Source: Pseudomonas sp. N040
Lineage (GTDB): Bacteria > Pseudomonadota > Gammaproteobacteria > Pseudomonadales > Pseudomonadaceae
NCBI RefSeq assembly: GCF_015637705.1
Contig: NZ_JADOBE010000006.1
Coordinates: 140,420 to 204,419 of the forward strand
Reading direction: 5' to 3'
DNA length: 64,000 nt
In this document: piece after piece, positions 1 through 64,000 of the stretch
How positions within the stretch are numbered: position 1 is the stretch's first letter
Layout: each line of letters opens with the position of its first letter
The notes under the pieces: generated by a model
Database searches by the model: none
What the model saw: the letters and a program-made list of their open reading frames with translations, nothing else
What the model was told of the DNA's origin: nothing
Translations under genes and position numbers: made by a program

Positions 1-1323
1 AGCGTGCGCATTCGCTTCTGGAAAACCAGTGGCAACATGGACCACCTGGTGCGCAACGCCGATGGCGATGAGCTGCTGTTCATCCACAGCGGCGGCTGCG
101 AACTGTTCTGCGACTTCGGCCATATCAGCCTGGCCAAGGGCGACTACTTCATTCTGCCGCGCGGCACCCTGTGGCGCATCGAGGCCAGCGAAACTGTCGA
201 GATGCTGCTGATCGAGTCGACCGATACGCCCTACCGGCTGCCGGAAGACTCCATGCTCGGCAGGAGTCTGCCCTTCGACGCCGGGGTTTTCGACGTACCG
301 GAGATCGACGACGCATTTCGCGCCCAGGTGCGCGAGCGCCAGACCAGGGTACGCATCAAGCACGGCGGCAACCTGTCCAACCTGGTCTATCCATTCAACC
401 CGCTGGATGCCGAGGGATGGCAGGGTGACCTCTACCCGATCCGTCTGAACATCCGCGACATTCGCTCTATTTCCTCGCACCGCGCCGAAGTGGTGCCCAG
501 CGGGCATATCACCTTCCTCAGCGACCGCTTCCATATCTGCACCTCGATGCCGACACCGCCGCCAAAGGACCCGAACACACTGAAGGTGCCGGCGTTCCGC
601 GACAGCGTGGAGTTCGATCAGGTGCTGTTCGTGCATGACGGCCACCCCAGCGCGCAGCACATCGGCCTGGAAACCGGCCTGCTGACTCTTGATCCGCGCG
701 GCGTCACCTACGGCCCGCAACCGCACCTGCTCTATCTGTTCCATGACCAGGCGGCCAGCGCCGCGGCTCATCAGTGCAGCCTGATCATGCTCAACGTGCG
801 TGACCCGCTGACCGTTGCTCAGGACGGCGACAGCCAGCCAGCCCCGGCCGCCAGCGCCGCTACAACCGATACCACGCCTGCAACCGCTCCGGCCGCCAAC
901 ACACTGCTGCTGAACAAGCTGAACCTGTCCAGCGAACTGGCCAGCCGGCTGATGGCGGGCGCAGTCGCCAAGGCCAAGGAAATGGGCATCCCGATGTCCA
1001 TCGCCATCAGCGACGCTGCCGGCAATCTGGTGCAGTTCCAGCGTATGGACAATGCCTCGCTGATCAGCCTGGGCATCGCCCAGGACAAGGCCTACAGCTC
1101 GGCTGCCACCGGCGTGCCGACCGATGCCCTGCACGAGTTCATCAAAGGCGATGCGCCGCTGGCTGCAGGCTTGGTACACACCCCGCGTCTGGTGGTATTC
1201 GGCGGCGGCTACCCGGTGATTGCCGACGGCACGGTCGTTGGCGCCATCGGCGTCAGCGGCGGTCACTACAGCCAAGACATGGACGTCGGAAAAGCCGCGC
1301 TGGCCTTTGCCGGTCTGGCCTGA
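1..1323 (+). CDS. Homogentisate dioxygenase-like cupin protein fused to a GlcG/HbpS domain (5' partial)
   Basis: The frame is open through the first base, so the true start lies upstream of the window; the first start-type codon inside is GTG at 4. Residues of about 1-275 (from that GTG) resemble the homogentisate 1,2-dioxygenase family, a cupin with a block reading GDELLFIHSG and a later KGDYFILPRGTLWRIE. A Pro/Ala/Thr-rich linker (about 277-300) follows. Residues 300-439 are a GlcG/HbpS-type domain (DUF336), with the GNLVQFQRMD and GGYPVIADG...GAIGVSGG blocks typical of that family. Homogentisate dioxygenases open aromatic rings with Fe(II); GlcG/HbpS proteins bind haem or corrinoid-like ligands. 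I cannot confirm the three iron ligands. The fusion suggests a ring-cleavage or cofactor-linked catabolic enzyme, but the substrate is unknown. The linker makes a real fusion, not a missed stop, likely. Confidence 0.7.
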   Translation, partial: SVRIRFWKTSGNMDHLVRNADGDELLFIHSGGCELFCDFGHISLAKGDYFILPRGTLWRIEASETVEMLLIESTDTPYRLPEDSMLGRSLPFDAGVFDVPEIDDAFRAQVRERQTRVRIKHGGNLSNLVYPFNPLDAEGWQGDLYPIRLNIRDIRSISSHRAEVVPSGHITFLSDRFHICTSMPTPPPKDPNTLKVPAFRDSVEFDQVLFVHDGHPSAQHIGLETGLLTLDPRGVTYGPQPHLLYLFHDQAASAAAHQCSLIMLNVRDPLTVAQDGDSQPAPAASAATTDTTPATAPAANTLLLNKLNLSSELASRLMAGAVAKAKEMGIPMSIAISDAAGNLVQFQRMDNASLISLGIAQDKAYSSAATGVPTDALHEFIKGDAPLAAGLVHTPRLVVFGGGYPVIADGTVVGAIGVSGGHYSQDMDVGKAALAFAGLA

Positions 1324-1326
1324 TTC

Positions 1327-1352
1327 CAACCCAACTCAACCCAACTCAACCC
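1327..1352. repeat. Short 10-bp tandem repeat
   Basis: The unit CAACCCAACT is repeated about 2.5 times directly after the stop of the dioxygenase-like gene and before the ribosome binding site of the next gene. It is a simple-sequence repeat that could vary in length; no function is evident. Confidence 0.6.
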
Positions 1353-1379
1353 ACCTAACCCCCACAACGGAGCTTCATC

Positions 1380-1706
1380 ATGGAACCCACTACTCTCGTC
1401 TACCTGCAGCAATTCCTGGTCGGCATGTTCCTGCTCAACAGCGTGCCGCACCTGGCCGCCGGCCTGCAGGGCCGCACCTTCCCGTCGCCCTTCGCCAACC
1501 CGCCGACCATTGGCCACTCCTCCGCTCTGGTCAACGTGTTCTGGGGCCTGTTCAACGTAGTGGCCGGCCTGGTCCTGCTGGACATGGCACCGATCACCAT
1601 CGGCTACAACGGCGGCTTCATTGCCGCCATTGCCGGCGCCCTGGGTACAGGCGTGTTCCTCGCCCTGCACTTTGGCAAGTTCGCCTGGCGCAACCAGAAG
1701 CAATGA
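1380..1706 (+). CDS. Small integral membrane protein
   Basis: Protein of 108 residues with an ATG preceded by GGAG at 1369-1372 (7-nt spacing). It has about four hydrophobic segments: near residues 8-28, 48-68, 72-92 and a short C-terminal one, ending in a basic tail (FAWRNQKQ), which fits a small inner-membrane protein. I do not recognise a named family. It lies 56 bp after the dioxygenase-like fusion in the same direction, so the two are probably cotranscribed. A role linked to that catabolic gene is inference only. Confidence 0.75.
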   Translation: MEPTTLVYLQQFLVGMFLLNSVPHLAAGLQGRTFPSPFANPPTIGHSSALVNVFWGLFNVVAGLVLLDMAPITIGYNGGFIAAIAGALGTGVFLALHFGKFAWRNQKQ

Positions 1707-1756
1707 CGACCCTGTGGTGGTGACAGCCCTGTCGCCACCACTACCCTGACCCTGCC

Positions 1757-1870
1757 GAGGAGGTCAAGCGCGACTCCGGCACCGCCCATTTCCGCTTCAA
1801 CAATGCTGGCGTGATGCTTAACCGCACCTTCGATCACCAGTCGATCGAAGAGCTACGCCCGGCTGGTGCA
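1757..1870 (+). pseudogene. Fragment of a short-chain dehydrogenase/reductase
   Basis: In one frame this stretch reads a peptide with FNNAGVMLNRTF, close to the conserved NNAGV block that follows the Rossmann core of short-chain dehydrogenases. The glycine-rich nucleotide-binding motif upstream and the Tyr-x-x-x-Lys catalytic pair downstream are both absent, and there is no plausible start. It is therefore a decayed internal fragment. The remainder of 1707-2157 has no gene I can support. Confidence 0.5.
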
Positions 1871-2144
1871 GATAATGACTTGAAACAGCTGACCGGCAGG
1901 AACAATGGCGTGCGCGGCCAACGGCCGCCGACACCCTGCCTGCAGCATGTAGTTCAACGGCTTTCAGAGTGCTGTCGTCAGCAATCAGCGCACTTACAGC
2001 CAGGCCATAAGCTGTCGTTCTTGAACGGGAAACCCCGGATGGCTCCAATGCGGCAGGGGCCGGACCACTGCCTGGCCCAGGCTTGAAGGCCGCAAGACAT
2101 TTGCCGAGAAGCGCCAGCCGCAATATGAAGGACTGTAAGTTAGT
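1871..2144. other. Intergenic stretch without a supported gene
   Basis: Lies between the dehydrogenase fragment and the ribosome binding site of the alcohol dehydrogenase. Both strands contain open frames, but none has a recognisable motif, a ribosome binding site or normal codon bias. The stretch is probably the remains of a deleted gene plus the promoter of the downstream gene. Confidence 0.4.
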
Positions 2145-2157
2145 GGAGATGATGAGT

Positions 2158-3387
2158 ATGAAAGACGATAAGTCAGTGGCGATGACAGATGCCCCCCGAG
2201 AAGGTACACGCTATCGCTTCTCCGGCCATGAACGGATCCTGCACCGTACGCCTGCGCATAAGGGCCTACCGGAGTTGATGGACTGGTTCGGCTACCGCCG
2301 CGCCTACATTGTCTGCTCGCGAACACTCAACACCAAAACCGATGTGATCCGCCGGCTTGAGGCCGCGCTCGGCGAGCGCTGCGTCGGTGTCACCGATGCA
2401 GTAGGCGAGCATTCGCCCTTGCCCAACGTATTGGCCGCCGCCCGTGAGGCACACACGCTCGATGCCGACGTGATCGTCTCGGTGGGTGGCGGGTCGGTCA
2501 TGGACATGTGCAAAGCCATGCAGTTGTGCATCACCGAGCAGGTTTTTGACCGCAGCAGCCTTCTACAGCTGCAAATGAAGCTGTCGGCCGATGGAACGGA
2601 AGTGATTGCGGCTACGCGCACCTCGCCCCGTGTCAGGCATATAGCCATACCGACGACCCTCGCTACCTCGGAATGGACGCCGGTCAGTACGCCCATCGAC
2701 GAAGAAACCCACCTGAAGGCACGGTTTCTAATAACGGATGGAGCTCCACACGGCATTGTGTATGACCCGGAGCTGCTGGCGCGCACGCCTCTGTCGCTGT
2801 TGTTGTCGACCGGCATACGCGGGCTGGACCATGCCATCAACACGGTGTGCTCTACTCAGCCGCACCCCCTTGCCAGTCTGCTGGCGGAAAAGGCTATTCA
2901 GCTCTATGTCGAGAACCTGCCGCGCCTGAAAGACAGCACGGACCTGGAGGCCTTTTCGAATTGCCAGCTGGCAACCTGGTACACCGGAATGGGGCAGCTG
3001 TCCGTGCCGCACGGCTTTAGCCACTGGATGGTCCATATCGTCGGCCCTTATGCCAACATTCCGCACAGCGACGCCGCGTGCGTGCTGATGCTTGCGCAGG
3101 CCCGATGGCTTGAGCATCACGCCGCAGCCCAGCATGGCAATGTGCTGCGTCTGTTGGGGCGTTCTGGTTCGTTTGCCGACGTGCTGGATGGTCTGCTGGC
3201 GGAATTGGGCTTGCCGCGCAGTCTGCAGGACCTCGGATTGAGCGCTGAACAGGTGGAGTCCTTCATTCAGCCAGCCCTTGCGCATCCGCAGGTGACCCGG
3301 AATAACCTCCGGCCCATCACCACCGCGGAAGATCTGCGCGCAATATTGCATTTGGCTGACCGGACTTATTCTTCCACTTCGATTTGA
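2158..3387 (+). CDS. Iron-containing (group III) alcohol dehydrogenase
   Basis: About 409 residues from the ATG at 2158, chosen because GGAG at 2145-2148 sits nine bases upstream; ATGs at 2149 and 2152 are closer than is usual. The nucleotide-binding block is SVGGGSVMDMCK. A GIRGLDHAINTVCS...HPLA segment supplies the Asp and His ligands, and the later GFSHWMVHIVGP and NIPHSDAA blocks give further His residues, as in Fe-dependent alcohol dehydrogenases and maleylacetate reductases. The reaction would be NAD(P)H-linked alcohol/aldehyde or maleylacetate reduction. Its position near a ring-cleavage-like dioxygenase makes a maleylacetate reductase-type role attractive, but this is inference. The gene stands alone between decayed DNA on both sides. 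Confidence 0.8.
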   Translation: MKDDKSVAMTDAPREGTRYRFSGHERILHRTPAHKGLPELMDWFGYRRAYIVCSRTLNTKTDVIRRLEAALGERCVGVTDAVGEHSPLPNVLAAAREAHTLDADVIVSVGGGSVMDMCKAMQLCITEQVFDRSSLLQLQMKLSADGTEVIAATRTSPRVRHIAIPTTLATSEWTPVSTPIDEETHLKARFLITDGAPHGIVYDPELLARTPLSLLLSTGIRGLDHAINTVCSTQPHPLASLLAEKAIQLYVENLPRLKDSTDLEAFSNCQLATWYTGMGQLSVPHGFSHWMVHIVGPYANIPHSDAACVLMLAQARWLEHHAAAQHGNVLRLLGRSGSFADVLDGLLAELGLPRSLQDLGLSAEQVESFIQPALAHPQVTRNNLRPITTAEDLRAILHLADRTYSSTSI

Positions 3388-3391
3388 ATGT

Positions 3392-3457
3392 CTGAATTGC
3401 CTCTGGAGTTGCAGACAAATCCCGGTGGCTGCTTTTGGCCGATTCTGTTGAAAAAGT
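3392..3457. repeat. Direct repeat copy 1: degenerate IS3-family end plus TTCTGTTGAAAAAGT tail
   Basis: Begins CTGAATTGCC and ends GATTCTGTTGAAAAAGT. It aligns along its whole length with the copy at 3513-3576 (121-bp spacing), with substitutions spread through it. Its first 25 or so bases are a degenerate form of the IS3-type terminus seen at 36100-36124. No transposase frame adjoins it. Confidence 0.6.
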
Positions 3458-3512
3458 AGCTGTCTCCCCGTGCCGTTGGCAAAATTGCTCTGTCAGTGAA
3501 CGCGGGGTCGAA

Positions 3513-3576
3513 CTGAATCGCCCCTGATTTCGCAGACACACAATGACCGCTTCTGGTCGATTCTGTTGAAAAAGTC
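3513..3576. repeat. Direct repeat copy 2: IS3-family end plus TTCTGTTGAAAAAGT tail
   Basis: Begins CTGAATCGCCCC, followed by a GCAGACAC block. The reverse complement of the transposase-linked end at 36100-36124 begins CTGAATCGCCCC and then has TAGACAC in the same place. This suggests a solo terminus left by an IS3-family element. It is the better preserved of the two adjacent copies. Confidence 0.6.
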
Positions 3577-3718
3577 GGTTTTCCCAAACGCCCCATATCG
3601 TGATCTGTGAAAATGCTTTATTTGCACGTTGCTACGTGAAATCGGAGTCCAGAAGCCTCTGCCGGAAGTAAGGATTTCAATCTCAAGCGCGTACTTTTCT
3701 GTCGAGAAAATCATGACG

Positions 3719-3740
3719 GACTTTTTCAACAGCTTCTGGC
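3719..3740. repeat. Inverted copy of the TTCTGTTGAAAAAGT tail
   Basis: Reads GACTTTTTCAACAG then CTTCTGGCC. This is the reverse complement of the tails of the two direct repeats at 3392-3576, including the preceding GGCCAGAAG-like bases. The intergenic region therefore has two copies in one direction and a partial copy in the other. No gene lies between 3388 and 3833. Confidence 0.55.
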
Positions 3741-3833
3741 CGTTCTCTGCCAGTCATCACTACGGCGGGCCAAGCTCAGGTCGAATGCAAATGACCGGTC
3801 AATGGCATTGCAATCGGTTGACGAAAGTCGCTG

Positions 3834-4736
3834 TCAATCCAACACTCCAGCCGGCACTGCCGCCGGACGCCGCCACTGGCTCAGTGCCACTCCGGCAAAC
3901 ACCAGCACAGCCCCCGCCATCTGCAGCACATTCAGGCGCTCATCCAGCAGCCACACGGCAAAGATCAGGGTAAACACCGGGATCAGATTGACGAAACCCG
4001 ATGCCTGGCTCGCCGGCAGCCGACTGACGCCGAAGTTGAACAGCCCGTAGGCGACCACGGTCACCACCAGCCCCAGGTAGAGCACCGCCAGCGCCCCCTG
4101 CAGGCCGATCTGCACCGGCAGCGGCTGCAGCGCCAGGGCCAGCGGCAGGAAGAAGATGGCGCCGACAAACGCCTGCATGGCGGTCAGGATGAACGCCGAA
4201 TAGCGCGACGACAGATGCTTGAGCAGCAGCGTGTAACCCATCGCGCAGAGCATGGCGAGAAACTCGAAGAAGTTGCCCGCCAGCGGATTGGGTGCGCTGG
4301 CATCCGCGCTGCCGACCAGGCTCATCCAGATCGCTCCGCTCACGGCCAGCAGGAAGCCGGCCAGGGTCAGGCGGGTAATCCGCTCGCCCAGCGCCAGGTA
4401 GGCGCCGATCGCCACCAGCAGCGGCATCAGCGCGGTGATCATGCCTGCCTGTGCGGCACTGGTGTTCTGCAACGCCAGGGCCTCGAAGACGAAATACAGA
4501 CAGGGCTCGCACACTGCCAGCCCGAGCAGGTACTTCCAGTCACCGGCCTGATAGTGCATGCGCCCACGCCAGCGCCAGGCCAGCAGGAACACCAGGCTGC
4601 CGATGGCCATGCGGCCAAAGATCACCCACATGGGTGGCAGTTCGACAAAGGCGATTTTCAGCGCGATGAAGGAACTGCCCCAGAGCGCCATTGCCAGCGT
4701 CAGGCAGGCCAGGGCAAAGAAACGGGTATGCCGCAC
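3834..4736 (-). CDS. EamA/DMT-family inner-membrane transporter
   Basis: The 300-residue protein has about ten transmembrane helices arranged as two EamA repeats (roughly residues 7-140 and 150-285). The first helix carries the ALWGSSFIALK motif, and the second repeat includes the LGLVVTVVAYGLFNFGV and LDERLNVLQMAGAVLVFAG segments typical of the drug/metabolite transporter superfamily. Such proteins export or take up small metabolites by secondary transport; the substrate cannot be read from sequence. It is divergent from nhaA across a 329-bp gap, and downstream it faces the repeat-rich region. Confidence 0.85.
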   Translation of the reverse strand: MRHTRFFALACLTLAMALWGSSFIALKIAFVELPPMWVIFGRMAIGSLVFLLAWRWRGRMHYQAGDWKYLLGLAVCEPCLYFVFEALALQNTSAAQAGMITALMPLLVAIGAYLALGERITRLTLAGFLLAVSGAIWMSLVGSADASAPNPLAGNFFEFLAMLCAMGYTLLLKHLSSRYSAFILTAMQAFVGAIFFLPLALALQPLPVQIGLQGALAVLYLGLVVTVVAYGLFNFGVSRLPASQASGFVNLIPVFTLIFAVWLLDERLNVLQMAGAVLVFAGVALSQWRRPAAVPAGVLD

Positions 4737-5065
4737 GCGAGTCTCCAGGGTTGGGCTGAACTATTGATTCGGCTCTTGATTTGCAAGCGCGGCGCCCGCG
4801 CCGCGACGGGGCGGCAAACGCACACGCCGGCATTACGCCAAACCGGTTGGGCAATCCGGCGGGAAGCAGTCGCCAGCCTGTACGGCCCAGCACCCAAGGG
4901 CAAGGGCATTTCCAGATGTCGGCCACAGGCACGACCATAAATGTCGCATCAGCCCAAGAGTGCTGCGCCCGCCCGTAATTCGCTGGCAGCAATGGCTTTC
5001 CAAACGGTTACAATCAAGCCTGCTGGCCATCCAGCGTGTGCCCGAATGCCCATGGAGATTCCCCC
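4737..5065. other. Divergent intergenic region with no supported gene
   Basis: Separates the minus-strand EamA transporter from nhaA. Open frames here on both strands are short and lack motifs. The region should hold the two divergent promoters, but I see no convincing -35/-10 pair or operator. Confidence 0.5.
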
Positions 5066-6241
5066 TTGCCCCTGAAGCACGCCCTGTCCCGTTTTCTGCA
5101 ACTGGAGTCTGCCAGCGGGCTGCTGCTGATTGCAGCCGCCGCCCTTGCCCTGGTGATCAACAATTCACCGTTGGACTTTCTCTACAACGGCCTGCTGGAT
5201 ACCCGGGTTGCCGTGCAGATCGGCGCACTGGCCATTCAAAAGCCCCTGCTGCTGTGGATCAACGATGGACTGATGGCGCTGTTTTTCCTCACCGTCGGAC
5301 TGGAGCTCAAGCGCGAGATCCTTGAAGGCCAGCTGGCCAGACCGGCGCAGATCATCCTCCCGGGGGCGGCGGCCATCGGCGGCATGCTGGTACCGGCGCT
5401 GATCTACTGGTTCATCAACCGCGACGACCCGGCCGCCATCAGCGGCTGGGCCATTCCGATGGCCACCGACATTGCCTTTGCCCTCGGCGTGCTCGGCCTG
5501 CTGGGCAGCCGGGTACCGGCCTCGCTGAAACTGTTCCTGATGACCCTGGCGATCATCGACGATCTCGGCGCCATCATCGTCATCGCGATTTTCTACTCGA
5601 CCGACCTGTCGCAACTGTCGCTGATCCTGGCCAGCATTTTCCTGATTACGCTGATCGTGATGAACCGCCTGGGCGTGAGCAAACTCTCGCCGTACATGGT
5701 GATCGGTACCTGCCTGTGGATCTGCGTACTGAAAAGTGGTGTCCATGCGACCCTGGCCGGCGTGGTGCTGGCGTTCACCATCCCACTGCGCCCGACCAAT
5801 GGCGAGTCCTCACCCGCGCACGCGCTGGAACAGGGCCTGCATCCGTGGGTAGCCTTCTTCATCCTGCCGCTGTTTGCCTTCGCCAACGCCGGTGTGCCGT
5901 TCAGCGGCATGAGCCTTGCCAGCTTTGTCGATCCGGTGCCGCTGGGAATTGCCGCCGGCCTGCTGCTGGGCAAGACCCTTGGCGTGTTTGGCCTGACCTG
6001 GCTGGCGGTGAGCTTGCGCATTGCGCGACTGCCACTCGGCGCGAACTGGACGCAAGTGCTGGGGGTCTCCGTGGTCTGCGGTATCGGCTTCACCATGAGC
6101 CTGTTTGTCGGCTCGCTGGCCTTTACCCCGGACAGTCCGTACTTCGGCCTGGATCGCGTCGGCATTCTCAGCGGCTCGCTGCTCGCCGCCGTCATTGGCT
6201 ATTCGATTCTCGCGCTGGCCGGCAAAAAAACCGTGCGCTGA
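5066..6241 (+). CDS. nhaA: Na+/H+ antiporter NhaA
   Basis: Start taken as TTG at 5066: TGGAGA at 5053-5058 precedes it by seven bases, and the resulting N-terminus ([17 protein letters not shown]) matches the family. A GTG at 5036 would add ten untypical residues. The 391-residue protein has 11-12 helices. ATDIAFALG (Asp135) and IIDDLGAI (Asp165-Asp166) correspond to the ion-binding aspartates of E. coli NhaA (Asp133, Asp163, Asp164). It exchanges two protons for one sodium at the inner membrane, supporting sodium and alkaline pH tolerance. A bidirectional terminator lies downstream. Confidence 0.93.
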
Positions 6242-6258
6242 AGCATCCTTGCAGGCAT

Positions 6259-6289
6259 AAAAAAACCCGCTGAAGTCAGCGGGTTTTTT
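6259..6289. terminator. Bidirectional Rho-independent terminator
   Basis: A stem of AAAACCCGCTGA pairing with TCAGCGGGTTTT around a short loop, flanked by A-run and T-run, lies between the convergent nhaA and slyB-like genes and can stop transcription from both. Confidence 0.9.
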
Positions 6290-6302
6290 ACGGCTTGCGA
6301 GG

Positions 6303-6767
6303 TCAGGGTGCTACGCGGCTGGTGCCGTTGACCGTCATGATGCGCACACGTTGGCCGACCTTGAAGATCTGGTTGGGCTCTACTTCCTGGACATAGGCGC
6401 GCAGGCTTCCGTCGTCTTCACGCACGGTGATTTCGACACCCTGGGTGCGCGTAAAACCTTCTTCGGCAGCGGCACCGAGCAGGCCACCGGCTACCGCACC
6501 GATGACCGCCATGACATAACTGCCCTTGCCGCCACCGACCGCGCTGCCACCAATACCGCCCACCGCGGCGCCGGCACCGGCACCGATTGGCGTCTTGGTG
6601 CCTTCGATCTGCACCGGGCGCAGGTACTCAATGGTCCCCAAGCGCACGTTCTGCACACTGCGCGCTTCATCGCGGGAATAACTGTCACCGGTCAGATTGG
6701 AAGCACAACCGCCGATCATCAGGGACATGGCCGCGATACTGGCCACCAGCAAAACAGGCTTACGCAT
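6303..6767 (-). CDS. slyB: SlyB-like glycine-zipper outer-membrane lipoprotein
   Basis: Start at 6767, with GGAGAG on the minus strand just upstream. The 154-residue protein has a lipoprotein signal peptide with lipobox MIGGC, so Cys about 20 is lipidated. A glycine-zipper segment (GAGAGAAVGGIGGSAVGGG...GGLLGAAAEE) covers about residues 60-105, and the C-terminal region is a small beta domain ending VNGTSRVAP. SlyB/PcpY-type lipoproteins sit in the outer membrane and belong to the envelope stress response in enterics; in Pseudomonas the role is structural. It is convergent with nhaA and divergent from the small gene at 6886. In P. aeruginosa, from memory, slyB is also close to pdxH. Confidence 0.85.
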   Translation of the reverse strand: MRKPVLLVASIAAMSLMIGGCASNLTGDSYSRDEARSVQNVRLGTIEYLRPVQIEGTKTPIGAGAGAAVGGIGGSAVGGGKGSYVMAVIGAVAGGLLGAAAEEGFTRTQGVEITVREDDGSLRAYVQEVEPNQIFKVGQRVRIMTVNGTSRVAP

Positions 6768-6885
6768 GTGAATCTCTCCATTAACAGGTTGCGCAATTAG
6801 ACCGCGCAAAAGCGCAACTGTCACCCGCTCACTGAAAATCCTGTGCGAGAATTCTGCAATCGGACATTTACCGCCAGAGATCAAC

Positions 6886-7122
6886 ATGGACTACTTCATC
6901 ATCGCGCTGCTCACTTTCACCGCCATCTACTTTCACTGGTGGCTGTATGTACGCTTCAAGCGCTGGGGTGACCGCGACTTGGCCCTGTCGATGGCCGGCG
7001 ACGACGCCGCGAAAAAAACCTACATGCTCGAACGGCTGGCACAAGCGCAGCGCCACAAGATCAAGGGCGCCGCCCTGCAAGCCTGGCTGGAGCAGGCCGC
7101 CAGCGACTATCCGCAAGCCTGA
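6886..7122 (+). CDS. Small conserved membrane-anchored protein of unknown function
   Basis: Protein of 78 residues with one N-terminal transmembrane helix (about residues 3-22, FIIALLTFTAIYFHWWLYV) followed by a basic, helical cytoplasmic part. ATG at 6886 follows GAGATCAAC. It is divergent from slyB and convergent with pdxH. I do not recognise the family; it is kept because its codon use and the slyB-pdxH setting fit a real small gene. Confidence 0.7.
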   Translation: MDYFIIALLTFTAIYFHWWLYVRFKRWGDRDLALSMAGDDAAKKTYMLERLAQAQRHKIKGAALQAWLEQAASDYPQA

Positions 7123-7139
7123 GCGATGTTTCAGGCCAC

Positions 7140-7787
7140 TCAGGGGGCCAGCCGCTCGCGCTGCCAGCCGCCCGTCTCCAGGCGGTAATTCAGGCGATCA
7201 TGCAGCCGACTCGAGCGCCCCTGCCAGAATTCGATTCTGTCCGGCAACAGCCGGTAGCCGCCCCAATGCTCCGGGCAGTGCGGCGCCTGATCGAGAAAGC
7301 GCAGTTCGGCACTGGCCAGCAAGGCTTCCAGTTCGCCGCGATCACGCAACACCCGGCTTTGCGGGGAAGCCCAGGCGCCCAGGCGACTGCCCAGCGGCCG
7401 CACCTGAAAATAGGCATCCGACTCTTCCCGGGTAACCCGCTCCACCCGACCTTCGATGCGCACCTGGCGCTCCAGCGTTGGCCAGAAAAAGGTCATGGCG
7501 GCCAGCGGGCAGGCTTTCAGCTGCTCGCCCTTGGCGCTCTCATAGTTGGTGAAGAAGGTGAAACCACGCTCATCGAGGGCCTTGAGCAAGAGCACCCGGC
7601 AATGCGGCCGGCCGGCCCGGTCAACCGTCGCCAATATCATGGCGTTGGGTTCTACCGGCGCTCGTTCGGTCTGCCGTGCATCATCGAACCAGCGGTGAAA
7701 CAGACTGAACGGTTCGTCTGGAGACTGGGCTTCAGTCAATCCTTCACGGGTATACTCCCGGCGCATATGGGCGAGTGAATGGGGCAT
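7140..7787 (-). CDS. pdxH: Pyridoxamine 5'-phosphate oxidase
   Basis: The 215-residue product matches the length and order of PdxH: N-terminal [10 protein letters not shown], then the FMN-binding [17 protein letters not shown] and [13 protein letters not shown] blocks, a [15 protein letters not shown] strand, and the C-terminal [13 protein letters not shown] followed by RLAP. It oxidises pyridoxamine or pyridoxine 5'-phosphate to pyridoxal 5'-phosphate with FMN and oxygen in the cytoplasm. It is monocistronic, facing the small gene at 6886 and divergent from the EAL-domain gene. Confidence 0.95.
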
Positions 7788-7970
7788 GACGCTTCTCCTG
7801 TTACTGAAACTTTGAGCCTAACCATTAGTCAGAGAGTGCGTCTTGATTTGCGGCAAGTCACAAAACGCCAACAAAATGACGTCATAATGTGCCAGATGAA
7901 TCCCGATCACTTGTAGAAATCCCCAAATACAGCAACTCTGCTAACAGGTTCACACTAATCGGACAACTCT

Positions 7971-9305
7971 TTGGAATCCACTGGCATTGATACCCTGACA
8001 GGCCTGCTTGACCGGCAAGGCTGCCTGCGCACGGCGACCCGGCTTACCGCCAACGCCAGGCGCAGTCATCAGCCACTGATCGCCCTGTGGCTGAACATCG
8101 ACCGTTTTCGCACCATCAACGGTTCGCTGGGTATTTCCGGCGGCGATGCCGTCATCGCCAAGCTCGCCAGCCGCATGCAGTCCCGACTGCAACATCGCGC
8201 GCATCTGGCGCGCATGGGCAGCGATGATTTTCTCCTGCTGGCCAGCGGCTTCGCCGCCGGTGAAGCGACCTTGCTGGCGGCAGAGGTCATGGCGCTGATC
8301 AAGCAGCCGATGAAAATCGGCAGCATCGTGCTCCATCCAACCTGCTCCATGGGCTTGGCCAGCCTCGAATACGCCGAACCAGCCGAAATCTTTCTGCAGC
8401 GCACCGAACATGCCATGTTTGAAGCCAAGCGCCAGGGCGGCGATCAAATGGTGGTGCTGGGCGACGAGCAGCTCCCCGAGTGGTTGGGGATCAATCTGGC
8501 GCGCGAAGAGCTGGAAGTTGAACACAAGCTGCACGCCGCCCTGGAAAACAACGGCCTGTACCTGCAGTTCCAGCCGATCCTGCGCTTTGACGGCCAGGTT
8601 GAATCGGTCGAAGCACTGATGCGCTGCACGATCAACGGCGAGCTGATCCCGCCGAACATATTCATTCCGGTCGCCGAGAAGACCGGGCTGATCGTGCGCC
8701 TCGGCGAGTGGTGCCTGATGAAAGCCGCGATGCAGGCCAAGCACCTGTCCGAAGCCGGAATCAATACCAAGATCGCGGTGAATGTTTCACGGGCTCAACT
8801 GACTGCACCCAAGTTCTCCAAGGCGCTCTACAACGCGCTGGTGTGCAGCGGTGTGGCGCCCGAACTGATCGAACTGGAGATTACCGAGTCGTTGTTCATG
8901 GATGTCTCGGATCAGGTCCAGAACCACCTGCGCGACGCGATCGAGATGGGCGTCAGCCTGTCGATCGACGATTTCGGTACCGGCTATTCCTGCCTGGCCA
9001 CCCTGAAAGACATTCCAGCCACCAAGCTGAAGATCGACCGCGCCTTTGTCGCCCCGCTCCCCGAAGACCAGCGCGGCTTTGCCCTGGTCAAGGCCATCAC
9101 CCAGCTGGGCCGCGAACTGGGCATGACGGTGGTCGCCGAAGGTGTGGAAAACCCGGCGCAACTGGAAAAACTCCGCGAAGCCGGGGTGGATGCCATCCAG
9201 GGATTCCTGCACAGCCGACCGATGAATGAAGATCAACTGCTTGACTGGCTGCTACGCCAGAAGAAGATGAACTGGGCTGCCGACACCTTCGCGAAAATAG
9301 GCTGA
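7971..9305 (+). CDS. Cyclic-di-GMP phosphodiesterase with degenerate GGDEF domain (GGDEF-EAL)
   Basis: The TTG at 7971 is the best available start, since an in-frame ATG with a Shine-Dalgarno is missing; this is the weakest part of the call. Residues about 5-165 form a GGDEF fold, but the active-site loop reads GSDDF (residues 83-87), so cyclase activity is unlikely. Residues about 180-435 are an EAL domain with E214-A215-L216, NVSRAQL, ELEITES, DDFGTGYS (333-340), the KID lysine and AEGVE, so the phosphodiesterase residues look intact. It has no transmembrane segment or PAS domain and is probably cytoplasmic. It would hydrolyse c-di-GMP, with the GGDEF part perhaps binding GTP as a regulator. 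Confidence 0.9.
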   Translation: MESTGIDTLTGLLDRQGCLRTATRLTANARRSHQPLIALWLNIDRFRTINGSLGISGGDAVIAKLASRMQSRLQHRAHLARMGSDDFLLLASGFAAGEATLLAAEVMALIKQPMKIGSIVLHPTCSMGLASLEYAEPAEIFLQRTEHAMFEAKRQGGDQMVVLGDEQLPEWLGINLAREELEVEHKLHAALENNGLYLQFQPILRFDGQVESVEALMRCTINGELIPPNIFIPVAEKTGLIVRLGEWCLMKAAMQAKHLSEAGINTKIAVNVSRAQLTAPKFSKALYNALVCSGVAPELIELEITESLFMDVSDQVQNHLRDAIEMGVSLSIDDFGTGYSCLATLKDIPATKLKIDRAFVAPLPEDQRGFALVKAITQLGRELGMTVVAEGVENPAQLEKLREAGVDAIQGFLHSRPMNEDQLLDWLLRQKKMNWAADTFAKIG

Positions 9306-9401
9306 GCAGCAGCGCTGGCTGCCCTGCCAGCCAGCGAGGCGAACGCATCCTGCTCCTGCCACCACCGCTACCGGCCCTCGTCCTTCCAGCGCAGCCGCTA
9401 C

Positions 9402-10547
9402 CTACAGGCAGCCCTGCAGCACACCTGCCAGGCGCTGCGCCCTTGGGTCCATCAGCACATAGGGCCCCAGGCTGTTGGTGACAAAGCCAAAGGCTACCTC
9501 GCGCTCCGGATCGGCGAAGCCGATCGAGCCGCCAGCCCCCGGATGCCCGAAACTCTGCGGCCCGAGCCCGAAGGTGGCATTGGCAACCTCTGGTTGATCG
9601 AGCATGCAGCCCAGGCCGAAGCGGGTGCTGGTGAGCAGGGTCAGATCCTCGCCGCGGCAATGCTCGCGGGTCATCTCCGCCAGCAGCTCGCCTTCGAGCA
9701 AACGGCCGTCGAGCAAGCCGCTGTAGAACCCCGCCAGGCTGCGCGCATTGCCGTGCCCGTTGGCCGCCGGCTGCTGGGTACGGCGCCATTCGGGTTTGTT
9801 GGAGCTGGTCAGGATCGACGGCGGGTTGGCAAAGGCCAGCGTGGTCATCGCCGCCGGCTGGGTGAACGTTACCCGCAGCAAGCGCTGCGCAGCCGCATCC
9901 CCCAGCTCGCCCTTGACCCGGGACAGATGGGCCACCCGCGGAAACTCGGCATCATCCAGGCCGATATGAAAATCCAGCCCCAGAGGCGCCGCCGTTCGCG
10001 CCACGATCGCCTCGCCGGGGGCCTTGCCGGTGCACCGCCGCAGCAGTTCACCAACCAGCCAGCCATAGGTGATCGCGGCATAGCCATGGGCCTTGCCCGG
10101 CACCCACCAGGGTTCCTCGGCAGCCAGCGCCGCACACATCCGCGGCCAGTCATAGAGCGCCTCGGGCGGCAGCAAGTGACGCAAGGCCGGCAGACCCGCC
10201 TGGTGGGAGAGCAGTTGGCGCACACTGATGCGCTCCTTGCCCGCAGCGGCGAATTCAGGCCAGTAGCGGGCCACCGGCGCATCCAGCTCCAGCCGGCCTT
10301 CGCCCGCCAGCTGCAGGACGGTTACCGCGGCGAACGGCTTGGTACAGGAGAACAGGTTGAGAATGGTGTCGCTGTGCCAGGCCTGGGTGCCGTCCTTGTC
10401 CGCCAGCCCAGCCCACAGATCGACCACCGTCTCGCCGCCAACCTGCACGCAGAGCGCGGCACCGCGCTGCTGCGGGTCATTGAACAGGGCTGCGAAAGCA
10501 TCGCGCAGCGCCGCGAAACGAAGATCAAAAAAACCCTGTACCTGCAC
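9402..10547 (-). CDS. Serine hydrolase of the class C beta-lactamase/EstB esterase family
   Basis: GTG at 10547 is the likely start because AAGGGAGAG (minus strand) precedes it by about five bases, giving 381 residues. The family's S-x-x-K is SCTK in NLFSCTKPFAAV, the second motif is a Tyr in YAAITYGWLVGE, and a GAGGSIGFADPE block replaces the lactamase KTG triad. This pattern is that of family VIII esterases and EstB-like hydrolases, which cleave esters and seldom beta-lactams. There is no signal peptide, so it is probably cytoplasmic. It lies 45 bases upstream of the secreted glycoside hydrolase gene, in the opposite sense of distance but on the same strand. Confidence 0.88.
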   Translation of the reverse strand: MQVQGFFDLRFAALRDAFAALFNDPQQRGAALCVQVGGETVVDLWAGLADKDGTQAWHSDTILNLFSCTKPFAAVTVLQLAGEGRLELDAPVARYWPEFAAAGKERISVRQLLSHQAGLPALRHLLPPEALYDWPRMCAALAAEEPWWVPGKAHGYAAITYGWLVGELLRRCTGKAPGEAIVARTAAPLGLDFHIGLDDAEFPRVAHLSRVKGELGDAAAQRLLRVTFTQPAAMTTLAFANPPSILTSSNKPEWRRTQQPAANGHGNARSLAGFYSGLLDGRLLEGELLAEMTREHCRGEDLTLLTSTRFGLGCMLDQPEVANATFGLGPQSFGHPGAGGSIGFADPEREVAFGFVTNSLGPYVLMDPRAQRLAGVLQGCL

Positions 10548-10592
10548 CGCACTCTCCCTTGAGAAATCAACCGCAATCACGCCCGTTCGGAC

Positions 10593-12812
10593 TCAGGGCG
10601 CAACCGCCTGCTGCGCTGCCGGCTTGGCCTGGGCCGCTGGCAACCATTGGCCAGGCAGCGCCAGATTGGCCTTGCGCACCGCTTCCACAAAACCGCGATA
10701 AGGCAGGTCGGTAATGCCGATCAGGCCCAGATGACCATTTTCACCATCGAGCAAGCGCCCGCTGACCGGCTGATCAAGGTACTGGAACCAGTGCGCGCCG
10801 ACCAGTTGCGGCTCCTTGAGCGACTCCTTGAGGAAATTCGCATAGGCCGGGCCACGCTCCTCCTCCCGATAGACTTCGCTGACCCCGCCCCAGAACGGAC
10901 CACGATCACGCGAGCCAAAATGGAACTCGCTGACCAGCACCGGCTTGTCCAGCTGGCGCAGCAGGCTCCAGTCGTAACCGGACTGCACTGTACGGCTGTA
11001 GAAATTGAAGCTCAGCACGTCGCAATACTGCGCACAGGCAGCCACCGCTTCCGGTGTGGTGATGGCGAAGCGCCCGCCCAGCAGCAGCTGGTTCGGTGCA
11101 TGCCACTCCAGCGCATCGGCAATGGTCTTGAAGTAGGTGTCGGCGAACAGGCGGAGGAATTTCTGCAGGTCCTTTTCGATCTCCGGGTGCGCCGCATCCG
11201 GCAGTGGCGCCTCGAAGCCCGGGTCCTCCATCAATTCCCAGGCCTGCAAGTCGATGCCCCAGGCCTTGGAAATACCCTTCTGGTTACGGTACTTGTCGCG
11301 CAGCTGCTTGAGAAATGCGCGCTTGGCCGGAACGTCGGTGGTCAGGCGCAAGGTGGCATAGGCCAGGGCATAGCGCGCCCGGGCGTCGCTGCCGGGGGCC
11401 GCCCAGGCCAGCTCGTTGTCGGCGAAGTAGCCGATCAGCCAGGGGTCATCACGGCGGTCGCGGCTGGCAATGGCGATGGTGCGCTCGGTAGCCATGGCAA
11501 AGCGCGGATCAAACGGATCGGGCATGCCGCCCCACCAGTCCTGGCCGGTGCTGATCGAGGCAAAGTCACCACGAATCGACAGGGGCACGGTATAGGGCAC
11601 ACGCTGATTGTCGACCAGCTCCGGATCGCTCCAGTTGCCCAGCGTGTTGAAGCCCCAGGCCTGCAGGCGATCGAGGCTGAGCTGGCGCCATTGCGCCAGG
11701 TCGGCACTGCCATGGATGCGCTGGCGATTGGCATTGTAGAAGTCATACCAGCGCCCGTGATCGTAGGCCCGCCCGCGGTTGGCGCCGCTGTCGCTGCGAT
11801 TGTCGCCAGTGCCGTAATGCACTGCCAGCGGCTCGCCATCCGCCGGCAGGCTGGCAAACATCGCCTCACGCCCCTCGACATAGGTCTGGCTATGCGCAGG
11901 CGATACTGCATTCACCCCGAGCGAAAAGAAGGCATTCCCCTCCGGGGTCACCAGGTACCAGCGACCATCCCGCTTGCTGGTATGGAAAAAGCCGCTGGCC
12001 TCGAAGCCCCCGGCGTTGAGCATGCCGCCAAACTTGTCGGTCTGCGGCCGCTTCGCCAGCCAGTCCTTGAGTAGTGCCTGCTCCTGCTGGGCGGCATTCT
12101 TCAGTTGCTGCTGGTCTTTGACCTTTTCCGGCCAGCTGCCACGGGTGTACTGCCCATAGGCATCGACCAGACCTTCGTACAGTGGCTTTTGCAGGCTGTC
12201 CTGGCGTGTACCGAGACGCCCCAGGAGAATGCTTTGCGGGCTATCCGGTTGCGGCATGGACAGACTGACCGACAGCACCTGGTCTGCAGCCAGCTCGCCC
12301 TCGACATTTTCTGCCAGCAGCCAGCGCTGGCCATCCCTGACCCACGGCATCGGCGGTCCGGCACGCATGCCATGGGCCAGCGGCGAGGTGGCCGCCAGCG
12401 GCAGCAGCAGGGTCTGTGCCGGACCGGCCGGCAATGCCAGGCGGGTTCGCAACAACTTGCCACCCGCACTCTCGATCACCACGTCCAGGGTAATCGCCCA
12501 GTCCATGGCGTTCTGCAGGCGCAGGCTCACGGCTTCGGCACCGCTCCAGTTCCAGCTGCCCGACTGCGGGAACATACGCAGGACCGGCTGCTCGGCGACC
12601 TTGAAGGTCAGGCGACGCAGTATCTCGCCCTGGCCATTTTCTTCGGCTGTCTGGCTGGGCAGCAGGGTGCCCTGCAACTCCAGCCGGACCACATCCAGCG
12701 GTTTCACGAAGTTGTACAACTCCGTGGGTTCTCCCGCGTACAGCTGCCCGGCAACGCCCAGCCCCATTACCATGAGCAGCATGCCCCGCCGCACCGCGCT
12801 ATATAGCTTCAT
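10593..12812 (-). CDS. Secreted agarase-like glycoside hydrolase (clan GH-A type)
   Basis: The 739-residue protein begins with a signal peptide (MKLYSAVRRGMLLMVMGLGVAGQLYA). Residues about 40-260 are beta-rich and probably carbohydrate-binding. The rest is a TIM-barrel with WYLVTPEGNAFFSLGVNAV, the AWGFNTLGNWSDPE block, an acid/base candidate E467 in FADNELAW and a nucleophile candidate E629 in LVSEFHFGS. These blocks are shared by beta-agarase-like (GH50/GH42-type) enzymes. Activity on agar is not implied; in Pseudomonas such proteins may act on the cell's own exopolysaccharide. It is transcribed before the serine hydrolase on the same strand, with 45 bp between them. Confidence 0.78.
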   Translation of the reverse strand: MKLYSAVRRGMLLMVMGLGVAGQLYAGEPTELYNFVKPLDVVRLELQGTLLPSQTAEENGQGEILRRLTFKVAEQPVLRMFPQSGSWNWSGAEAVSLRLQNAMDWAITLDVVIESAGGKLLRTRLALPAGPAQTLLLPLAATSPLAHGMRAGPPMPWVRDGQRWLLAENVEGELAADQVLSVSLSMPQPDSPQSILLGRLGTRQDSLQKPLYEGLVDAYGQYTRGSWPEKVKDQQQLKNAAQQEQALLKDWLAKRPQTDKFGGMLNAGGFEASGFFHTSKRDGRWYLVTPEGNAFFSLGVNAVSPAHSQTYVEGREAMFASLPADGEPLAVHYGTGDNRSDSGANRGRAYDHGRWYDFYNANRQRIHGSADLAQWRQLSLDRLQAWGFNTLGNWSDPELVDNQRVPYTVPLSIRGDFASISTGQDWWGGMPDPFDPRFAMATERTIAIASRDRRDDPWLIGYFADNELAWAAPGSDARARYALAYATLRLTTDVPAKRAFLKQLRDKYRNQKGISKAWGIDLQAWELMEDPGFEAPLPDAAHPEIEKDLQKFLRLFADTYFKTIADALEWHAPNQLLLGGRFAITTPEAVAACAQYCDVLSFNFYSRTVQSGYDWSLLRQLDKPVLVSEFHFGSRDRGPFWGGVSEVYREEERGPAYANFLKESLKEPQLVGAHWFQYLDQPVSGRLLDGENGHLGLIGITDLPYRGFVEAVRKANLALPGQWLPAAQAKPAAQQAVAP

Positions 12813-13178
12813 CTACTGCCTCTGACTTCCCGCATAGAACCGGCATTATCCTGCAAGGCAGCAGCCAAACTGCGCCAGCCCAACGGAAAACACGCGGTAC
12901 CGCAATTGATTCAACCGGTTGGCCCGGCTGCCAGCTGTTTTCTGCATTAACCCTGGTGAGCGAGCCGAACCCCAAGCCGCGCATTCTCCCAATCCATTTA
13001 CAGTGTCGCGCGCAACATCAACATTGATCCAGTGATTGTCGTCAAAATTTGCTGCCTTTACCCGGACTCGGCGCATGGTCACGCCTGACGCAGGACGAGT
13101 GCCAACCTCGAGCCGGATTGCGGCTCCGGCGCAGATAGCTGTTCAGTGTGTGGGGGCAGCGTTAAGTCCGACAGGCGC
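12813..13178. other. Intergenic region without a supported gene
   Basis: This 366-bp stretch lies between the end of dinG and the start of the glycoside hydrolase, both on the minus strand. A 78-codon open frame inside it has no motif, ribosome binding site or family resemblance. It should contain the promoter of the hydrolase gene. Confidence 0.5.
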
Positions 13179-15323
13179 CTAGCCAATCTCCCGGCGAAAC
13201 GGCGGCAAGGCATTGAGTATCGCCTTGCCATAGCGCTGCGTGACGACCCGCCGATCCAGCAAGGTGATGATGCCGCGGTCCTCTTCGGTTCGCAGCAAGC
13301 GGCCACAGGCCTGGATCAGGCGCAACGAGGCATCCGGCACCGAAATTTCCATGAAGGGGTTGCCGCCGCGAGCTTCGATCCACTCGGCCAGCGCCGCCTC
13401 GACCGGATCATCCGGCACCGCAAAGGGAATCTTGGCGATCACCACGTGCTCGCAGTAGGCCCCGGGCAAATCCACGCCTTCGGCAAAGCTGGCCAGGCCG
13501 AACAACACACTGGGCTCGCCGTCATCGACCCGTGACCGGTGCCGGTCAAGCGTCTCCTGCTTGGACAGGTTGCCCTGGATCAGCACCCGCCGGCGCCATT
13601 CACGCTCAAGCCCGTCGAACACCCCTTGCATCTGCTTGCGCGAGGCAAACAGCACCAGGGTGCCGCGGGCACTGCCGATAATGCCCGGCAGGTCACGCAC
13701 AATGGCCGCGGTATGCGCCGCCGCATCGCGTGGGTCGGCACGCAAGTCCGGCACCTGCAGCAGGCCTGCATCGGCGTGCAGGAACGGACTCGGCACTACT
13801 GCGGTCACCGCGCTCCTGGGCAGTCCCGCGCGCATGCGCAGGCGATCGAAGCTGCCCAGCGCCGTCAGGGTGGCCGAAGTCAGCAGGGCGCCGTAGGCAA
13901 CATTCCACAGATTGCGGCGCAAGGTTTCGGCGGCCAGAATCGGGCTGGCGTTGACCTCGATGTCGAACAGCGCGCCCGTTTCGGCAAGGCTCAGCCAGCG
14001 CGCCATCGGCGGGCTGTCAGCCGGATCTTCGGCGGTAAAGGCGCACCAGAGTTCCCAGTTGCCCTGCGCGCGGGTCAGCAGGCTGCCAAACAGCGGGTAC
14101 CACTCCTCGGCCTGCTGGCTGGCAATTCCAGCGCCCAGCTCGCCATCCATGGCCTGCTTGAGCAGCTCGGCAAGCCGGGTAAACAGGTCGTTGAGCCGGG
14201 CAAAACCCTTTTTCAGCTCGCTCGCCAGGTCGATCAGGTGCTCCGGCACCACACCCGCGACGAAACGATGGCGCGGCCGCTCGCGGCCCTCCATGTCTTC
14301 GCCGGTCCTGAAGTCGGCCAACTCTTCGCACGCGCTGAACATGAACTGTTGCTGGCTGCGCAGCTCCCGCGCCAGCTCCGGTACCGCCCCGATCAGCCGC
14401 CCCAGCTCACCGGGCAGGGGGTGCTGGGCAAGCAGCTTGCTCAGGTTTTTCTCCACCTGCCCCAGCCAGTCCGCAGTTGCACGCAAGCGGGTGAAGTGGG
14501 CGAAGTGGCCGATCGCCTTGTCCGGCAGGTGATGGCCTTCATCGAAGACGTACAGGGTATCGCGCGGGTCGGGCAGGATCGCGCCGCCGCCCAGGGCCAA
14601 ATCCGCCAGCACCATATCGTGGTTGGTGACGATCACATCGACCTTGGTCATGCCTTCGCGGGCCTTGTAGAAGGCACACTGCTGAAAGTTCGGACAATGC
14701 CGGTTGGTGCACTGGCTGTGATCGGTGGTCACCCTGGCCCAATCCGCGTCCTCGATGGCTTCGCTCCATGAGTCGCGATCGCCATCCCAGCGATTCGCCG
14801 CCAGTCGCTCCATCATCTGTCCGAGCAGCTTCTGGCCATCCTCGTCGACATCGATGCGGAAACCTTCCTCGGCAAACATCTGCGCCGTACTGCTCTGCGC
14901 CTGACCTTCCTGCAGCAGCAGGTCCAGCTTGGACAGGCACAGGTAGCGGCCACGGCCCTTGGCCAGGGTAAAGCTGAAACTCAGCCCGCTGTTGCGCAGG
15001 ATGTCCGGCAAATCCTTGTTGACGATCTGCTCCTGCAGGGCCACGGTCGCCGTCGCGATCACCAGGCGCTTGCCGGCCGCCTTGGCTGCCGGAATGGCGG
15101 CAAGGCTATAGGCGACGGTCTTGCCAGTACCGGTTCCGGCCTCCACCGCAACCACCGCCGGCTCGCCCGAGCGATGCCCCTCCTCATCCATCTCGATAGC
15201 GCCGAGCACTTTGGCCACCTCGGCAATCATCAGGCGCTGGCCATAGCGCGGCTTGAGCCCCTTGGCATCGAGAAAACGGCTGTAGGCGCCCTGGATCAGG
15301 GTCTTGAGTTCGTTGCTGAGCAT
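13179..15323 (-). CDS. dinG: ATP-dependent DNA helicase DinG
   Basis: Length of 714 residues is standard for DinG. The Walker A motif is EAGTGTGKTVAYSL, motif II is FDEGHHLPDKA, and the C-terminal helicase block ends QACGRLLRTEEDRG. Four cysteines for the Fe-S cluster appear in the YLCLSKL and CTNRHCPNFQQCAF segments, as in DinG/XPD helicases. It unwinds D-loops and R-loops 5' to 3' and is part of the DNA damage response. It is divergent from the CopD-like gene at 15421. I see no clear LexA box in the 97-bp gap. Confidence 0.95.
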   Translation of the reverse strand: MLSNELKTLIQGAYSRFLDAKGLKPRYGQRLMIAEVAKVLGAIEMDEEGHRSGEPAVVAVEAGTGTGKTVAYSLAAIPAAKAAGKRLVIATATVALQEQIVNKDLPDILRNSGLSFSFTLAKGRGRYLCLSKLDLLLQEGQAQSSTAQMFAEEGFRIDVDEDGQKLLGQMMERLAANRWDGDRDSWSEAIEDADWARVTTDHSQCTNRHCPNFQQCAFYKAREGMTKVDVIVTNHDMVLADLALGGGAILPDPRDTLYVFDEGHHLPDKAIGHFAHFTRLRATADWLGQVEKNLSKLLAQHPLPGELGRLIGAVPELARELRSQQQFMFSACEELADFRTGEDMEGRERPRHRFVAGVVPEHLIDLASELKKGFARLNDLFTRLAELLKQAMDGELGAGIASQQAEEWYPLFGSLLTRAQGNWELWCAFTAEDPADSPPMARWLSLAETGALFDIEVNASPILAAETLRRNLWNVAYGALLTSATLTALGSFDRLRMRAGLPRSAVTAVVPSPFLHADAGLLQVPDLRADPRDAAAHTAAIVRDLPGIIGSARGTLVLFASRKQMQGVFDGLEREWRRRVLIQGNLSKQETLDRHRSRVDDGEPSVLFGLASFAEGVDLPGAYCEHVVIAKIPFAVPDDPVEAALAEWIEARGGNPFMEISVPDASLRLIQACGRLLRTEEDRGIITLLDRRVVTQRYGKAILNALPPFRREIG

Positions 15324-15420
15324 GCGGGGTCGCTTGTAGAAAGACTGGATAAATTCTCAGTCATACGGCTGGGCCGCTATGATAGCGCGCTACCCGCCAA
15401 TACGCTGTCCGGAGTTACCG

Positions 15421-15885
15421 ATGACGATTCACGCCCTGATTTACACCCTGCATCTGCTCTGCGCCCTGATCTGGGTGGGCGGCATGTTCTTCGCCTGGAT
15501 GATCCTGCGCCCCGCCGCCGTCAGCACCCTGCAAGCACCCGCGCGCCTGGGACTCTGGAGTGATGTATTGCCGCGCTTCTTCCGCTGGGTATGGCTGGCC
15601 GTGGTGATCCTGCCGCTAAGCGGATTCGGCATGCTGCACCTTCGCCAGCAGACAATAGAAACCGCACCGCACTTCATTCAGGTAATGATCGGTCTCTATC
15701 TGGTCATGCTGTCACTATTCCTGCGCGCCCAGTTGCTGGAGCTGCCGGCGTTGCGCAAGTCGGTTGCGGCAGAAGACTGGACCCAGGGCGGTGCAGCACT
15801 GGCAAGGATTCGCCGGCTGGTCGGCTTCAATCTGCTGATCGGGATGACACTAGTCGGCCTGGCCGCCGCCCGCCCGACTTTCTGA
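15421..15885 (+). CDS. CopD-like inner-membrane protein
   Basis: ATG at 15421 has GGAG at 15411-15414 immediately upstream. The 154-residue product has four transmembrane helices. The first carries a conserved His in YTLHLLCALIWVGGMFFAW and the Arg-rich cytoplasmic loop precedes helix 2. This matches the CopD domain (DUF2269-like) found in many small proteobacterial membrane proteins. Copper uptake is the annotation transferred from CopD, not shown for such short forms. Its end overlaps the end of the convergent DUF1145 gene by 36 bases. Confidence 0.8.
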   Translation: MTIHALIYTLHLLCALIWVGGMFFAWMILRPAAVSTLQAPARLGLWSDVLPRFFRWVWLAVVILPLSGFGMLHLRQQTIETAPHFIQVMIGLYLVMLSLFLRAQLLELPALRKSVAAEDWTQGGAALARIRRLVGFNLLIGMTLVGLAAARPTF

Positions 15886-16155
15886 CTGCTGCACGCCACC
15901 AGCATCCGTAGCCGCCATCGGCGGCCGGTGAAAGGCGCCGAACAGCAACAATTGCAGGCGCGTCAGCCAGCGATGGCGTCCCTGCGACTGTCGCTCAAGC
16001 AACGCAAGATTGAGCAGGTGCACCAGCACGATCGCCACGGACAGCACACCGAGCACCAGGCCAAAGGGCTTGGCGACCGGGACAACCCAGGTCTCCAGCA
16101 GCGCCAGCCAGAACAACGCCAACCCCAGCTTGCCGGCCCACAGCAGATATCGCAT
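15850..16155 (-). CDS. DUF1145 family small membrane protein (YhhL-like)
   Basis: The 101-residue product has three hydrophobic segments (about residues 3-22, 30-50 and 62-76) and the ALLETWVVPVAKPFG block characteristic of DUF1145 proteins. The C-terminal 25 residues are polar and overlap the convergent CopD-like gene. Function is unknown. In P. aeruginosa, from memory, a similar gene lies next to dinG. Confidence 0.7.
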   Translation of the reverse strand: MRYLLWAGKLGLALFWLALLETWVVPVAKPFGLVLGVLSVAIVLVHLLNLALLERQSQGRHRWLTRLQLLLFGAFHRPPMAATDAGGVQQSESRAGGGQAD

Positions 16156-16207
16156 AAAACCATCCAGACAGCCGTTAGTGTTCGAGTTTCATGTTGGCCA
16201 GAAACAA

Positions 16208-16230
16208 CGAAGGAGGCCTAAGCCTCCCGC
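16208..16230 (-). terminator. Candidate Rho-independent terminator
   Basis: GGAGGC pairs with GCCTCC around a four-base loop at 16212-16227, followed on the minus strand by a TTCGTTGTTT tail. It lies after the stop of the OmpA-like gene that ends at 16250. The stem is short and the T-tract is interrupted, so termination is likely but not certain. Confidence 0.5.
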
Positions 16231-16249
16231 GTATTTACATCTTTACAAA

Positions 16250-16978
16250 TCAGCGGTCGACCTGAATCTCCACCCGCCGATTTTGCGCCCGTCCCTCTGC
16301 AGTCGAGTTATCTGCCACCGGGTTGCTTTCACCCTGGCCTTGCTGGGTGACCTTATCCGCCGGAACGCCCTGACTGATCAGGAAATCAGCCACACTCTTG
16401 GCACGCCGCTCGGAAAGCGCCTGATTGTACGCATCCGAGCCTACGCTGTCGGTATGTCCGATGACTTTGACGCCAACCAGGTTCTGGCTGGTAATGCGAT
16501 TGGCAATATCCGCAAGCAGGTCCTTGCTATCCGCAGAAAGATCGGAGGAGTCTGTGGCAAACAACACGCCGCCCAGATCACTAAGCACTATGACTTCGTC
16601 TTGGGCAGGTTCTGCAACTACGGGAGCAGGCTCAGGAAGAGCCTTGAGCGGACAACCATTTGGATAAACCTGGCTACCCGCAGGAGTGTCAGGGCAGTTA
16701 TCCCGCCGGTCATGAACACCGTCAGCGTCTTGATCGCCATCCAGCGTGTAGCAAATCAGGCTACCCACAAGTGCACCCACACCGGCGCCAACACCCGCCG
16801 CAGAGGAGCTCTCGATAGCGCCCAACCCGCCACCAGCGACGGCACCAATTACTGCACAGATTGGCCAGTTCTCCTGGTTCAGCACCGCATCTCCCTTACT
16901 GGCAGTTGAAGTGCAGCCTGAAAGAACACTACTGACCAGAAGAAAGGGCACTACAGCCCGAGAGAGGGAAGTTCTCAT
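16250..16978 (-). CDS. OmpA-family peptidoglycan-binding lipoprotein (second of a tandem pair)
   Basis: Start at 16978, with AGGAGATTC upstream on the minus strand; the first longer start gives seven untypical residues. The lipobox is VLSGC (Cys about 22). A glycine-zipper helix ([17 protein letters not shown]) spans about 50-85, then a thrombospondin type 3-like calcium-binding segment with [18 protein letters not shown], then the OmpA C-terminal domain with the [20 protein letters not shown] and NRRVEIQV blocks that bind diaminopimelate. It tethers the outer membrane to peptidoglycan. A close paralogue lies just upstream. Confidence 0.9.
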
Positions 16979-16992
16979 GCTTTGAATCTCCT

Positions 16993-17019
16993 GTGTCACC
17001 GGTTCATTACCGGTAACAC
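16993..17019. promoter_or_regulatory. Hairpin in the leader of the second OmpA-like gene
   Basis: Eleven-base arms GTGTCACCGGT and ACCGGTAACAC pair with one mismatch around the loop TCATT, fifteen bases upstream of the start codon at 16978. A weaker ATCGG/CCGAT hairpin sits in the equivalent position before the first OmpA-like gene. This could affect messenger stability or start access; no factor is known. Confidence 0.5.
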
Positions 17020-17033
17020 AGAAGTAAAGACTG

Positions 17034-17070
17034 TTAAATCGCTATGTACAAGCAGTCCATAGCGATTTAA
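17034..17070. terminator. Perfect 13-bp hairpin between the two OmpA-like genes
   Basis: TTAAATCGCTATG and its exact complement CATAGCGATTTAA flank an 11-base loop, nine bases after the stop of the first OmpA-like gene. There is only a weak T-rich tail on the minus strand. It is more likely a leaky terminator or processing/stability element that lowers expression of the second gene than a strong stop. Confidence 0.55.
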
Positions 17071-17078
17071 CCACTCGC

Positions 17079-17774
17079 TTAATTGCGATCGATTGCAACT
17101 TCCACACGACGGTTCTTGGCGCGGCCTTCAGCTGTTGCGTTATCGGCAACCGGACTGCTTTCGCCTTCACCAACCACGCCAACGATGCTCGCCTGCGGCA
17201 CGCCCTGAGCTACCAGATAGTTAGCCACGGCTACAGCACGCTTCTCGGACAGCTTCTGGTTGTAGGCATCGGTACCAACGCTGTCGGTGTAGCCAGCGAT
17301 AGCCAGAGTAGCATCCGGAGCTTCGGATTTAAGCTTGCCGGCCAGCTCGTCGAGCAGAGCCTTGTCGCTGTCCTGAAGGACATCGGAGTCAAAGGCGAAC
17401 AGCAGGTTGTCGACGACCAGAACAACGTCAGCCTCTTCGACCACAACCACTTCTTCTACGACTTCAACAGGAACCGGGCAGCCATCAGCATCAACTTCGG
17501 TGCCTTTCGGAGTGCCTGGGCACTTGTCATTCTTGTTGGTTACGCCGTCGCCATCTTCATCGCCGTGCACCCAGCAATAGGCTGCAGCAGTCAGACCGAA
17601 GCCCAGCGCACCCCAACCAGCAACAGCGGAGCTTTCAGTAGCGCCCAGACCACCACCGACCACACCACCGATGGCGGCGCACAGCGGAATATTGTCCCCA
17701 CGCTCAAAAGTCGAACAGCCAGTCAGGGCCGTCGCCAGCAGAAGCATTGGCAGTGTCTTTTTCATCATGCTCAT
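17079..17774 (-). CDS. OmpA-family peptidoglycan-binding lipoprotein (first of a tandem pair)
   Basis: ATG at 17774 follows AAGGAG. The 231-residue protein has lipobox LTGC (Cys about 20), a GVVGGGLGATESSAVAGWG glycine zipper, the calcium-binding DGDGVTNKNDKCPGTPKG segment, an acidic VEVVEEVVVVEE linker (about 105-120), and the OmpA C-terminal domain with GYTDSVGTDAYNQKLSEKRA and NRRVEVAIDRN. It has the same architecture as the following gene but an acidic linker, pointing to an old duplication. It anchors the outer membrane to peptidoglycan. Confidence 0.92.
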   Translation of the reverse strand: MSMMKKTLPMLLLATALTGCSTFERGDNIPLCAAIGGVVGGGLGATESSAVAGWGALGFGLTAAAYCWVHGDEDGDGVTNKNDKCPGTPKGTEVDADGCPVPVEVVEEVVVVEEADVVLVVDNLLFAFDSDVLQDSDKALLDELAGKLKSEAPDATLAIAGYTDSVGTDAYNQKLSEKRAVAVANYLVAQGVPQASIVGVVGEGESSPVADNATAEGRAKNRRVEVAIDRN

Positions 17775-17967
17775 TTGTTATCTCCTTAGGTGAATCGGCC
17801 AGTAACCGATGACATGCAGTTAAGCCGTCGCTGCTAGAATACGCCAGAGTTCCACCGCAAACCAAGCTCAAATCCAGCCAGACCAGACCTTGGAATGATT
17901 TTTCCTGCCGGATTGGCGAACCAAGCGCCGGAGTTGCACATATCCCGCTGCTTTACCGAGAAGCCCA

Positions 17968-18465
17968 ATGATTGCAAGCATTTCAACCCGCACCCCGCAA
18001 CAGGCTCTAGCCGCACTGCTGGAGCGGCAAAAACCGGTTCGACTACTGCTGGTGGGGGACAGTGAATTACCGGCTATCAAGGCCTTTATCACCAAGCACC
18101 CGGAAAGCCAGCTATGTCATGCGCCCGCCGCCGCCTTGCCAATAGCGGTGACGAGCCTGCGTTACGACCTGGCAATCGTCGCCGATTGCCTTGAGCATTT
18201 ACCCAAGCGCGAAGCCCTGGAGCTGGTTGCCGGTATCCGCAACCTGAATGCCAGCCGGCTGGCAGTGATGGTCGACCTGAATGCCTGCGACTGGCTTGAG
18301 GCGGATTTCTTTGCCCTGGCCATGCAGGCCAGCGAGCGGTTCGAGCGGGACGGGCAGATGCTGACCCTGTTCACCTATGACCTCTATGACTACAAGCAGA
18401 TACCCGACTGGCTGAACGCCAAATTCTGGGCCAATCCACAACACTTCGGGAAGTACTGGTGGTAA
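17968..18465 (+). CDS. DUF6231-like conserved Pseudomonas protein
   Basis: The 165-residue protein is soluble, with an N-terminal [13 protein letters not shown] strand-loop, a [28 protein letters not shown] block and a C-terminal [12 protein letters not shown]. The layout resembles a degenerate methyltransferase-like Rossmann fold, but I see no SAM-binding glycine motif. It is a family common in Pseudomonas with no known function. Its stop overlaps the GTG start of the YchJ-like gene by seven bases, so the two are translationally coupled. Confidence 0.78.
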
Positions 18466-18926
18466 GTAGCTGCCCCTGTGGCAGTGGACAGTCCTACGCG
18501 GAATGCTGCGGCCGCTGGCACGCCGGCGCACCCGCGCCAACCCCGGAAGCGCTTATGCGCTCACGCTACAGTGCCTATGCTCTGGGTATGATCGACTACC
18601 TGATTGCAACCACCCTGCCCGCCCAGCAAGACGGACTGGACCGGCAAGCCATGCGCGAGTGGAGCATGCACAGCACATGGCTGGGCCTGACGGTCGAAAG
18701 CGCCGAGCCGGCAACCGATGCATTCGGCCACGCCAAGGTCAGCTTCCGCGTTCGCTGGGAGGACCGCGATGGCCAGCATGAGCACCGGGAATGCTCGATC
18801 TTCGTGCAGCGCGGGGAGCGCTGGTATTTCATTGACCCGGGGCTGCCGTTGCAGGCCGGACGCAATGATCCGTGCCCCTGCGGCAGCGGCGGGAAATTCA
18901 AGAAATGCTGTGCCGCCTACTTCTGA
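18459..18926 (+). CDS. YchJ-like protein with two SEC-C zinc motifs
   Basis: Begins with GTG at 18459, inside the end of the upstream gene. The 155-residue protein has an N-terminal SEC-C motif ([13 protein letters not shown]) and a C-terminal one ([15 protein letters not shown]), with an NTF2-like YchJ middle domain ([15 protein letters not shown]...). SEC-C motifs bind zinc and mediate protein contacts such as SecA-SecB. The YchJ family's role is unknown. It forms a two-gene unit with the DUF6231-like gene. Confidence 0.9.
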
Positions 18927-18963
18927 CTCCCGCCGCAACGAGTAGCCACCACCCTGACGTGCC

Positions 18964-19521
18964 CTACTGCAACTTCAGGTGCGACACATCCGGCGGCGGT
19001 CCCGCCGGTGGACGCTTCTCCTGACCCATGTCACTCCCGGGCGGTGCGAGGCTGAACTGGCTCAGGTCAACCTTCGGTGCTGCAACCGCTGCAGGCTCGT
19101 CCTGCAGGTCGACACCCAAAGGCGCGATACCGAAGTCTGGCGCCTCGACATCGATAAAGGCCGCCATATATTCGTCGCGCGGAGCAATCTTCAATTTCCC
19201 TACTGGAGACGCAGGAATCTGGGGGTCGCCTGATGCAGCCGCCACCGGTGAAACAGTGCCGGCCTGGCTCGCTGGCGCCGGCGCTGCCGCCACATCCAGC
19301 GCCCGCACCTCGACCAGAGCGCCCGCGCGCGCCAGCGTTTCGCGGTAACGCTCAGCTCCTGCCGCATCCAGATTGCTCTTGATGACTATGCGGCGCCCGG
19401 AAAACAGCAAGGCCATGCGCTGTTCATCTGCCTGGAAAATCTTCGCGACATTGGCCTTCACCAGATCCAACCGGGCCCCGGCAATCAGTTCTCCGGAAAA
19501 CGCAACTTCGTAAAGGCTCAT
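18964..19521 (-). CDS. Conserved hypothetical protein with disordered Pro/Ala-rich C-terminus
   Basis: The 185-residue protein has an N-terminal small domain of about 75 residues (LYEVAFSGELIAGARLDLVK..., ending ALVEVRALDV) similar to a domain met in other proteobacterial proteins that lie next to membrane or zinc-ribbon modules. The rest is Pro/Ala-rich and probably unstructured, with a repeated Phe-containing pattern (DFGIAPLG, LSQFSLAPPGSD) ending VSHLKLQ. There is no signal peptide. Function not recognised. It is divergent from the LEA-like lipoprotein gene. Confidence 0.75.
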   Translation of the reverse strand: MSLYEVAFSGELIAGARLDLVKANVAKIFQADEQRMALLFSGRRIVIKSNLDAAGAERYRETLARAGALVEVRALDVAAAPAPASQAGTVSPVAAASGDPQIPASPVGKLKIAPRDEYMAAFIDVEAPDFGIAPLGVDLQDEPAAVAAPKVDLSQFSLAPPGSDMGQEKRPPAGPPPDVSHLKLQ

Positions 19522-19634
19522 CGCTCGACTCCTGACAGGTACGCGGCAGAGTATGGCGCAAATTTTTTTTACTAAACAACAGATTGCATGCCATTAGTGG
19601 CTTGTTACACTGCGCCGTCATTCGGAGTATCGGC

Positions 19635-20129
19635 ATGCTATTCGCGCCAAACAGAAAATCCATAATGCACCTCGTCGTGCTCAGCCTGGTTTTCTGCCTG
19701 CCGGCCTGCTCCAGCCTGTTCAGCGAAGACTTCCACGACCCGAGCATCCATCTGGTCAGGGTTGAAGTGGTTCGCGCCAAGATGCTCGAACAAAAGTTCA
19801 ACCTGTATTTTCGCGTGGAAAATCCGAACGAATTCAGCCTGGACATCGACGACCTCAGCTACAGCGTCTTTCTGAACGATATCCCGCTGGCCAGCGGGCA
19901 GCGCAGCATCAGTGTCACCCTGCCAGCGGACAGCACCACCGAATTCAAGGTTCCGGTACGTGCCAATCTGTGGCGTAACCTGAAGCAGGTGATCAAGATG
20001 CTGAAAAACCCCAACGAACCTATCCGCTATCGCCTAGAAGGTACGGTTGAGGCCGGCTCCTGGTTTGGCCGAACCGTACACCTGTCCCGCAGTGGCGAGA
20101 TCATTCCAGGCAATTTCATTCCGGAGTAA
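19635..20129 (+). CDS. LEA14/WHy-domain lipoprotein
   Basis: ATG at 19635, with GGAG at 19624-19627, gives 164 residues; a later ATG at 19665 lacks a ribosome binding site. The lipobox is LPAC. Residues about 45-145 form a LEA type 2 (WHy) immunoglobulin-like sheet with the [20 protein letters not shown] block. Such proteins are envelope-anchored and linked to desiccation or stress in other bacteria. Its 3' end is five bases from the His-rich SEC-C gene, so they form an operon. Confidence 0.85.
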
Positions 20130-20134
20130 CGCCA

Positions 20135-20332
20135 ATGTCCAACGAACCTCACGTCCACGGTCCCGACTGCAACCATGCGCATGAACACAACCATGAGCCT
20201 GCGCATGTGCATGGTCCGGACTGCAATCACAGCCATCAGGACCCCGTGCGCAATCCACTGAAAGATGTGGGCCGCAATGATCCCTGCCCCTGCGGCAGCC
20301 AGAAGAAATTCAAGAAATGCCATGGCGCCTGA
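20135..20332 (+). CDS. Small His-rich SEC-C metal-binding protein
   Basis: The 65-residue protein has two copies of a HVHGPDCNH block in a histidine-rich N-terminal half with eleven His, and a C-terminal SEC-C motif ([18 protein letters not shown]) whose last cysteine pair is CH. It should bind zinc through the SEC-C and further metal ions through the His-rich part. Its role is unknown; the N-terminal repeats look like a zinc-buffering or chaperone sequence. It follows the LEA-like gene by five bases. Confidence 0.9.
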
Positions 20333-20373
20333 GCGCATCCTGCTGATCGGCCGCAGTTAATTCGGAGCAGTAC

Positions 20374-22911
20374 ATGACCACTTCTGCCTGGCGCTCCCCG
20401 GCTCGTTTGCTGACCCTGCTTGCGCTCGCTGGCAGCCTGACACTGACCGGCTGCAAGGCTTTTCTCGACAGTCAGTTCGCCGACAGCGTCGCCCCTAAAA
20501 CCGGCGTGGTGCGCCTGAACGGATTGGCACACAACGCCGAAATCCGTCGCAACGCACTGGGCATGCCGCTGATCGAAAGCGGTAACCTGCACGATGCGCT
20601 GTTCGCGCTCGGCTACGTGCATGCCAGCGACCGTCTGAGCCAGATGGTCGGCATGCGCCTGATGGCACAGGGGCGGCTGGCGGAAATGGCCGGTCCCGGC
20701 GTGATCGAAATCGACCGTTTCATGCGCACCATCAACCTGAAGCAGAGCTCTGCCAGCCTCTACCGAAGCGCCTCCCCGCAGATCAAGAAAGCTTATGAAG
20801 TGTATGCGCGCGGGGTTAACGCATACCTCTACCAGAACCGCGACACCTTGCCGATGGACCTGGCCGAGTCCGGTTACCAGCCGGCTTACTGGACCGCGGA
20901 AGATTCCGTCCTGGTATTCAGCCTGTTGAACTTCGGCCTGTCGATGAACCTGCAGGAAGAAATCGATGCCCTGCTGCTGGCACAGAAGGTAGGCAGCGAC
21001 CGACTGGCGTGGCTGCTACCCACCTATCCGGATGAACCCCTGCCGTTCGATGAAACCGCCAAGCTGGAGGGTCTGCGCCTCGATGGGCAGATTCCGGGCC
21101 TGGCGCAGGTTGGCCGGACCGTCCAGCAGATTGCCGCTCTGGACATGCTCGGCGTGGCCGCCTCGAACAACTGGGCCATCGCACCCGCCCTGAGCAAGGG
21201 TGGCAAAAGCCTGCTGGCCAACGACACCCACCTGCCCCTGTCGATGCCTTCTGCCTGGAATTACGTGCAGATCCGCACGCCCAAATATCAGGCGGCCGGG
21301 GTCAGCCTGGCCGGGGTTCCGGCGGTGATTGCCGGCTTCAACGGCAAACTGGCCTGGGGCATGACCATGGTCATGGCCGACAACCAGGACATCTTCCTGG
21401 AGAAAATCAAGCGCGAGGGCAACCAGACCCTCTATCTGGCTGACGGCAAATGGCTACCGGTCACCCAGCGCAACGAAACCTTTTTCATCAAGGGTGAGCG
21501 GCCGATCCGCGAAACCATCTACGAAACCCGTCACGGCCCGCTGCTCAATTCGGTCCTGGGCCAGCGCAAGAGTCCCTTGCAGCCGATGGCGCTCAGCAGT
21601 GGGCTGGGCCTGGCATTCAAGAGCACGCTGTTCGAGGCCGACCAGAGCCTCGATGCGTTCTTCCAGCTGTCCCGGGCCCAGTCGGTAGAGCAGGCGCATG
21701 AGCCAGCCCGCAATATTCGTGCGGCAGGACTGAACCTGCTGTACGCCGACGCACAGAACATCGCCTGGCAAGTCAGCGGCCTGTATCCGAATCGCCGCGG
21801 TGGCCGCGGCCTGCTGCCATCGCCCGGCTGGGACAGCCGTTATGACTGGGACGGCTTTGCCGACAGCATGCTGCACCCCTATGACCAGAATCCGCCGCAA
21901 GGCTGGCTGGGTACGGCCAACCATCGCACGGTAGCCGGCGGCTACGCGGTGCAGATGTCCAACTCCTGGTTTTACCCGGAACGGGCGGAGCGCATTGCCC
22001 AGCTGGCACCGGCAGGCAAGCACGACACGCAAAGCATGATCGCCATGCAGTATGACCAGACCTCGCCTTTCGCCGGCAAGCTGCAGTCGATGCTGAGTGC
22101 AGCCGACATGGCCCCGGCATTGCAGCAGGCCATAGCCCGCCTGCCAGGCAGCCAACCGCAGCAAGCCCGGGCGGCCCTGCAACACCTGTTGGCGTTTGAC
22201 GGCAAACTGTCTGCCACCTCGGCGAATGGCGCACTCTACTCGGCCTTCCTGCAGGAGAGCGCCCGGCAGATCTTCCTCGATGAACTGGGCCCGGACGACT
22301 CGCCAGCCTGGCGGGCCATGGTGGAAACTGCCGACATGTCCTATTCCGCCCAGGCCGACCACCTCACAGGACGCATCGACAGTCCCTACTGGGACGATGT
22401 TCGTACCGCAGAAAAGGAAGACAAGCCGGCGATTCTGGCGCGCAGCCTCGCAGCGGCGCAGTCCTTGTGCGAGGAAAAGCTCGGGCAGGATCCGCGCAAC
22501 TGGCAATGGGGCAAGCTGCACAGCTACACCTGGGCCAGCGATGCCACCCTGCTGGCGCCCTACATGAGCAGCGCCGAGCGCAACGGCATCGAGGCGCTGC
22601 GCAGCTACCTGGACCGCGGCCCGTATGCGGCCGGCGGTGACCATACCACCCTGAATGTCTCGGCCTACCACTGGGGCAGGAACTTCGACACCTGGCTGAT
22701 TCCGGCCATGCGCATCATCGTCGACTTCAATCGCGAGGAACCGATGCTCGGCCTGAACAGCTCCGGCCAGTCCGGCAACCCGGCCAGCCCACACTACGCC
22801 GACGGTATCGAGGCCTGGCTCAAGGGCCAGTACATGAGCTTCCCGATGCAGGCCAAGAACCTGCAGAAAGTCTATGGCAAGAGCGGGTTGCTGTTGCTGC
22901 CGGAGAACTAA
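20374..22911 (+). CDS. quiP: Penicillin/acyl-homoserine-lactone acylase family (QuiP-like)
   Basis: The 845-residue protein matches the Ntn-hydrolase acylase family. It has a lipoprotein-like leader (LTLTGC). The self-cleavage site lies just before Ser264 in [12 protein letters not shown], which would become the N-terminal nucleophile of the beta chain. The beta chain carries the family's [30 protein letters not shown] and [11 protein letters not shown] blocks. The length is close to that of P. aeruginosa QuiP (847, from memory), and the flanking genes also match. It would hydrolyse N-acyl homoserine lactones in the periplasm; substrate is by family analogy. A terminator follows. Confidence 0.8.
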
Positions 22912-22990
22912 CCTACCGTTCGTCGGGTCTTTTTGAACCTAAGCGGCTCGGCGCGACTCACAGTAACGGACTTACTCCATAGATGGTTTT

Positions 22991-23012
22991 AGGGCGCCTC
23001 TGGCGCCCTTTT
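22991..23012 (+). terminator. Rho-independent terminator after quiP
   Basis: AGGGCGCC pairs with GGCGCCCT around a TCT loop, followed by TTTTC. It separates quiP from the convergent pagL-like gene. Confidence 0.85.
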
Positions 23013-23044
23013 CTTTGTCCCGGATTTGGCCTTGCGCAGGTTAC

Positions 23045-23563
23045 TCAGAGCGCAGTGCGGTAATAGAGGCTGTAGCTTTCCACACCGTCATTGGGTTCCT
23101 TGATCCCGGCATTCGAGTAGTGAATCGCGCGCACGCCGATTTCCTGCCCGGAAAACCGCAAGCCCAGACCCAGGCGGTCCTCGAACTGGAAGGCCGTGGA
23201 CAGCTGGTTGCCATCCACCTCGGTGTCACTGAACAGCGCCACGCCGATACCGGCTTCTATAATCGGCCGCACGTTCTGACCGGCAAACTCGTAGACGAAC
23301 ACCGGCGAGAAGGACAGGCTGTGGTTGCCCGAACTGCCATTGCCGCCTTCCCAGTAGCTGTAACCCGCATCCCAGTAACCACCAAGGTGGCCGGTATCGC
23401 TCTGCAGCCAGCTATCGGTAAAGTTGAACTGGACACCCGCCCGGTACGTCATGCTGCCATCGTCAGTCTGACCAACCGCGCCGGAAATATCAGCCGCCTG
23501 CGCAGCAGTGCCCAGGGTCATGCAAGCGAGCGCCACTGCGCTCAAGGCAAATCGAATGTTCAT
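23045..23563 (-). CDS. pagL: PagL-like lipid A 3-O-deacylase
   Basis: The 172-residue protein has a signal peptide cleaved near AQAA (about residue 24) and an eight-strand outer-membrane barrel pattern. The catalytic triad of PagL is visible in the C-terminal IHYSNAG (His and Ser) followed by the Glu in KEPNDGVESYSLYY. It removes the 3-O acyl chain from lipid A in the outer membrane, reducing endotoxin activity. It precedes murI (divergent-from-hemA block), the same place as in P. aeruginosa from memory. Confidence 0.9.
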   Translation of the reverse strand: MNIRFALSAVALACMTLGTAAQAADISGAVGQTDDGSMTYRAGVQFNFTDSWLQSDTGHLGGYWDAGYSYWEGGNGSSGNHSLSFSPVFVYEFAGQNVRPIIEAGIGVALFSDTEVDGNQLSTAFQFEDRLGLGLRFSGQEIGVRAIHYSNAGIKEPNDGVESYSLYYRTAL

Positions 23564-23656
23564 CAGAGAGTCCCTGCCTGTTGTTTTCGGTGTAGAACAG
23601 CTAAGAAGAAGTATAGGTCTAGCCGCGTTTATTCCACCAGCATCTACCCAGCAAGC

Positions 23657-24451
23657 CTAGACCGGTAACGGAAAAACAGGCTCGGCGCGCCCCCAAAGGG
23701 CCGGCAGCACCGCTGCCAGCGCTGGCGCCTGCCCGCTCGACCAGAAGGCATCCGCTGCGGTTGTCCGTTCGGCGAGCAGATCCCGCTCCGCCAGCACCCG
23801 CTGCAACTGCCGGGCAACGGCTTCCCCGGTATCGATCAGCGTCACCGAAGCGGGTACCAGCTGGCGCAGCAGGGGCTTGATAAACGGATAGTGGGTGCAG
23901 CCCAGGATCAGCGTGTCGCAGCCCTCGGCGAGCAGCGGCGCGACCAGCGCCTGCAACAGCGCACGGGTTGCCGGGCTTTCCAGCTCACCAGCCTCGACGC
24001 ATTCAACCAGGCCCGGGCAGGGCTGGGTGATGACGCGCACATCGCTGGCAAAACGGTCGAGCAAGGCGGCGAACTTCGCACTCTGCAACGTTCCGGTGGT
24101 CGCCAGCACGCCGACCACGCCGCTGCGGGTCGCCGCCGCGGCGGGTTTGACGGCCGGCTCCATGCCGACAATCGGCAACCGGGGATAGCTTTCCCGCAGG
24201 CTCGCCACTGCCGCGGCGGTGGCCGTATTGCACGCCAGCACCAGTGCCTTGGCGCCCTGCCCAAGCAGGAACCCGGCAATCTGCTGGCTGCGCTGGCGGA
24301 TGAATTCCGGGGTCTTTTCGCCATAGGGCACATGCCCGCTGTCCGCCACATAGAGCAGCCGTTCATGCGGCAGGATGCGGCGAATCTCGCGCAGTACCGA
24401 GAGCCCGCCGACGCCGGAATCGAATACCCCCACCGGCGCATTACTCGGCAT
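23657..24451 (-). CDS. murI: Glutamate racemase
   Basis: The 264-residue enzyme has the N-terminal [16 protein letters not shown] block, the catalytic Cys in [10 protein letters not shown] and the second in [11 protein letters not shown], plus the GMEPAVKPA segment. It makes D-glutamate for peptidoglycan in the cytoplasm. It overlaps the end of moeB by 11 bases on the same strand, completing a hemA-prfA-prmC-moeB-murI operon. Confidence 0.96.
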
Positions 24452-25217
24452 GCTTACCTCCGCAGACGCTGCAGGCCGGATCGCGCTTCACCCGCAGTTC
24501 GCGAAAGCGCGTGGTCAGCGCATCCACCAGCAGCAGCCGGCCAACCAGCGGCTCGCCAAAACCGGCCAGCAACTTGAGCGCCTCGAGTGCCTGCAGGCTG
24601 CCAACCAGGCCGACCAGCGGCCCGACCACGCCGGCCTCGCTGCAGGTCAGCCCGGCCTCGCCACCATGCCCGTACAGGCAGTGGTAGCACGGACTGTCCG
24701 CGCGCCGCGGATCGAACACCGACAACTGCCCCTCCAGGCGTATCGCCGCGCCGCTGACCAACGGCTTGCCCGCGGCCACACAGGCTGCGTTCACCGCTTC
24801 GCGGGTGCTGAAGTTGTCCGAGCAGTCGAGCACCAGATCAACCGCGGCCACGGCGGCGCCGAGAGAATCCGCATCCAGCGCCGCCTCATGCAGGCGCAGG
24901 TCCAGCTGCGGATTGATCAGGCGCAGGCGCTGCGCCGCCGACTGCACCTTCAGCTGACCGAGGCTGCTGGCGTCATGCACGATCTGCCGCTGCAGGTTGC
25001 TCAGGTCGACCCGATCAAAATCCGCCAGATGCAGGCGGCCGACCCCGGCCGCGGCCAGGTACAGGGCCACCGGCGAGCCGAGCCCGCCGAGCCCGACGAT
25101 CAGCACGGCCGATTGCTGCAGGCGCAGTTGCCCGGCAATATCGATTTGCGGTAACAGGATCTGCCGGCTGTACCGCAGCAGATCGTCGTCGCTCAGCTCT
25201 AGGGTCATACTTGCCAT
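24441..25217 (-). CDS. moeB: Molybdopterin-synthase/ThiF-family adenylyltransferase
   Basis: The 258-residue product has the ATP-binding [19 protein letters not shown] block, the Arg-finger/Asp-containing [16 protein letters not shown] segment, the catalytic Cys within SPCYHCLYG, and the zinc pair CSVCG near the C-terminus. It adenylates the MoaD-type carrier for molybdopterin synthesis (ThiF-like roles are alternatives). Its ATG at 25217 overlaps the prmC stop by 13 bases; a second ATG at 25208 is possible. Confidence 0.93.
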
Positions 25218-26035
25218 TGTCCCAGGGAAATCCGTTCATGCCCGCCCAGATCACACCGGCTCTGCGGCTGAGCGAAACCATTTTCCAGCATTAGCCGGCG
25301 AACCTCACCCGCCTGCTCGAAGCCGTGCTCCAGCAACAGCCAGCCACCCGGTTCAAGGTGGCTGGCTGCCTGCCGGATGATCTCGCGCAAGTCAGCCAGG
25401 CCATCCGGGCCGGCCACCAGGGCACTGCGTGGCTCGAAGCGCACATCGCCCTGGCGCAGATGCTGGTCGTCCGCCGCTATATAGGGCGGGTTGCTGATGA
25501 TCGCGGCAAAGCGCTGGCCGTTGAGCGCAGCAAACCAGTGACTCTGGGCAAAGCGCACGTTGGCCAGCCCCAGCCGCTGGCGATTGCGCTCAGCCAGCGC
25601 CACTGCCTCACTGACCCGATCCACACCGAGCAGCTGCCAGCGCGGGCGCTCCGCCGCCAGGGCCAACGCGATGGCGCCTGTGCCAGTGCCCAGGTCGAGC
25701 AGGTGCAGTTCGCTGGCAGGCAACAGTTCCAGTGCAGTTTCAACCAGCAGCTCGGTATCCGCACGCGGAATCAGCGTGTGCGGCGCCACTTCCAGGTCGA
25801 GGCTCCAGAAACCCTGCTGGCCGAGGATATAGGCGACCGGCTCACCGGCCTGACGCCGGGCCAGCATGCCGGCAAACGCCGCGACCTGCTCGGCGGCAGG
25901 TTCCCGCTCGGGCCAGGTATGCAAGTAACTGCGCGGCTTGCCCAGTGCCGCGGCCAGCAGCAGTTCGGCATCCAGGCGTGGCGTTGGCGAGCCGGGCAGC
26001 CCGGCATGGCGCAGCAGGGTTTCGATGCTGGGCAT
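25205..26035 (-). CDS. prmC: Release factor glutamine methyltransferase
   Basis: Start at 26035, with AGAGGGA on the minus strand at the usual spacing, gives 276 residues, standard for PrmC; an upstream ATG adds 13 untypical residues. It has the LLDLGTGTGAIALALAAERP SAM-binding block and the NPPYI motif, with a helical N-terminal domain. It methylates the Gln of the GGQ motif in RF1 and RF2; RF1 (prfA) is the adjacent gene. Confidence 0.95.
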   Translation of the reverse strand: MPSIETLLRHAGLPGSPTPRLDAELLLAAALGKPRSYLHTWPEREPAAEQVAAFAGMLARRQAGEPVAYILGQQGFWSLDLEVAPHTLIPRADTELLVETALELLPASELHLLDLGTGTGAIALALAAERPRWQLLGVDRVSEAVALAERNRQRLGLANVRFAQSHWFAALNGQRFAAIISNPPYIAADDQHLRQGDVRFEPRSALVAGPDGLADLREIIRQAASHLEPGGWLLLEHGFEQAGEVRRLMLENGFAQPQSRCDLGGHERISLGQWQV

Positions 26036-26074
26036 ACGGTTATCCCTCTGAGCCGGGGCTAGCCTGCTGGGCAA

Positions 26075-27157
26075 TCAGTCACCCAGCGCAGCCAGCTGAT
26101 CGGCTTGGTATTCCAGCAGCAGCGGTCCGATCACTTGCTCGACATCGCCTGCCAGCACATCGCTCAGCGAGTACAGGGTCAGGTTGATGCGGTGATCGGT
26201 CACCCGGCCCTGGGGAAAATTATAGGTACGGATGCGTTCGGAACGATCGCCCGAGCCCACCAGCAACTTGCGCGTGTCGGAGATTTCCTTGTGCGCGGCC
26301 GCATCCTGCTGATCCTGCAGCTTGGCCGCCAGCCAGGCCATGGCCTTGGCGCGGTTCTTGTGCTGCGAGCGCTCCTCCTGGCACTCGACGACGATTCCCG
26401 ACGGCAGGTGCGTGATGCGGATGGCCGAGTCGGTCTTGTTCACATGCTGGCCACCGGCGCCCGAGGAACGGTAGGTGTCCACCCGCAGATCGGCCGGGTT
26501 GATCTCGATGGCCATCTGCTCGTCAGGCTCGGGCAGCACCGCCACCGTGCAGGCCGAGGTGTGGATGCGCCCCTGGGATTCGGTTTCCGGCACCCGCTGC
26601 ACGCGATGCGCTCCCGACTCGAACTTCAGCTTGGCATAGACGTTATCGCCCTCGATGCGGGCAATGACTTCCTTGTAACCGCCATGCTCGCCGGGGCTCT
26701 CGGAGAGAATTTCCACCCGCCAGCCCTGCTTCTCGGCATAGCGCGAATACATGCGGAACAGGTCGCCGGAGAAAATCGCCGCTTCATCGCCACCGGTGCC
26801 GGCGCGCACTTCGAGAAACACGTTGCGCCCATCGTTCGGATCCTTCGGCAACAACATGCGCTGCAGGTGGTCTTCCAGAACCAGCAATTGCTCGCGGGCG
26901 CTGGCCACCTCTTCGGCGGCCATCTCGCGCAGATCCGCATCACTGTCCTTGAGCAGCGCTTGCGCTCCCTCGAGATCGGCCTGCACCTTGCAGAACGCAC
27001 GGAAGGTCGTCACGACCGGCTCGACTTCGGCATATTCGCGGGAATAGGCGCGGAACTGCGTCTGGTTGCCGATCACCTCGGCATCGCCGAGCAGGGCGGT
27101 AAGTTCCTCGTAGCGGTCCTGCAGGATATCCAGCTTGTTGATCAGCGACGCTTTCAT
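26075..27157 (-). CDS. prfA: Peptide chain release factor 1
   Basis: The 360-residue factor has the RF1-specific P-x-T anticodon tripeptide in [18 protein letters not shown] and the GGQ motif in [17 protein letters not shown]. It ends translation at UAA and UAG. The ATG overlaps the hemA stop by four bases (ATGA), so translation is coupled. Confidence 0.97.
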
Positions 27158-28434
27158 TGCGGGTTCTTGTCCGAGGCCATGCGCTCGTCGAGCGCAAACA
27201 GTTCCTGCGCCACGTTCAGCGCATCCAGGCGCCCGGCGGCAGAAAATTTCTTCAATTGCACACTGGGGGCATGCATCAGCTTGTTGGTCAGCCCGCGCGC
27301 CAACTGGGCCAGCACTTCATCGGCAGGTGTACCGTTGTTGAGCAGGCGCAAGGCACGCGCCAGTTCTTCATCGCGCAGGTCTTCGGCCTGCTGCCGGCAA
27401 GCCTTGAGCACGTCCACTGCCGCACGCTCGCGCAAGCGCTGCATGAACTCGCCGGCCCCCTGGGCGACCAGTTCCTCGGCGGCATTGGCGGCACTCTGCC
27501 TGCTCTTCAGGTTTTCCTCGATCACCTCGTGCAGATCGTCGACCGAATACAGGTAGACGTCCTCCAGCTCGCCGACTTCCGGCTCGATATCGCGCGGCAC
27601 CGCAATATCGACCATGAAGATCGGCTTGTGCCGGCGCTGCTTGAGCGCGCTTTCCACCGCGCCCTTGCCGAGAATCGGCAGCTGGCTGGCGGTCGAGCTG
27701 ATGACGATGTCGCTGTTGACCAGCTCCTGCGGGATATCCGCCAGCAGCACCGCATGCGCGCCGAACTGCTCGGCCAGCAGGCTGGCGCGCTCCAGCGTCC
27801 GGTTGGCCACCACAATGCGCTTGATGCCCTGCTCATGCAGATGGCGGGCAACCAGCGTGATGGTTTCGCCGGCGCCGATCAGCAGCGCCTGACTACGTTG
27901 CAAGTCAGTGAAAATCTGCTTGGCCAGGCTCACTGCGGCAAAGGCCACGGAAACCGGATTCTCGCCAATCGCGGTATCGGTGCGGACACTTTTCGCCGTA
28001 CTGAAGGTGGCCTGGAACAACCGGCCCAGCAGCGGACCCAAGGTGCCGGCCTCGCGCGCCACGGCAAACGCCGACTTCATCTGCCCGAGAATCTGCGGCT
28101 CGCCCAGCACCATCGAATCGAGTCCGGAGGCAACCCGCATCATGTGCTGCACGGCGGCTTCATCGGCATGCACATAGGCACTGTCGCGCAGTTCGGCCAG
28201 GCTGAGCCGGTGATATTCCGCCAGCCAGCACAGCACTTCATCGCTGTCGAGCGTTTCCTGCTCGAGATACAGCTCGCTGCGGTTGCAGGTGGAAAGGATC
28301 GCCGCCTCGCGGCAGCCGGTGACCCTGCACAACTGCCGCAACGCCTCAACCTGCAGCTCGGGGGTGAACGCCACGCGCTCGCGCACCGCTACCGATGCGG
28401 TCTTGTGGTTGATGCCTAGCGCCAGGAAAGCCAT
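27154..28434 (-). CDS. hemA: Glutamyl-tRNA reductase
   Basis: The 426-residue enzyme has the conserved [10 protein letters not shown] start, the catalytic Cys50 in [12 protein letters not shown], the [14 protein letters not shown] tRNA-binding block, an NADPH-binding [14 protein letters not shown] Rossmann motif, and a C-terminal helical dimerisation domain. It makes glutamate-1-semialdehyde, the first committed tetrapyrrole step. It heads the operon to murI and is divergent from the TPR lipoprotein gene across 160 bp. Confidence 0.97.
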
Positions 28435-28595
28435 GCAGAATCGCTGGGGTAATGGAAAGCGGGCAATTGTCCTACGTCACCCGGTACAGGACAACCACCA
28501 AAGCGGCAACCGTTGCTCGCAGCGCCGTACGCTTGGCCGCGGGCTTGTGTCATCATGTACGGCAATTGCAGGTCAGCCCTCCTTAATGCCTCCCC

Positions 28596-30323
28596 ATGAA
28601 TAGATTTTTCGCCTTTTCCGCCTTCCTCGCGCTGCTCGGCGGCTGCCAGAGCAGCGCAAGCCTGCCGCCAGCGCCACCGCCCCCCGCAGAGCAAGCCAGG
28701 CAGTTACCCGCGGAAAAGCCGGCGCCAGCCGCTTCCTTTACCCAGGAAACCTTGTTCGCCCTGCTGGCTGCGGAAATCGCCGGGCAGCGCGATCACTACG
28801 ATATTGCCCTGCAGAACTACAGCGCCGAGGCGCAAGCCACGCGCGACCCGGGCGTCGCCGAGCGCGCCTACCGGATTGCCGAGTACCTCAACGAACAACC
28901 TGCCAGCCTGGAGAACGCGCTGCTCTGGGCACAAGTCGCGCCGGACAACATTGATGCGCAACGCGCCGCTGCCATCCAGCTGGCCCGGGCGGGCCGCTAC
29001 GATGAATCCATGAACCACATGGAGCGGGTTCTGCAGGGCCAGGGCAACACGCATTTCGATTTTCTCGCCCTCTCCGCCTCCGAGTCCGATGCGCAAACCC
29101 GTGCCGGGCTGCTGCAGAGCTTCGACCGCCTGCTGGCGAAAAACCCCGGGAATGGCCAGCTGCTGTTTGGCAAGGCGCTGCTGCTGCAGCAGGACAACCA
29201 GACCGAAGCCGCACTGGAACTGCTGGAGGACCAGCCTGCCAGCAGCGAGGAAATCTCCCCGCTGCTGCTGCGCGTGAAACTGTTGGAAAGCCTTGGGCGT
29301 GGCGAAGAAGCCCTGCCGCTGCTGGAGGATGCGCTTGAGGAGCATCCGCAAGACCCGCGCCTGCGCCTGGCCTATGCACGCCTGCTGGTGGAGCAGGGAC
29401 AACTAGAAGCGGCGCGTGCGGAATTCACCATCCTGCTGCAGCAAAACCCGGAAGACGATGATCTGCGCCTGTCCCTGGCCCTGGTCAGCATGGAAGCCGA
29501 GGCCTGGAACGAAGCCCAGGCCTACCTGCGCGACCTGATTGATCGCGACAGCCACGTCGACATTGCCCACTTCAATCTCGGCCTGATTCACGAGCAGCTC
29601 AACGACAACGAGGGCGCCCTGATCGAGTATTCGCTGGTCGGGCCGGGAAATGAGTTTCTGCCCGCGCAGGCCCAGCAAACCGCCATCCTGTTGCGCGAAA
29701 AACGCACCAGCGACGCCCGCGAACGACTCGCCAAAGCCCGGCTCAGCCAGCCGGACTATGCCGTCCAGCTGTACATGCTGGAAGTCGAAAGCCTCGCCGA
29801 GGCACAGCACACCGAGCTCGCCTGGCAAACCATCCAGCACGCCCTGCAGGAGTTCCCCGGCGACCCGAACCTGCTCTACACCCGCGCCATGCTTGCCGAG
29901 CAGCGCAATGACCTGGGCCAGATGGAGCGCGACCTGCGCCAGGTGATCAAGGCCGAACCAGACAACGCCATGGCCCTCAACGCGCTTGGTTATACGCTGG
30001 CCGACCGCACCACGCGCTACGCCGAGGCACAGGCACTGATCGAGCGCGCCCACCAGCTCAAGCCGGAGGATCCGGCGATCCTCGACAGCCTTGGCTGGGT
30101 CTATTACCGCACCGGCAACCTGGCCCAGGCGGAAAGCTATCTGCGCCAAGCCTGGCAACGCTTTCCCGACGCAGAAATTGCCGCGCACCTGGGTGAAGTG
30201 CTATGGGCCCAGGGCAACCAGGCCGAGGCCCGCGAGGTGTGGGCCGCGGCCTACCAGCAGCAACCCGACAACAGCATCCTGCGCAGCACCCTGCAGCGCC
30301 TGACCGGCAGCGAGAGCCCCTGA
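28596..30323 (+). CDS. Tetratricopeptide-repeat lipoprotein
   Basis: The 575-residue protein has lipobox LLGGC (Cys about 17), a Pro-rich linker (about 20-45), and then a series of 34-residue TPR helices, with clear units such as NALGYTLADRTTRYAEAQAL and LDSLGWVYYRTGNLAQAESYL in the C-terminal third. It is probably an inner- or outer-membrane-tethered scaffold. In P. aeruginosa the equivalent (PA4667, from memory) precedes lolB. The four-gene run with lolB and ispE is tightly spaced. Specific partners are unknown. Confidence 0.88.
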   Translation: MNRFFAFSAFLALLGGCQSSASLPPAPPPPAEQARQLPAEKPAPAASFTQETLFALLAAEIAGQRDHYDIALQNYSAEAQATRDPGVAERAYRIAEYLNEQPASLENALLWAQVAPDNIDAQRAAAIQLARAGRYDESMNHMERVLQGQGNTHFDFLALSASESDAQTRAGLLQSFDRLLAKNPGNGQLLFGKALLLQQDNQTEAALELLEDQPASSEEISPLLLRVKLLESLGRGEEALPLLEDALEEHPQDPRLRLAYARLLVEQGQLEAARAEFTILLQQNPEDDDLRLSLALVSMEAEAWNEAQAYLRDLIDRDSHVDIAHFNLGLIHEQLNDNEGALIEYSLVGPGNEFLPAQAQQTAILLREKRTSDARERLAKARLSQPDYAVQLYMLEVESLAEAQHTELAWQTIQHALQEFPGDPNLLYTRAMLAEQRNDLGQMERDLRQVIKAEPDNAMALNALGYTLADRTTRYAEAQALIERAHQLKPEDPAILDSLGWVYYRTGNLAQAESYLRQAWQRFPDAEIAAHLGEVLWAQGNQAEAREVWAAAYQQQPDNSILRSTLQRLTGSESP

Positions 30324-30326
30324 TCC

Positions 30327-30944
30327 ATGCAACTGCGCACCCTGCTCCTGGCCAGCACCTTTCTCCTGCTCGGTGGCTGCGCCGGCCTGACCAGCCAGGA
30401 ATCCATCCGTGGCCAGGGCGACCCTGCCGCCTGGGAAGCACACAAGCAGCAGGTGCAGCACATCGATGGCTGGCAGATCAATGGCAAGATCGGCATCCGC
30501 GCGCCCCGCGACTCCGGCAGCGCCACCCTGTTCTGGCTGCAGCGCCAGGACTATTTCGATATTCGCCTGGCCGGCCCTCTCGCCGTCGGCTCGGCCCGCC
30601 TCAGCGGCCGCAGCAATGATGTGGTACTGGATCTGTCCGCCGAGGGGCGCTTTCACTCCAATTCAGCCGAAGACCTGCTGGAAAAGGGCCTGGGCTGGCG
30701 ACTGCCCGTGTCACAGCTGTTCTGGTGGGTTCGTGGCCTGCCGGGCCCGGACAGCCAGAGCGAAGTGACTCTCGACCGCGACAGCCGCCTGAATCAGCTG
30801 CAGCAGGACGGCTGGCAGATCCAGTACCTGAGCTATATCGAGCAGGATGGCTACACGCTGCCGGAGCGAATCAAGCTCAAGGGCCACGACCTGCAGGTGA
30901 CTCTGGTGATCAAGGACTGGCAGCCCCGGCAGCTGGGCCGGTAA
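30327..30944 (+). CDS. lolB: Outer-membrane lipoprotein receptor LolB
   Basis: The 205-residue lipoprotein (LLLGGC) has the [20 protein letters not shown] and [15 protein letters not shown] blocks and the hydrophobic loop ([10 protein letters not shown]) that inserts lipoproteins into the outer membrane. It takes lipoproteins from LolA. It starts four bases after the TPR gene and is followed by ispE, as in other Pseudomonas. Confidence 0.93.
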
Positions 30945-30962
30945 CCCGCGGAGCAGCCAGGG

Positions 30963-31844
30963 ATGCCTGAACACAACACACCGACCAGCAACATGGGCGC
31001 GGCACAACTGGTGCTGCCGGCACCGGCCAAGCTCAACCTGATGCTGCACATCCTCGGTCGGCGCGCCGATGGCTACCACGAGCTGCAGACCCTCTTCCAG
31101 TTCGTCGACCATGCGGATCAGCTGGGCTTCGCCGTACGCCAGGATGGCCAGATTCGCCTGCATGGCGCGATCAGCGGCGTTGCGCATGACCGCAACCTGA
31201 TCGTGCGTGCCGCGCGCAGCCTGCAGCAAGCCAGCAACTGCGCGCTGGGTGCCGATATCTGGCTGGACAAGCAGCTGCCCATGGGTGGCGGGCTGGGCGG
31301 CGGCAGTTCCGATGCCGCCACCACCCTGCTCGGCCTGAATCATCTCTGGCAGCTGGCCTGGAGCGAAGAGCGCCTGGCCGCGCTCGGACTGGCCCTGGGC
31401 GCCGATGTCCCGGTGTTCGTGCGCGGCCATGCCGCCTTTGCCGAAGGCGTGGGGGAAAAGCTGCAGCCGGTAAACTTGCCGGAGCCGTGGTTCCTGGTCT
31501 GCATACCGGCGACCGAGGTCAGCACCGCCGAAGTATTCGCCGCGCCAGAGTTGACACGCAATACGCCGCCAATTAAAGTGGCCGCCGTTCTCGAGCAGGG
31601 CGGTCGAAATGACTGTCAGCCGGTGGTCGAGGAGCGCTACCCAGCTGTACGTAACGCTCTGATCTTGCTGAATAAATTTGTTCCAGCAAAACTCACCGGA
31701 ACTGGGTGTTGCGTGTTTGGGTCCTTCCCAAGCAAGGCCGAAGCTGATAAAGTCGCGGCCCAACTTCCAGCCACACTGCCAAGTTTCGTGGCAAAAGGCA
31801 GCAACATCTCGATGTTGCACCGGACACTGCAGAACTTGTCCTGA
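30963..31844 (+). CDS. ispE: 4-(Cytidine 5'-diphospho)-2-C-methyl-D-erythritol kinase
   Basis: The 293-residue GHMP kinase has the [24 protein letters not shown]-terminal block, the ATP-binding [12 protein letters not shown] loop, and a C-terminal GTGCCVFG motif. It phosphorylates CDP-methylerythritol in the MEP isoprenoid pathway. It follows lolB by 18 bases and is followed by tRNA-Gln and prs. The last 100 codons are A+T-richer than the rest. Confidence 0.95.
31551..31579 (+). promoter_or_regulatory. Candidate sigma-70 promoter inside ispE
   Basis: TTGACA at 31551-31556 and TAAAGT at 31574-31579 are 17 bases apart. It lies about 300 bases upstream of tRNA-Gln in the A+T-richer end of ispE, so it could drive the tRNA or prs. 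It is within coding sequence and untested. Confidence 0.3.
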
Positions 31845-31875
31845 GAAGCGGATGCACAGCATCCATACACGTTAC

Positions 31876-31950
31876 AGGGGCGTCGCCAAGCGGTAAGGCA
31901 CCAGGTTTTGATCCTGGCATGCGTTGGTTCGAATCCAGCCGCCCCTGCCA
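31876..31950 (+). tRNA. tRNA-Gln (anticodon TTG)
   Basis: A full cloverleaf is visible: acceptor arm AGGGGCG paired with CGCCCCT, D-arm with GCGGTAAGGC, anticodon stem CAGG/CCTG with anticodon TTG for CAA, T-arm GTTGG..TTCGAATCCAGC, discriminator G and encoded CCA at the end. Located between ispE and prs. Confidence 0.95.
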
Positions 31951-32029
31951 TATTCCAAGAAGTTGTTGCAGCGTAGTTCCGACAACTTCCTGATGCATCA
32001 GGTCAAACCCAAGCCGGCAGGTACTTCAC

Positions 32030-32971
32030 GTGTCCAAGATGATGGTCTTTACGGGGAACGCCAACCCCGATCTGGCTCGACGTGTTGTACGTCAACTGCA
32101 CATCCCGCTGGGCGAAGCCTCCGTCGGCAAGTTCTCCGATGGCGAAATCAGCATCGAAATCAACGAGAACGTGCGCGGCAAGGACGTGTTCCTGATCCAG
32201 CCGACCTGCGCGCCGACCAACGACAACCTGATGGAACTGGTGGTGCTGGCCGATGCCTTCCGCCGCTCCTCGGCCAGTCGTATCACTGCAGTGATCCCCT
32301 ACTTCGGCTATGCCCGCCAAGACCGCCGTCCGCGTTCGGCCCGGGTAGCGATCAGCGCGAAAGTAGTTGCCGACATGCTCACCGTGGTGGGCATTGATCG
32401 CGTTCTGACGGTTGACCTGCACGCCGACCAGATCCAGGGCTTCTTCGACATCCCGGTAGACAACATCTACGGCTCGCCGGTATTGATTGACGACATCATC
32501 GAGCAACGCTTCGACAACCTGATGATTGTCTCCCCGGACATCGGCGGCGTGGTTCGCGCCCGTGCCGTGGCCAAGACCCTCGGCGTCGACCTGGCGATCA
32601 TCGACAAGCGTCGGCCCAAGGCCAACCAGTCCGAAGTGATGCACATCATCGGCGACGTCGAAGGCCGCACCTGCATCCTGGTCGACGACATGGTCGATAC
32701 CGCCGGCACCCTGTGCCACGCCGCCAAGGCGCTGAAAGCACATGGCGCGGCAAAAGTCTTCGCCTACTGCACCCACCCGGTGCTGTCCGGCCGTGCCATC
32801 GAGAACATTGAAAACTCCGCACTGGACGAACTGGTGGTGACCAACACCATTCCCCTGTCCGCTGCGGCCCAGGCTTGCAGCCGTATCCGCCAGCTGGATA
32901 TCGGCCCGATTGTCGCTGAGGCGGTACGCCGCATCAGCAATGAAGAATCGATCAGTGCGATGTTCCGCTAA
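32030..32971 (+). CDS. prs: Ribose-phosphate pyrophosphokinase
   Basis: GTG start at 32030 gives the family N-terminus [16 protein letters not shown]. The 313-residue protein has the [30 protein letters not shown] flexible loop and the [15 protein letters not shown] loop. It makes PRPP from ribose 5-phosphate and ATP for nucleotide, His and Trp synthesis. A terminator follows, so prs is cotranscribed with the upstream genes or driven by an unseen leader promoter. Confidence 0.97.
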
Positions 32972-32996
32972 GCGCGGACGTCCCTGAACGACATGT

Positions 32997-33020
32997 GCCC
33001 CGCCGAGTGCGGGGCTTTTT
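32997..33020 (+). terminator. Rho-independent terminator after prs
   Basis: GCCCCGC pairs with GCGGGGC around a CGAGT loop, followed by TTTTT. Confidence 0.92.
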
Positions 33021-33083
33021 GCCCAACCGTCCGGATGCTGGTCGCAAGCATGAAGGACGGTTTGGTTATTGTGGAGAACTGAA

Positions 33084-33683
33084 ATGACTGAATTTGCCCT
33101 GAATGCCGAAGTGCGTTCCGACCTGGGGAAAGGTGCGAGCCGCCGCCTGCGTCGTAACGCCGCCCTGGTTCCTGCCGTGATTTACGGTGGCGAAGCTGCC
33201 CCCGTATCGATCAGCATCCTGGCCAAAGACCTGGCCAAAATGCTCGAGAACGAAGCTGCCTTCAGCCATGTCCTGGCCCTGAATGTTGCCGGTGCTACCG
33301 AGAGCGTGCTGATCAAAGCCCTGCAGCGTCATCCCGCCAAAGGCTTCGTCCTGCACGCCGACTTCATTCGCGTCCAGGCCGATCACAAGCTGACCGCCCA
33401 CGTTCCGCTGCACTTCATCAACCAGGAAACCTCGGTTGGCGTGAAGCAGCAAGGCGGTGAAGTGTCCCACACTGCCGTTGAAGTCGAAGTTTCCTGCCTG
33501 CCGAAAGACCTGCCGGAATTCCTCGAAGTCGACCTGGCGGCTGTTGAAGTCGGCCAGATCCTGCACCTCTCCGACCTCAAGCTACCGGCTGGCGTGCAAC
33601 TGGTTGCCCTGGCTCATGGCAACGACCTGCCCGTCGCCAACATTCACGCTCCGCGCGTGAAAGACGAAGCGGCTGCCGAGTAA
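33084..33683 (+). CDS. rplY: 50S ribosomal protein L25/general stress protein Ctc
   Basis: ATG at 33084, with GGAG upstream, gives 199 residues; an upstream in-frame start adds five residues. Residues about 1-95 are the 5S rRNA-binding L25 domain ([15 protein letters not shown]) and the rest is the C-terminal TL5/Ctc beta domain. It binds 5S rRNA in the 50S subunit. It begins a short run with pth and ychF. Confidence 0.95.
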
Positions 33684-33714
33684 TACTCGTCAAGCCTGAC
33701 CGAGGGCTCCTGTC

Positions 33715-34305
33715 GTGACTGCCGTTCAACTGATCGTTGGCCTGGGAAATCCAGGCGCCGAATACGACCAGACCCGGCATAACGCAGGGGCCCTTTTCGT
33801 TGAGCGCCTGGCCGCCCAACAGAACGTCAGCCTCAGCCCGGATCGCAAGTATTTCGGCCTGTGTGGCAAGTTCAGCCATCAGGGTCGCGACGTTCGCCTG
33901 CTGATTCCCACCACCTACATGAACCGCAGCGGCCAGGCCGTGGCGGCACTGGCCAATTTCTTCCGGATCAGCCCGGACGCGATTCTGGTGGCGCACGACG
34001 AACTCGACATGCCGCCTGGCGTCGCCAAGCTCAAACAGGGCGGCGGGCACGGCGGGCATAACGGACTGCGCGACATCATTGCCCAACTGGGCAACCAGAA
34101 CAGTTTTTACCGCCTGCGGCTTGGCATCGGCCACCCCGGACACAGCACCCAGGTTTCCGGCTATGTCCTCGGTCGCGCGCCGCGCGGCGAGCAGGAACTG
34201 CTGGACGCCAGCATCGACCTGGCCCTGGGCGTACTGCCGGAAATACTGGCGGGCGAATGGACCAAAGCGATGCACAAGCTGCACAGCCAGAAGGCTTCAC
34301 TCTAA
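33715..34305 (+). CDS. pth: Peptidyl-tRNA hydrolase
   Basis: GTG start, 196 residues. The N-terminal [19 protein letters not shown] contains the catalytic His22, followed by [12 protein letters not shown] and HDELDMPPG. It releases peptides from prematurely dropped peptidyl-tRNA. It lies between rplY and ychF. Confidence 0.96.
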
Positions 34306-34339
34306 CTATTCACCGCCTCTAGCGGGCGAGGGACACACC

Positions 34340-35440
34340 ATGGGATTCAACTGCGGCATCGTCGGCCTGCCCAACGTCGGCAAGTCCACCCTGTTCAACG
34401 CCTTGACCAAGTCCGGGATCGCTGCCGAGAACTTTCCGTTCTGCACCATCGAACCCAACACCGGCATCGTGCCGATGCCCGACGCGCGCCTCGCGGCCCT
34501 GGCGGAGATCGTCAAGCCCGAGCGCGTCCTGCCGACCACCATGGAGTTCGTCGACATTGCCGGACTGGTCGCCGGTGCCTCCAAGGGCGAAGGCCTGGGT
34601 AACAAGTTCCTCGCCAACATCCGCGAGACCGATGCGATCGCCCACGTGGTGCGCTGCTTCGAGGACGACAACGTGATTCACGTGTCCAACAGCGTTGACC
34701 CCAAGCGCGACATCGAGATAATTGATCTCGAACTGATCTTCGCCGACCTCGACAGCTGCGAAAAGCAGCTGCAGAAAGTCACCCGCAACGCCAAGGGCGG
34801 CGACAAGGAAGCCGTGGCGCAAAAGGCCCTGCTGGAGCGACTGATCGCCCACTTCACCGAGGCCAAGCCGGCCCGCACCCTGCTGAAAACCATGGGCGAC
34901 GACGAGAAGCAACTGGTGCGCGGTTTCCACCTGCTGACCAGCAAGCCGGTGATGTACATCGCCAACGTCGCCGAGGACGGCTTCGACAACAACCCGCTGC
35001 TCGACATCGTCAACCAGATCGCCGCGGCCGAAGGCGCCCCCGTGGTTCCGGTGTGCAACAAGATCGAGGCGGAAATCGCCGAACTCGACGACGGCGAAGA
35101 GAAGGACATGTTCCTCGAAGCGCTCGGCCTCGAAGAGCCTGGCCTGAACCGCGTGATCCGCGCCGGTTACCAGTTGCTCAACCTGCAGACCTACTTTACC
35201 GCCGGGGTCAAGGAAGTCCGCGCCTGGACCGTCCGCGTCGGCGCCACCGCGCCGCAGGCCGCCGCTGTGATCCACACCGACTTCGAGAAAGGCTTCATCC
35301 GCGCCGAAGTCATCGCCTATGACGACTTCATCCAGTACAAGGGCGAAGCCGGGGCCAAGGAAGCCGGCAAGTGGCGCCTGGAAGGCAAGGACTACATCGT
35401 CAAGGATGGCGACGTGATGCACTTCCGCTTCAACGTCTAA
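34340..35440 (+). CDS. ychF: Redox-regulated ATPase YchF (OLA1-type)
   Basis: ATG at 34340 follows GAGGGAC; 366 residues. The Walker A motif is [14 protein letters not shown], with [16 protein letters not shown] switch II and the C-terminal TGS-like domain with [17 protein letters not shown]. An Obg-family ATPase that binds ribosomes and modulates translation and oxidative stress. A terminator follows directly, then the mobile-element scar begins. Confidence 0.96.
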
Positions 35441-35476
35441 ACAGGACATCGGATTTCGGCGTATTTTACCGGACAC

Positions 35477-35512
35477 AAAACCCCGCATTGTCTTGTACTT
35501 GCGGGGTTTTTT
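35477..35512 (+). terminator. Rho-independent terminator after ychF
   Basis: AAAACCCCGCA pairs with TGCGGGGTTTT around a 13-base loop and is followed by a T-run. It marks the boundary between core genes and the mobile-element scar. Confidence 0.92.
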
Positions 35513-35545
35513 GTTCCTCCTATATCCATCTCCGTCCATTGCCAG

Positions 35546-35608
35546 CCGGGTACTTACCGGGCACGGTACAGGGTATGAAGCCAAAGCCGGGTATCAAAAA
35601 ACCGGGTA
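35546..35608. repeat. CCGGGTA direct repeats upstream of the integrase remnant
   Basis: CCGGGTA occurs at 35546-35552, 35587-35593 and 35602-35608, with a related GGGTATG in between at 35571-35577, all in the same orientation and just before the integrase start. This spacing is like the arm-type sites of a tyrosine integrase, but no core site is seen. Confidence 0.4.
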
Positions 35609-35632
35609 TGTTTCGAATCAGGAGAACAGGCC

Positions 35633-35818
35633 ATGCTGACCGATACCCAATGCCGTACCGCCAAGCCAAAGGATAAGCCCTACAAGCTCACAGACGGCAA
35701 AGGGCTGTATTTGGAGATCAAGCCAAACGGGGTGAAGGCCTGGCGCTACCGCTTCGAGTTGCGTCAAGGCGATGCCGCCAAGGAGAGCACCTTTGAGTTA
35801 GGCGACTACGCAATTGCC
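35633..35818 (+). pseudogene. N-terminal fragment of a P4-type tyrosine integrase
   Basis: ATG at 35633 follows AGGAGAAC and reads about 62 residues of the DUF4102 arm-binding domain (LTDTQCRTAKPKDKPYKLTD then GVKAWRYRFELR and GDYAIAP). The frame then runs into the IS3 remnant near 35818 and stops. The catalytic domain with its Arg-His-Arg-Tyr residues is missing, so it cannot integrate. It is the edge of a lost island inserted after ychF. Confidence 0.88.
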
Positions 35819-36124
35819 CCAAGCGGAGCGGCGACTGGCAGAGCTTCCTGAAAGCCAACAACCTGCTTGGCAGCATGAGTCGGCGTGGTAATTGCCACGA
35901 CAATGCAGTGGCAGAGAGCTTCTTTCAGCTGCTCAAGCGCGAGAGAATCAAGCGAAAGACCTACAGCACACGACAGGACGCTCGGGCGGATGCTTTCGAT
36001 TACATCGAGATGTTCTACAACCCGAAACGACGGCATGGTTTCAATAACCAGCTGTCACCGGTAGAGTTTGAGAAGCGACATTTACTGAGTTTGGAAAGTG
36101 TCTAGGGAATACGGGGCGATTCAG
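35819..36124 (+). mobile_element. Remnant of an IS3-family insertion sequence (right end only)
   Basis: Contains the last part of the transposase gene and the right terminal repeat at about 36096-36124, which ends GGGGCGATTCAG. The left end and orfA are absent; the integrase N-terminus is joined to it. The terminus matches the solo ends at 3392-3576. Confidence 0.8.
35822..36105 (+). pseudogene. C-terminal fragment of an IS3-family transposase (OrfB)
   Basis: In frame from about SGDWQSFLKANN, the peptide continues MSRRGNCHDNAVAESFFQLLKRE, RKTYSTRQDARADAF, and FYNPKRRHGFNNQLSPVEFE, which is the typical end of the rve integrase-core domain of OrfB. The terminal Glu of the DDE triad is probably the AESFFQ glutamate; the first two Asp are missing. 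It has no start of its own. Confidence 0.9.
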
Positions 36125-36246
36125 AGAATCTCTGCTTGCAACCGGGCCTCGAATCCCGGGGATTTCCATATCTATTGAATAGCGCTACTGGTACCGTTAT
36201 GCAGCTTGCAAGATCAATCGGGCGTTCGGTAAGAAGGAGTCTTCAA

Positions 36247-36666
36247 GTGAATAGACACTCCATCACTTTCTTAGGTTTTACAGCTGCGTTGATTTTTGCC
36301 TCTTCCGCAGCGCTAGCTCAAACCACCTGTTCAGCAGACAGTTTCGGCAACACGACTTGCCGGGACAGTAGCGGCAACACAACGCGTGGCAGTACCGACT
36401 CGTTTGGCAACACAACCTGGCGAGATAGTAGCGGTAATACAACTCGGCAAAGTACCGATTCGTTCGGGAACACCACGTTGCGTGACAGCAATGGAAATAC
36501 CACTCGCGGCAATACCGATTCTTTCGGCAACACAACTTGGCGTGATAGCAACGGTAACACCACTCGGCAGAGCACCGACTCGTTCGGAAATACCACCTTG
36601 CGCGATAGCAACGGCAATACCACTCGGTGCAGTGCCGATGCGTTTGGAAACACTACGTGTCGTTAG
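36247..36666 (+). CDS. Secreted protein made of 20-residue DSFGNTT repeats
   Basis: GTG at 36247, with AAGGAG at 36234-36239, gives a 139-residue protein. Signal peptide residues 1-24 end SAALA, with mature start QTTC. Thereafter the chain has a strict period of 20: D-S/A-F-G-N-T-T at residues 31, 51, 71, 91, 111 and 131, each followed about nine residues later by a shorter GNTT. Interior units alternate between a Trp and a Leu after the GNTT. Cysteine pairs (28 and 38; 128 and 138) cap the first and last units. Adjacent repeats differ at many silent sites, so the pattern is maintained by selection. I recognise similar Ser/Thr/Gly/Asn-rich repeat proteins only as hypothetical proteins; a beta-solenoid-like surface protein is inference. 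It sits within the mobile-element scar. Confidence 0.8.
   Translation: MNRHSITFLGFTAALIFASSAALAQTTCSADSFGNTTCRDSSGNTTRGSTDSFGNTTWRDSSGNTTRQSTDSFGNTTLRDSNGNTTRGNTDSFGNTTWRDSNGNTTRQSTDSFGNTTLRDSNGNTTRCSADAFGNTTCR
36328..36663 (+). repeat. 60-bp in-frame tandem repeat (about five and a half units)
   Basis: Each unit encodes the 20-residue DSFGNTT..RDS.GNTTR.. block; every second unit is more alike, giving a 120-bp super-period. There are no conserved spacers, so it is not a CRISPR array. Confidence 0.85.
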
Positions 36667-36882
36667 CATTTCATAAGCTATAAAATTATTTAATTCAAAT
36701 AGTTGCGTGCATTTTTTGATCGCAAACGAATGCCCATCGCTTTGCGGTCGCCATAAATAATTTGGTCAAACGCAATTGCCGGGGGTTGCGGCGAAATTAC
36801 GCTGATTAGATCACGCAAGACTAAATCTAAAAGCCGACGACCGACCTCCAAATACTGGCAACCTACATCTGCGGAGCTCCGA
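36667..36882. other. A+T-rich intergenic stretch in the scar
   Basis: Clearly lower G+C than the core genes. There is no gene or terminator I can support; it may hold the promoter for the truncated frame that follows. Confidence 0.5.
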
Positions 36883-37042
36883 GTGGATTACGATCCAAGC
36901 TACACAGAAGATGAGCTCATCCGGTTTGTCCTAGAAAATGACATGAACATCTCGCTCTTGGCGCCAGGGCAAATCTCACGCGCTGTGGCCATAGCAGCCA
37001 TCATTAGAAATCCAGACTCCATCAAATGGATTCCAAACAATT
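36883..37042 (+). pseudogene. 5' part of an unknown acidic protein, cut at a recombination junction
   Basis: GTG at 36883, with GCGGAG upstream, opens a frame reading DYDPSYTEDELIRFVLENDM and ending in IKWIPNN just before about 37042. From that point the DNA is high-G+C and belongs, on the other strand, to a helicase fragment. The original protein is unknown; only its first 53 or so residues remain. Confidence 0.5.
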
Positions 37043-37174
37043 GCCGCTGCCGGTGGCCGCCGACAAGGCGATGACTTTCTGGTTATCCGGCGATACGCTC
37101 TTACGGGCACTCACCAGGGCATCGCGTAGTTTGGCCAACGCGTCTTTCTGAAAATCAAACAGCGTGACCTTTAT
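37043..37174 (-). pseudogene. N-terminal fragment of a DEAD-like helicase/restriction R subunit
   Basis: Minus-strand frame reading KVTLFDFQKDALAKLRDAL and ending in VIALSAATGSG at the junction. The Q-motif-like start and the Walker A (ATGSGKT) are recognisable, but the sequence stops exactly at the Lys. The first codon is ATA where the family usually has ATG before KVTLF, so it is also start-mutated. It could come from a type III restriction or a DISARM/defence helicase; the remaining stretch is too short to decide. Confidence 0.6.
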
Positions 37175-37310
37175 GCCCGCGCTCCCTGTGTGCCAGCCTG
37201 ACCGGCAGCGCGGTCCTGGTTCTTGTTGATCATGAAATTGAGCAGGTAGTCGCGGCAAAGCTGCATCACCTGCAAGCCAGGGTTAACCGCCCAAGAGAGC
37301 CCTTACGCAG
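37171..37310 (-). pseudogene. C-terminal fragment of the gene that preceded the helicase
   Basis: Minus-strand frame reading WAVNPGLQVMQLCRDYLL, then FMINKNQDRAAGQ and ending at a TAA that overlaps the ATA codon of the helicase fragment by three bases. In the original operon this would be an ATGA overlap. The family is not recognised; no start remains. Confidence 0.35.
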
Positions 37311-37321
37311 GCAGTGAGCTA

Positions 37322-37540
37322 CCTCTGGCATCCAGCACGGCGCAGGCGCTCGACATCGTCAGTGGTTATCCTGGCATCCAGCTCCACCAGCAGCTCACCG
37401 GCCCTGACCTGCTGGCCGTCCTGCACGTGGATAGTCTTGGCCACCGCCACTTCGCTGGGCTGGGCTGGATGACCTTGCTCTTGCAGCTGGGGACAATCTT
37501 GCCGCTGGATGAGGCGCGGTGCCGGATGCACCGGCTGCTC
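37322..37540 (-). pseudogene. Frameshifted fragment of an HlyD-type secretion adaptor
   Basis: One frame reads GKIVPSCKSKVIQP, and the next frame continues EVAVAKTIHVQDGQQVRAGE then LLVELDA. Together these are the lipoyl-like hinge of type I secretion membrane-fusion proteins. A frameshift lies near 37440 and both ends are missing. It abuts the end of azoR. Confidence 0.7.
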
Positions 37541-37564
37541 CTGCAGCGCCAAGGCCTGCCCCGC

Positions 37565-38164
37565 TCAGGCAACCCTGGCCAGTTGCTCGCGCGCCCGGGC
37601 CAGGCCCTGTTCCAGCGCCTCCGCGCCCAGATTGAGGCCCTCGGCGTGCACGAACTGCACCTGATGAATACCGATGAAGCCCAGCGCCTGGCGCAGGTAG
37701 GGCTCCTGGTGATCCAGCGTGCTGCCGGCATAGATGCCGCCACGGGCCGTCAGCACGAAGGCGCGCTTGCCGGTGAGCAGGCCTTGCGGGCCGGTTTCGG
37801 TGTATTTGAAGGTCAGCCCGGCACGCAGCACATGGTCCAGCCAGGCCTTGAGCGTGCTGGGGATGGCGAAGTTGTACATGGGCGCGGCCAGCACCAGCAC
37901 ATCGGCCGCCAGCAATTCCTCGGTCAGCCGGTTGGAGCGCTGCAGGGCTGCCTGCTCGGCGGGCGACTGTTGCTCGGCCGGTTTCAGCCAGCCGCCCAGC
38001 AAGTCTGCATCGAGGTGCGGAACCGGCTCGAGCGCCAGGTCACGCAGCTGCACCTGGTCGGCCGGGTGGGCCTGCTGCCATTGCGCGATGAACTGTTGCG
38101 TCAGTTCGCGGGAAACCGAACCTTGCTGACGGGCGCTGCTTTCGATAACCAGAATACGGGACAT
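37565..38164 (-). CDS. azoR: FMN-dependent NADH-azoreductase
   Basis: Start at 38164, with GGAGGT upstream; 199 residues. The flavodoxin-like fold has the SSARQQGSVSREL phosphate loop, the PMYNFAIPSTLKAWLDHV block and TARGGIYAG. It reduces quinones and azo dyes with NADH. It is divergent from the LysR gene, which is probably its regulator; from memory a similar azoR-LysR-hydrolase-ppiA order occurs in P. aeruginosa (PA3223-PA3227). Confidence 0.93.
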   Translation of the reverse strand: MSRILVIESSARQQGSVSRELTQQFIAQWQQAHPADQVQLRDLALEPVPHLDADLLGGWLKPAEQQSPAEQAALQRSNRLTEELLAADVLVLAAPMYNFAIPSTLKAWLDHVLRAGLTFKYTETGPQGLLTGKRAFVLTARGGIYAGSTLDHQEPYLRQALGFIGIHQVQFVHAEGLNLGAEALEQGLARAREQLARVA

Positions 38165-38316
38165 GGGTGTTACCTCCATCGGATGCCTGCGGTTGTGATG
38201 GAGCCAGACTAGAGATTGACAAATAGATTAAAAAGCGCAAATTTCTGCTTTAAACAATCTATTTAGCTGATATTTTACCGCCAAGGATTGTCCCTTGCCG
38301 GTCTGCGGAGAACGCC

Positions 38317-39255
38317 ATGAAAGCCCCACGGGTAACCCTTGACCAATGGCGCACGCTGCAAGCGGTGGTCGACGAGGGCGGCTTTGCCCAGGCCGCCGAG
38401 GTGCTGCACCGCTCGCAATCCTCGGTGAGCTACGGCGTGGCGCGCCTGCAGGAGCAGCTGGGCATGCCGCTGCTGCGCATCGACGGGCGCAAGGCCGTGC
38501 TGACCGAGGAAGGCAGCGTGCTGCTGCGCCGCTCGCGCCAGCTGGTCAAGCAGGCGCGGCAGCTGGAAGAGCTGGCTCACCAGCTGGAGCAGGGCTGGGA
38601 GGCCGAGGTCCGCCTGGTGGTCGATGCCGCCTATCCGACGGCGCGTCTGATCCGCGCCCTCAGCGCCTTCATGCCGCAGAGCCGCGGCTGCCGGGTGCGC
38701 CTGCGCGAGGAAGTGCTGTCCGGGGTGGAGCAGGTATTTCTCGAAGGCGGGGCCGACCTGGCAATTACCGGCGCGACCCTGCAGGGTTACCTGGGCAGCG
38801 AACTGAACGAAGTCGAGTTCATTGCCGTGGCCCATCCGCAGCACGCCCTGCACCAGTTGCAGCGCGAACTGGGCTTCGAGGACCTGGAAAGCCAGCTGCA
38901 AGTGGTGATCCGCGACTCGGGTAGCGTGCAACCGCGCGATGTCGGCTGGCTCGGCGCGGAACAGCGCTGGACGGTCGGCAGCCTGGCCACCGCTGCCAGC
39001 TTCGTCAGCCGCGGCCTGGGTTTCGCCTGGCTGCCGCGCCACCTGATCGAGCGCGAGCTGCAGGAAGCCAGCCTGCAACCGCTGCGCCTGGGTGCCGGTG
39101 GCCTGCGCCGGCCGCGCTTCAACCTGTATGCCAGCAAGGAAAAGCCCCTGGGCCCGGCAACGCGGATTCTCATCGAGCTGATCAAGACCTATGATGGCGC
39201 GGCGCTCGACGCTCCGTTTGCCGCGCCCCTGCCACCCTCCAGCGAGGAATTTTGA
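38317..39255 (+). CDS. LysR-type transcriptional regulator
   Basis: The 312-residue protein has an N-terminal winged HTH (TLDQWRTLQAVVDEGGFAQA, then SQSSVSYGVARLQEQLG) and a C-terminal periplasmic-binding-like effector domain. It is divergent from azoR across 152 bases, the usual layout for a LysR regulator and its target. The stop overlaps the ATG of the hydrolase gene by one base (TGATG). Confidence 0.9.
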   Translation: MKAPRVTLDQWRTLQAVVDEGGFAQAAEVLHRSQSSVSYGVARLQEQLGMPLLRIDGRKAVLTEEGSVLLRRSRQLVKQARQLEELAHQLEQGWEAEVRLVVDAAYPTARLIRALSAFMPQSRGCRVRLREEVLSGVEQVFLEGGADLAITGATLQGYLGSELNEVEFIAVAHPQHALHQLQRELGFEDLESQLQVVIRDSGSVQPRDVGWLGAEQRWTVGSLATAASFVSRGLGFAWLPRHLIERELQEASLQPLRLGAGGLRRPRFNLYASKEKPLGPATRILIELIKTYDGAALDAPFAAPLPPSSEEF

Positions 39256-40052
39256 TGGCCTACTTCAGGAACGACGGTTGCCAGCTGCATTACGAAGAGT
39301 ACGGCGTTGGCACCCCCGTCGTGCTGCTGCACGGGCTCGGCTCGAGCACCCGCGACTGGGAGAACCAGACATCCGCACTGGCCGCCCAGTATCAGGTGAT
39401 CCTCTTCGACCTGCGCGGCCACGGGCGCTCCGACCGGCCGCGGGAGGACTACAGCATCGAGGGCTTCGCCGACGACGTGCTGGCCCTGCTCGATCATCTG
39501 CAGCTGCCCCAGGTGCATCTGGTCGGGATTTCCATGGGTGGCATGGTGGCCTTCCAGCTGGCGGTCGATCACCCGCAGCGGCTGCTCAGCCTGACCATCG
39601 TCAACAGCAGTCCCGAGGTCAAGGTCAACAGCCTGGCCAGCGCCATGCAGCTCGGCAAGCGCTGGCTGTTTTCGCGCCTGCTGAGCATGCAGAGCATCGG
39701 CAAGATGATCAGCCAGCTGCTGTTCCCCAAGCCCGGGCAGGCGGCCATGCGCGACCAGGTCGTCGAACGCTGGCGCTTGAATGACAAGCACGCCTATCTG
39801 GCCAGCCTGGATGCCATCATCGGCTGGGGCGTGCGCAAGCGCCTGCCAACGATCGCCTGCCCGGTGCTGGTGGTCGCTGCCGACCAGGACTACACCCCGG
39901 TAGCCCAGAAAGCGGCCTACGTTGCCGAACTGCACGACGCGCGGCTGCAAGTGATAGAAGATTCACGCCACGCCACCCCGATCGACCAGGCGCAACGCTT
40001 CAACGCTGTGCTGCTCGAATTTCTCGACAACATCCCGACCAAGGAACAATGA
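39255..40052 (+). CDS. Alpha/beta-hydrolase
   Basis: The 265-residue protein has the oxyanion [10 protein letters not shown] block, the nucleophile elbow GISMGGM, and late Asp (VAADQDYTP) and His (SRHATPID) candidates. An esterase, lactonase or haloperoxidase-like hydrolase; substrate unknown. It is coupled to the LysR gene by one base and lies two bases before ppiA, so all three may be one transcript. Confidence 0.9.
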
Positions 40053-40053
40053 C

Positions 40054-40623
40054 ATGCTGAAGAAACTACTGATCGCCGCCAGCACCCTGCTGCTGGCCAG
40101 CCAGCTGATGGCTGCCGATGCCGTGAACAAGCGCCCGCACGTGCTGCTGACCACCAGCATGGGCGAAATCGAACTGGAACTGAAAGCCGACAAGGCGCCG
40201 ATCAGCGTGGAAAACTTCCTCGCCTACGTCGACAGCGGCCACTACGACAACACCATTTTCCACCGGGTCATTCCCAACTTCATGATCCAGGGCGGCGGCT
40301 TTACCGCCGACATGGAACAGAAGGAAACCCGCGCGCCGATCAAGAACGAGGCCGACAACGGCCTGCTCAACCGCCGGGGCTCGGTGGCCATGGCGCGTAC
40401 CGGCGTGGTGGACTCGGCAACCAGCCAGTTCTTCATCAACAGCCAGGACAACGACTTCCTCAACAACGGCGCGCGCGATTTCGGCTATGCCGTGTTCGCC
40501 AGCGTGGTCCGCGGGATGGACGTGGTCGACCGCATCTCCGACGTCAGCACCACCAGCAAAGCCGGGATGGGCGACGTGCCGATCAAGCCGGTAGTGCTGG
40601 TCAGCGCCAAGCGCCTGCCCTGA
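40054..40623 (+). CDS. ppiA: Periplasmic peptidyl-prolyl cis-trans isomerase A (cyclophilin)
   Basis: The 189-residue protein has a signal peptide ([20 protein letters not shown]) and the cyclophilin core with [16 protein letters not shown], the GSVAMARTG block and [10 protein letters not shown]. It catalyses proline isomerisation during periplasmic folding. It ends the LysR-hydrolase-ppiA run. Confidence 0.95.
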
Positions 40624-40638
40624 CCCCAGCAACACTCT

Positions 40639-40670
40639 GGTGGGTTATGCCGCTGCGCGGCCAACCCACC
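40639..40670. repeat. REP-like palindrome
   Basis: GGTGGGTT and AACCCACC pair around a central CCGCTGCGCGG, between the convergent ppiA and lipoprotein genes. The form GGTGGGTTA..CCGC..TAACCCACC is a common dispersed palindrome in Pseudomonas and relatives, from memory. There is no T-run, so it is not a standard terminator. Confidence 0.6.
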
Positions 40671-40692
40671 CTGCGAGGGCCGGAGCAACCGC

Positions 40693-41241
40693 CTACTGCG
40701 GCATGCCGTATTTGCTCTTGAACTGTTTGATGGTGTCTGCCGGCAGCTTCTCTTCCTTGGCCAGCACGTAGATCACCCGCTCGCCGTTCGGCCCACCGCC
40801 GATATCGGTGTAACGAAAGGTCGGTTCGCCGATCTTGTTCATTTCAGTCATGTCGCCGGCGCGGCGGAACACGTAGATCACCTCGTCCTGGCGAATCTCG
40901 CCGTAGAACGGCCAGGCTGATGGCAGCGCTACCCGGTAGAACTGATAGGCGGCAACCTGCGCCAGCGGCTTGTCCTGCTCGCCGGCACCCAGCGCCAGCA
41001 CCACCGACTGTCCCCAGCTGTCCTTTTCGCCCAGATCGCGCAGCACCGGCGCCTTGCCTGTATCGAGAAAGCCGCGGAACACGCTGTAGTCATCGAACAG
41101 ATAGAGCTTGTCTGCGGTACGCACCTGGTACCAGTCTTCGTTGTTCGGCGCCGGGGCCTTGCTGGCGACAGGTTTGACTGTGCTGCACGCCGCAATGGCA
41201 ACCAGCAGACAGGCAAGCGAAACGGGTTTGAGAAACGACAT
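40693..41241 (-). CDS. Putative lipoprotein of unknown function
   Basis: Start at 41241, with CAGGAG upstream; 182 residues. Lipobox IAAC near residue 20. A later region has FYGEIRQDEVIYVFRRAGD and GERVIYVLAKEEKLPAD. I do not recognise the fold. It is convergent with ppiA and lies next to the lipocalin gene on the same strand. Confidence 0.75.
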   Translation of the reverse strand: MSFLKPVSLACLLVAIAACSTVKPVASKAPAPNNEDWYQVRTADKLYLFDDYSVFRGFLDTGKAPVLRDLGEKDSWGQSVVLALGAGEQDKPLAQVAAYQFYRVALPSAWPFYGEIRQDEVIYVFRRAGDMTEMNKIGEPTFRYTDIGGGPNGERVIYVLAKEEKLPADTIKQFKSKYGMPQ

Positions 41242-41349
41242 GGCAACTCCTGAGAGGGTGATTGGCCATGTCACTCTGCCCGGCCTGCGTTACAGCCAGA
41301 TGACCCGCGGATGACCGGATGATGACGGCCCCCGGTTGCCGGCCGCAGG

Positions 41350-41868
41350 CTAGCGCGGCTGCTGCCGGACCAGGATCAAGCGGTCGGTGGCAAAGCCGCG
41401 TGCCGCCGCCTCTGCCTTGAAGCGCTCGATCAGTTCCGGGCTGACGGTTGGCGTGCGCGCCAGCAGCCAGAGGTAATCGGTGCTGTAGCCAGACACGAAG
41501 GCGTACTGGTAGTCCTGCTGGTCCAGGGCGAAGATGCCGTAGGCACCGTAGAACGGACCGAAGAACGAGACTTTCAGGTAGCCCTGGTCCGCCCCGCCCA
41601 TCAGGTAGGCCTTGCCTTCGGCCTCCTTCCACTGCTGCTCCTCAGGCGAGTAGCCGCGGTTCAGCACACGGATGCCGCCATCTTCGCGCAGGCTGTAGTG
41701 GGCACTGACCTGCTCCAGGCCGCGCTCGAAGGAATGATCGAGCCGGGCTATTTCGTACCAGGTGCCCAGGTAGCGGTTGGCGTCGAAGGGCTGTACCGCG
41801 GTCACGCCCTCGGGCAGCCCGGTACAGGCGGTCAGCAACAGGGACAGCAGCAGAGTAAAGGCACGCAT
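41350..41868 (-). CDS. blc: Outer-membrane lipocalin Blc
   Basis: The 172-residue lipoprotein (lipobox LTAC) has the lipocalin signature NRYLGTWYEIARLDHSFERG and the late VSGYSTDYLWLLARTP and FATDRLILVRQQ. It binds lysophospholipids or fatty acids in the periplasm-facing outer membrane. It is divergent from glk. Confidence 0.93.
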   Translation of the reverse strand: MRAFTLLLSLLLTACTGLPEGVTAVQPFDANRYLGTWYEIARLDHSFERGLEQVSAHYSLREDGGIRVLNRGYSPEEQQWKEAEGKAYLMGGADQGYLKVSFFGPFYGAYGIFALDQQDYQYAFVSGYSTDYLWLLARTPTVSPELIERFKAEAAARGFATDRLILVRQQPR

Positions 41869-42097
41869 GGGGACATCTCCAGGACAGGCATGGCTGGGGA
41901 AGCGGTGTCCGACCGGATCGGCGCACAGCCACAGGGCCCCTACTGTAACGGCTGTTGAGCGCCAGCAGCAGCGCGAACTGTGCCTGACTCACGCGCACGC
42001 TGGCGGGAGGCGGCCGGCACATCGGTTTACCTGCACAGATCAATAAAATTCGTGCATTTCAGGTTAGTCTTGGCAAGACCCAAGCAAACGGAGTGAC

Positions 42098-43060
42098 ATG
42101 GTGATTCTGGCAGCCGACCTCGGAGGTACCCAGTCGCGCCTGTTGCTCGCCCGCCGCCAGAGCGACGGCTGGCAGGCACTGCGGCAGAGCACCTTGCGCA
42201 GCCAGGATTTCAGCAGTTTCGCCGAGTTGCTGGCAGCCTTCCTGCGCCCCGGAGAGCAGCCCGACAGTGCCTGCATCGCGGCGGCCGGCCCGCTCAGCAA
42301 CGGCCGCCTGCAGCTGACCAACCTGCCCTGGCTGCTGGATGCCGCAGCCATCAGCCGCCAATACGCTATCCCCCGGGTGCGCCTGCTCAACGATTTCGCC
42401 GCCCAGGCCCACGCCCTGCGCCAGTTGCAACCGCAGCAGCGGTGCGCGCTGCAAGCCGGCACACCACAGGCGGACGGGGTCTGCGCCCTGCTCGGCGCCG
42501 GTACCGGGCTGGGCATGGCCCTGCTGGCGGGCAATCCGGCGCAGCCATTGGCACTGCCCAGCCAGGGCGGCCATGCAGACTTCGCCCCGCAGGACCAGCA
42601 GCAGATCGACTTGCTGCGCTACCTGCTGCCAACCCATGGCCGGGTCAGCCTCGAGTTGCTGCTCAGCGGCCAGGGCCTGAGCCGGCTCTACGCCTTCCTC
42701 GACGAGCGGCCAGTGACGGCAGCGGACTTGCCGGATGCCCAGGCCATCAGTCTAGCGGCGGCAGCCGGGGATAGCGTGGCCGAGCAGACCCTGCAGCTGT
42801 TTGCCCGCCTGCTCGGCGGCGCCGCAGGCAACCTGGCGCTGACCAGCCTGGCCTTTGGCGGAGTCTACTTGTCCGGCGGTATCGCGCCGAAAATGCTGCC
42901 TTACCTGCAGCAGGCCGAAGTCCGCGAGGCCTTCTGCAACCGGCCGCCGATGCGCGCACTGCTGGAACGCATTCCCCTCTACGTGGTACTGGACGAGTAC
43001 CTCGGGCTGCAGGGCGCCGCCCAGGTTGCCGCCGGGCTGGATCGGGACAGCCAGCCATGA
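42098..43060 (+). CDS. glk: Glucokinase
   Basis: The 320-residue kinase starts VILAADLGGTQSRLLLARR with the ATP-binding DLGGT, has the FAAQAHAL and LGAGTGLGMALL blocks, a GHADFAPQD glucose-binding segment and the late GGVYLSGGIAPK. It makes glucose-6-phosphate. It overlaps the ABC gene by four bases (ATGA), so they are coupled; the pair also faces a GH5 glucanase. Confidence 0.93.
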   Translation: MVILAADLGGTQSRLLLARRQSDGWQALRQSTLRSQDFSSFAELLAAFLRPGEQPDSACIAAAGPLSNGRLQLTNLPWLLDAAAISRQYAIPRVRLLNDFAAQAHALRQLQPQQRCALQAGTPQADGVCALLGAGTGLGMALLAGNPAQPLALPSQGGHADFAPQDQQQIDLLRYLLPTHGRVSLELLLSGQGLSRLYAFLDERPVTAADLPDAQAISLAAAAGDSVAEQTLQLFARLLGGAAGNLALTSLAFGGVYLSGGIAPKMLPYLQQAEVREAFCNRPPMRALLERIPLYVVLDEYLGLQGAAQVAAGLDRDSQP

Positions 43061-44817
43061 GGCAAAGCACCCCCAAAGCGCCGCGCCTGTCCTGGCAATA
43101 TGCCCGCCTGATGGCGCCTTACTGGCACAGCGCGCGCAAATGGAAGGTACGCAGCGCCATCGCCATCCTGATTGCGCTGACGCTGTGCCAGGTCGGGCTG
43201 GCGATCTGGGCCAGCTACTGGCATCGCGGGCTGTTCGATGCACTCGAGGCGCGTTCGCTGGATGACCTGCTGATCCAGAGCGGCACCTTCGTGCTGATCC
43301 TCGCCCTGACCATGCTGGTCACCGCCCTGCACCTGCACGTCAAGCGCTGGCTGCAACTGGACTGGCGCAGCTGGCTGACCGAGATACTGCTCGACAACTG
43401 GTTGCAGCGCGGCCACCACTATCAGCTGCAGTACACCCCCGGCGAGCATGACAACCCGGACGGGCGGATTGCCGAAGATATTCGTATCGCCACCGAATCG
43501 GCCATCGGCCTGGTGCATTCGCTGCTCTACTCGCTGCTGATTCTGGGCAGCTTCATCGACATCCTGCAGAGTGTCTCCGGCAGCCTGAACATTCCCGGCA
43601 CCGACATCCTGGTGCCCGGCTACCTGGTCATCCTGGCCTTTCTCTACGCCGGTGCCGGCACCGTGCTCGGCCTGCTGCTCGGACGGCCGCTGACCCGCGC
43701 GACCAACTGGCTGCAGACCGTCGAGGCCAACCTGCGCTTCGGTCTGGCGCGCGCCCGCGAAAACTCCGAACCGATTGCCCTGATGCGTGGCGAAGTGATC
43801 GAGCACCACCACGCCAGCAGCCTGTTCCGCGACGTCGGGCGCGGCTGGAACCGGCAGACCCTGGGCTACATGGGCATCGTGACGTTCTCCGCCGGCTATG
43901 GCGTGTTGCTGCCGGTGTTTCCGATCCTGGTGGCCGCCCCGCAATACATTGCCGGCGCCATGACCCTCGGCGTGCTGATGCAGGCGGCGCAGGCCTTCCA
44001 GCGCCTGACCTCGGCGCTGTCCTGGCCGATCGACAACCTCGGCGAACTGGCCAAGTGCCGGGCTTCGTTCGACCGCGTGGCAACCCTCTACCGCGACATG
44101 CTGCAACTGGAGGAACTGGCCAACCAGCCGATCGAGCACCGCATCGTGCTGCAACATGGCCGCGCCAGTGAACTGGTGCTCAAGGACCTGTGCCTGGCCA
44201 CGCCGGATGGGGAAGTGCTGGTGGAGAACCTCAACGTCACCATCCGGCGCGGCGAACGGATCCTGATCACCGGCGACCCGGCCGTCACCATCAGCCTGTT
44301 CAAGGCGGTGGCCGGGCTCTGGCCGTGGGGCAACGGGGCAATCCTGCTACCGGACGATGTCAGCATCATGTTCCTGCCACAGCGACCGTTCCTCCCCGAC
44401 GGCACGCTGCGCAACGCACTGACCTACCCGCGTGCCAGCAGCCACTACAGCACTTCGGCGATTCATCATGCCCTCGAATGCGCCGGCGTGGCCTGGCTGT
44501 CCCCGCGCCTGGAGGAAAGCGACAAATGGGATCGCAACCTGCCGCTGCGTGCCCAGCAGCGCCTGGGGATAGCCCGCTTGTTCCTGCACAGCCCGGCCTG
44601 GGTGTTCATCGAGGAGGCCACCGATGCCTTCGACCCCAAGGGCGAGGACTGCATGCTGGAGATGATGCACCGCGAACTGCCCAACACCACGCAGCTGACC
44701 ATCAGCTTCCACAGCGACCTGGACCACCACTACTCGCGCAAGCTGATCCTCAACCGGCAGACCGAACCGCGCATCCTCGCCTGCGCCACCGACCGCTGCC
44801 AGCTACGCAAACAGTGA
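43057..44817 (+). CDS. SbmA/BacA-like membrane protein with a degenerate ABC ATPase domain
   Basis: The 586-residue protein has an SbmA/BacA-type membrane half (about residues 20-320) with six helices and the SYWHRGLFDALEARS and NPDGRIAEDIRIATESA blocks. The ATPase half is decayed: the Walker A site reads GDPAVTIS (406-413) where G-x-x-G-x-G-K-S/T is expected, so the Lys and two Gly are lost. The signature is LPLRAQQRL (495-503) and the Walker B Asp is Glu519. The H-loop His552 remains. Family members transport peptides or vitamin B12; SbmA itself has no ATPase. It is coupled to glk. Confidence 0.9.
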   Translation: MRQSTPKAPRLSWQYARLMAPYWHSARKWKVRSAIAILIALTLCQVGLAIWASYWHRGLFDALEARSLDDLLIQSGTFVLILALTMLVTALHLHVKRWLQLDWRSWLTEILLDNWLQRGHHYQLQYTPGEHDNPDGRIAEDIRIATESAIGLVHSLLYSLLILGSFIDILQSVSGSLNIPGTDILVPGYLVILAFLYAGAGTVLGLLLGRPLTRATNWLQTVEANLRFGLARARENSEPIALMRGEVIEHHHASSLFRDVGRGWNRQTLGYMGIVTFSAGYGVLLPVFPILVAAPQYIAGAMTLGVLMQAAQAFQRLTSALSWPIDNLGELAKCRASFDRVATLYRDMLQLEELANQPIEHRIVLQHGRASELVLKDLCLATPDGEVLVENLNVTIRRGERILITGDPAVTISLFKAVAGLWPWGNGAILLPDDVSIMFLPQRPFLPDGTLRNALTYPRASSHYSTSAIHHALECAGVAWLSPRLEESDKWDRNLPLRAQQRLGIARLFLHSPAWVFIEEATDAFDPKGEDCMLEMMHRELPNTTQLTISFHSDLDHHYSRKLILNRQTEPRILACATDRCQLRKQ

Positions 44818-45909
44818 CGGCAGCCAGCCGCGCTCGACACTCTCGCGGAAACACCAGGCCGGCGTGGTTTCGGTCTTGTAGTTCCAGAAGAACCAGCCCT
44901 GGTACTTCTCGAAGGTGGCCAGCTGGGCGGCGGCATAACCGCGATAGGCGACGTTCTGCTGGAATTTGTCCATCGCCTCCATGGCGTGGTTGAACGGCCC
45001 CTGCGCCCACAGCGACACCACCTTCAGGTCCAGCCCCAGGCTCCACTCGCCGCAGAAGGCCGGCAGGCCGAGTTCGTTGATGATCGCATCGGCCTCGGTC
45101 TTCCACTCACCGGCGGCCTTGCGCAGGTGGCCATAGATATCCATGTCGATATCGCCGCGCTCGAAGCACTGGTAGCGGTGAATGTCGAACATCACGTTCT
45201 GGTACTGCGGCGCCTGCATGAAGCCCAGGTACTCGCGGAAATCGCGGAAGCCGTCATGGAACACCACCGCCACGCTCTGCGCCGGGCAATGCTTGCGGAT
45301 CCGTGCATAGGCTTCCAGGTAATAGGCCTTGAGATAGTCGGTGGGCACATCCCAGCGCGGCTCATTCAAGGCCTCGATGGCGTGCAGCGCCGGATGCCCG
45401 GCATAGCGCTCGGCCAGCCGCTCCAGCACCGACAGTGAATGCTCCAGGTACTCGGGGCGAGTATGCCATTCACAGACATCCTTGATCCCGCCATTGTCGA
45501 AGCCGTTCTGGCAGCCCGGCGCAGCGTGCAGGTCGAGCACCACGTGGAGGCCGAACTCCTGGGCCCAGGCCATGGCCTGGTCGAGCACCTCGATGCCGCC
45601 CTCGACAAACGGATAGCGCGCGCTGCCGTAACTGGGGTGCCAGGGATAATCCGCACCGAAGATCCAGTGCCCCAGCGGGATGCGCACGGCATTGATCCCG
45701 CGCTGCGCCAGCCAGGCAAAGTCGTCGCGGTTGATCCAGCGCTGCCAGTGCGCGCGCAGCCGCTCACCGGCCTGCGCACCGAGCTCGGCGCACCAGGTGG
45801 TTTCATCGGTGGCCGCCAGGCCTTCGAACAGGCTGGGCACCATCCACTTCTCCAGCACCAGCCAGCTGCCCAGATTGACCCCACGCAGTTTCGTACTTGC
45901 CGCAGCCAT
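44803..45909 (-). CDS. GH5 exo-beta-1,3-glucanase-like hydrolase
   Basis: Start at 45909, with GGGGAGAG upstream; 368 residues. The KLRGVNLGSWLVLEKWM start is typical of GH5 subfamily 9 (fungal-type exo-1,3-glucanases). The acid/base Glu183 lies in EALNEPRWD and the nucleophile Glu288 in FCGEWSLGLD. There is no signal peptide from this start, so it may be cytoplasmic. It ends 15 bases inside the end of the ABC gene (convergent). With glk it could release and phosphorylate glucose from internalised glucan; this is inference. Confidence 0.85.
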   Translation of the reverse strand: MAAASTKLRGVNLGSWLVLEKWMVPSLFEGLAATDETTWCAELGAQAGERLRAHWQRWINRDDFAWLAQRGINAVRIPLGHWIFGADYPWHPSYGSARYPFVEGGIEVLDQAMAWAQEFGLHVVLDLHAAPGCQNGFDNGGIKDVCEWHTRPEYLEHSLSVLERLAERYAGHPALHAIEALNEPRWDVPTDYLKAYYLEAYARIRKHCPAQSVAVVFHDGFRDFREYLGFMQAPQYQNVMFDIHRYQCFERGDIDMDIYGHLRKAAGEWKTEADAIINELGLPAFCGEWSLGLDLKVVSLWAQGPFNHAMEAMDKFQQNVAYRGYAAAQLATFEKYQGWFFWNYKTETTPAWCFRESVERGWLPSLFA

Positions 45910-46124
45910 GACACTACTCTCCCCGGGAAACCACTCAACGAATGCCCAGAAGCATAGTGCCGCCCGGAGAGCCTGCATTGACGCATGGCAAGCTTGCTGC
46001 AGGCAGCTGCCGGATCGGGCGCGGAGCAGCAGGAAAGCTCAGCGCGTAATTGCTGGATAACGCCTGATAGTCAGCGGATTTCCAATCCGGCACCAATCCG
46101 CACCTATAACCCCACGCTGAACCA

Positions 46125-46157
46125 TAAAAAACGCCCCGAAGATCGGGGCGTCGTTTT
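46125..46157 (-). terminator. Rho-independent terminator of the RND operon
   Basis: On the minus strand ACGCCCCGA pairs with TCGGGGCGT at 46131-46151, followed by a TTTTTT tail. It lies just after the stop of the RND pump gene. Confidence 0.9.
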
Positions 46158-46169
46158 GCGACTCGCGGG

Positions 46170-49100
46170 TTAGTCGGCAGACTGCAGCACCGGACCATCA
46201 CCTTCCTTGACCCGGTACCAGGCGGCATACAGCGCCGGCAGCACCAGCAGGGTCAGCACGGTGGCGACGATCAGGCCACCCATGATCGCCACCGCCATCG
46301 GCCCGAAGAACACACTGCGCACCAGCGGCACCATCGCCAGCACGGCGGCCAGCGCGGTCAGCACGATCGGCCGGAAGCGGCGCACCGTGGCATCGATGAT
46401 CGCCTGCCGGCGCGGCGAGCCAGCCGCGACATCCTTCTCGATCTGGTCGATCAGGATCACCGAGTTGCGCATGATCATGCCGGACAGCGCGATGGTGCCG
46501 AGCATGGCGACAAAGCCGAAGGGTTGCTGGAACACCAGCAGGAACAGGACCACGCCGATCAGGCCGAAAGGCGCGCTGAGGAACACCATGGCCGACAGCG
46601 AGAAACTGCGCAGTTGCAGCATCAGCAAGGTCAGCACCACCACCAGGAACAACGGAATCCCGGCATTCACCGATGTCTGCCCATCGGCGGAATCCTCCAC
46701 CGTGCCACCCACTTCGAGACGGTAGCCGTCCGGCATTTCGGACTCGATGCCCGCCAGGGTCGGCATGATCTGTGCGGTCACCGGTGCGGGCAGGCTGCCA
46801 TCGTAGATATCCGCACGCACGGTTACCGTCGGCAAGCGGTCGCGGCGCCAGATAATGCCCTCTTCAAAGCCGTACTCGAGGGTGGCCACCTGCGACAGCG
46901 CGACACTCTTGCCGCTGTCCGTCTGCACGGTCAGGCTCGGCAGTTGCGAGAGCAGGCCGCGCTCGCTGGAGGTCCCGCGCAGGAGCACTTCGATCAACTC
47001 GTTGCCCTCGCGATAGGTGCTCACGGTCATCCCGCTCAGCAGGCTTTGCATCGCCTGCGACACATCCGCCGTGGAAACCCCGAGCACCCGGGCGCGATCC
47101 TGATCGATCTGCAGGCGCACCACCTTGCTCGGCTCTTCCCAGTTCAGGTGGACGTTCACCACGTGCGGGTTTTCCCGCACCTTGTCGGCGACCTTGCGGG
47201 CCAGCTGGCGGACCTGGTCGATATGCTCGCCCGACAGGCGCAACTGGATCGGATAACCGACCGGCGGACCATTTTCCAGACGTGAGACGCGCGAGCGTAC
47301 GGCAGGGAACTGCTCGTCCAGTACTTCAATCAGCCAGTTGCGGATCTTTTCGCGTTCCTTGGCCGACTTGGTTAGCACCACGAACTGGGCAAAACTGGGT
47401 GCCGGCATCTGCTGGTCGAGCGGCAGGTAGAAGCGTGGCGCGCCCGAGCCGATATAAGCCACATAGTTCTCGATGCCGGGCTGGCTCTGGATCAGTTTCT
47501 CCAGGCGCGCCGCCTCGCTCTCGGTGGCCTTGAGCGACGAGCCCTCGGCCAGCTTCAGGTCGACCATCAGTTCGTAGCGGCCGGAGGCCGGGAAGAACTG
47601 CACCGGGATGTACTTGAACAGCACCAGCGACACCAGGAAAGCCGCCACCGTCAACAGCAGCACCCGTTTGCGGTTGTCCACACACCAGAACAGCACGCTC
47701 CGGAAACGCGTGTAAAAGGGCTTGTCATAAGGGTCATGGGCCTTTTCGCCGGCACGCAGCTTGGCCGCCGTTGGCAGCAGGCGATAGCCGAGGTAGGGCA
47801 CGAACACCACCGCGGCGAACCAGGAAACCACCAGGGCAATGGTGACCACCGAGAAGATCGAGCCGGTGTATTCACCGGTGCCGGACTTTGCCGTGGCAAT
47901 CGGCAAAAAGCCCGCCGCGGTGATCAGCGTGCCGGTCAGCATCGGGAACGCGGTGTTGCTCCAGGCAAAGCCGGCGGCCTTGATGCGGTCGAAGCCCTGC
48001 TCCATTTTCACCGCCATCATCTCCACCGCGATGATCGCATCGTCGACCAGCAGCCCGAGCGCCAGAATCAGCGCGCCGAGGGAAATCTTGTGCAGGCCGA
48101 CATCGAAGTAGTACATCAGGCTGAAGGTCATCGCCAGCACGATGGGAATCGACAATGCGACCACCAGGCCGCTGCGCGCGCCCAGGGAGAAGAAGCTCAC
48201 CAACAGCACGATGGCCAGGGCTTCAGCGAGCGCCCGCAGGAACTCGCCGACCCCGCGCTTGACCGCCACCGGCTGATCGGAAACCTTGCTCAGCTGCATG
48301 CCCAGCGGCAGGGTCTCCTGCAGGCGGGCGAACTCCTTGTCGAGTGCCGCGCCAAGCACCAGGATGTCACCACCAGCCTTCATCGACACCGCCAGGCCAA
48401 TCGCATTCTCGCCCATGAAGCGCATCCGCGGTGCCGGTGGATCATTGAACGAGCGCCGCACATCGGCCACATCGCTGATGCGGAAAGTCCGGTCGCCGAT
48501 CCGCAGCGGGAAGTTGCGAATCTCGTCCACCGAGTCGAAGCGGCCACTGACCCGCAACTGCACCCGCTCCTGGGTGGTCTCAAAGAAACCGGCAGGGGCC
48601 ACGGTGTTCTGCTGGTTCAGCGCCTGCTGCACCGCCTCCAGCGGCAGCCCCAGATTGGCGGCCTTGGCGTTGGACAGCTCGATCCAGATTTTCTCGTCCT
48701 GCAGGCCAAGCAGCTCGATGCGCCCGACATCCTTGACCCTCTGCAGCTGCAATTGCAGGCGGTCGGCATAATCCTTGAGCACCGCGTAGTCATAGCCTTC
48801 GCCGGTCAGCGCGTAGATATTGCCGTAGACCGTACCAAACTCGTCATTGAAGAACGGGCCGAGCACGCCCTGCGGCAGGGTGTGGCGAATATCGCTGATC
48901 TTCTTCCGCACCTGGTACCAGGCAACCTCGTTTTCCGCAGGCTTGAGATACTCCTGGGTCAGGAAGGTCACCTGCGATTCACCTGGCCGCGAGTAGGAAA
49001 CGATCTCCTTGAACTCGCCGGCTTCCATCAGCTTCTTTTCGATGCGGTCGGTCACCTGCAGCGCGACCTCTTCCGCGCTGGCGCCCGGCCAGATGGTGCG

Positions 49101-49247
49101 GATCATCATGGCGTGCCATGAGATCGGCGGGTCTTCGGCCTGCGACAGCTTGGTGTAGGCAATCGCACCGGCGACACTGCACAGGAGGATCAGGTACAGC
49201 ACGACCTGGCGGTTCTTTACCGCCCAGATGGAAAGGTTGAAATTCAT
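46170..49247 (-). CDS. mexK: RND multidrug efflux inner-membrane transporter (MexK-like)
   Basis: The 1025-residue protein starts MNFNLSIWAVKNRQVVLYL, has twelve helices and two large periplasmic loops, and carries the proton-relay aspartates in LGLLVDDAIIAVE of helix 4. This matches AcrB/MexB-type pumps. The operon order (transporter after adaptor, divergent TetR) and the next gene rsmJ match P. aeruginosa mexKJL-PA3680 from memory. It would export triclosan and macrolide-like compounds; the exact set is inferred. There is no outer-membrane channel gene nearby. Confidence 0.85.
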   Translation of the reverse strand: MNFNLSIWAVKNRQVVLYLILLCSVAGAIAYTKLSQAEDPPISWHAMMIRTIWPGASAEEVALQVTDRIEKKLMEAGEFKEIVSYSRPGESQVTFLTQEYLKPAENEVAWYQVRKKISDIRHTLPQGVLGPFFNDEFGTVYGNIYALTGEGYDYAVLKDYADRLQLQLQRVKDVGRIELLGLQDEKIWIELSNAKAANLGLPLEAVQQALNQQNTVAPAGFFETTQERVQLRVSGRFDSVDEIRNFPLRIGDRTFRISDVADVRRSFNDPPAPRMRFMGENAIGLAVSMKAGGDILVLGAALDKEFARLQETLPLGMQLSKVSDQPVAVKRGVGEFLRALAEALAIVLLVSFFSLGARSGLVVALSIPIVLAMTFSLMYYFDVGLHKISLGALILALGLLVDDAIIAVEMMAVKMEQGFDRIKAAGFAWSNTAFPMLTGTLITAAGFLPIATAKSGTGEYTGSIFSVVTIALVVSWFAAVVFVPYLGYRLLPTAAKLRAGEKAHDPYDKPFYTRFRSVLFWCVDNRKRVLLLTVAAFLVSLVLFKYIPVQFFPASGRYELMVDLKLAEGSSLKATESEAARLEKLIQSQPGIENYVAYIGSGAPRFYLPLDQQMPAPSFAQFVVLTKSAKEREKIRNWLIEVLDEQFPAVRSRVSRLENGPPVGYPIQLRLSGEHIDQVRQLARKVADKVRENPHVVNVHLNWEEPSKVVRLQIDQDRARVLGVSTADVSQAMQSLLSGMTVSTYREGNELIEVLLRGTSSERGLLSQLPSLTVQTDSGKSVALSQVATLEYGFEEGIIWRRDRLPTVTVRADIYDGSLPAPVTAQIMPTLAGIESEMPDGYRLEVGGTVEDSADGQTSVNAGIPLFLVVVLTLLMLQLRSFSLSAMVFLSAPFGLIGVVLFLLVFQQPFGFVAMLGTIALSGMIMRNSVILIDQIEKDVAAGSPRRQAIIDATVRRFRPIVLTALAAVLAMVPLVRSVFFGPMAVAIMGGLIVATVLTLLVLPALYAAWYRVKEGDGPVLQSAD

Positions 49248-49253
49248 CCAGCC

Positions 49254-50360
49254 CTACTCCTTGCCTGCCAGTGTGACCGGACGGTTGTCGCGGTCGACGG
49301 TGCGCACCTTGACGCCTTCCTTGAGCACCTGCACCCCGGCAGACACCACCCAGTCAGTGGCCTTCAGGCCTGCCAGGATGGGAACCTGCTCTTCGCCATA
49401 GGCACCGGCCTGCACTGCGACCCGCTGCAGGGTCGCGGATGCCGGATCGACGACCCAGACATAGGTCTTGCCGGCATCCGCGGTGAGTGCCGAAAGGGGT
49501 ACCGACAGCGGTATGTCACCGGCCTGGCTGACAAACACCTGGGCACTCTGGCCCAGCTCGACGGGGGCCTCGGTGTCTTCAACAATGGTCACCCGGGCCG
49601 CGTAGGTACGCGATTGCGGATCGGCTGCCGGGGAGATTTCGCGCAGTTTTCCGGCGAAAAAAGTCCCGGGCCGCGACCACAGTTCGATGCGCACACCCTG
49701 ACCAGCACTGAACTGGCCGATGCTGCCTTCCGGCAGACTGATGACGATTTCACGCTCGCCATCGGCCGCCAGATTGAAAACAGTCTGCCCCGCCGCCACC
49801 ACCTGCCCGACTTCCAGCATGCGCCGGGAAATCACGCCATCGCGGGGCGCGCGCAGAACGGCGTAGCCGGCCTGGTTGCGGCTGACATCGTATTCGGCCT
49901 TGGCCTGCTTCAACCTGGCCTCACCCGCCTGATAGAGATTTTCCGCATTGTCGTACTGCGAGCGACTGACCAGTTGCCGCGCGAACAGCTGCTTGTAGCG
50001 ATCGCGCTCGGCGCGCACCAGCGCGAGGTTGGCCTCTGCCGCCGCCACTTGGGCGCGCATGGCGCCCAGCTGCAGCTGCACATCCTTCGGATCCAGCTCG
50101 GCCAGCACCTGGCCCTTCTTGACTTGATCTCCGCTGTCCACCAGGCGTTTGGTCACTTCACCGCCAATGCGAAAGGCCAGGTCCGGCTCAAAGCGCGCAC
50201 GCACTTCGCCAGGATAGGCTTCCAGTTGCGCCAGCGCTGGCTGCGGGTTGACCACCATCACCGGGCGCGGGCGCTGGGTGTCGGCCTGATCATTGCCGCA
50301 ACCCGCCAGCAGGACAGCAAGACCGAGCGGAAAAACCAGGAACAGGACGCGTCGTAACAT
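49254..50360 (-). CDS. mexJ: RND efflux periplasmic adaptor (MexJ-like)
   Basis: ATG at 50360 with AAGG upstream is preferred over an upstream TTG; 368 residues. The lipobox is LLAGC. The adaptor has the barrel-sandwich block GGEVTKRLVDSGDQVKKGQV then LAELDP, a coiled-coil hairpin (about 95-175, LGAMRAQVAAAEANLALVRA...), and the LRAPRDGVISRRMLEVGQVV segment. It links the pump to an outer-membrane channel. It is six bases from the pump gene and divergent from the TetR gene. Confidence 0.88.
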   Translation of the reverse strand: MLRRVLFLVFPLGLAVLLAGCGNDQADTQRPRPVMVVNPQPALAQLEAYPGEVRARFEPDLAFRIGGEVTKRLVDSGDQVKKGQVLAELDPKDVQLQLGAMRAQVAAAEANLALVRAERDRYKQLFARQLVSRSQYDNAENLYQAGEARLKQAKAEYDVSRNQAGYAVLRAPRDGVISRRMLEVGQVVAAGQTVFNLAADGEREIVISLPEGSIGQFSAGQGVRIELWSRPGTFFAGKLREISPAADPQSRTYAARVTIVEDTEAPVELGQSAQVFVSQAGDIPLSVPLSALTADAGKTYVWVVDPASATLQRVAVQAGAYGEEQVPILAGLKATDWVVSAGVQVLKEGVKVRTVDRDNRPVTLAGKE

Positions 50361-50452
50361 GGCGAATGACCTTAGCAAGCAAGGGGGGGGTTCATATTAT
50401 TGAACTGCAGAGTATAGTAATGACACCCTTGTGCCCAGTCCAGCATTTGTAA
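50361..50452. promoter_or_regulatory. Divergent regulatory region with G8 tract
   Basis: The 92-bp gap between the pump operon and its divergent TetR gene holds eight consecutive G at 50383-50390, about 25 bases upstream of the adaptor start. It also has an A+T-rich stretch at 50395-50422 (ATTATT..CTGCAG..ATAGTAAT) with weak dyad symmetry that could be the TetR operator. Neither site is confirmed. Confidence 0.4.
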
Positions 50453-51103
50453 ATGAACCTCTCAGACCCCGCCGCACCGTCGAGCCCCGGACGCCCGAAA
50501 GATCCGGCCAAGCGCCAGGCCATCCTGGACGCCGCCAAACGCCTGTTCCTGCACAAGGGCTATGACGGCAGCAGCATGGACGCGATTGCGGCGGAAGCCG
50601 GGGTCTCCAAACTGACGGTGTACAGCCACTTCACTGACAAGGAGACGCTGTTTTCCGCCGCGGTAAAGTCGAAGTGCGAAGAGCAGCTGCCACAACCCTT
50701 CTTCGAGCCATCCAGCGAGACCTCGATCGAAAGCGCACTGCTGAATATCGGTCGCGGTTTTCACAGCCTGGTCAACAGCAGCGAGTCGATCGAGCTGCAC
50801 CGGGTGATGGTGGCGCAGGCCAATGCCAACCCCAAGCTGTCGCAGCTGTTCATGGATGCCGGCCCGCAGCGCGTGATGCGCGAGATGGAGCGCCTGCTGC
50901 TGCAGGCCGATCAGAATGGCCAGCTGCGGGTTCCCGACCCGACGCGCGCCGCCGGGCACTTCTTCTGCATGATCAAGGGCACCAACAACCTGCTCCTGCT
51001 GCTCGGTTGCAGCCCGGAACTTGCCGATGACGCCGAAGTCGCGGCACATGTGCAGGACGTGGTGGAGGTGTTCATGCGCGCCTACCGGGCTCAACCGGGG
51101 TAA
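50453..51103 (+). CDS. mexL: TetR-family repressor of the RND pump (MexL-like)
   Basis: The 216-residue protein has an N-terminal HTH (RQAILDAAKRLFLHKGYDGS and VSKLTVYSHFTDKETLF), with an all-helical C-terminal ligand domain. Its divergent position from the pump operon, before rsmJ, is that of MexL. It should repress the efflux genes by binding the intergenic region. Confidence 0.88.
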   Translation: MNLSDPAAPSSPGRPKDPAKRQAILDAAKRLFLHKGYDGSSMDAIAAEAGVSKLTVYSHFTDKETLFSAAVKSKCEEQLPQPFFEPSSETSIESALLNIGRGFHSLVNSSESIELHRVMVAQANANPKLSQLFMDAGPQRVMREMERLLLQADQNGQLRVPDPTRAAGHFFCMIKGTNNLLLLLGCSPELADDAEVAAHVQDVVEVFMRAYRAQPG

Positions 51104-51109
51104 AGCGCT

Positions 51110-51895
51110 TCAGTCGCCGGGCTTGAGGGATTTCTTCGGATAGATGTCGTAGCGGCTCGACTTGCCTTCCAGGGCGTAAGCCGGCTTGACCCCCTCGACC
51201 GCCGGGGCCTTGCGCGGGCGCTTGACCACCACCCGGTGCGTGGCCAGGGCCAGCGCCGCCGCGAGCAGCGCCGGGGCATCCACATCGGCCCCGACCAGCG
51301 GGCGGAACAGGCGCATTTCCTTCTTCACCTGGGCACTCTTGTCGCGATGCGGAAACATCGGGTCGAGATAGATCACCTGCGGCGGCTCGCCGGCCCAGGC
51401 CTGCATCAGTTCGATGGCATCCGCGCCATGCAACTGCATGCGCGCCACGATCGGTGCGACCTCGGCATCTGCCGCCGCGCGGCGCAGGCCATCCTCGAGC
51501 AGGGCCGCCACCAGGGGCTGGCGCTCGATCAGCGCGACCGGGCAACCCAGCGTCGCCAGCACGAAGGCATCGCGGCCCAGCCCGGCGGTCGCATCCAGCA
51601 CCCGCGGACGAACACCCGGCTGCACGCCAACCGCCTTGGCAATCATCTGCCCGCTGCCGCCGCCATGCAGGCGCCGATGGGCGGCGGCCCCCTCGACAAA
51701 ATCGACGCGCACCGGCCCCGGGCCATGCTCGACCAGCTCCACCAGTTGCAAGCCGGCCGCACCCACCTGCAGGGCGAAATCCGCTTCGCCCTGCAGCGGC
51801 AGGCCCAGGCGCTCGGCCCAGGCACGGGCCATGTCGGCAAAAATCGGATCAAGCGGCTCGACGCGGACCCTGGTGGAAAGCTGTGGCTCGCTCAT
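51110..51895 (-). CDS. rsmJ: 16S rRNA (guanine1516-N2)-methyltransferase
   Basis: The 261-residue SAM enzyme has [18 protein letters not shown] and the catalytic [11 protein letters not shown] motif, with a late [14 protein letters not shown] block. It methylates G1516 of 16S rRNA. The TetR gene ends six bases beyond its stop (convergent). Confidence 0.93.
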
Positions 51896-51969
51896 GCAGA
51901 AAATGTCCCGGGTAAATCAGTTTGACTGCAGCCAGGATGCCCCGCGCGCGCTGGCGGCGTGGCGGCCTC

Positions 51970-52650
51970 CTAGACCGGAGCCTTTTTCGGCGTGGCCACA
52001 TTGTCGCGCAGGTAGACCGGCTGGGCCTGCTCGGCAGGCAGCGCCTCGCCGCGCTGCCAGGCAAAGCGTGCCAGTTGCAACAGGTCCTCGGCATGCGGCA
52101 GCAGGTCCCCGGCACAGGCCGCCACTGCAGGCAGGCGCTCGCGGTAACTGCCCCAGCCAGTCCCGGCGCCGAACCAGTCACCTTGCGCCAGGCGCGGCAG
52201 GCTGGCGCGCTCCGCCGGCAGCACTTGCTCCAGCCCCTGCAGACGCATCTCTTCCTGCTCCAGCCGGTAACAGCCCCAGTACACCTCATCCATGCGCGCG
52301 TCGATCGCCGCCGCAACCTGGATTGCCGCGAACTCGCGATGGGCGCGCTGAGCCAGCACCGCCAGGTTGGAAACCGGAAGCACCGGGCGCTGCAAGGCGA
52401 ACGCCAGGCCCTGCACCACGCCGATGGCAATCCGCACCCCGGTAAATGCTCCCGGGCCGCGGCCGAAGGCGATGCCATCGATGGCCGACAGGGCAATCCC
52501 GGCTTCACTGCGCAGCGCCTCGATCATCGGCAGCAGGCGCTGGGCATGCAGGCGCGGGATGACCTCGTAGTGGCTGATGACTTTGCCATCGTGCAGCAAA
52601 GCCACGGAGCAGGCTTCGGTGGCGGTATCCAGGGCCAGCAGGGTGGTCAT
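51970..52650 (-). CDS. tsaB: tRNA threonylcarbamoyladenosine biosynthesis protein TsaB
   Basis: The 226-residue ASKHA-type protein starts TTLLALDTATEACSVALLHD, then has HAQRLLPMIEALRSEAGI and GFGRGPGAFTGVRIAIG-like blocks. It forms the TsaBDE complex for t6A37. It lies 85 bases after adk on the same strand. Confidence 0.93.
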   Translation of the reverse strand: MTTLLALDTATEACSVALLHDGKVISHYEVIPRLHAQRLLPMIEALRSEAGIALSAIDGIAFGRGPGAFTGVRIAIGVVQGLAFALQRPVLPVSNLAVLAQRAHREFAAIQVAAAIDARMDEVYWGCYRLEQEEMRLQGLEQVLPAERASLPRLAQGDWFGAGTGWGSYRERLPAVAACAGDLLPHAEDLLQLARFAWQRGEALPAEQAQPVYLRDNVATPKKAPV

Positions 52651-52694
52651 CGGCAGGGTCCGGCAGGTGGGTGGGCGGGCAGGCAGTATAAACG

Positions 52695-52720
52695 CCGACG
52701 GCCCGCAAGCGGGCCGTCGG
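52695..52720 (-). terminator. Strong hairpin after adk
   Basis: CCGACGGCCCGC pairs with its complement in a 12-bp stem around two bases. On the minus strand it lies after the adk stop, with a weak CGTTTATAC tail. It may be a terminator or a processing site between adk and tsaB. Confidence 0.6.
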
Positions 52721-52735
52721 TTGGACAACAGGGTG

Positions 52736-56168
<3,433 letters not shown>

Positions 56169-56389
56169 GCCCACCTACTCCGCCAAAGCCTGCAAGGGCT
56201 GGACCCCGGAACCAGCCAGCACCCGGACCCTGCTGGAAAGCATGGGCTGCGCACCCGCGAGTGTCCAGCCTGCCGGTTTCGCTTGCCGGGCACTTGCCGA
56301 TGCGCGGAACGGTCTAGGCTTATAGGGCAGGCCCGCAACAGGATCGACTTGAGTGGCTGGCGGATGCGCCGGCCCGGGAGGAGGTGAAG

Positions 56390-56719
56390 ATGAAAATTCG
56401 CGACCTGGTCAAACAGTGGGAGCAGAACGCCACGGGGCGCCTGACCAGCAACCTGTACCAGATCCGCCTGGACCTGGTCTCGGCCGCGCGCCTCAAGGCA
56501 CTGGTCGAGATGTATCCCAAGCGCCACCCGGAGGAAATCCTCGGCGAACTGATCGGTGCCGCCCTGGAAGAACTGGAGGCGAGCCTGCCCTACGTCAAGG
56601 GCAACCAGGTAGTCGCCACCGACGAACAGGGTGACCCGTTGTATGAGGATGTCGGGCTGACCCCGCGTTTCCTGACGCTGTCACGCAAATACCTGCACGA
56701 GCTGGAAAAGCAGGAATAG
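56390..56719 (+). CDS. Conserved Pseudomonas protein, often called pilin assembly protein
   Basis: ATG at 56390 follows GGAGGAGGTGAAG; an ATG six bases upstream is less well placed. The 109-residue protein is helical and acidic (KIRDLVKQWEQNATGRLTS, then RHPEEILGELIGAALEELEA). Similar proteins are annotated as pilin assembly without experimental support. It is divergent from ppc and convergent with the small membrane protein at 56792. Confidence 0.75.
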   Translation: MKIRDLVKQWEQNATGRLTSNLYQIRLDLVSAARLKALVEMYPKRHPEEILGELIGAALEELEASLPYVKGNQVVATDEQGDPLYEDVGLTPRFLTLSRKYLHELEKQE

Positions 56720-56791
56720 CGCCAGCCAGAAAGCCCCCGGGCGGCCCGGGAGCAGATAGCCGGCGGGCCAGGGCCCGCTCGGCGCGGTGAC

Positions 56792-57118
56792 TTACTCGGC
56801 CGGTTTTGGCTGCTCTTCACTGACACAGCGCACCGCGCGCTGGCGCTTGTCCACCAGGACGCCGCTGAGGCCCTTCTGCTGCATGTCGAACAGCACCAGC
56901 ACGCCATCGAAGCACTGCGCAATCTGGTCGGCCGGCTGCAGCGAGACCTTGTAGTCCACACCCTCGACGGTCTTGAGCATGGTGAACTCGTTCAGCAGCA
57001 GGGCATCCTCCTGCTTGGCGAAATGCAGGTAGCCGTAATACCAGAGCACCAGCACAGTGCCGATGATGCTGGCGATACCGGTAAGAATCAGCGGGATAGG
57101 GCTACGTTCTGCGCTCAT
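56792..57118 (-). CDS. Small single-pass membrane protein
   Basis: The 108-residue protein has one N-terminal helix (about residues 9-28, LILTGIASIIGTVLVLWYYG) followed by a periplasmic, likely beta-rich part with two Cys (QCFDGVLVLFD and VRCVSEE) that could form a disulfide. Function unknown. It precedes no close operon partner. Confidence 0.65.
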   Translation of the reverse strand: MSAERSPIPLILTGIASIIGTVLVLWYYGYLHFAKQEDALLLNEFTMLKTVEGVDYKVSLQPADQIAQCFDGVLVLFDMQQKGLSGVLVDKRQRAVRCVSEEQPKPAE

Positions 57119-57209
57119 GATCGGTTCACTTATCGACGGAATTGAAAGGAGAGTCTTGCGGGCGCCAAGGATACCTCAGGCGCCCGGGCGCTGTTGAGGC
57201 CTGCACGCT

Positions 57210-58088
57210 TCAAGGCGGCGGAATACTTGCGGGAACTTCCGCCAGGCGCCGCAGGCCGCTGAATCCGGCCGGATCCTGCAGGTAAGTCAGCATGACCTCG
57301 CGCCAGACCGGCACATTGAAGGTTTCCACGTGGGCGCCGCGGGTCAGTTGCAGCACCCGCGGTGGCGGCGCGGCCTGGTACAGGCTGATGCCATTCGCCA
57401 GCGGCACCACCTGGTCGTCGATACTCTGGAAGATCAGCACCGGCAAGCCGTCCAGTTTCGGCATGGCGTACTGCGCACTCTCGGCCTCCGGTACCAGCCA
57501 GCTCAGCGGCACCTGCAGCGGCCAGGTTAGCCAGGCAGTGCCCAGCACGTGCTGCGCCACCTGGCGGTAGCTGGCCGGCACGCTGTCCAGTACCAGCGCC
57601 TGCAGCTGGCCCCTCTGCTGCGGGTGCTCGGCCAGGTAATGCACCGCCAGCGCCCCGCCGAGGCTTTGCCCGAGCAGCACCAGCGGCTTGCCCTGCACCT
57701 CGGCAGACTGCTGCAACCAGCGCAGCGCCGCATCGATATCGGCATACACCGCCGGCAGGCTCGGCTCGCCGGCGGAAACCCCGTAGCCGCGATAATCCAG
57801 CATCAGCACCTGGTAGCCCTGCTCCGGCAACCAGTAGCTGCCGGCCAGGTGCCAGGCCAGATTGCCGCCGTTGCCATGCAGGTGCAGCACCGTGCCCTTG
57901 ACCGGCACCCCGGCCTTTACCGGCAACCACCAGCCATGCAGGCGCGTGCCATCCGCCGCGGTCAGCTGCACATCACGATATTCAAGCCCGGCTTCCTTCG
58001 GCGTGATCGGCAGGCCCGGCTCCGGAAAGAACAGCAGGCCGCTGCAGCCCGACAGCAGTAGCGCCGCCAACAGCAGCAGGCGTTTCAT
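57210..58088 (-). CDS. Lipoprotein alpha/beta-hydrolase
   Basis: The 292-residue protein has lipobox LLSGC, the oxyanion-loop [13 protein letters not shown], the nucleophile elbow [12 protein letters not shown], and late acid and His residues ([12 protein letters not shown] and [10 protein letters not shown]). It is a membrane-tethered hydrolase of the BEM46/YqiA-like type. The ATG overlaps the end of the TIGR00266 gene by four bases, so they are coupled. Confidence 0.88.
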
Positions 58089-58834
58089 TGCTGTCCGCCG
58101 GCGCGGACTTCCTCGCGGGCCTTGAAGGTGGCCTCATAGATGCGTTCGGCCAGGCGCGAGAACGGCAGGCTCTGGATCCACACCGTACCAGTGCCCTTGA
58201 GCGTGGCAAGGAGAATTCCCTCGCCACCGAACAACATGCTTTTCAAGCCGCCGGCCAGGCCGATGTCATAGTCGATGCCACTGCTGAATGCCACCAGGCA
58301 GCCGGTGTCCAGGCGCAGGGTTTCGTTGTCCAGCTGTTTGCGAATCAAGGTGCCGCCGGCATGCACGAAGGCCAGCCCGTCACCCTCGAGCCGCTGCAGG
58401 ATGAAGCCCTCACCGCCAAAGAAGCCGGCCCCGATGCGCTTGCTGAAGCTGATGCCGACCTGCGTGCCGAAGGCGGCGCAGAGAAAGGCATCCTTCTGGC
58501 AGATCAGGTGCCCGCCGAGCGAGCCCAATTCGATCGGCACCACCGTTCCCGGATAGGGCGCCGCAAAGCCAACCCGCGCCGGCTGCGTGCCGGCGTTGCT
58601 GAAGTGCGTGAGGAACAGCGACTCGCCGGTCAGCAGGCGCTTGCCCGCGCCCCACAACTTGCCCAGCAGGCCGCTGGCCGAACCGTCGCCCATGCGCGTG
58701 TCGAAGCGGATGCCCTCGGTCATGTAGTTCATCGCCCCGGCCTCGGCGATCACCGTCTCGCCCGGGTCGAGGATGATTTCCACCGCTTGCGCGCCGGCAC
58801 CGAGGATTTCGTAGTCGAGTTGATGGCTGGGCAT
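58085..58834 (-). CDS. TIGR00266/AIM24 family protein
   Basis: Start at 58834 after AAGGAATCC; 249 residues. The all-beta protein has [15 protein letters not shown], a [20 protein letters not shown] glycine-rich segment, and repeated strands such as [20 protein letters not shown]. The family is related to mitochondrial AIM24; its bacterial role is unknown but may be membrane-linked. Coupled to the following hydrolase. Confidence 0.9.
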
Positions 58835-58887
58835 GGTGGATTCCTTGGCATCGGTCCGTGCTGGAGCCAGCAGGGGCAGCGAGCGAA

Positions 58888-60177
58888 TCAGAGGATATTG
58901 GCGTAGTCCGCTTCGATCCGGTCCAGATTCAGGTGGTTGAGGAAGTTCGAGAAACACATCCAGGCCGACAGCGCATTCAGGTCGCGAAACTGCGGCGGCA
59001 GGTACTTGGGCGGCACCAGCAGACCCTCGTCGACCAGCTGGCGCAGGGTGCGCATGTCTTCCAGGGTGGTCTTGCCGCTGAACAGCAGGGGGATCTGCTC
59101 CAGCTTGCCCTTGCGCACCGCGAGCTGGATGTAGTTGTAGATCAGGATGAAGCCCTTGAGGTAGGACAGGTCCTTGGTGAACGGCAGACCGTCCGGGGTC
59201 GAGCCGCGAAACACCCGGCTGGAATTACTGTAGCTGCTCTCGGCACTGAAACCCTGCTCGCGGTAGAAGTGGTAAACCTCGAGGAAGTCCGCGCCCTCCT
59301 CGGCCATGTGGATGGCCCGGGTGCGGTTGGTCAGCTTGCGCAGGCGGGTCGGGTAGGAGGTGAAGCTGATGACCTCCATGAGGATCGCCAGTCCTTCCTG
59401 GGTGACGGTCGACGAGGGCGGCCCCTTGGCCAGGAAGGTGCAGAACGGCTGGTTGAGACCATTCAGGGTAGTGGCCACATGCACCATGCCTTCATGCACT
59501 TCCAGCGCCCGCACATCGCGCGGATTGAACAGTGCATCGCTGCGGATCTTGATGTAGTCGGCCCCGGCTGCCGCATCGGCGACGATGCCGTCGGATTCGA
59601 ACACGCGGATGGTGTCGTCGCCGAACACCGCGGCCAGACGCTCCTGCAGGATGGCTACGGCATCACTGGCGGTGAGCGTCTTGGCCTCGTCCTTGAGATC
59701 GCCACGACTGTCGATGTTGTTCAGGTAACCGGACAGCATCAGCCCCAGATCGGCCAGGGTCGGATCACCGGCATGGAAGGCGTCGGACGCGGCGCCGTAG
59801 AGTTCCTGGGAGATCAGGCCGAAATCCGCCGTACCGCGCGCTTCGAGCATGCGGATGACCATGCGGTATTCCTTGCACATGCGCCGCATGATCTGCCCGA
59901 CCGGGTTGAACTGGCCGAGCTGGCGGGTGATGTCGCGCTCGATGTTCTGCAGTTCGAGCTTTTTCTCGCCGGCGTCGAACGGCAATGGCCGGTTCTCGTA
60001 GTAAGCCCGGTCGACCTGCGGCAGCGCCTTGCCGCCGGCCTTGAGAAAAGCCTGGCCAACCGCATCATCCCACTTGATCGCGTCAAGCACGCGGATCGGG
60101 TTCTGCGCCAGCACGATGCGCTCCGACAGGGCGCGAATGGTCTGCTGATAGTCCTCCGGCGACTTGCGCGTGCTCAT
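58888..60177 (-). CDS. DUF1704 (QEGLA-motif) putative zinc metallopeptidase
   Basis: Start at 60177; 429 residues. It has the HEGMVH motif (228-233, HExxxH) and TQEGLA with Glu261 about 30 residues later, the metal site pattern of DUF1704. The family is annotated as flavohaemoglobin-expression modulating, and it includes the eukaryotic tubulin carboxypeptidase MATCAP. No signal peptide, so cytoplasmic. It lies seven bases after the lipoprotein gene that precedes it. Substrate unknown. Confidence 0.87.
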
Positions 60178-60184
60178 GCGGGCC

Positions 60185-60736
60185 TCACTGCCCGCTGCGC
60201 TGGTAGCGGGCAGCCTCGACGAACACATCGGCATTCGCCGGATCGTTGAGGAACGCCAGCACATCGGCAGCCGGGGCGGTGACCAGTGCGCTTTCGCCCT
60301 CCACCGTGTCGATCACCTCGCCCTGCAGGCGCCCGGCGCGGATCTCGTCGATGAACAGCTGGTTATCCAGGCTGTAGACCAGCAACTCGTTGCTGCTGGT
60401 GATCTCGAACCCGCCAACCGCGAAGCTTTCACCAAAGCGCCGGGGCAGGCGCGTGGAGAGATACCAGCGGTGGCCGCTGTGATTGACGGTGAAGTCATAT
60501 TCCTCGGCGCCTTCCAGGTTTTCCGGACTGCCGGCCATCAGCCGCGCCCTGAAACTGTTCTCGCCGGAACGGCTGATATCGAGAAACATCTGCTCGCCCC
60601 ACTCGTTGCTGCGCGACCATTCACCGAGCAGCGCCAACGGTGGCGGCTCGTTGGCCGGCAGCGGCTCGCGAAACACCACCAGGCAGCCACCGAGCAGCAG
60701 GAAAGACAGGGCCAGCACAACACGCAATGCTTTCAC
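60185..60736 (-). CDS. Putative lipoprotein
   Basis: The 183-residue product has lipobox LLGGC (Cys about 18) and a beta-rich domain with GEWSRSNEWGEQMFLDI and FTVNHSGHRWYLSTRLP, ending in a helical tail. It is seven bases upstream of the DUF1704 gene, hence an operon. Not recognised. Confidence 0.8.
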   Translation of the reverse strand: MKALRVVLALSFLLLGGCLVVFREPLPANEPPPLALLGEWSRSNEWGEQMFLDISRSGENSFRARLMAGSPENLEGAEEYDFTVNHSGHRWYLSTRLPRRFGESFAVGGFEITSSNELLVYSLDNQLFIDEIRAGRLQGEVIDTVEGESALVTAPAADVLAFLNDPANADVFVEAARYQRSGQ

Positions 60737-60776
60737 TAAGCGCTCCTTGTGACGCGAAAAGACCAGGCGACCACTC

Positions 60777-61490
60777 TTACAAGCCGGTGACCAGGTAAAG
60801 ATAGCGTTTCAGAATCCCGCGGGTCTCATCCACGTCGATATTTTCCAGCCCGACCAGCAGGCCCTGATACTCCATGCGCAGAATGATCGACGTCAACAAG
60901 TGCGCATCTTCGCGCGGACGCTTCGAACCGAGGGCCTCGAAAAACAGGTCGACGCCACTGGCGAGGATCTGCTGGTGGGCCATGCTCACCTGGCGCAGGG
61001 CCGGATTGTTCAGGGCCTCCAGGCGCAGGGCCTGTTCCGCCAGCAACCCGTCGCGGTTGTCGCGCAGCTGGTTGCGCACATACAGCAGGGCGCGCTCGAC
61101 CACATGGTCAACCACGGCGCGACGCGACGCTTCATCCTGCTTAAGACCGGCCGAGAGCGCCTGCAGATCGGTTTCGGCATCGGCCCAGAAGCGCGACAGC
61201 ATGGCCGCATTGTGCTCGACAAACTGGGCAAAGGTGTCGGTAATCAGGTCGTTGATGTCTTTGAAGTAGTAGGTGGTCGCCGACAGCGGCACCCCGGCTT
61301 CGGCGGCTACCGCGCGGTGGCGCACCGCGCGCACCCCGTCGCGCACGATGATGCGCATGGCGGCATCGAGAATGGCCTGGCGGCGCTGCTCGCTGCCCTT
61401 GCGGCTGGCCTTGCGGCCCTGATACTGGATGCTCTCGGCCAGCGCACTGGCAACTTCCGAAGCACCTTCTCCGACGGCTCTGTTGGTCAC
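60777..61490 (-). CDS. TetR/AcrR-family regulator
   Basis: GTG at 61490 is a plausible start; a TTG at 61517 lacks a ribosome binding site. About 237 residues, with a disordered 35-residue tail before the HTH (RRQAILDAAMRIIVRDG and VPLSATTYYFKDINDLI). The C-terminal domain is helical. Adjacent to lysS in P. aeruginosa from memory (PA3699). Targets unknown. Confidence 0.85.
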   Translation of the reverse strand: MTNRAVGEGASEVASALAESIQYQGRKASRKGSEQRRQAILDAAMRIIVRDGVRAVRHRAVAAEAGVPLSATTYYFKDINDLITDTFAQFVEHNAAMLSRFWADAETDLQALSAGLKQDEASRRAVVDHVVERALLYVRNQLRDNRDGLLAEQALRLEALNNPALRQVSMAHQQILASGVDLFFEALGSKRPREDAHLLTSIILRMEYQGLLVGLENIDVDETRGILKRYLYLVTGL

Positions 61491-61546
61491 GACGGTTGAA
61501 TCCCGGCAAGTGGACAATCGTTAAGGCACATTGTCCCGCCCGCCCA

Positions 61547-61587
61547 GCCAACAAGCAATGCCGGGGCTGCCGGCATTGCTTGTTGGC
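61547..61587. repeat. Perfect 18-bp inverted repeat after lysS
   Basis: GCCAACAAGCAATGCCGG and its exact complement flank a five-base loop, starting one base after the lysS stop on the minus strand. There is no T-tract after it, so it is probably a stability or processing hairpin rather than a normal terminator. Confidence 0.75.
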
Positions 61588-63090
<1,503 letters not shown>

Positions 63091-63133
63091 GGTCGTAGGG
63101 TTCCGAAAAATGTAATCAGGTCTGGCTGGACGC

Positions 63134-64000
63134 TTACAGGCCTTGCTTGAGGCTGGCTTCCAGGTACTCGTCAAGGTCGCCATCGAGCACCTTGTCGCAG
63201 TCACTGCGCTCGATATTGGTGCGCAGGTCCTTGATCCGCGAGGCGTCGAGCACATACGAGCGGATCTGGTGGCCCCAGCCGATGTCCGACTTGGAATCCT
63301 CCAGCTCCTGCGAGGCGGCGTTGCGCTTCTGCACTTCCTGTTCGTACAGGCGCGCGCGCAGCATCTTCATCGCCGTGTCCTTGTTGGCGTGCTGGGAACG
63401 CTCGTTCTGGCAGCAGACCACGGTGTTGCTCGGCAGGTGGGTGATCCGTACCGCCGAGTCGGTGGTGTTGACGTGCTGGCCACCGGCGCCCGAGGAGCGG
63501 TAGGTGTCGATGCGCAGGTCCGACGGGTTGATCTCGATCTCGATGTTGTCGTCGATTTCCGGCGAGACGAACACCGCGGTGAACGAGGTGTGCCGGCGGT
63601 TGCCCGAGTCGAACGGGCTCTTGCGCACCAGGCGGTGCACGCCGATCTCGGTACGCAGCCAGCCAAAGGCGTATTCGCCCTTGATATGCACGGTAGCGCC
63701 CTTGATCCCGGCCACTTCGCCGGCGGACAGTTCCATGATAGTGGCCTCGAAACCGCGCTTGTCGGCCCAGCGCAGGTACATGCGCAGCAGCATGTTGGCC
63801 CAGTCCTGGGCCTCGGTGCCGCCGGACCCGGCCTGGATATCCAGGTAGGCGTTGTTGGCGTCCATCTCGCCGCTGAACATGCGGCGGAACTCGAGCTTCT
63901 CGAGGATCGAGCAGAGACGGTCCAGTTCGCTGCTGATATCGGCGACGGCACCCTCGTCGTTTTCCTCGACCGCCATCTCCAGCAGGTCACGGGAATCGGC
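63134..64000 (-). CDS. prfB: Peptide chain release factor 2 (5' partial)
   Basis: The open frame runs to the window edge, so the N-terminus and the expected programmed frameshift are outside. Visible parts are the SPF anticodon tripeptide in [16 protein letters not shown] and GGQ in [15 protein letters not shown]. It terminates at UGA and UAA. It heads the prfB-lysS unit. Confidence 0.96.

Follow-up and report, generated by a model that had tools for sequence, protein, structure and literature searches.

What does a short, intact gene of strict repeats do among truncated genes, and what shape does its product take? We asked this of a gene in a 64,000-nucleotide stretch of Pseudomonas sp. N040 DNA, the whole of which is called the window here. 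A preliminary description, made from the sequence alone, had read the gene product as a secreted solenoid with cysteine-capped ends, left standing within the scar of a mobile element.

The gene at 36247–36666 and its surroundings

The gene (36247..36666, + strand) encodes a putatively exported six-unit repeat protein of 139 amino acids, with a GTG start and an AAGGAG ribosome-binding-like site 7 bases 5' of it (36234..36239, +). Residues 1–24 (36247..36318, +) resemble a signal peptide in a hydrophobicity scan, with a cleavage site placed by inspection after ALA and before Q, and this start would direct the protein to export, in support of the secretion first proposed. The units, of the form D-[SA]-F-G-N-T-T (36337..36663, +; unit reading and Tandem Repeats Finder), start at residues 31, 51, 71, 91, 111 and 131. 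Every interval is 20, exactly the periodicity described at the outset, and Tandem Repeats Finder places an array at 36343–36653 with periods of 60 (score 279) and 120 (score 361). The protein has four cysteines only, and these are confined to the first and the last unit, as had been noticed. Specifically, Cys28 and Cys38 stand around Phe33 of DSFGN in the first hairpin (36328..36360, +), and Cys128 and Cys138 stand around Phe133 of DAFGN in the last (36628..36660, +); each pair would form a disulfide.

A Trp/Leu alternation giving a 40-residue super-period had also been claimed. The alternation, which extends to Gly/Gln, can be made out by eye, yet a comparison of whole units gives no preference for a super-period in this protein (identity 0.86 at even and 0.84 at odd lag, exact p 0.4). 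Across the family, nine of 37 proteins, chiefly of the plasmid and phage types and without the window protein, reach the best attainable p (0.1) for a two-unit super-period, and in 20 of the 37 even-lag identity is not higher. The super-period is weak and is not a rule of the family.

The gene has a G+C content of 52% against 63% for the window, in which promoter and terminator scans gave counts about equal to those of shuffled sequence. Its flanks match the mobile-element scar with truncated genes that had been described. On the 5' side, ychF (34340..35440, +; named by reading) is followed by a 72-residue N-terminal integrase fragment (35633..35851, +; Arm-DNA-bind_3, E 3.6e-14) and a 76-residue C-terminal transposase fragment with an integrase core domain (35875..36105, +; rve_2, E 2.1e-13), which is IS3-type by reading. 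On the 3' side lies a 77-residue fragment (37322..37552, −) with a sub-threshold biotin-lipoyl match (22.4 bits against a cut-off of 29.8). In a relative (G009; L055, L084), an intact 414-residue integrase gene lies 3' of ychF, and its DNA matches the window stretch 35440–35850 through 35761, that is, into the 72-residue fragment. Because an intact integrase occupies the same place there, we interpret the 3' side of ychF as a site of integration, and the repeat-protein gene as cargo that probably survived the decay of an integrative element there.

Two other assignments were tried and dropped. A fragment at 37025–37258 (−), whose start looks helicase-like by eye, is unsupported as a restriction helicase remnant, with no match in PADLOC, Pfam or a plasmid tblastn search. 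The window copy is not an integron cassette by the attC scan, which, over 24 loci, was positive only for the Frateuria copy (L032) and found no attC within 1.5 kb in the window and 22 others. That copy belongs to an integron as a cassette, with an attC site (3506–3565) after its stop, within an array of such repeats.

A repeat family on several kinds of element

No Pfam entry exceeded its cut-off in the window protein and ten other members, and the best NCBIfam score of the window protein was 13.5 bits against a cut-off of 32. With 14 members at E 0.01, Pfam models of RHS families and of choline- or cell-wall-binding repeats gave no match. DUF4222 stayed below its cut-off of 27 (20.3 bits in L032, 17.7 in the Alcaligenaceae copy L031), as did DUF6287 in L033 (16.5 against 26.3 bits). 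Three PHROGs without assigned function, 16871, 16283 and 14658, match 3, 1 and 1 of 14 members weakly (best 5.1e-6); PHROG 16283 is 69 positions long and its match covers 20 residues, and P0003 also matches PHROG 13997 and 23521 weakly. Literature searches on the heptads DSFGNTT, DSFGTTR, DSFGNTR, DSLGNTY and TDSFGN, and on integron cassettes with repeats, found no paper. By these sequence libraries the family is unnamed, without a Pfam entry above cut-off and, for the window protein, without an NCBIfam entry.

Relatives nevertheless extend far beyond close strains, mostly as open frames, in answer to the homologue search that the preliminary description had called for. They comprise seven plasmid records, two further Aeromonas records and a short third one (one Aeromonas "plasmid" record measures 4.9 Mb and may be a chromosome), and six phage records, two of which are the same phage; Dickeya phage JA29 matches more weakly. 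IMG/VR viral contigs hold relatives as well, and the queries P0001, the L032 protein and P0008 returned none there. GTDB genomes contributed 21 loci, among them Alcaligenaceae, Frateuria, Xanthomonas, Pectobacterium, Marinobacterium and Pusillimonas; other loci come from metagenome-assembled genomes of a Burkholderiales, an alphaproteobacterial and a Nitrospirae member, and of Bacteroidota, Victivallaceae, Fusobacteriaceae and others, whose contigs may be misassigned. Non-intact homologues are exceptions, namely the stopped Xanthomonas copies and the short Aeromonas copy beside an IS.

The surroundings of these copies differ in kind. Between the Pantoea phage LIET2 and the Enterobacter phage phiT5282EW, the repeat protein (83% identity) is the sole common one of 12 and 16 nearby proteins; phiT5282EW and the Yersinia phage fHe-Yen8-01 have eleven proteins in common, including the repeat protein at 42%. 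Several neighbours in fHe-Yen8-01 are annotated as particle-associated, and the repeat-protein gene is not. Together with the plasmids, the integron and the islands of anti-phage genes, these sequences show that the family has been spread by several kinds of element.

Separately, 12–15 kb cryptic plasmids of E. coli, Enterobacter, Serratia, Yersinia and Klebsiella (L016, L079, L015) encode an identical protein, the 100% identity of the Klebsiella copy covering 91% of its length. Between L016 and L079 the upstream recombinase is identical too, and three other neighbours are 83–86% identical. A viral contig (L024, 775–5165) carries a member within a row of small genes with, for the most part, signal-peptide-like starts.

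The family is very sporadic. Within the genus sample it occurs in 2 of 298 genomes, including the source genome, the second being of a sister type; within the class sample in 1 of 369 and within the phylum sample in 2 of 398, both again counting the source genome; and the plasmid type occurs in 1 of 5426 E. coli genomes. In its own genome (3.67 Mb, 33 contigs), the window protein matches only itself at E <= 10. Such scarcity, and the stops in both Xanthomonas copies, would suit a selfish or neutral passenger that brings its host no benefit and is kept by the spread of elements alone. The codons speak against it. Among ten pairs of full units in the window gene, 8–12 of 20 codons differ silently and 1–4 by replacement, as the preliminary reading of many silent differences had it, whereas only 23% of all single changes that the repeat part could undergo without gaining a stop would be silent, a count of possible changes without a mutation model. 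Silent differences exceed replacements in the heptads of all 15 genes compared. At one extreme, the enterobacterial plasmid copy L016 has six DSLGNTY units without a single replacement and with 66% of codon comparisons silently different; at the other, the heptads of L036 show 33% silent and 23% replacement differences. Additionally, the betaproteobacterial Alcaligenaceae copy (L031) and the gammaproteobacterial Frateuria copy (L032) differ by a dN of 0.079 at a dS of 2.5, a saturated value; over nine gene pairs dN is 0.08–0.33, and dS, computable in four, is 1.3–2.9. L016 and L079, one silent base apart, were left out of this evidence, since their recombinase, encoded two genes upstream, shows 100% identity as well. 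Silent divergence of the unit codons, with low dN at high dS, argues that selection maintains the protein pattern and that recent slippage did not produce the repeats. Judged from these sequences, the amino-acid pattern is under purifying selection, and a mere passenger is very improbable.

Unit number, cysteine pairs and predicted fold

Counted over 39 proteins, the units number six in 34, five in three, four in L039 and three in L030, and no protein has more; six is thus not obligatory. The turn patterns for this count were hand-picked for each protein after that protein had been read. The count excludes duplicates (L022 and L027, which are LIET2, as is L018; L025, the protein of L026; L029, equal to L023), near-duplicates (L048 and L050, like L046; L079, like L016; L081, equal to L028), L082 and L083 from the genome of L035, the incomplete L015, L045 and L080, and matches inside open frames of 2249–4886 amino acids (L004, L005, L007–L013); Nafs113 and the plasmid matches H4–H6 stand outside it or were not counted apart. 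Later finds were read by eye: L071, L074, L086 and L088 have six units and L072 five, L087 and L089 show six with the reading running to the contig end, and L075 was taken together with L074. Spacing among the six-unit proteins ranges from 15 to 25, with 15–19 in P0009, 16 in the phage type, an alternating 20/16 in the plasmid type, and 20, up to 23–25, in the others. Units are mostly alike within a protein and different between proteins, with NTT, NTR, TTR, ITR or NTY endings.

Two tandem copies stand at 5041–6369 of the Xanthomonas sp. NCPPB 1128 locus (L037), and each has an in-frame stop at the same place, past six units and ahead of more repeat sequence. A human-gut phage scaffold (L021, 854–1327) encodes a cysteine-free version with six KDIFGN units. 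A sister type with NxYGG-like turns (L053, L067–L075, L086–L089), found in some genomes of the genus and in viral contigs, has six units in most cases and one N-terminal cysteine pair; its copy L086 lies among phage tail genes by reading. The Pseudomonas SNxYGGQDTR repeat proteins (alignment A3), encoded by 6 of the 148 other genomes sampled from the genus, resemble the window protein in a signal-like start, six 20-residue units in most and a first-unit cysteine pair at ±5; they differ in their NxYGG turn and in having no C-terminal cysteine pair.

The cysteines follow a narrow rule. At least one pair is present in 27 of 33 proteins, and the six without a pair are of the Bacteroidota and Victivallaceae types. 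All 49 pairs (47 spaced 10 and two spaced 14) centre on the residue preceding the turn glycine, which is F in 39, L in 6, Y in 3 and E in 1. Because the spacing shifts symmetrically about the turn, the rule fits what a cross-strand disulfide of a hairpin would need. The 33-protein count leaves out P0008, L077, P0009, L021, L051 and the first L037 copy; of these, P0008 fits at ±7 and L077 at ±5, and the Dickeya phage protein P0009, whose paired cysteines stand 9 apart at a shorter turn, HVGN, departs slightly from the ±5 rule. Lone cysteines occur in L046 and in L041, the latter apparently within the signal peptide. In alignment A2, four cysteines are invariant in 14 of 14 rows, of which L023, L024, L028 and L039 start a few residues off a start codon. 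A hydrophobic N-terminal stretch was found by a simple scan in 31 of 33 proteins, and lies further in for L026 and L041.

The structure prediction proposed with the preliminary description yielded strands aligned with the repeats rather than disorder. AlphaFold on the 14 rows of A2 predicts twelve strands, two per unit, with a mean pLDDT of 81, a pLDDT of 82–88 from residue 31 and a pTM of 0.59; a second model, from six phage-type sequences, has twelve shorter strands, a pLDDT of 75–85 from residue 31 and again a pTM of 0.59. An exported protein folded into hairpins is, on this footing, probable.

How the hairpins are arranged is a further matter. RHS repeats are strand-turn-strand units of about 20 residues with DxxG turns, and RHS proteins form a large hollow shell that encloses a toxin. 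The solenoid first envisaged would correspond to an open-ended ribbon of hairpins, a miniature sheet of the RHS/YD-repeat kind known from T6SS Rhs cores, Tc toxin BC and teneurins. It shares the unit length and strand-turn-strand layout, a weak sequence match to RhsP (phmmer E 0.0012; profile E 0.028), and the first Foldseek place of the RhsA structure 7q97 (E 2.6e-3) in a PDB search in which nothing reached E 0.001; the three- and four-unit members L030 and L039 would suit it as well. The window protein differs in its 139 residues against about 1000 or more, its own signal peptide, six units and terminal cysteine pairs. Its frame is complete, without a further domain, so that no toxin-enclosing shell is found, and the RHS Pfam model PF03527 scores 9 bits against a cut-off of 27.9. 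An open ribbon would also leave the six units of 34 of 39 proteins unaccounted for, and in VIA-align the window model superposes on Rhs, Tc and teneurin chains at Z 5.3–7.3 with an rmsd of 4.2–10.6 Å, against 3.3–3.7 Å for the three leading matches. These are 1zxu (Z 9.8, 3.3 Å, 112 residues), TULP1 (Z 9.2, 3.7 Å, 121 residues) and OEP21 (Z 9.1, 3.3 Å, 110 residues), all of which we take to be closed 12-stranded barrels. For the phage-type model, 1zxu, a designed protein and tubby domains lead at Z 6.0–7.4, within the tool's unspecific range. The near-constant six units and the leading barrel matches of both models point to a closed six-hairpin ring as likelier than an open solenoid, on predicted structures; we regard the open ribbon as unlikely, if not negligibly so. 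The folded repeats of the first reading are thus retained, and its solenoid is revised to a probable closed ring.

The tubby/LURP-one fold is a closed 12-stranded barrel around a helix, and 1zxu and TULP1 lead with Z 9.8 and 9.2 for the window model and 7.4 and 6.4 for the phage-type model; the identity is 4–8%, and the present family is made of repeats. The tubby-like and LURP-one proteins known to us are eukaryotic and not exported. The beta-trefoil, six hairpins in a threefold repeat of about 40 residues, is possible as well, with a weak Foldseek match to the designed trefoil 3p6j (E 0.15) and a two-unit period that is weak in the window protein. Among predicted viral proteins in BFVD, three matches of the window model reach E 0.001, the first of them the Podoviridae protein A0A8S5LE51 (E 4.6e-7, TM 0.73, 20% identity), whose YfaZ label is an annotation and whose likeness is known from a predicted structure; the phage-type model has none at E 0.001. 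The predicted strands, at 3–6 residues, are very short for a barrel, and because of this length a membrane barrel appears unlikely.

Proposed function at the cell envelope

We propose that the protein would be exported by the Sec route and that its mature chain would fold into six consecutive beta-hairpins of twelve short strands, most likely closed as a short barrel. Disulfides would staple the first and last hairpins and keep the ends from fraying in the oxidising envelope, and the six near-identical hairpins would present a repeated polar and aromatic surface, multivalent for an envelope component such as a glycan or a receptor. Mobile elements would carry the gene because it shields their host from rival phages or plasmids, in the manner of superinfection-exclusion proteins. 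To this proposal as a whole, from decayed-element cargo through stapled ring and envelope binding to exclusion, we give a probability of roughly 40%. Its last step, an envelope-acting accessory factor by which mobile elements would hinder phage or plasmid entry, is tentative and, taken by itself, more doubtful.

Cor and Llp are proteins of the superinfection-exclusion or lysogenic-conversion type. The present family is like them and SieA in being small, envelope-directed (by the N-terminal hydrophobic stretch, a sequence criterion) and borne on phages or plasmids, with a repressor region in L035 and L031. We know of no such protein that is built of repeats of this kind. The accessible part of a review of superinfection exclusion (PMC11436027) describes no repeat protein. 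From its description in the accessible part of PMC4267844, Bd0108 of Bdellovibrio is a disordered periplasmic protein that regulates pili; that description gives no link to the family.

The neighbourhoods of several copies are in line with exclusion. In L039 the gene has type III methylase and restriction enzyme genes on one side and the Druantia III genes DruH3/DruE3 on the other; in Aeromonas caviae (L077) it lies 186 bases before brxA, which is followed by brxB and brxC by reading; L034 has HsdM, HsdR and a WYL regulator nearby; and the Aeromonas plasmid copy L076 has a WYL protein, an Orf5/HEC-06 profile match and a SNF2 helicase. In L035, a prophage by reading with RecT nearby, the order is Rap1a-like exported protein, small gene, S24/HTH repressor, and this CI-type repressor stands two genes from the repeat-protein gene; promoter-like sites in this stretch number 5 against 2.5, and terminator-like sites 4 against 1.0, in shuffled sequence. 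In L031, an S24/HTH repressor about 4.2 kb upstream and in the same direction is followed by an HSDR_N protein, an LprI-like exported protein and then the repeat-protein gene. Among 11 main-type loci looked at on chromosomes or large plasmids, five (L033, L036, L037, L038 and the window) showed neither an anti-phage system nor a repressor; their neighbours were scanned in part, those of L038 not at all. The defence neighbourhood is an association and not a statistic, and cargo genes gather in islands anyway. Also counting against exclusion, some of the phage copies belong to phages taken as lytic, in which it would be less obviously useful. The spread over elements and these surroundings suggest a possible role in guarding the cell surface.

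The same surface could serve other ends. Mobile elements could instead carry a general fitness gene whose exported product, either adhesive or a lectin-like protein that binds glycans multivalently, is active in sticking, aggregation or biofilm and is no excluder. The six near-identical polar and aromatic units would suit this reading, as would the versions without cysteine pairs in the Bacteroidota-type loci L040, L043, L044, L046 and L049; however, Pfam scans of family members and an NCBIfam scan of the window protein gave no match to a lectin family, and it leaves the siting near repressors, restriction, BREX and Druantia genes unexplained. We consider it the main functional rival to exclusion, and itself unlikely. 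A structural protector of the envelope against stress, desiccation or ice, whose regular threonine strands would act on water or membrane, is improbable. Across the 15 genes compared, most units do have threonine at heptad position 6, and threonine strands with disulfides resemble insect antifreeze proteins, but position 7 varies between T, R and Y from lineage to lineage, some units of L033, L035 and L036 carry E, K, R or S at position 6, and several GTDB sources of the family are gut or rumen samples.

Among these readings we retain exclusion by a stapled ring as the preferred one. In action the family is at best akin to a superinfection-exclusion protein, and in shape at best to an RHS sheet in miniature or a barrel of the tubby type; it is a tested member of none, and a near-fixed unit number and cysteine-paired ends set it apart from the known systems. 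In a still bolder and quite doubtful extension, the disulfide-stapled six-hairpin ring would be an entry-blocking class common to different phyla and elements, used by phages, plasmids, integrons and defence islands of chromosomes alike, which coats or plugs an envelope receptor against competitors and whose unit sequence is re-tuned near-uniformly over the six hairpins in each lineage.

Tandem-repeat proteins usually vary their repeat number freely, whereas here the number is mostly six while unit length and sequence vary. Units that stay near alike within a protein despite diverged codons, combined with a near-fixed number, would be a sign, open to testing, that the repeat fold is closed. 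If the link to defence and repressor genes is functional, BREX, Druantia and restriction islands, whose own action is intracellular, would gain from the family an exported layer at the level of the envelope.
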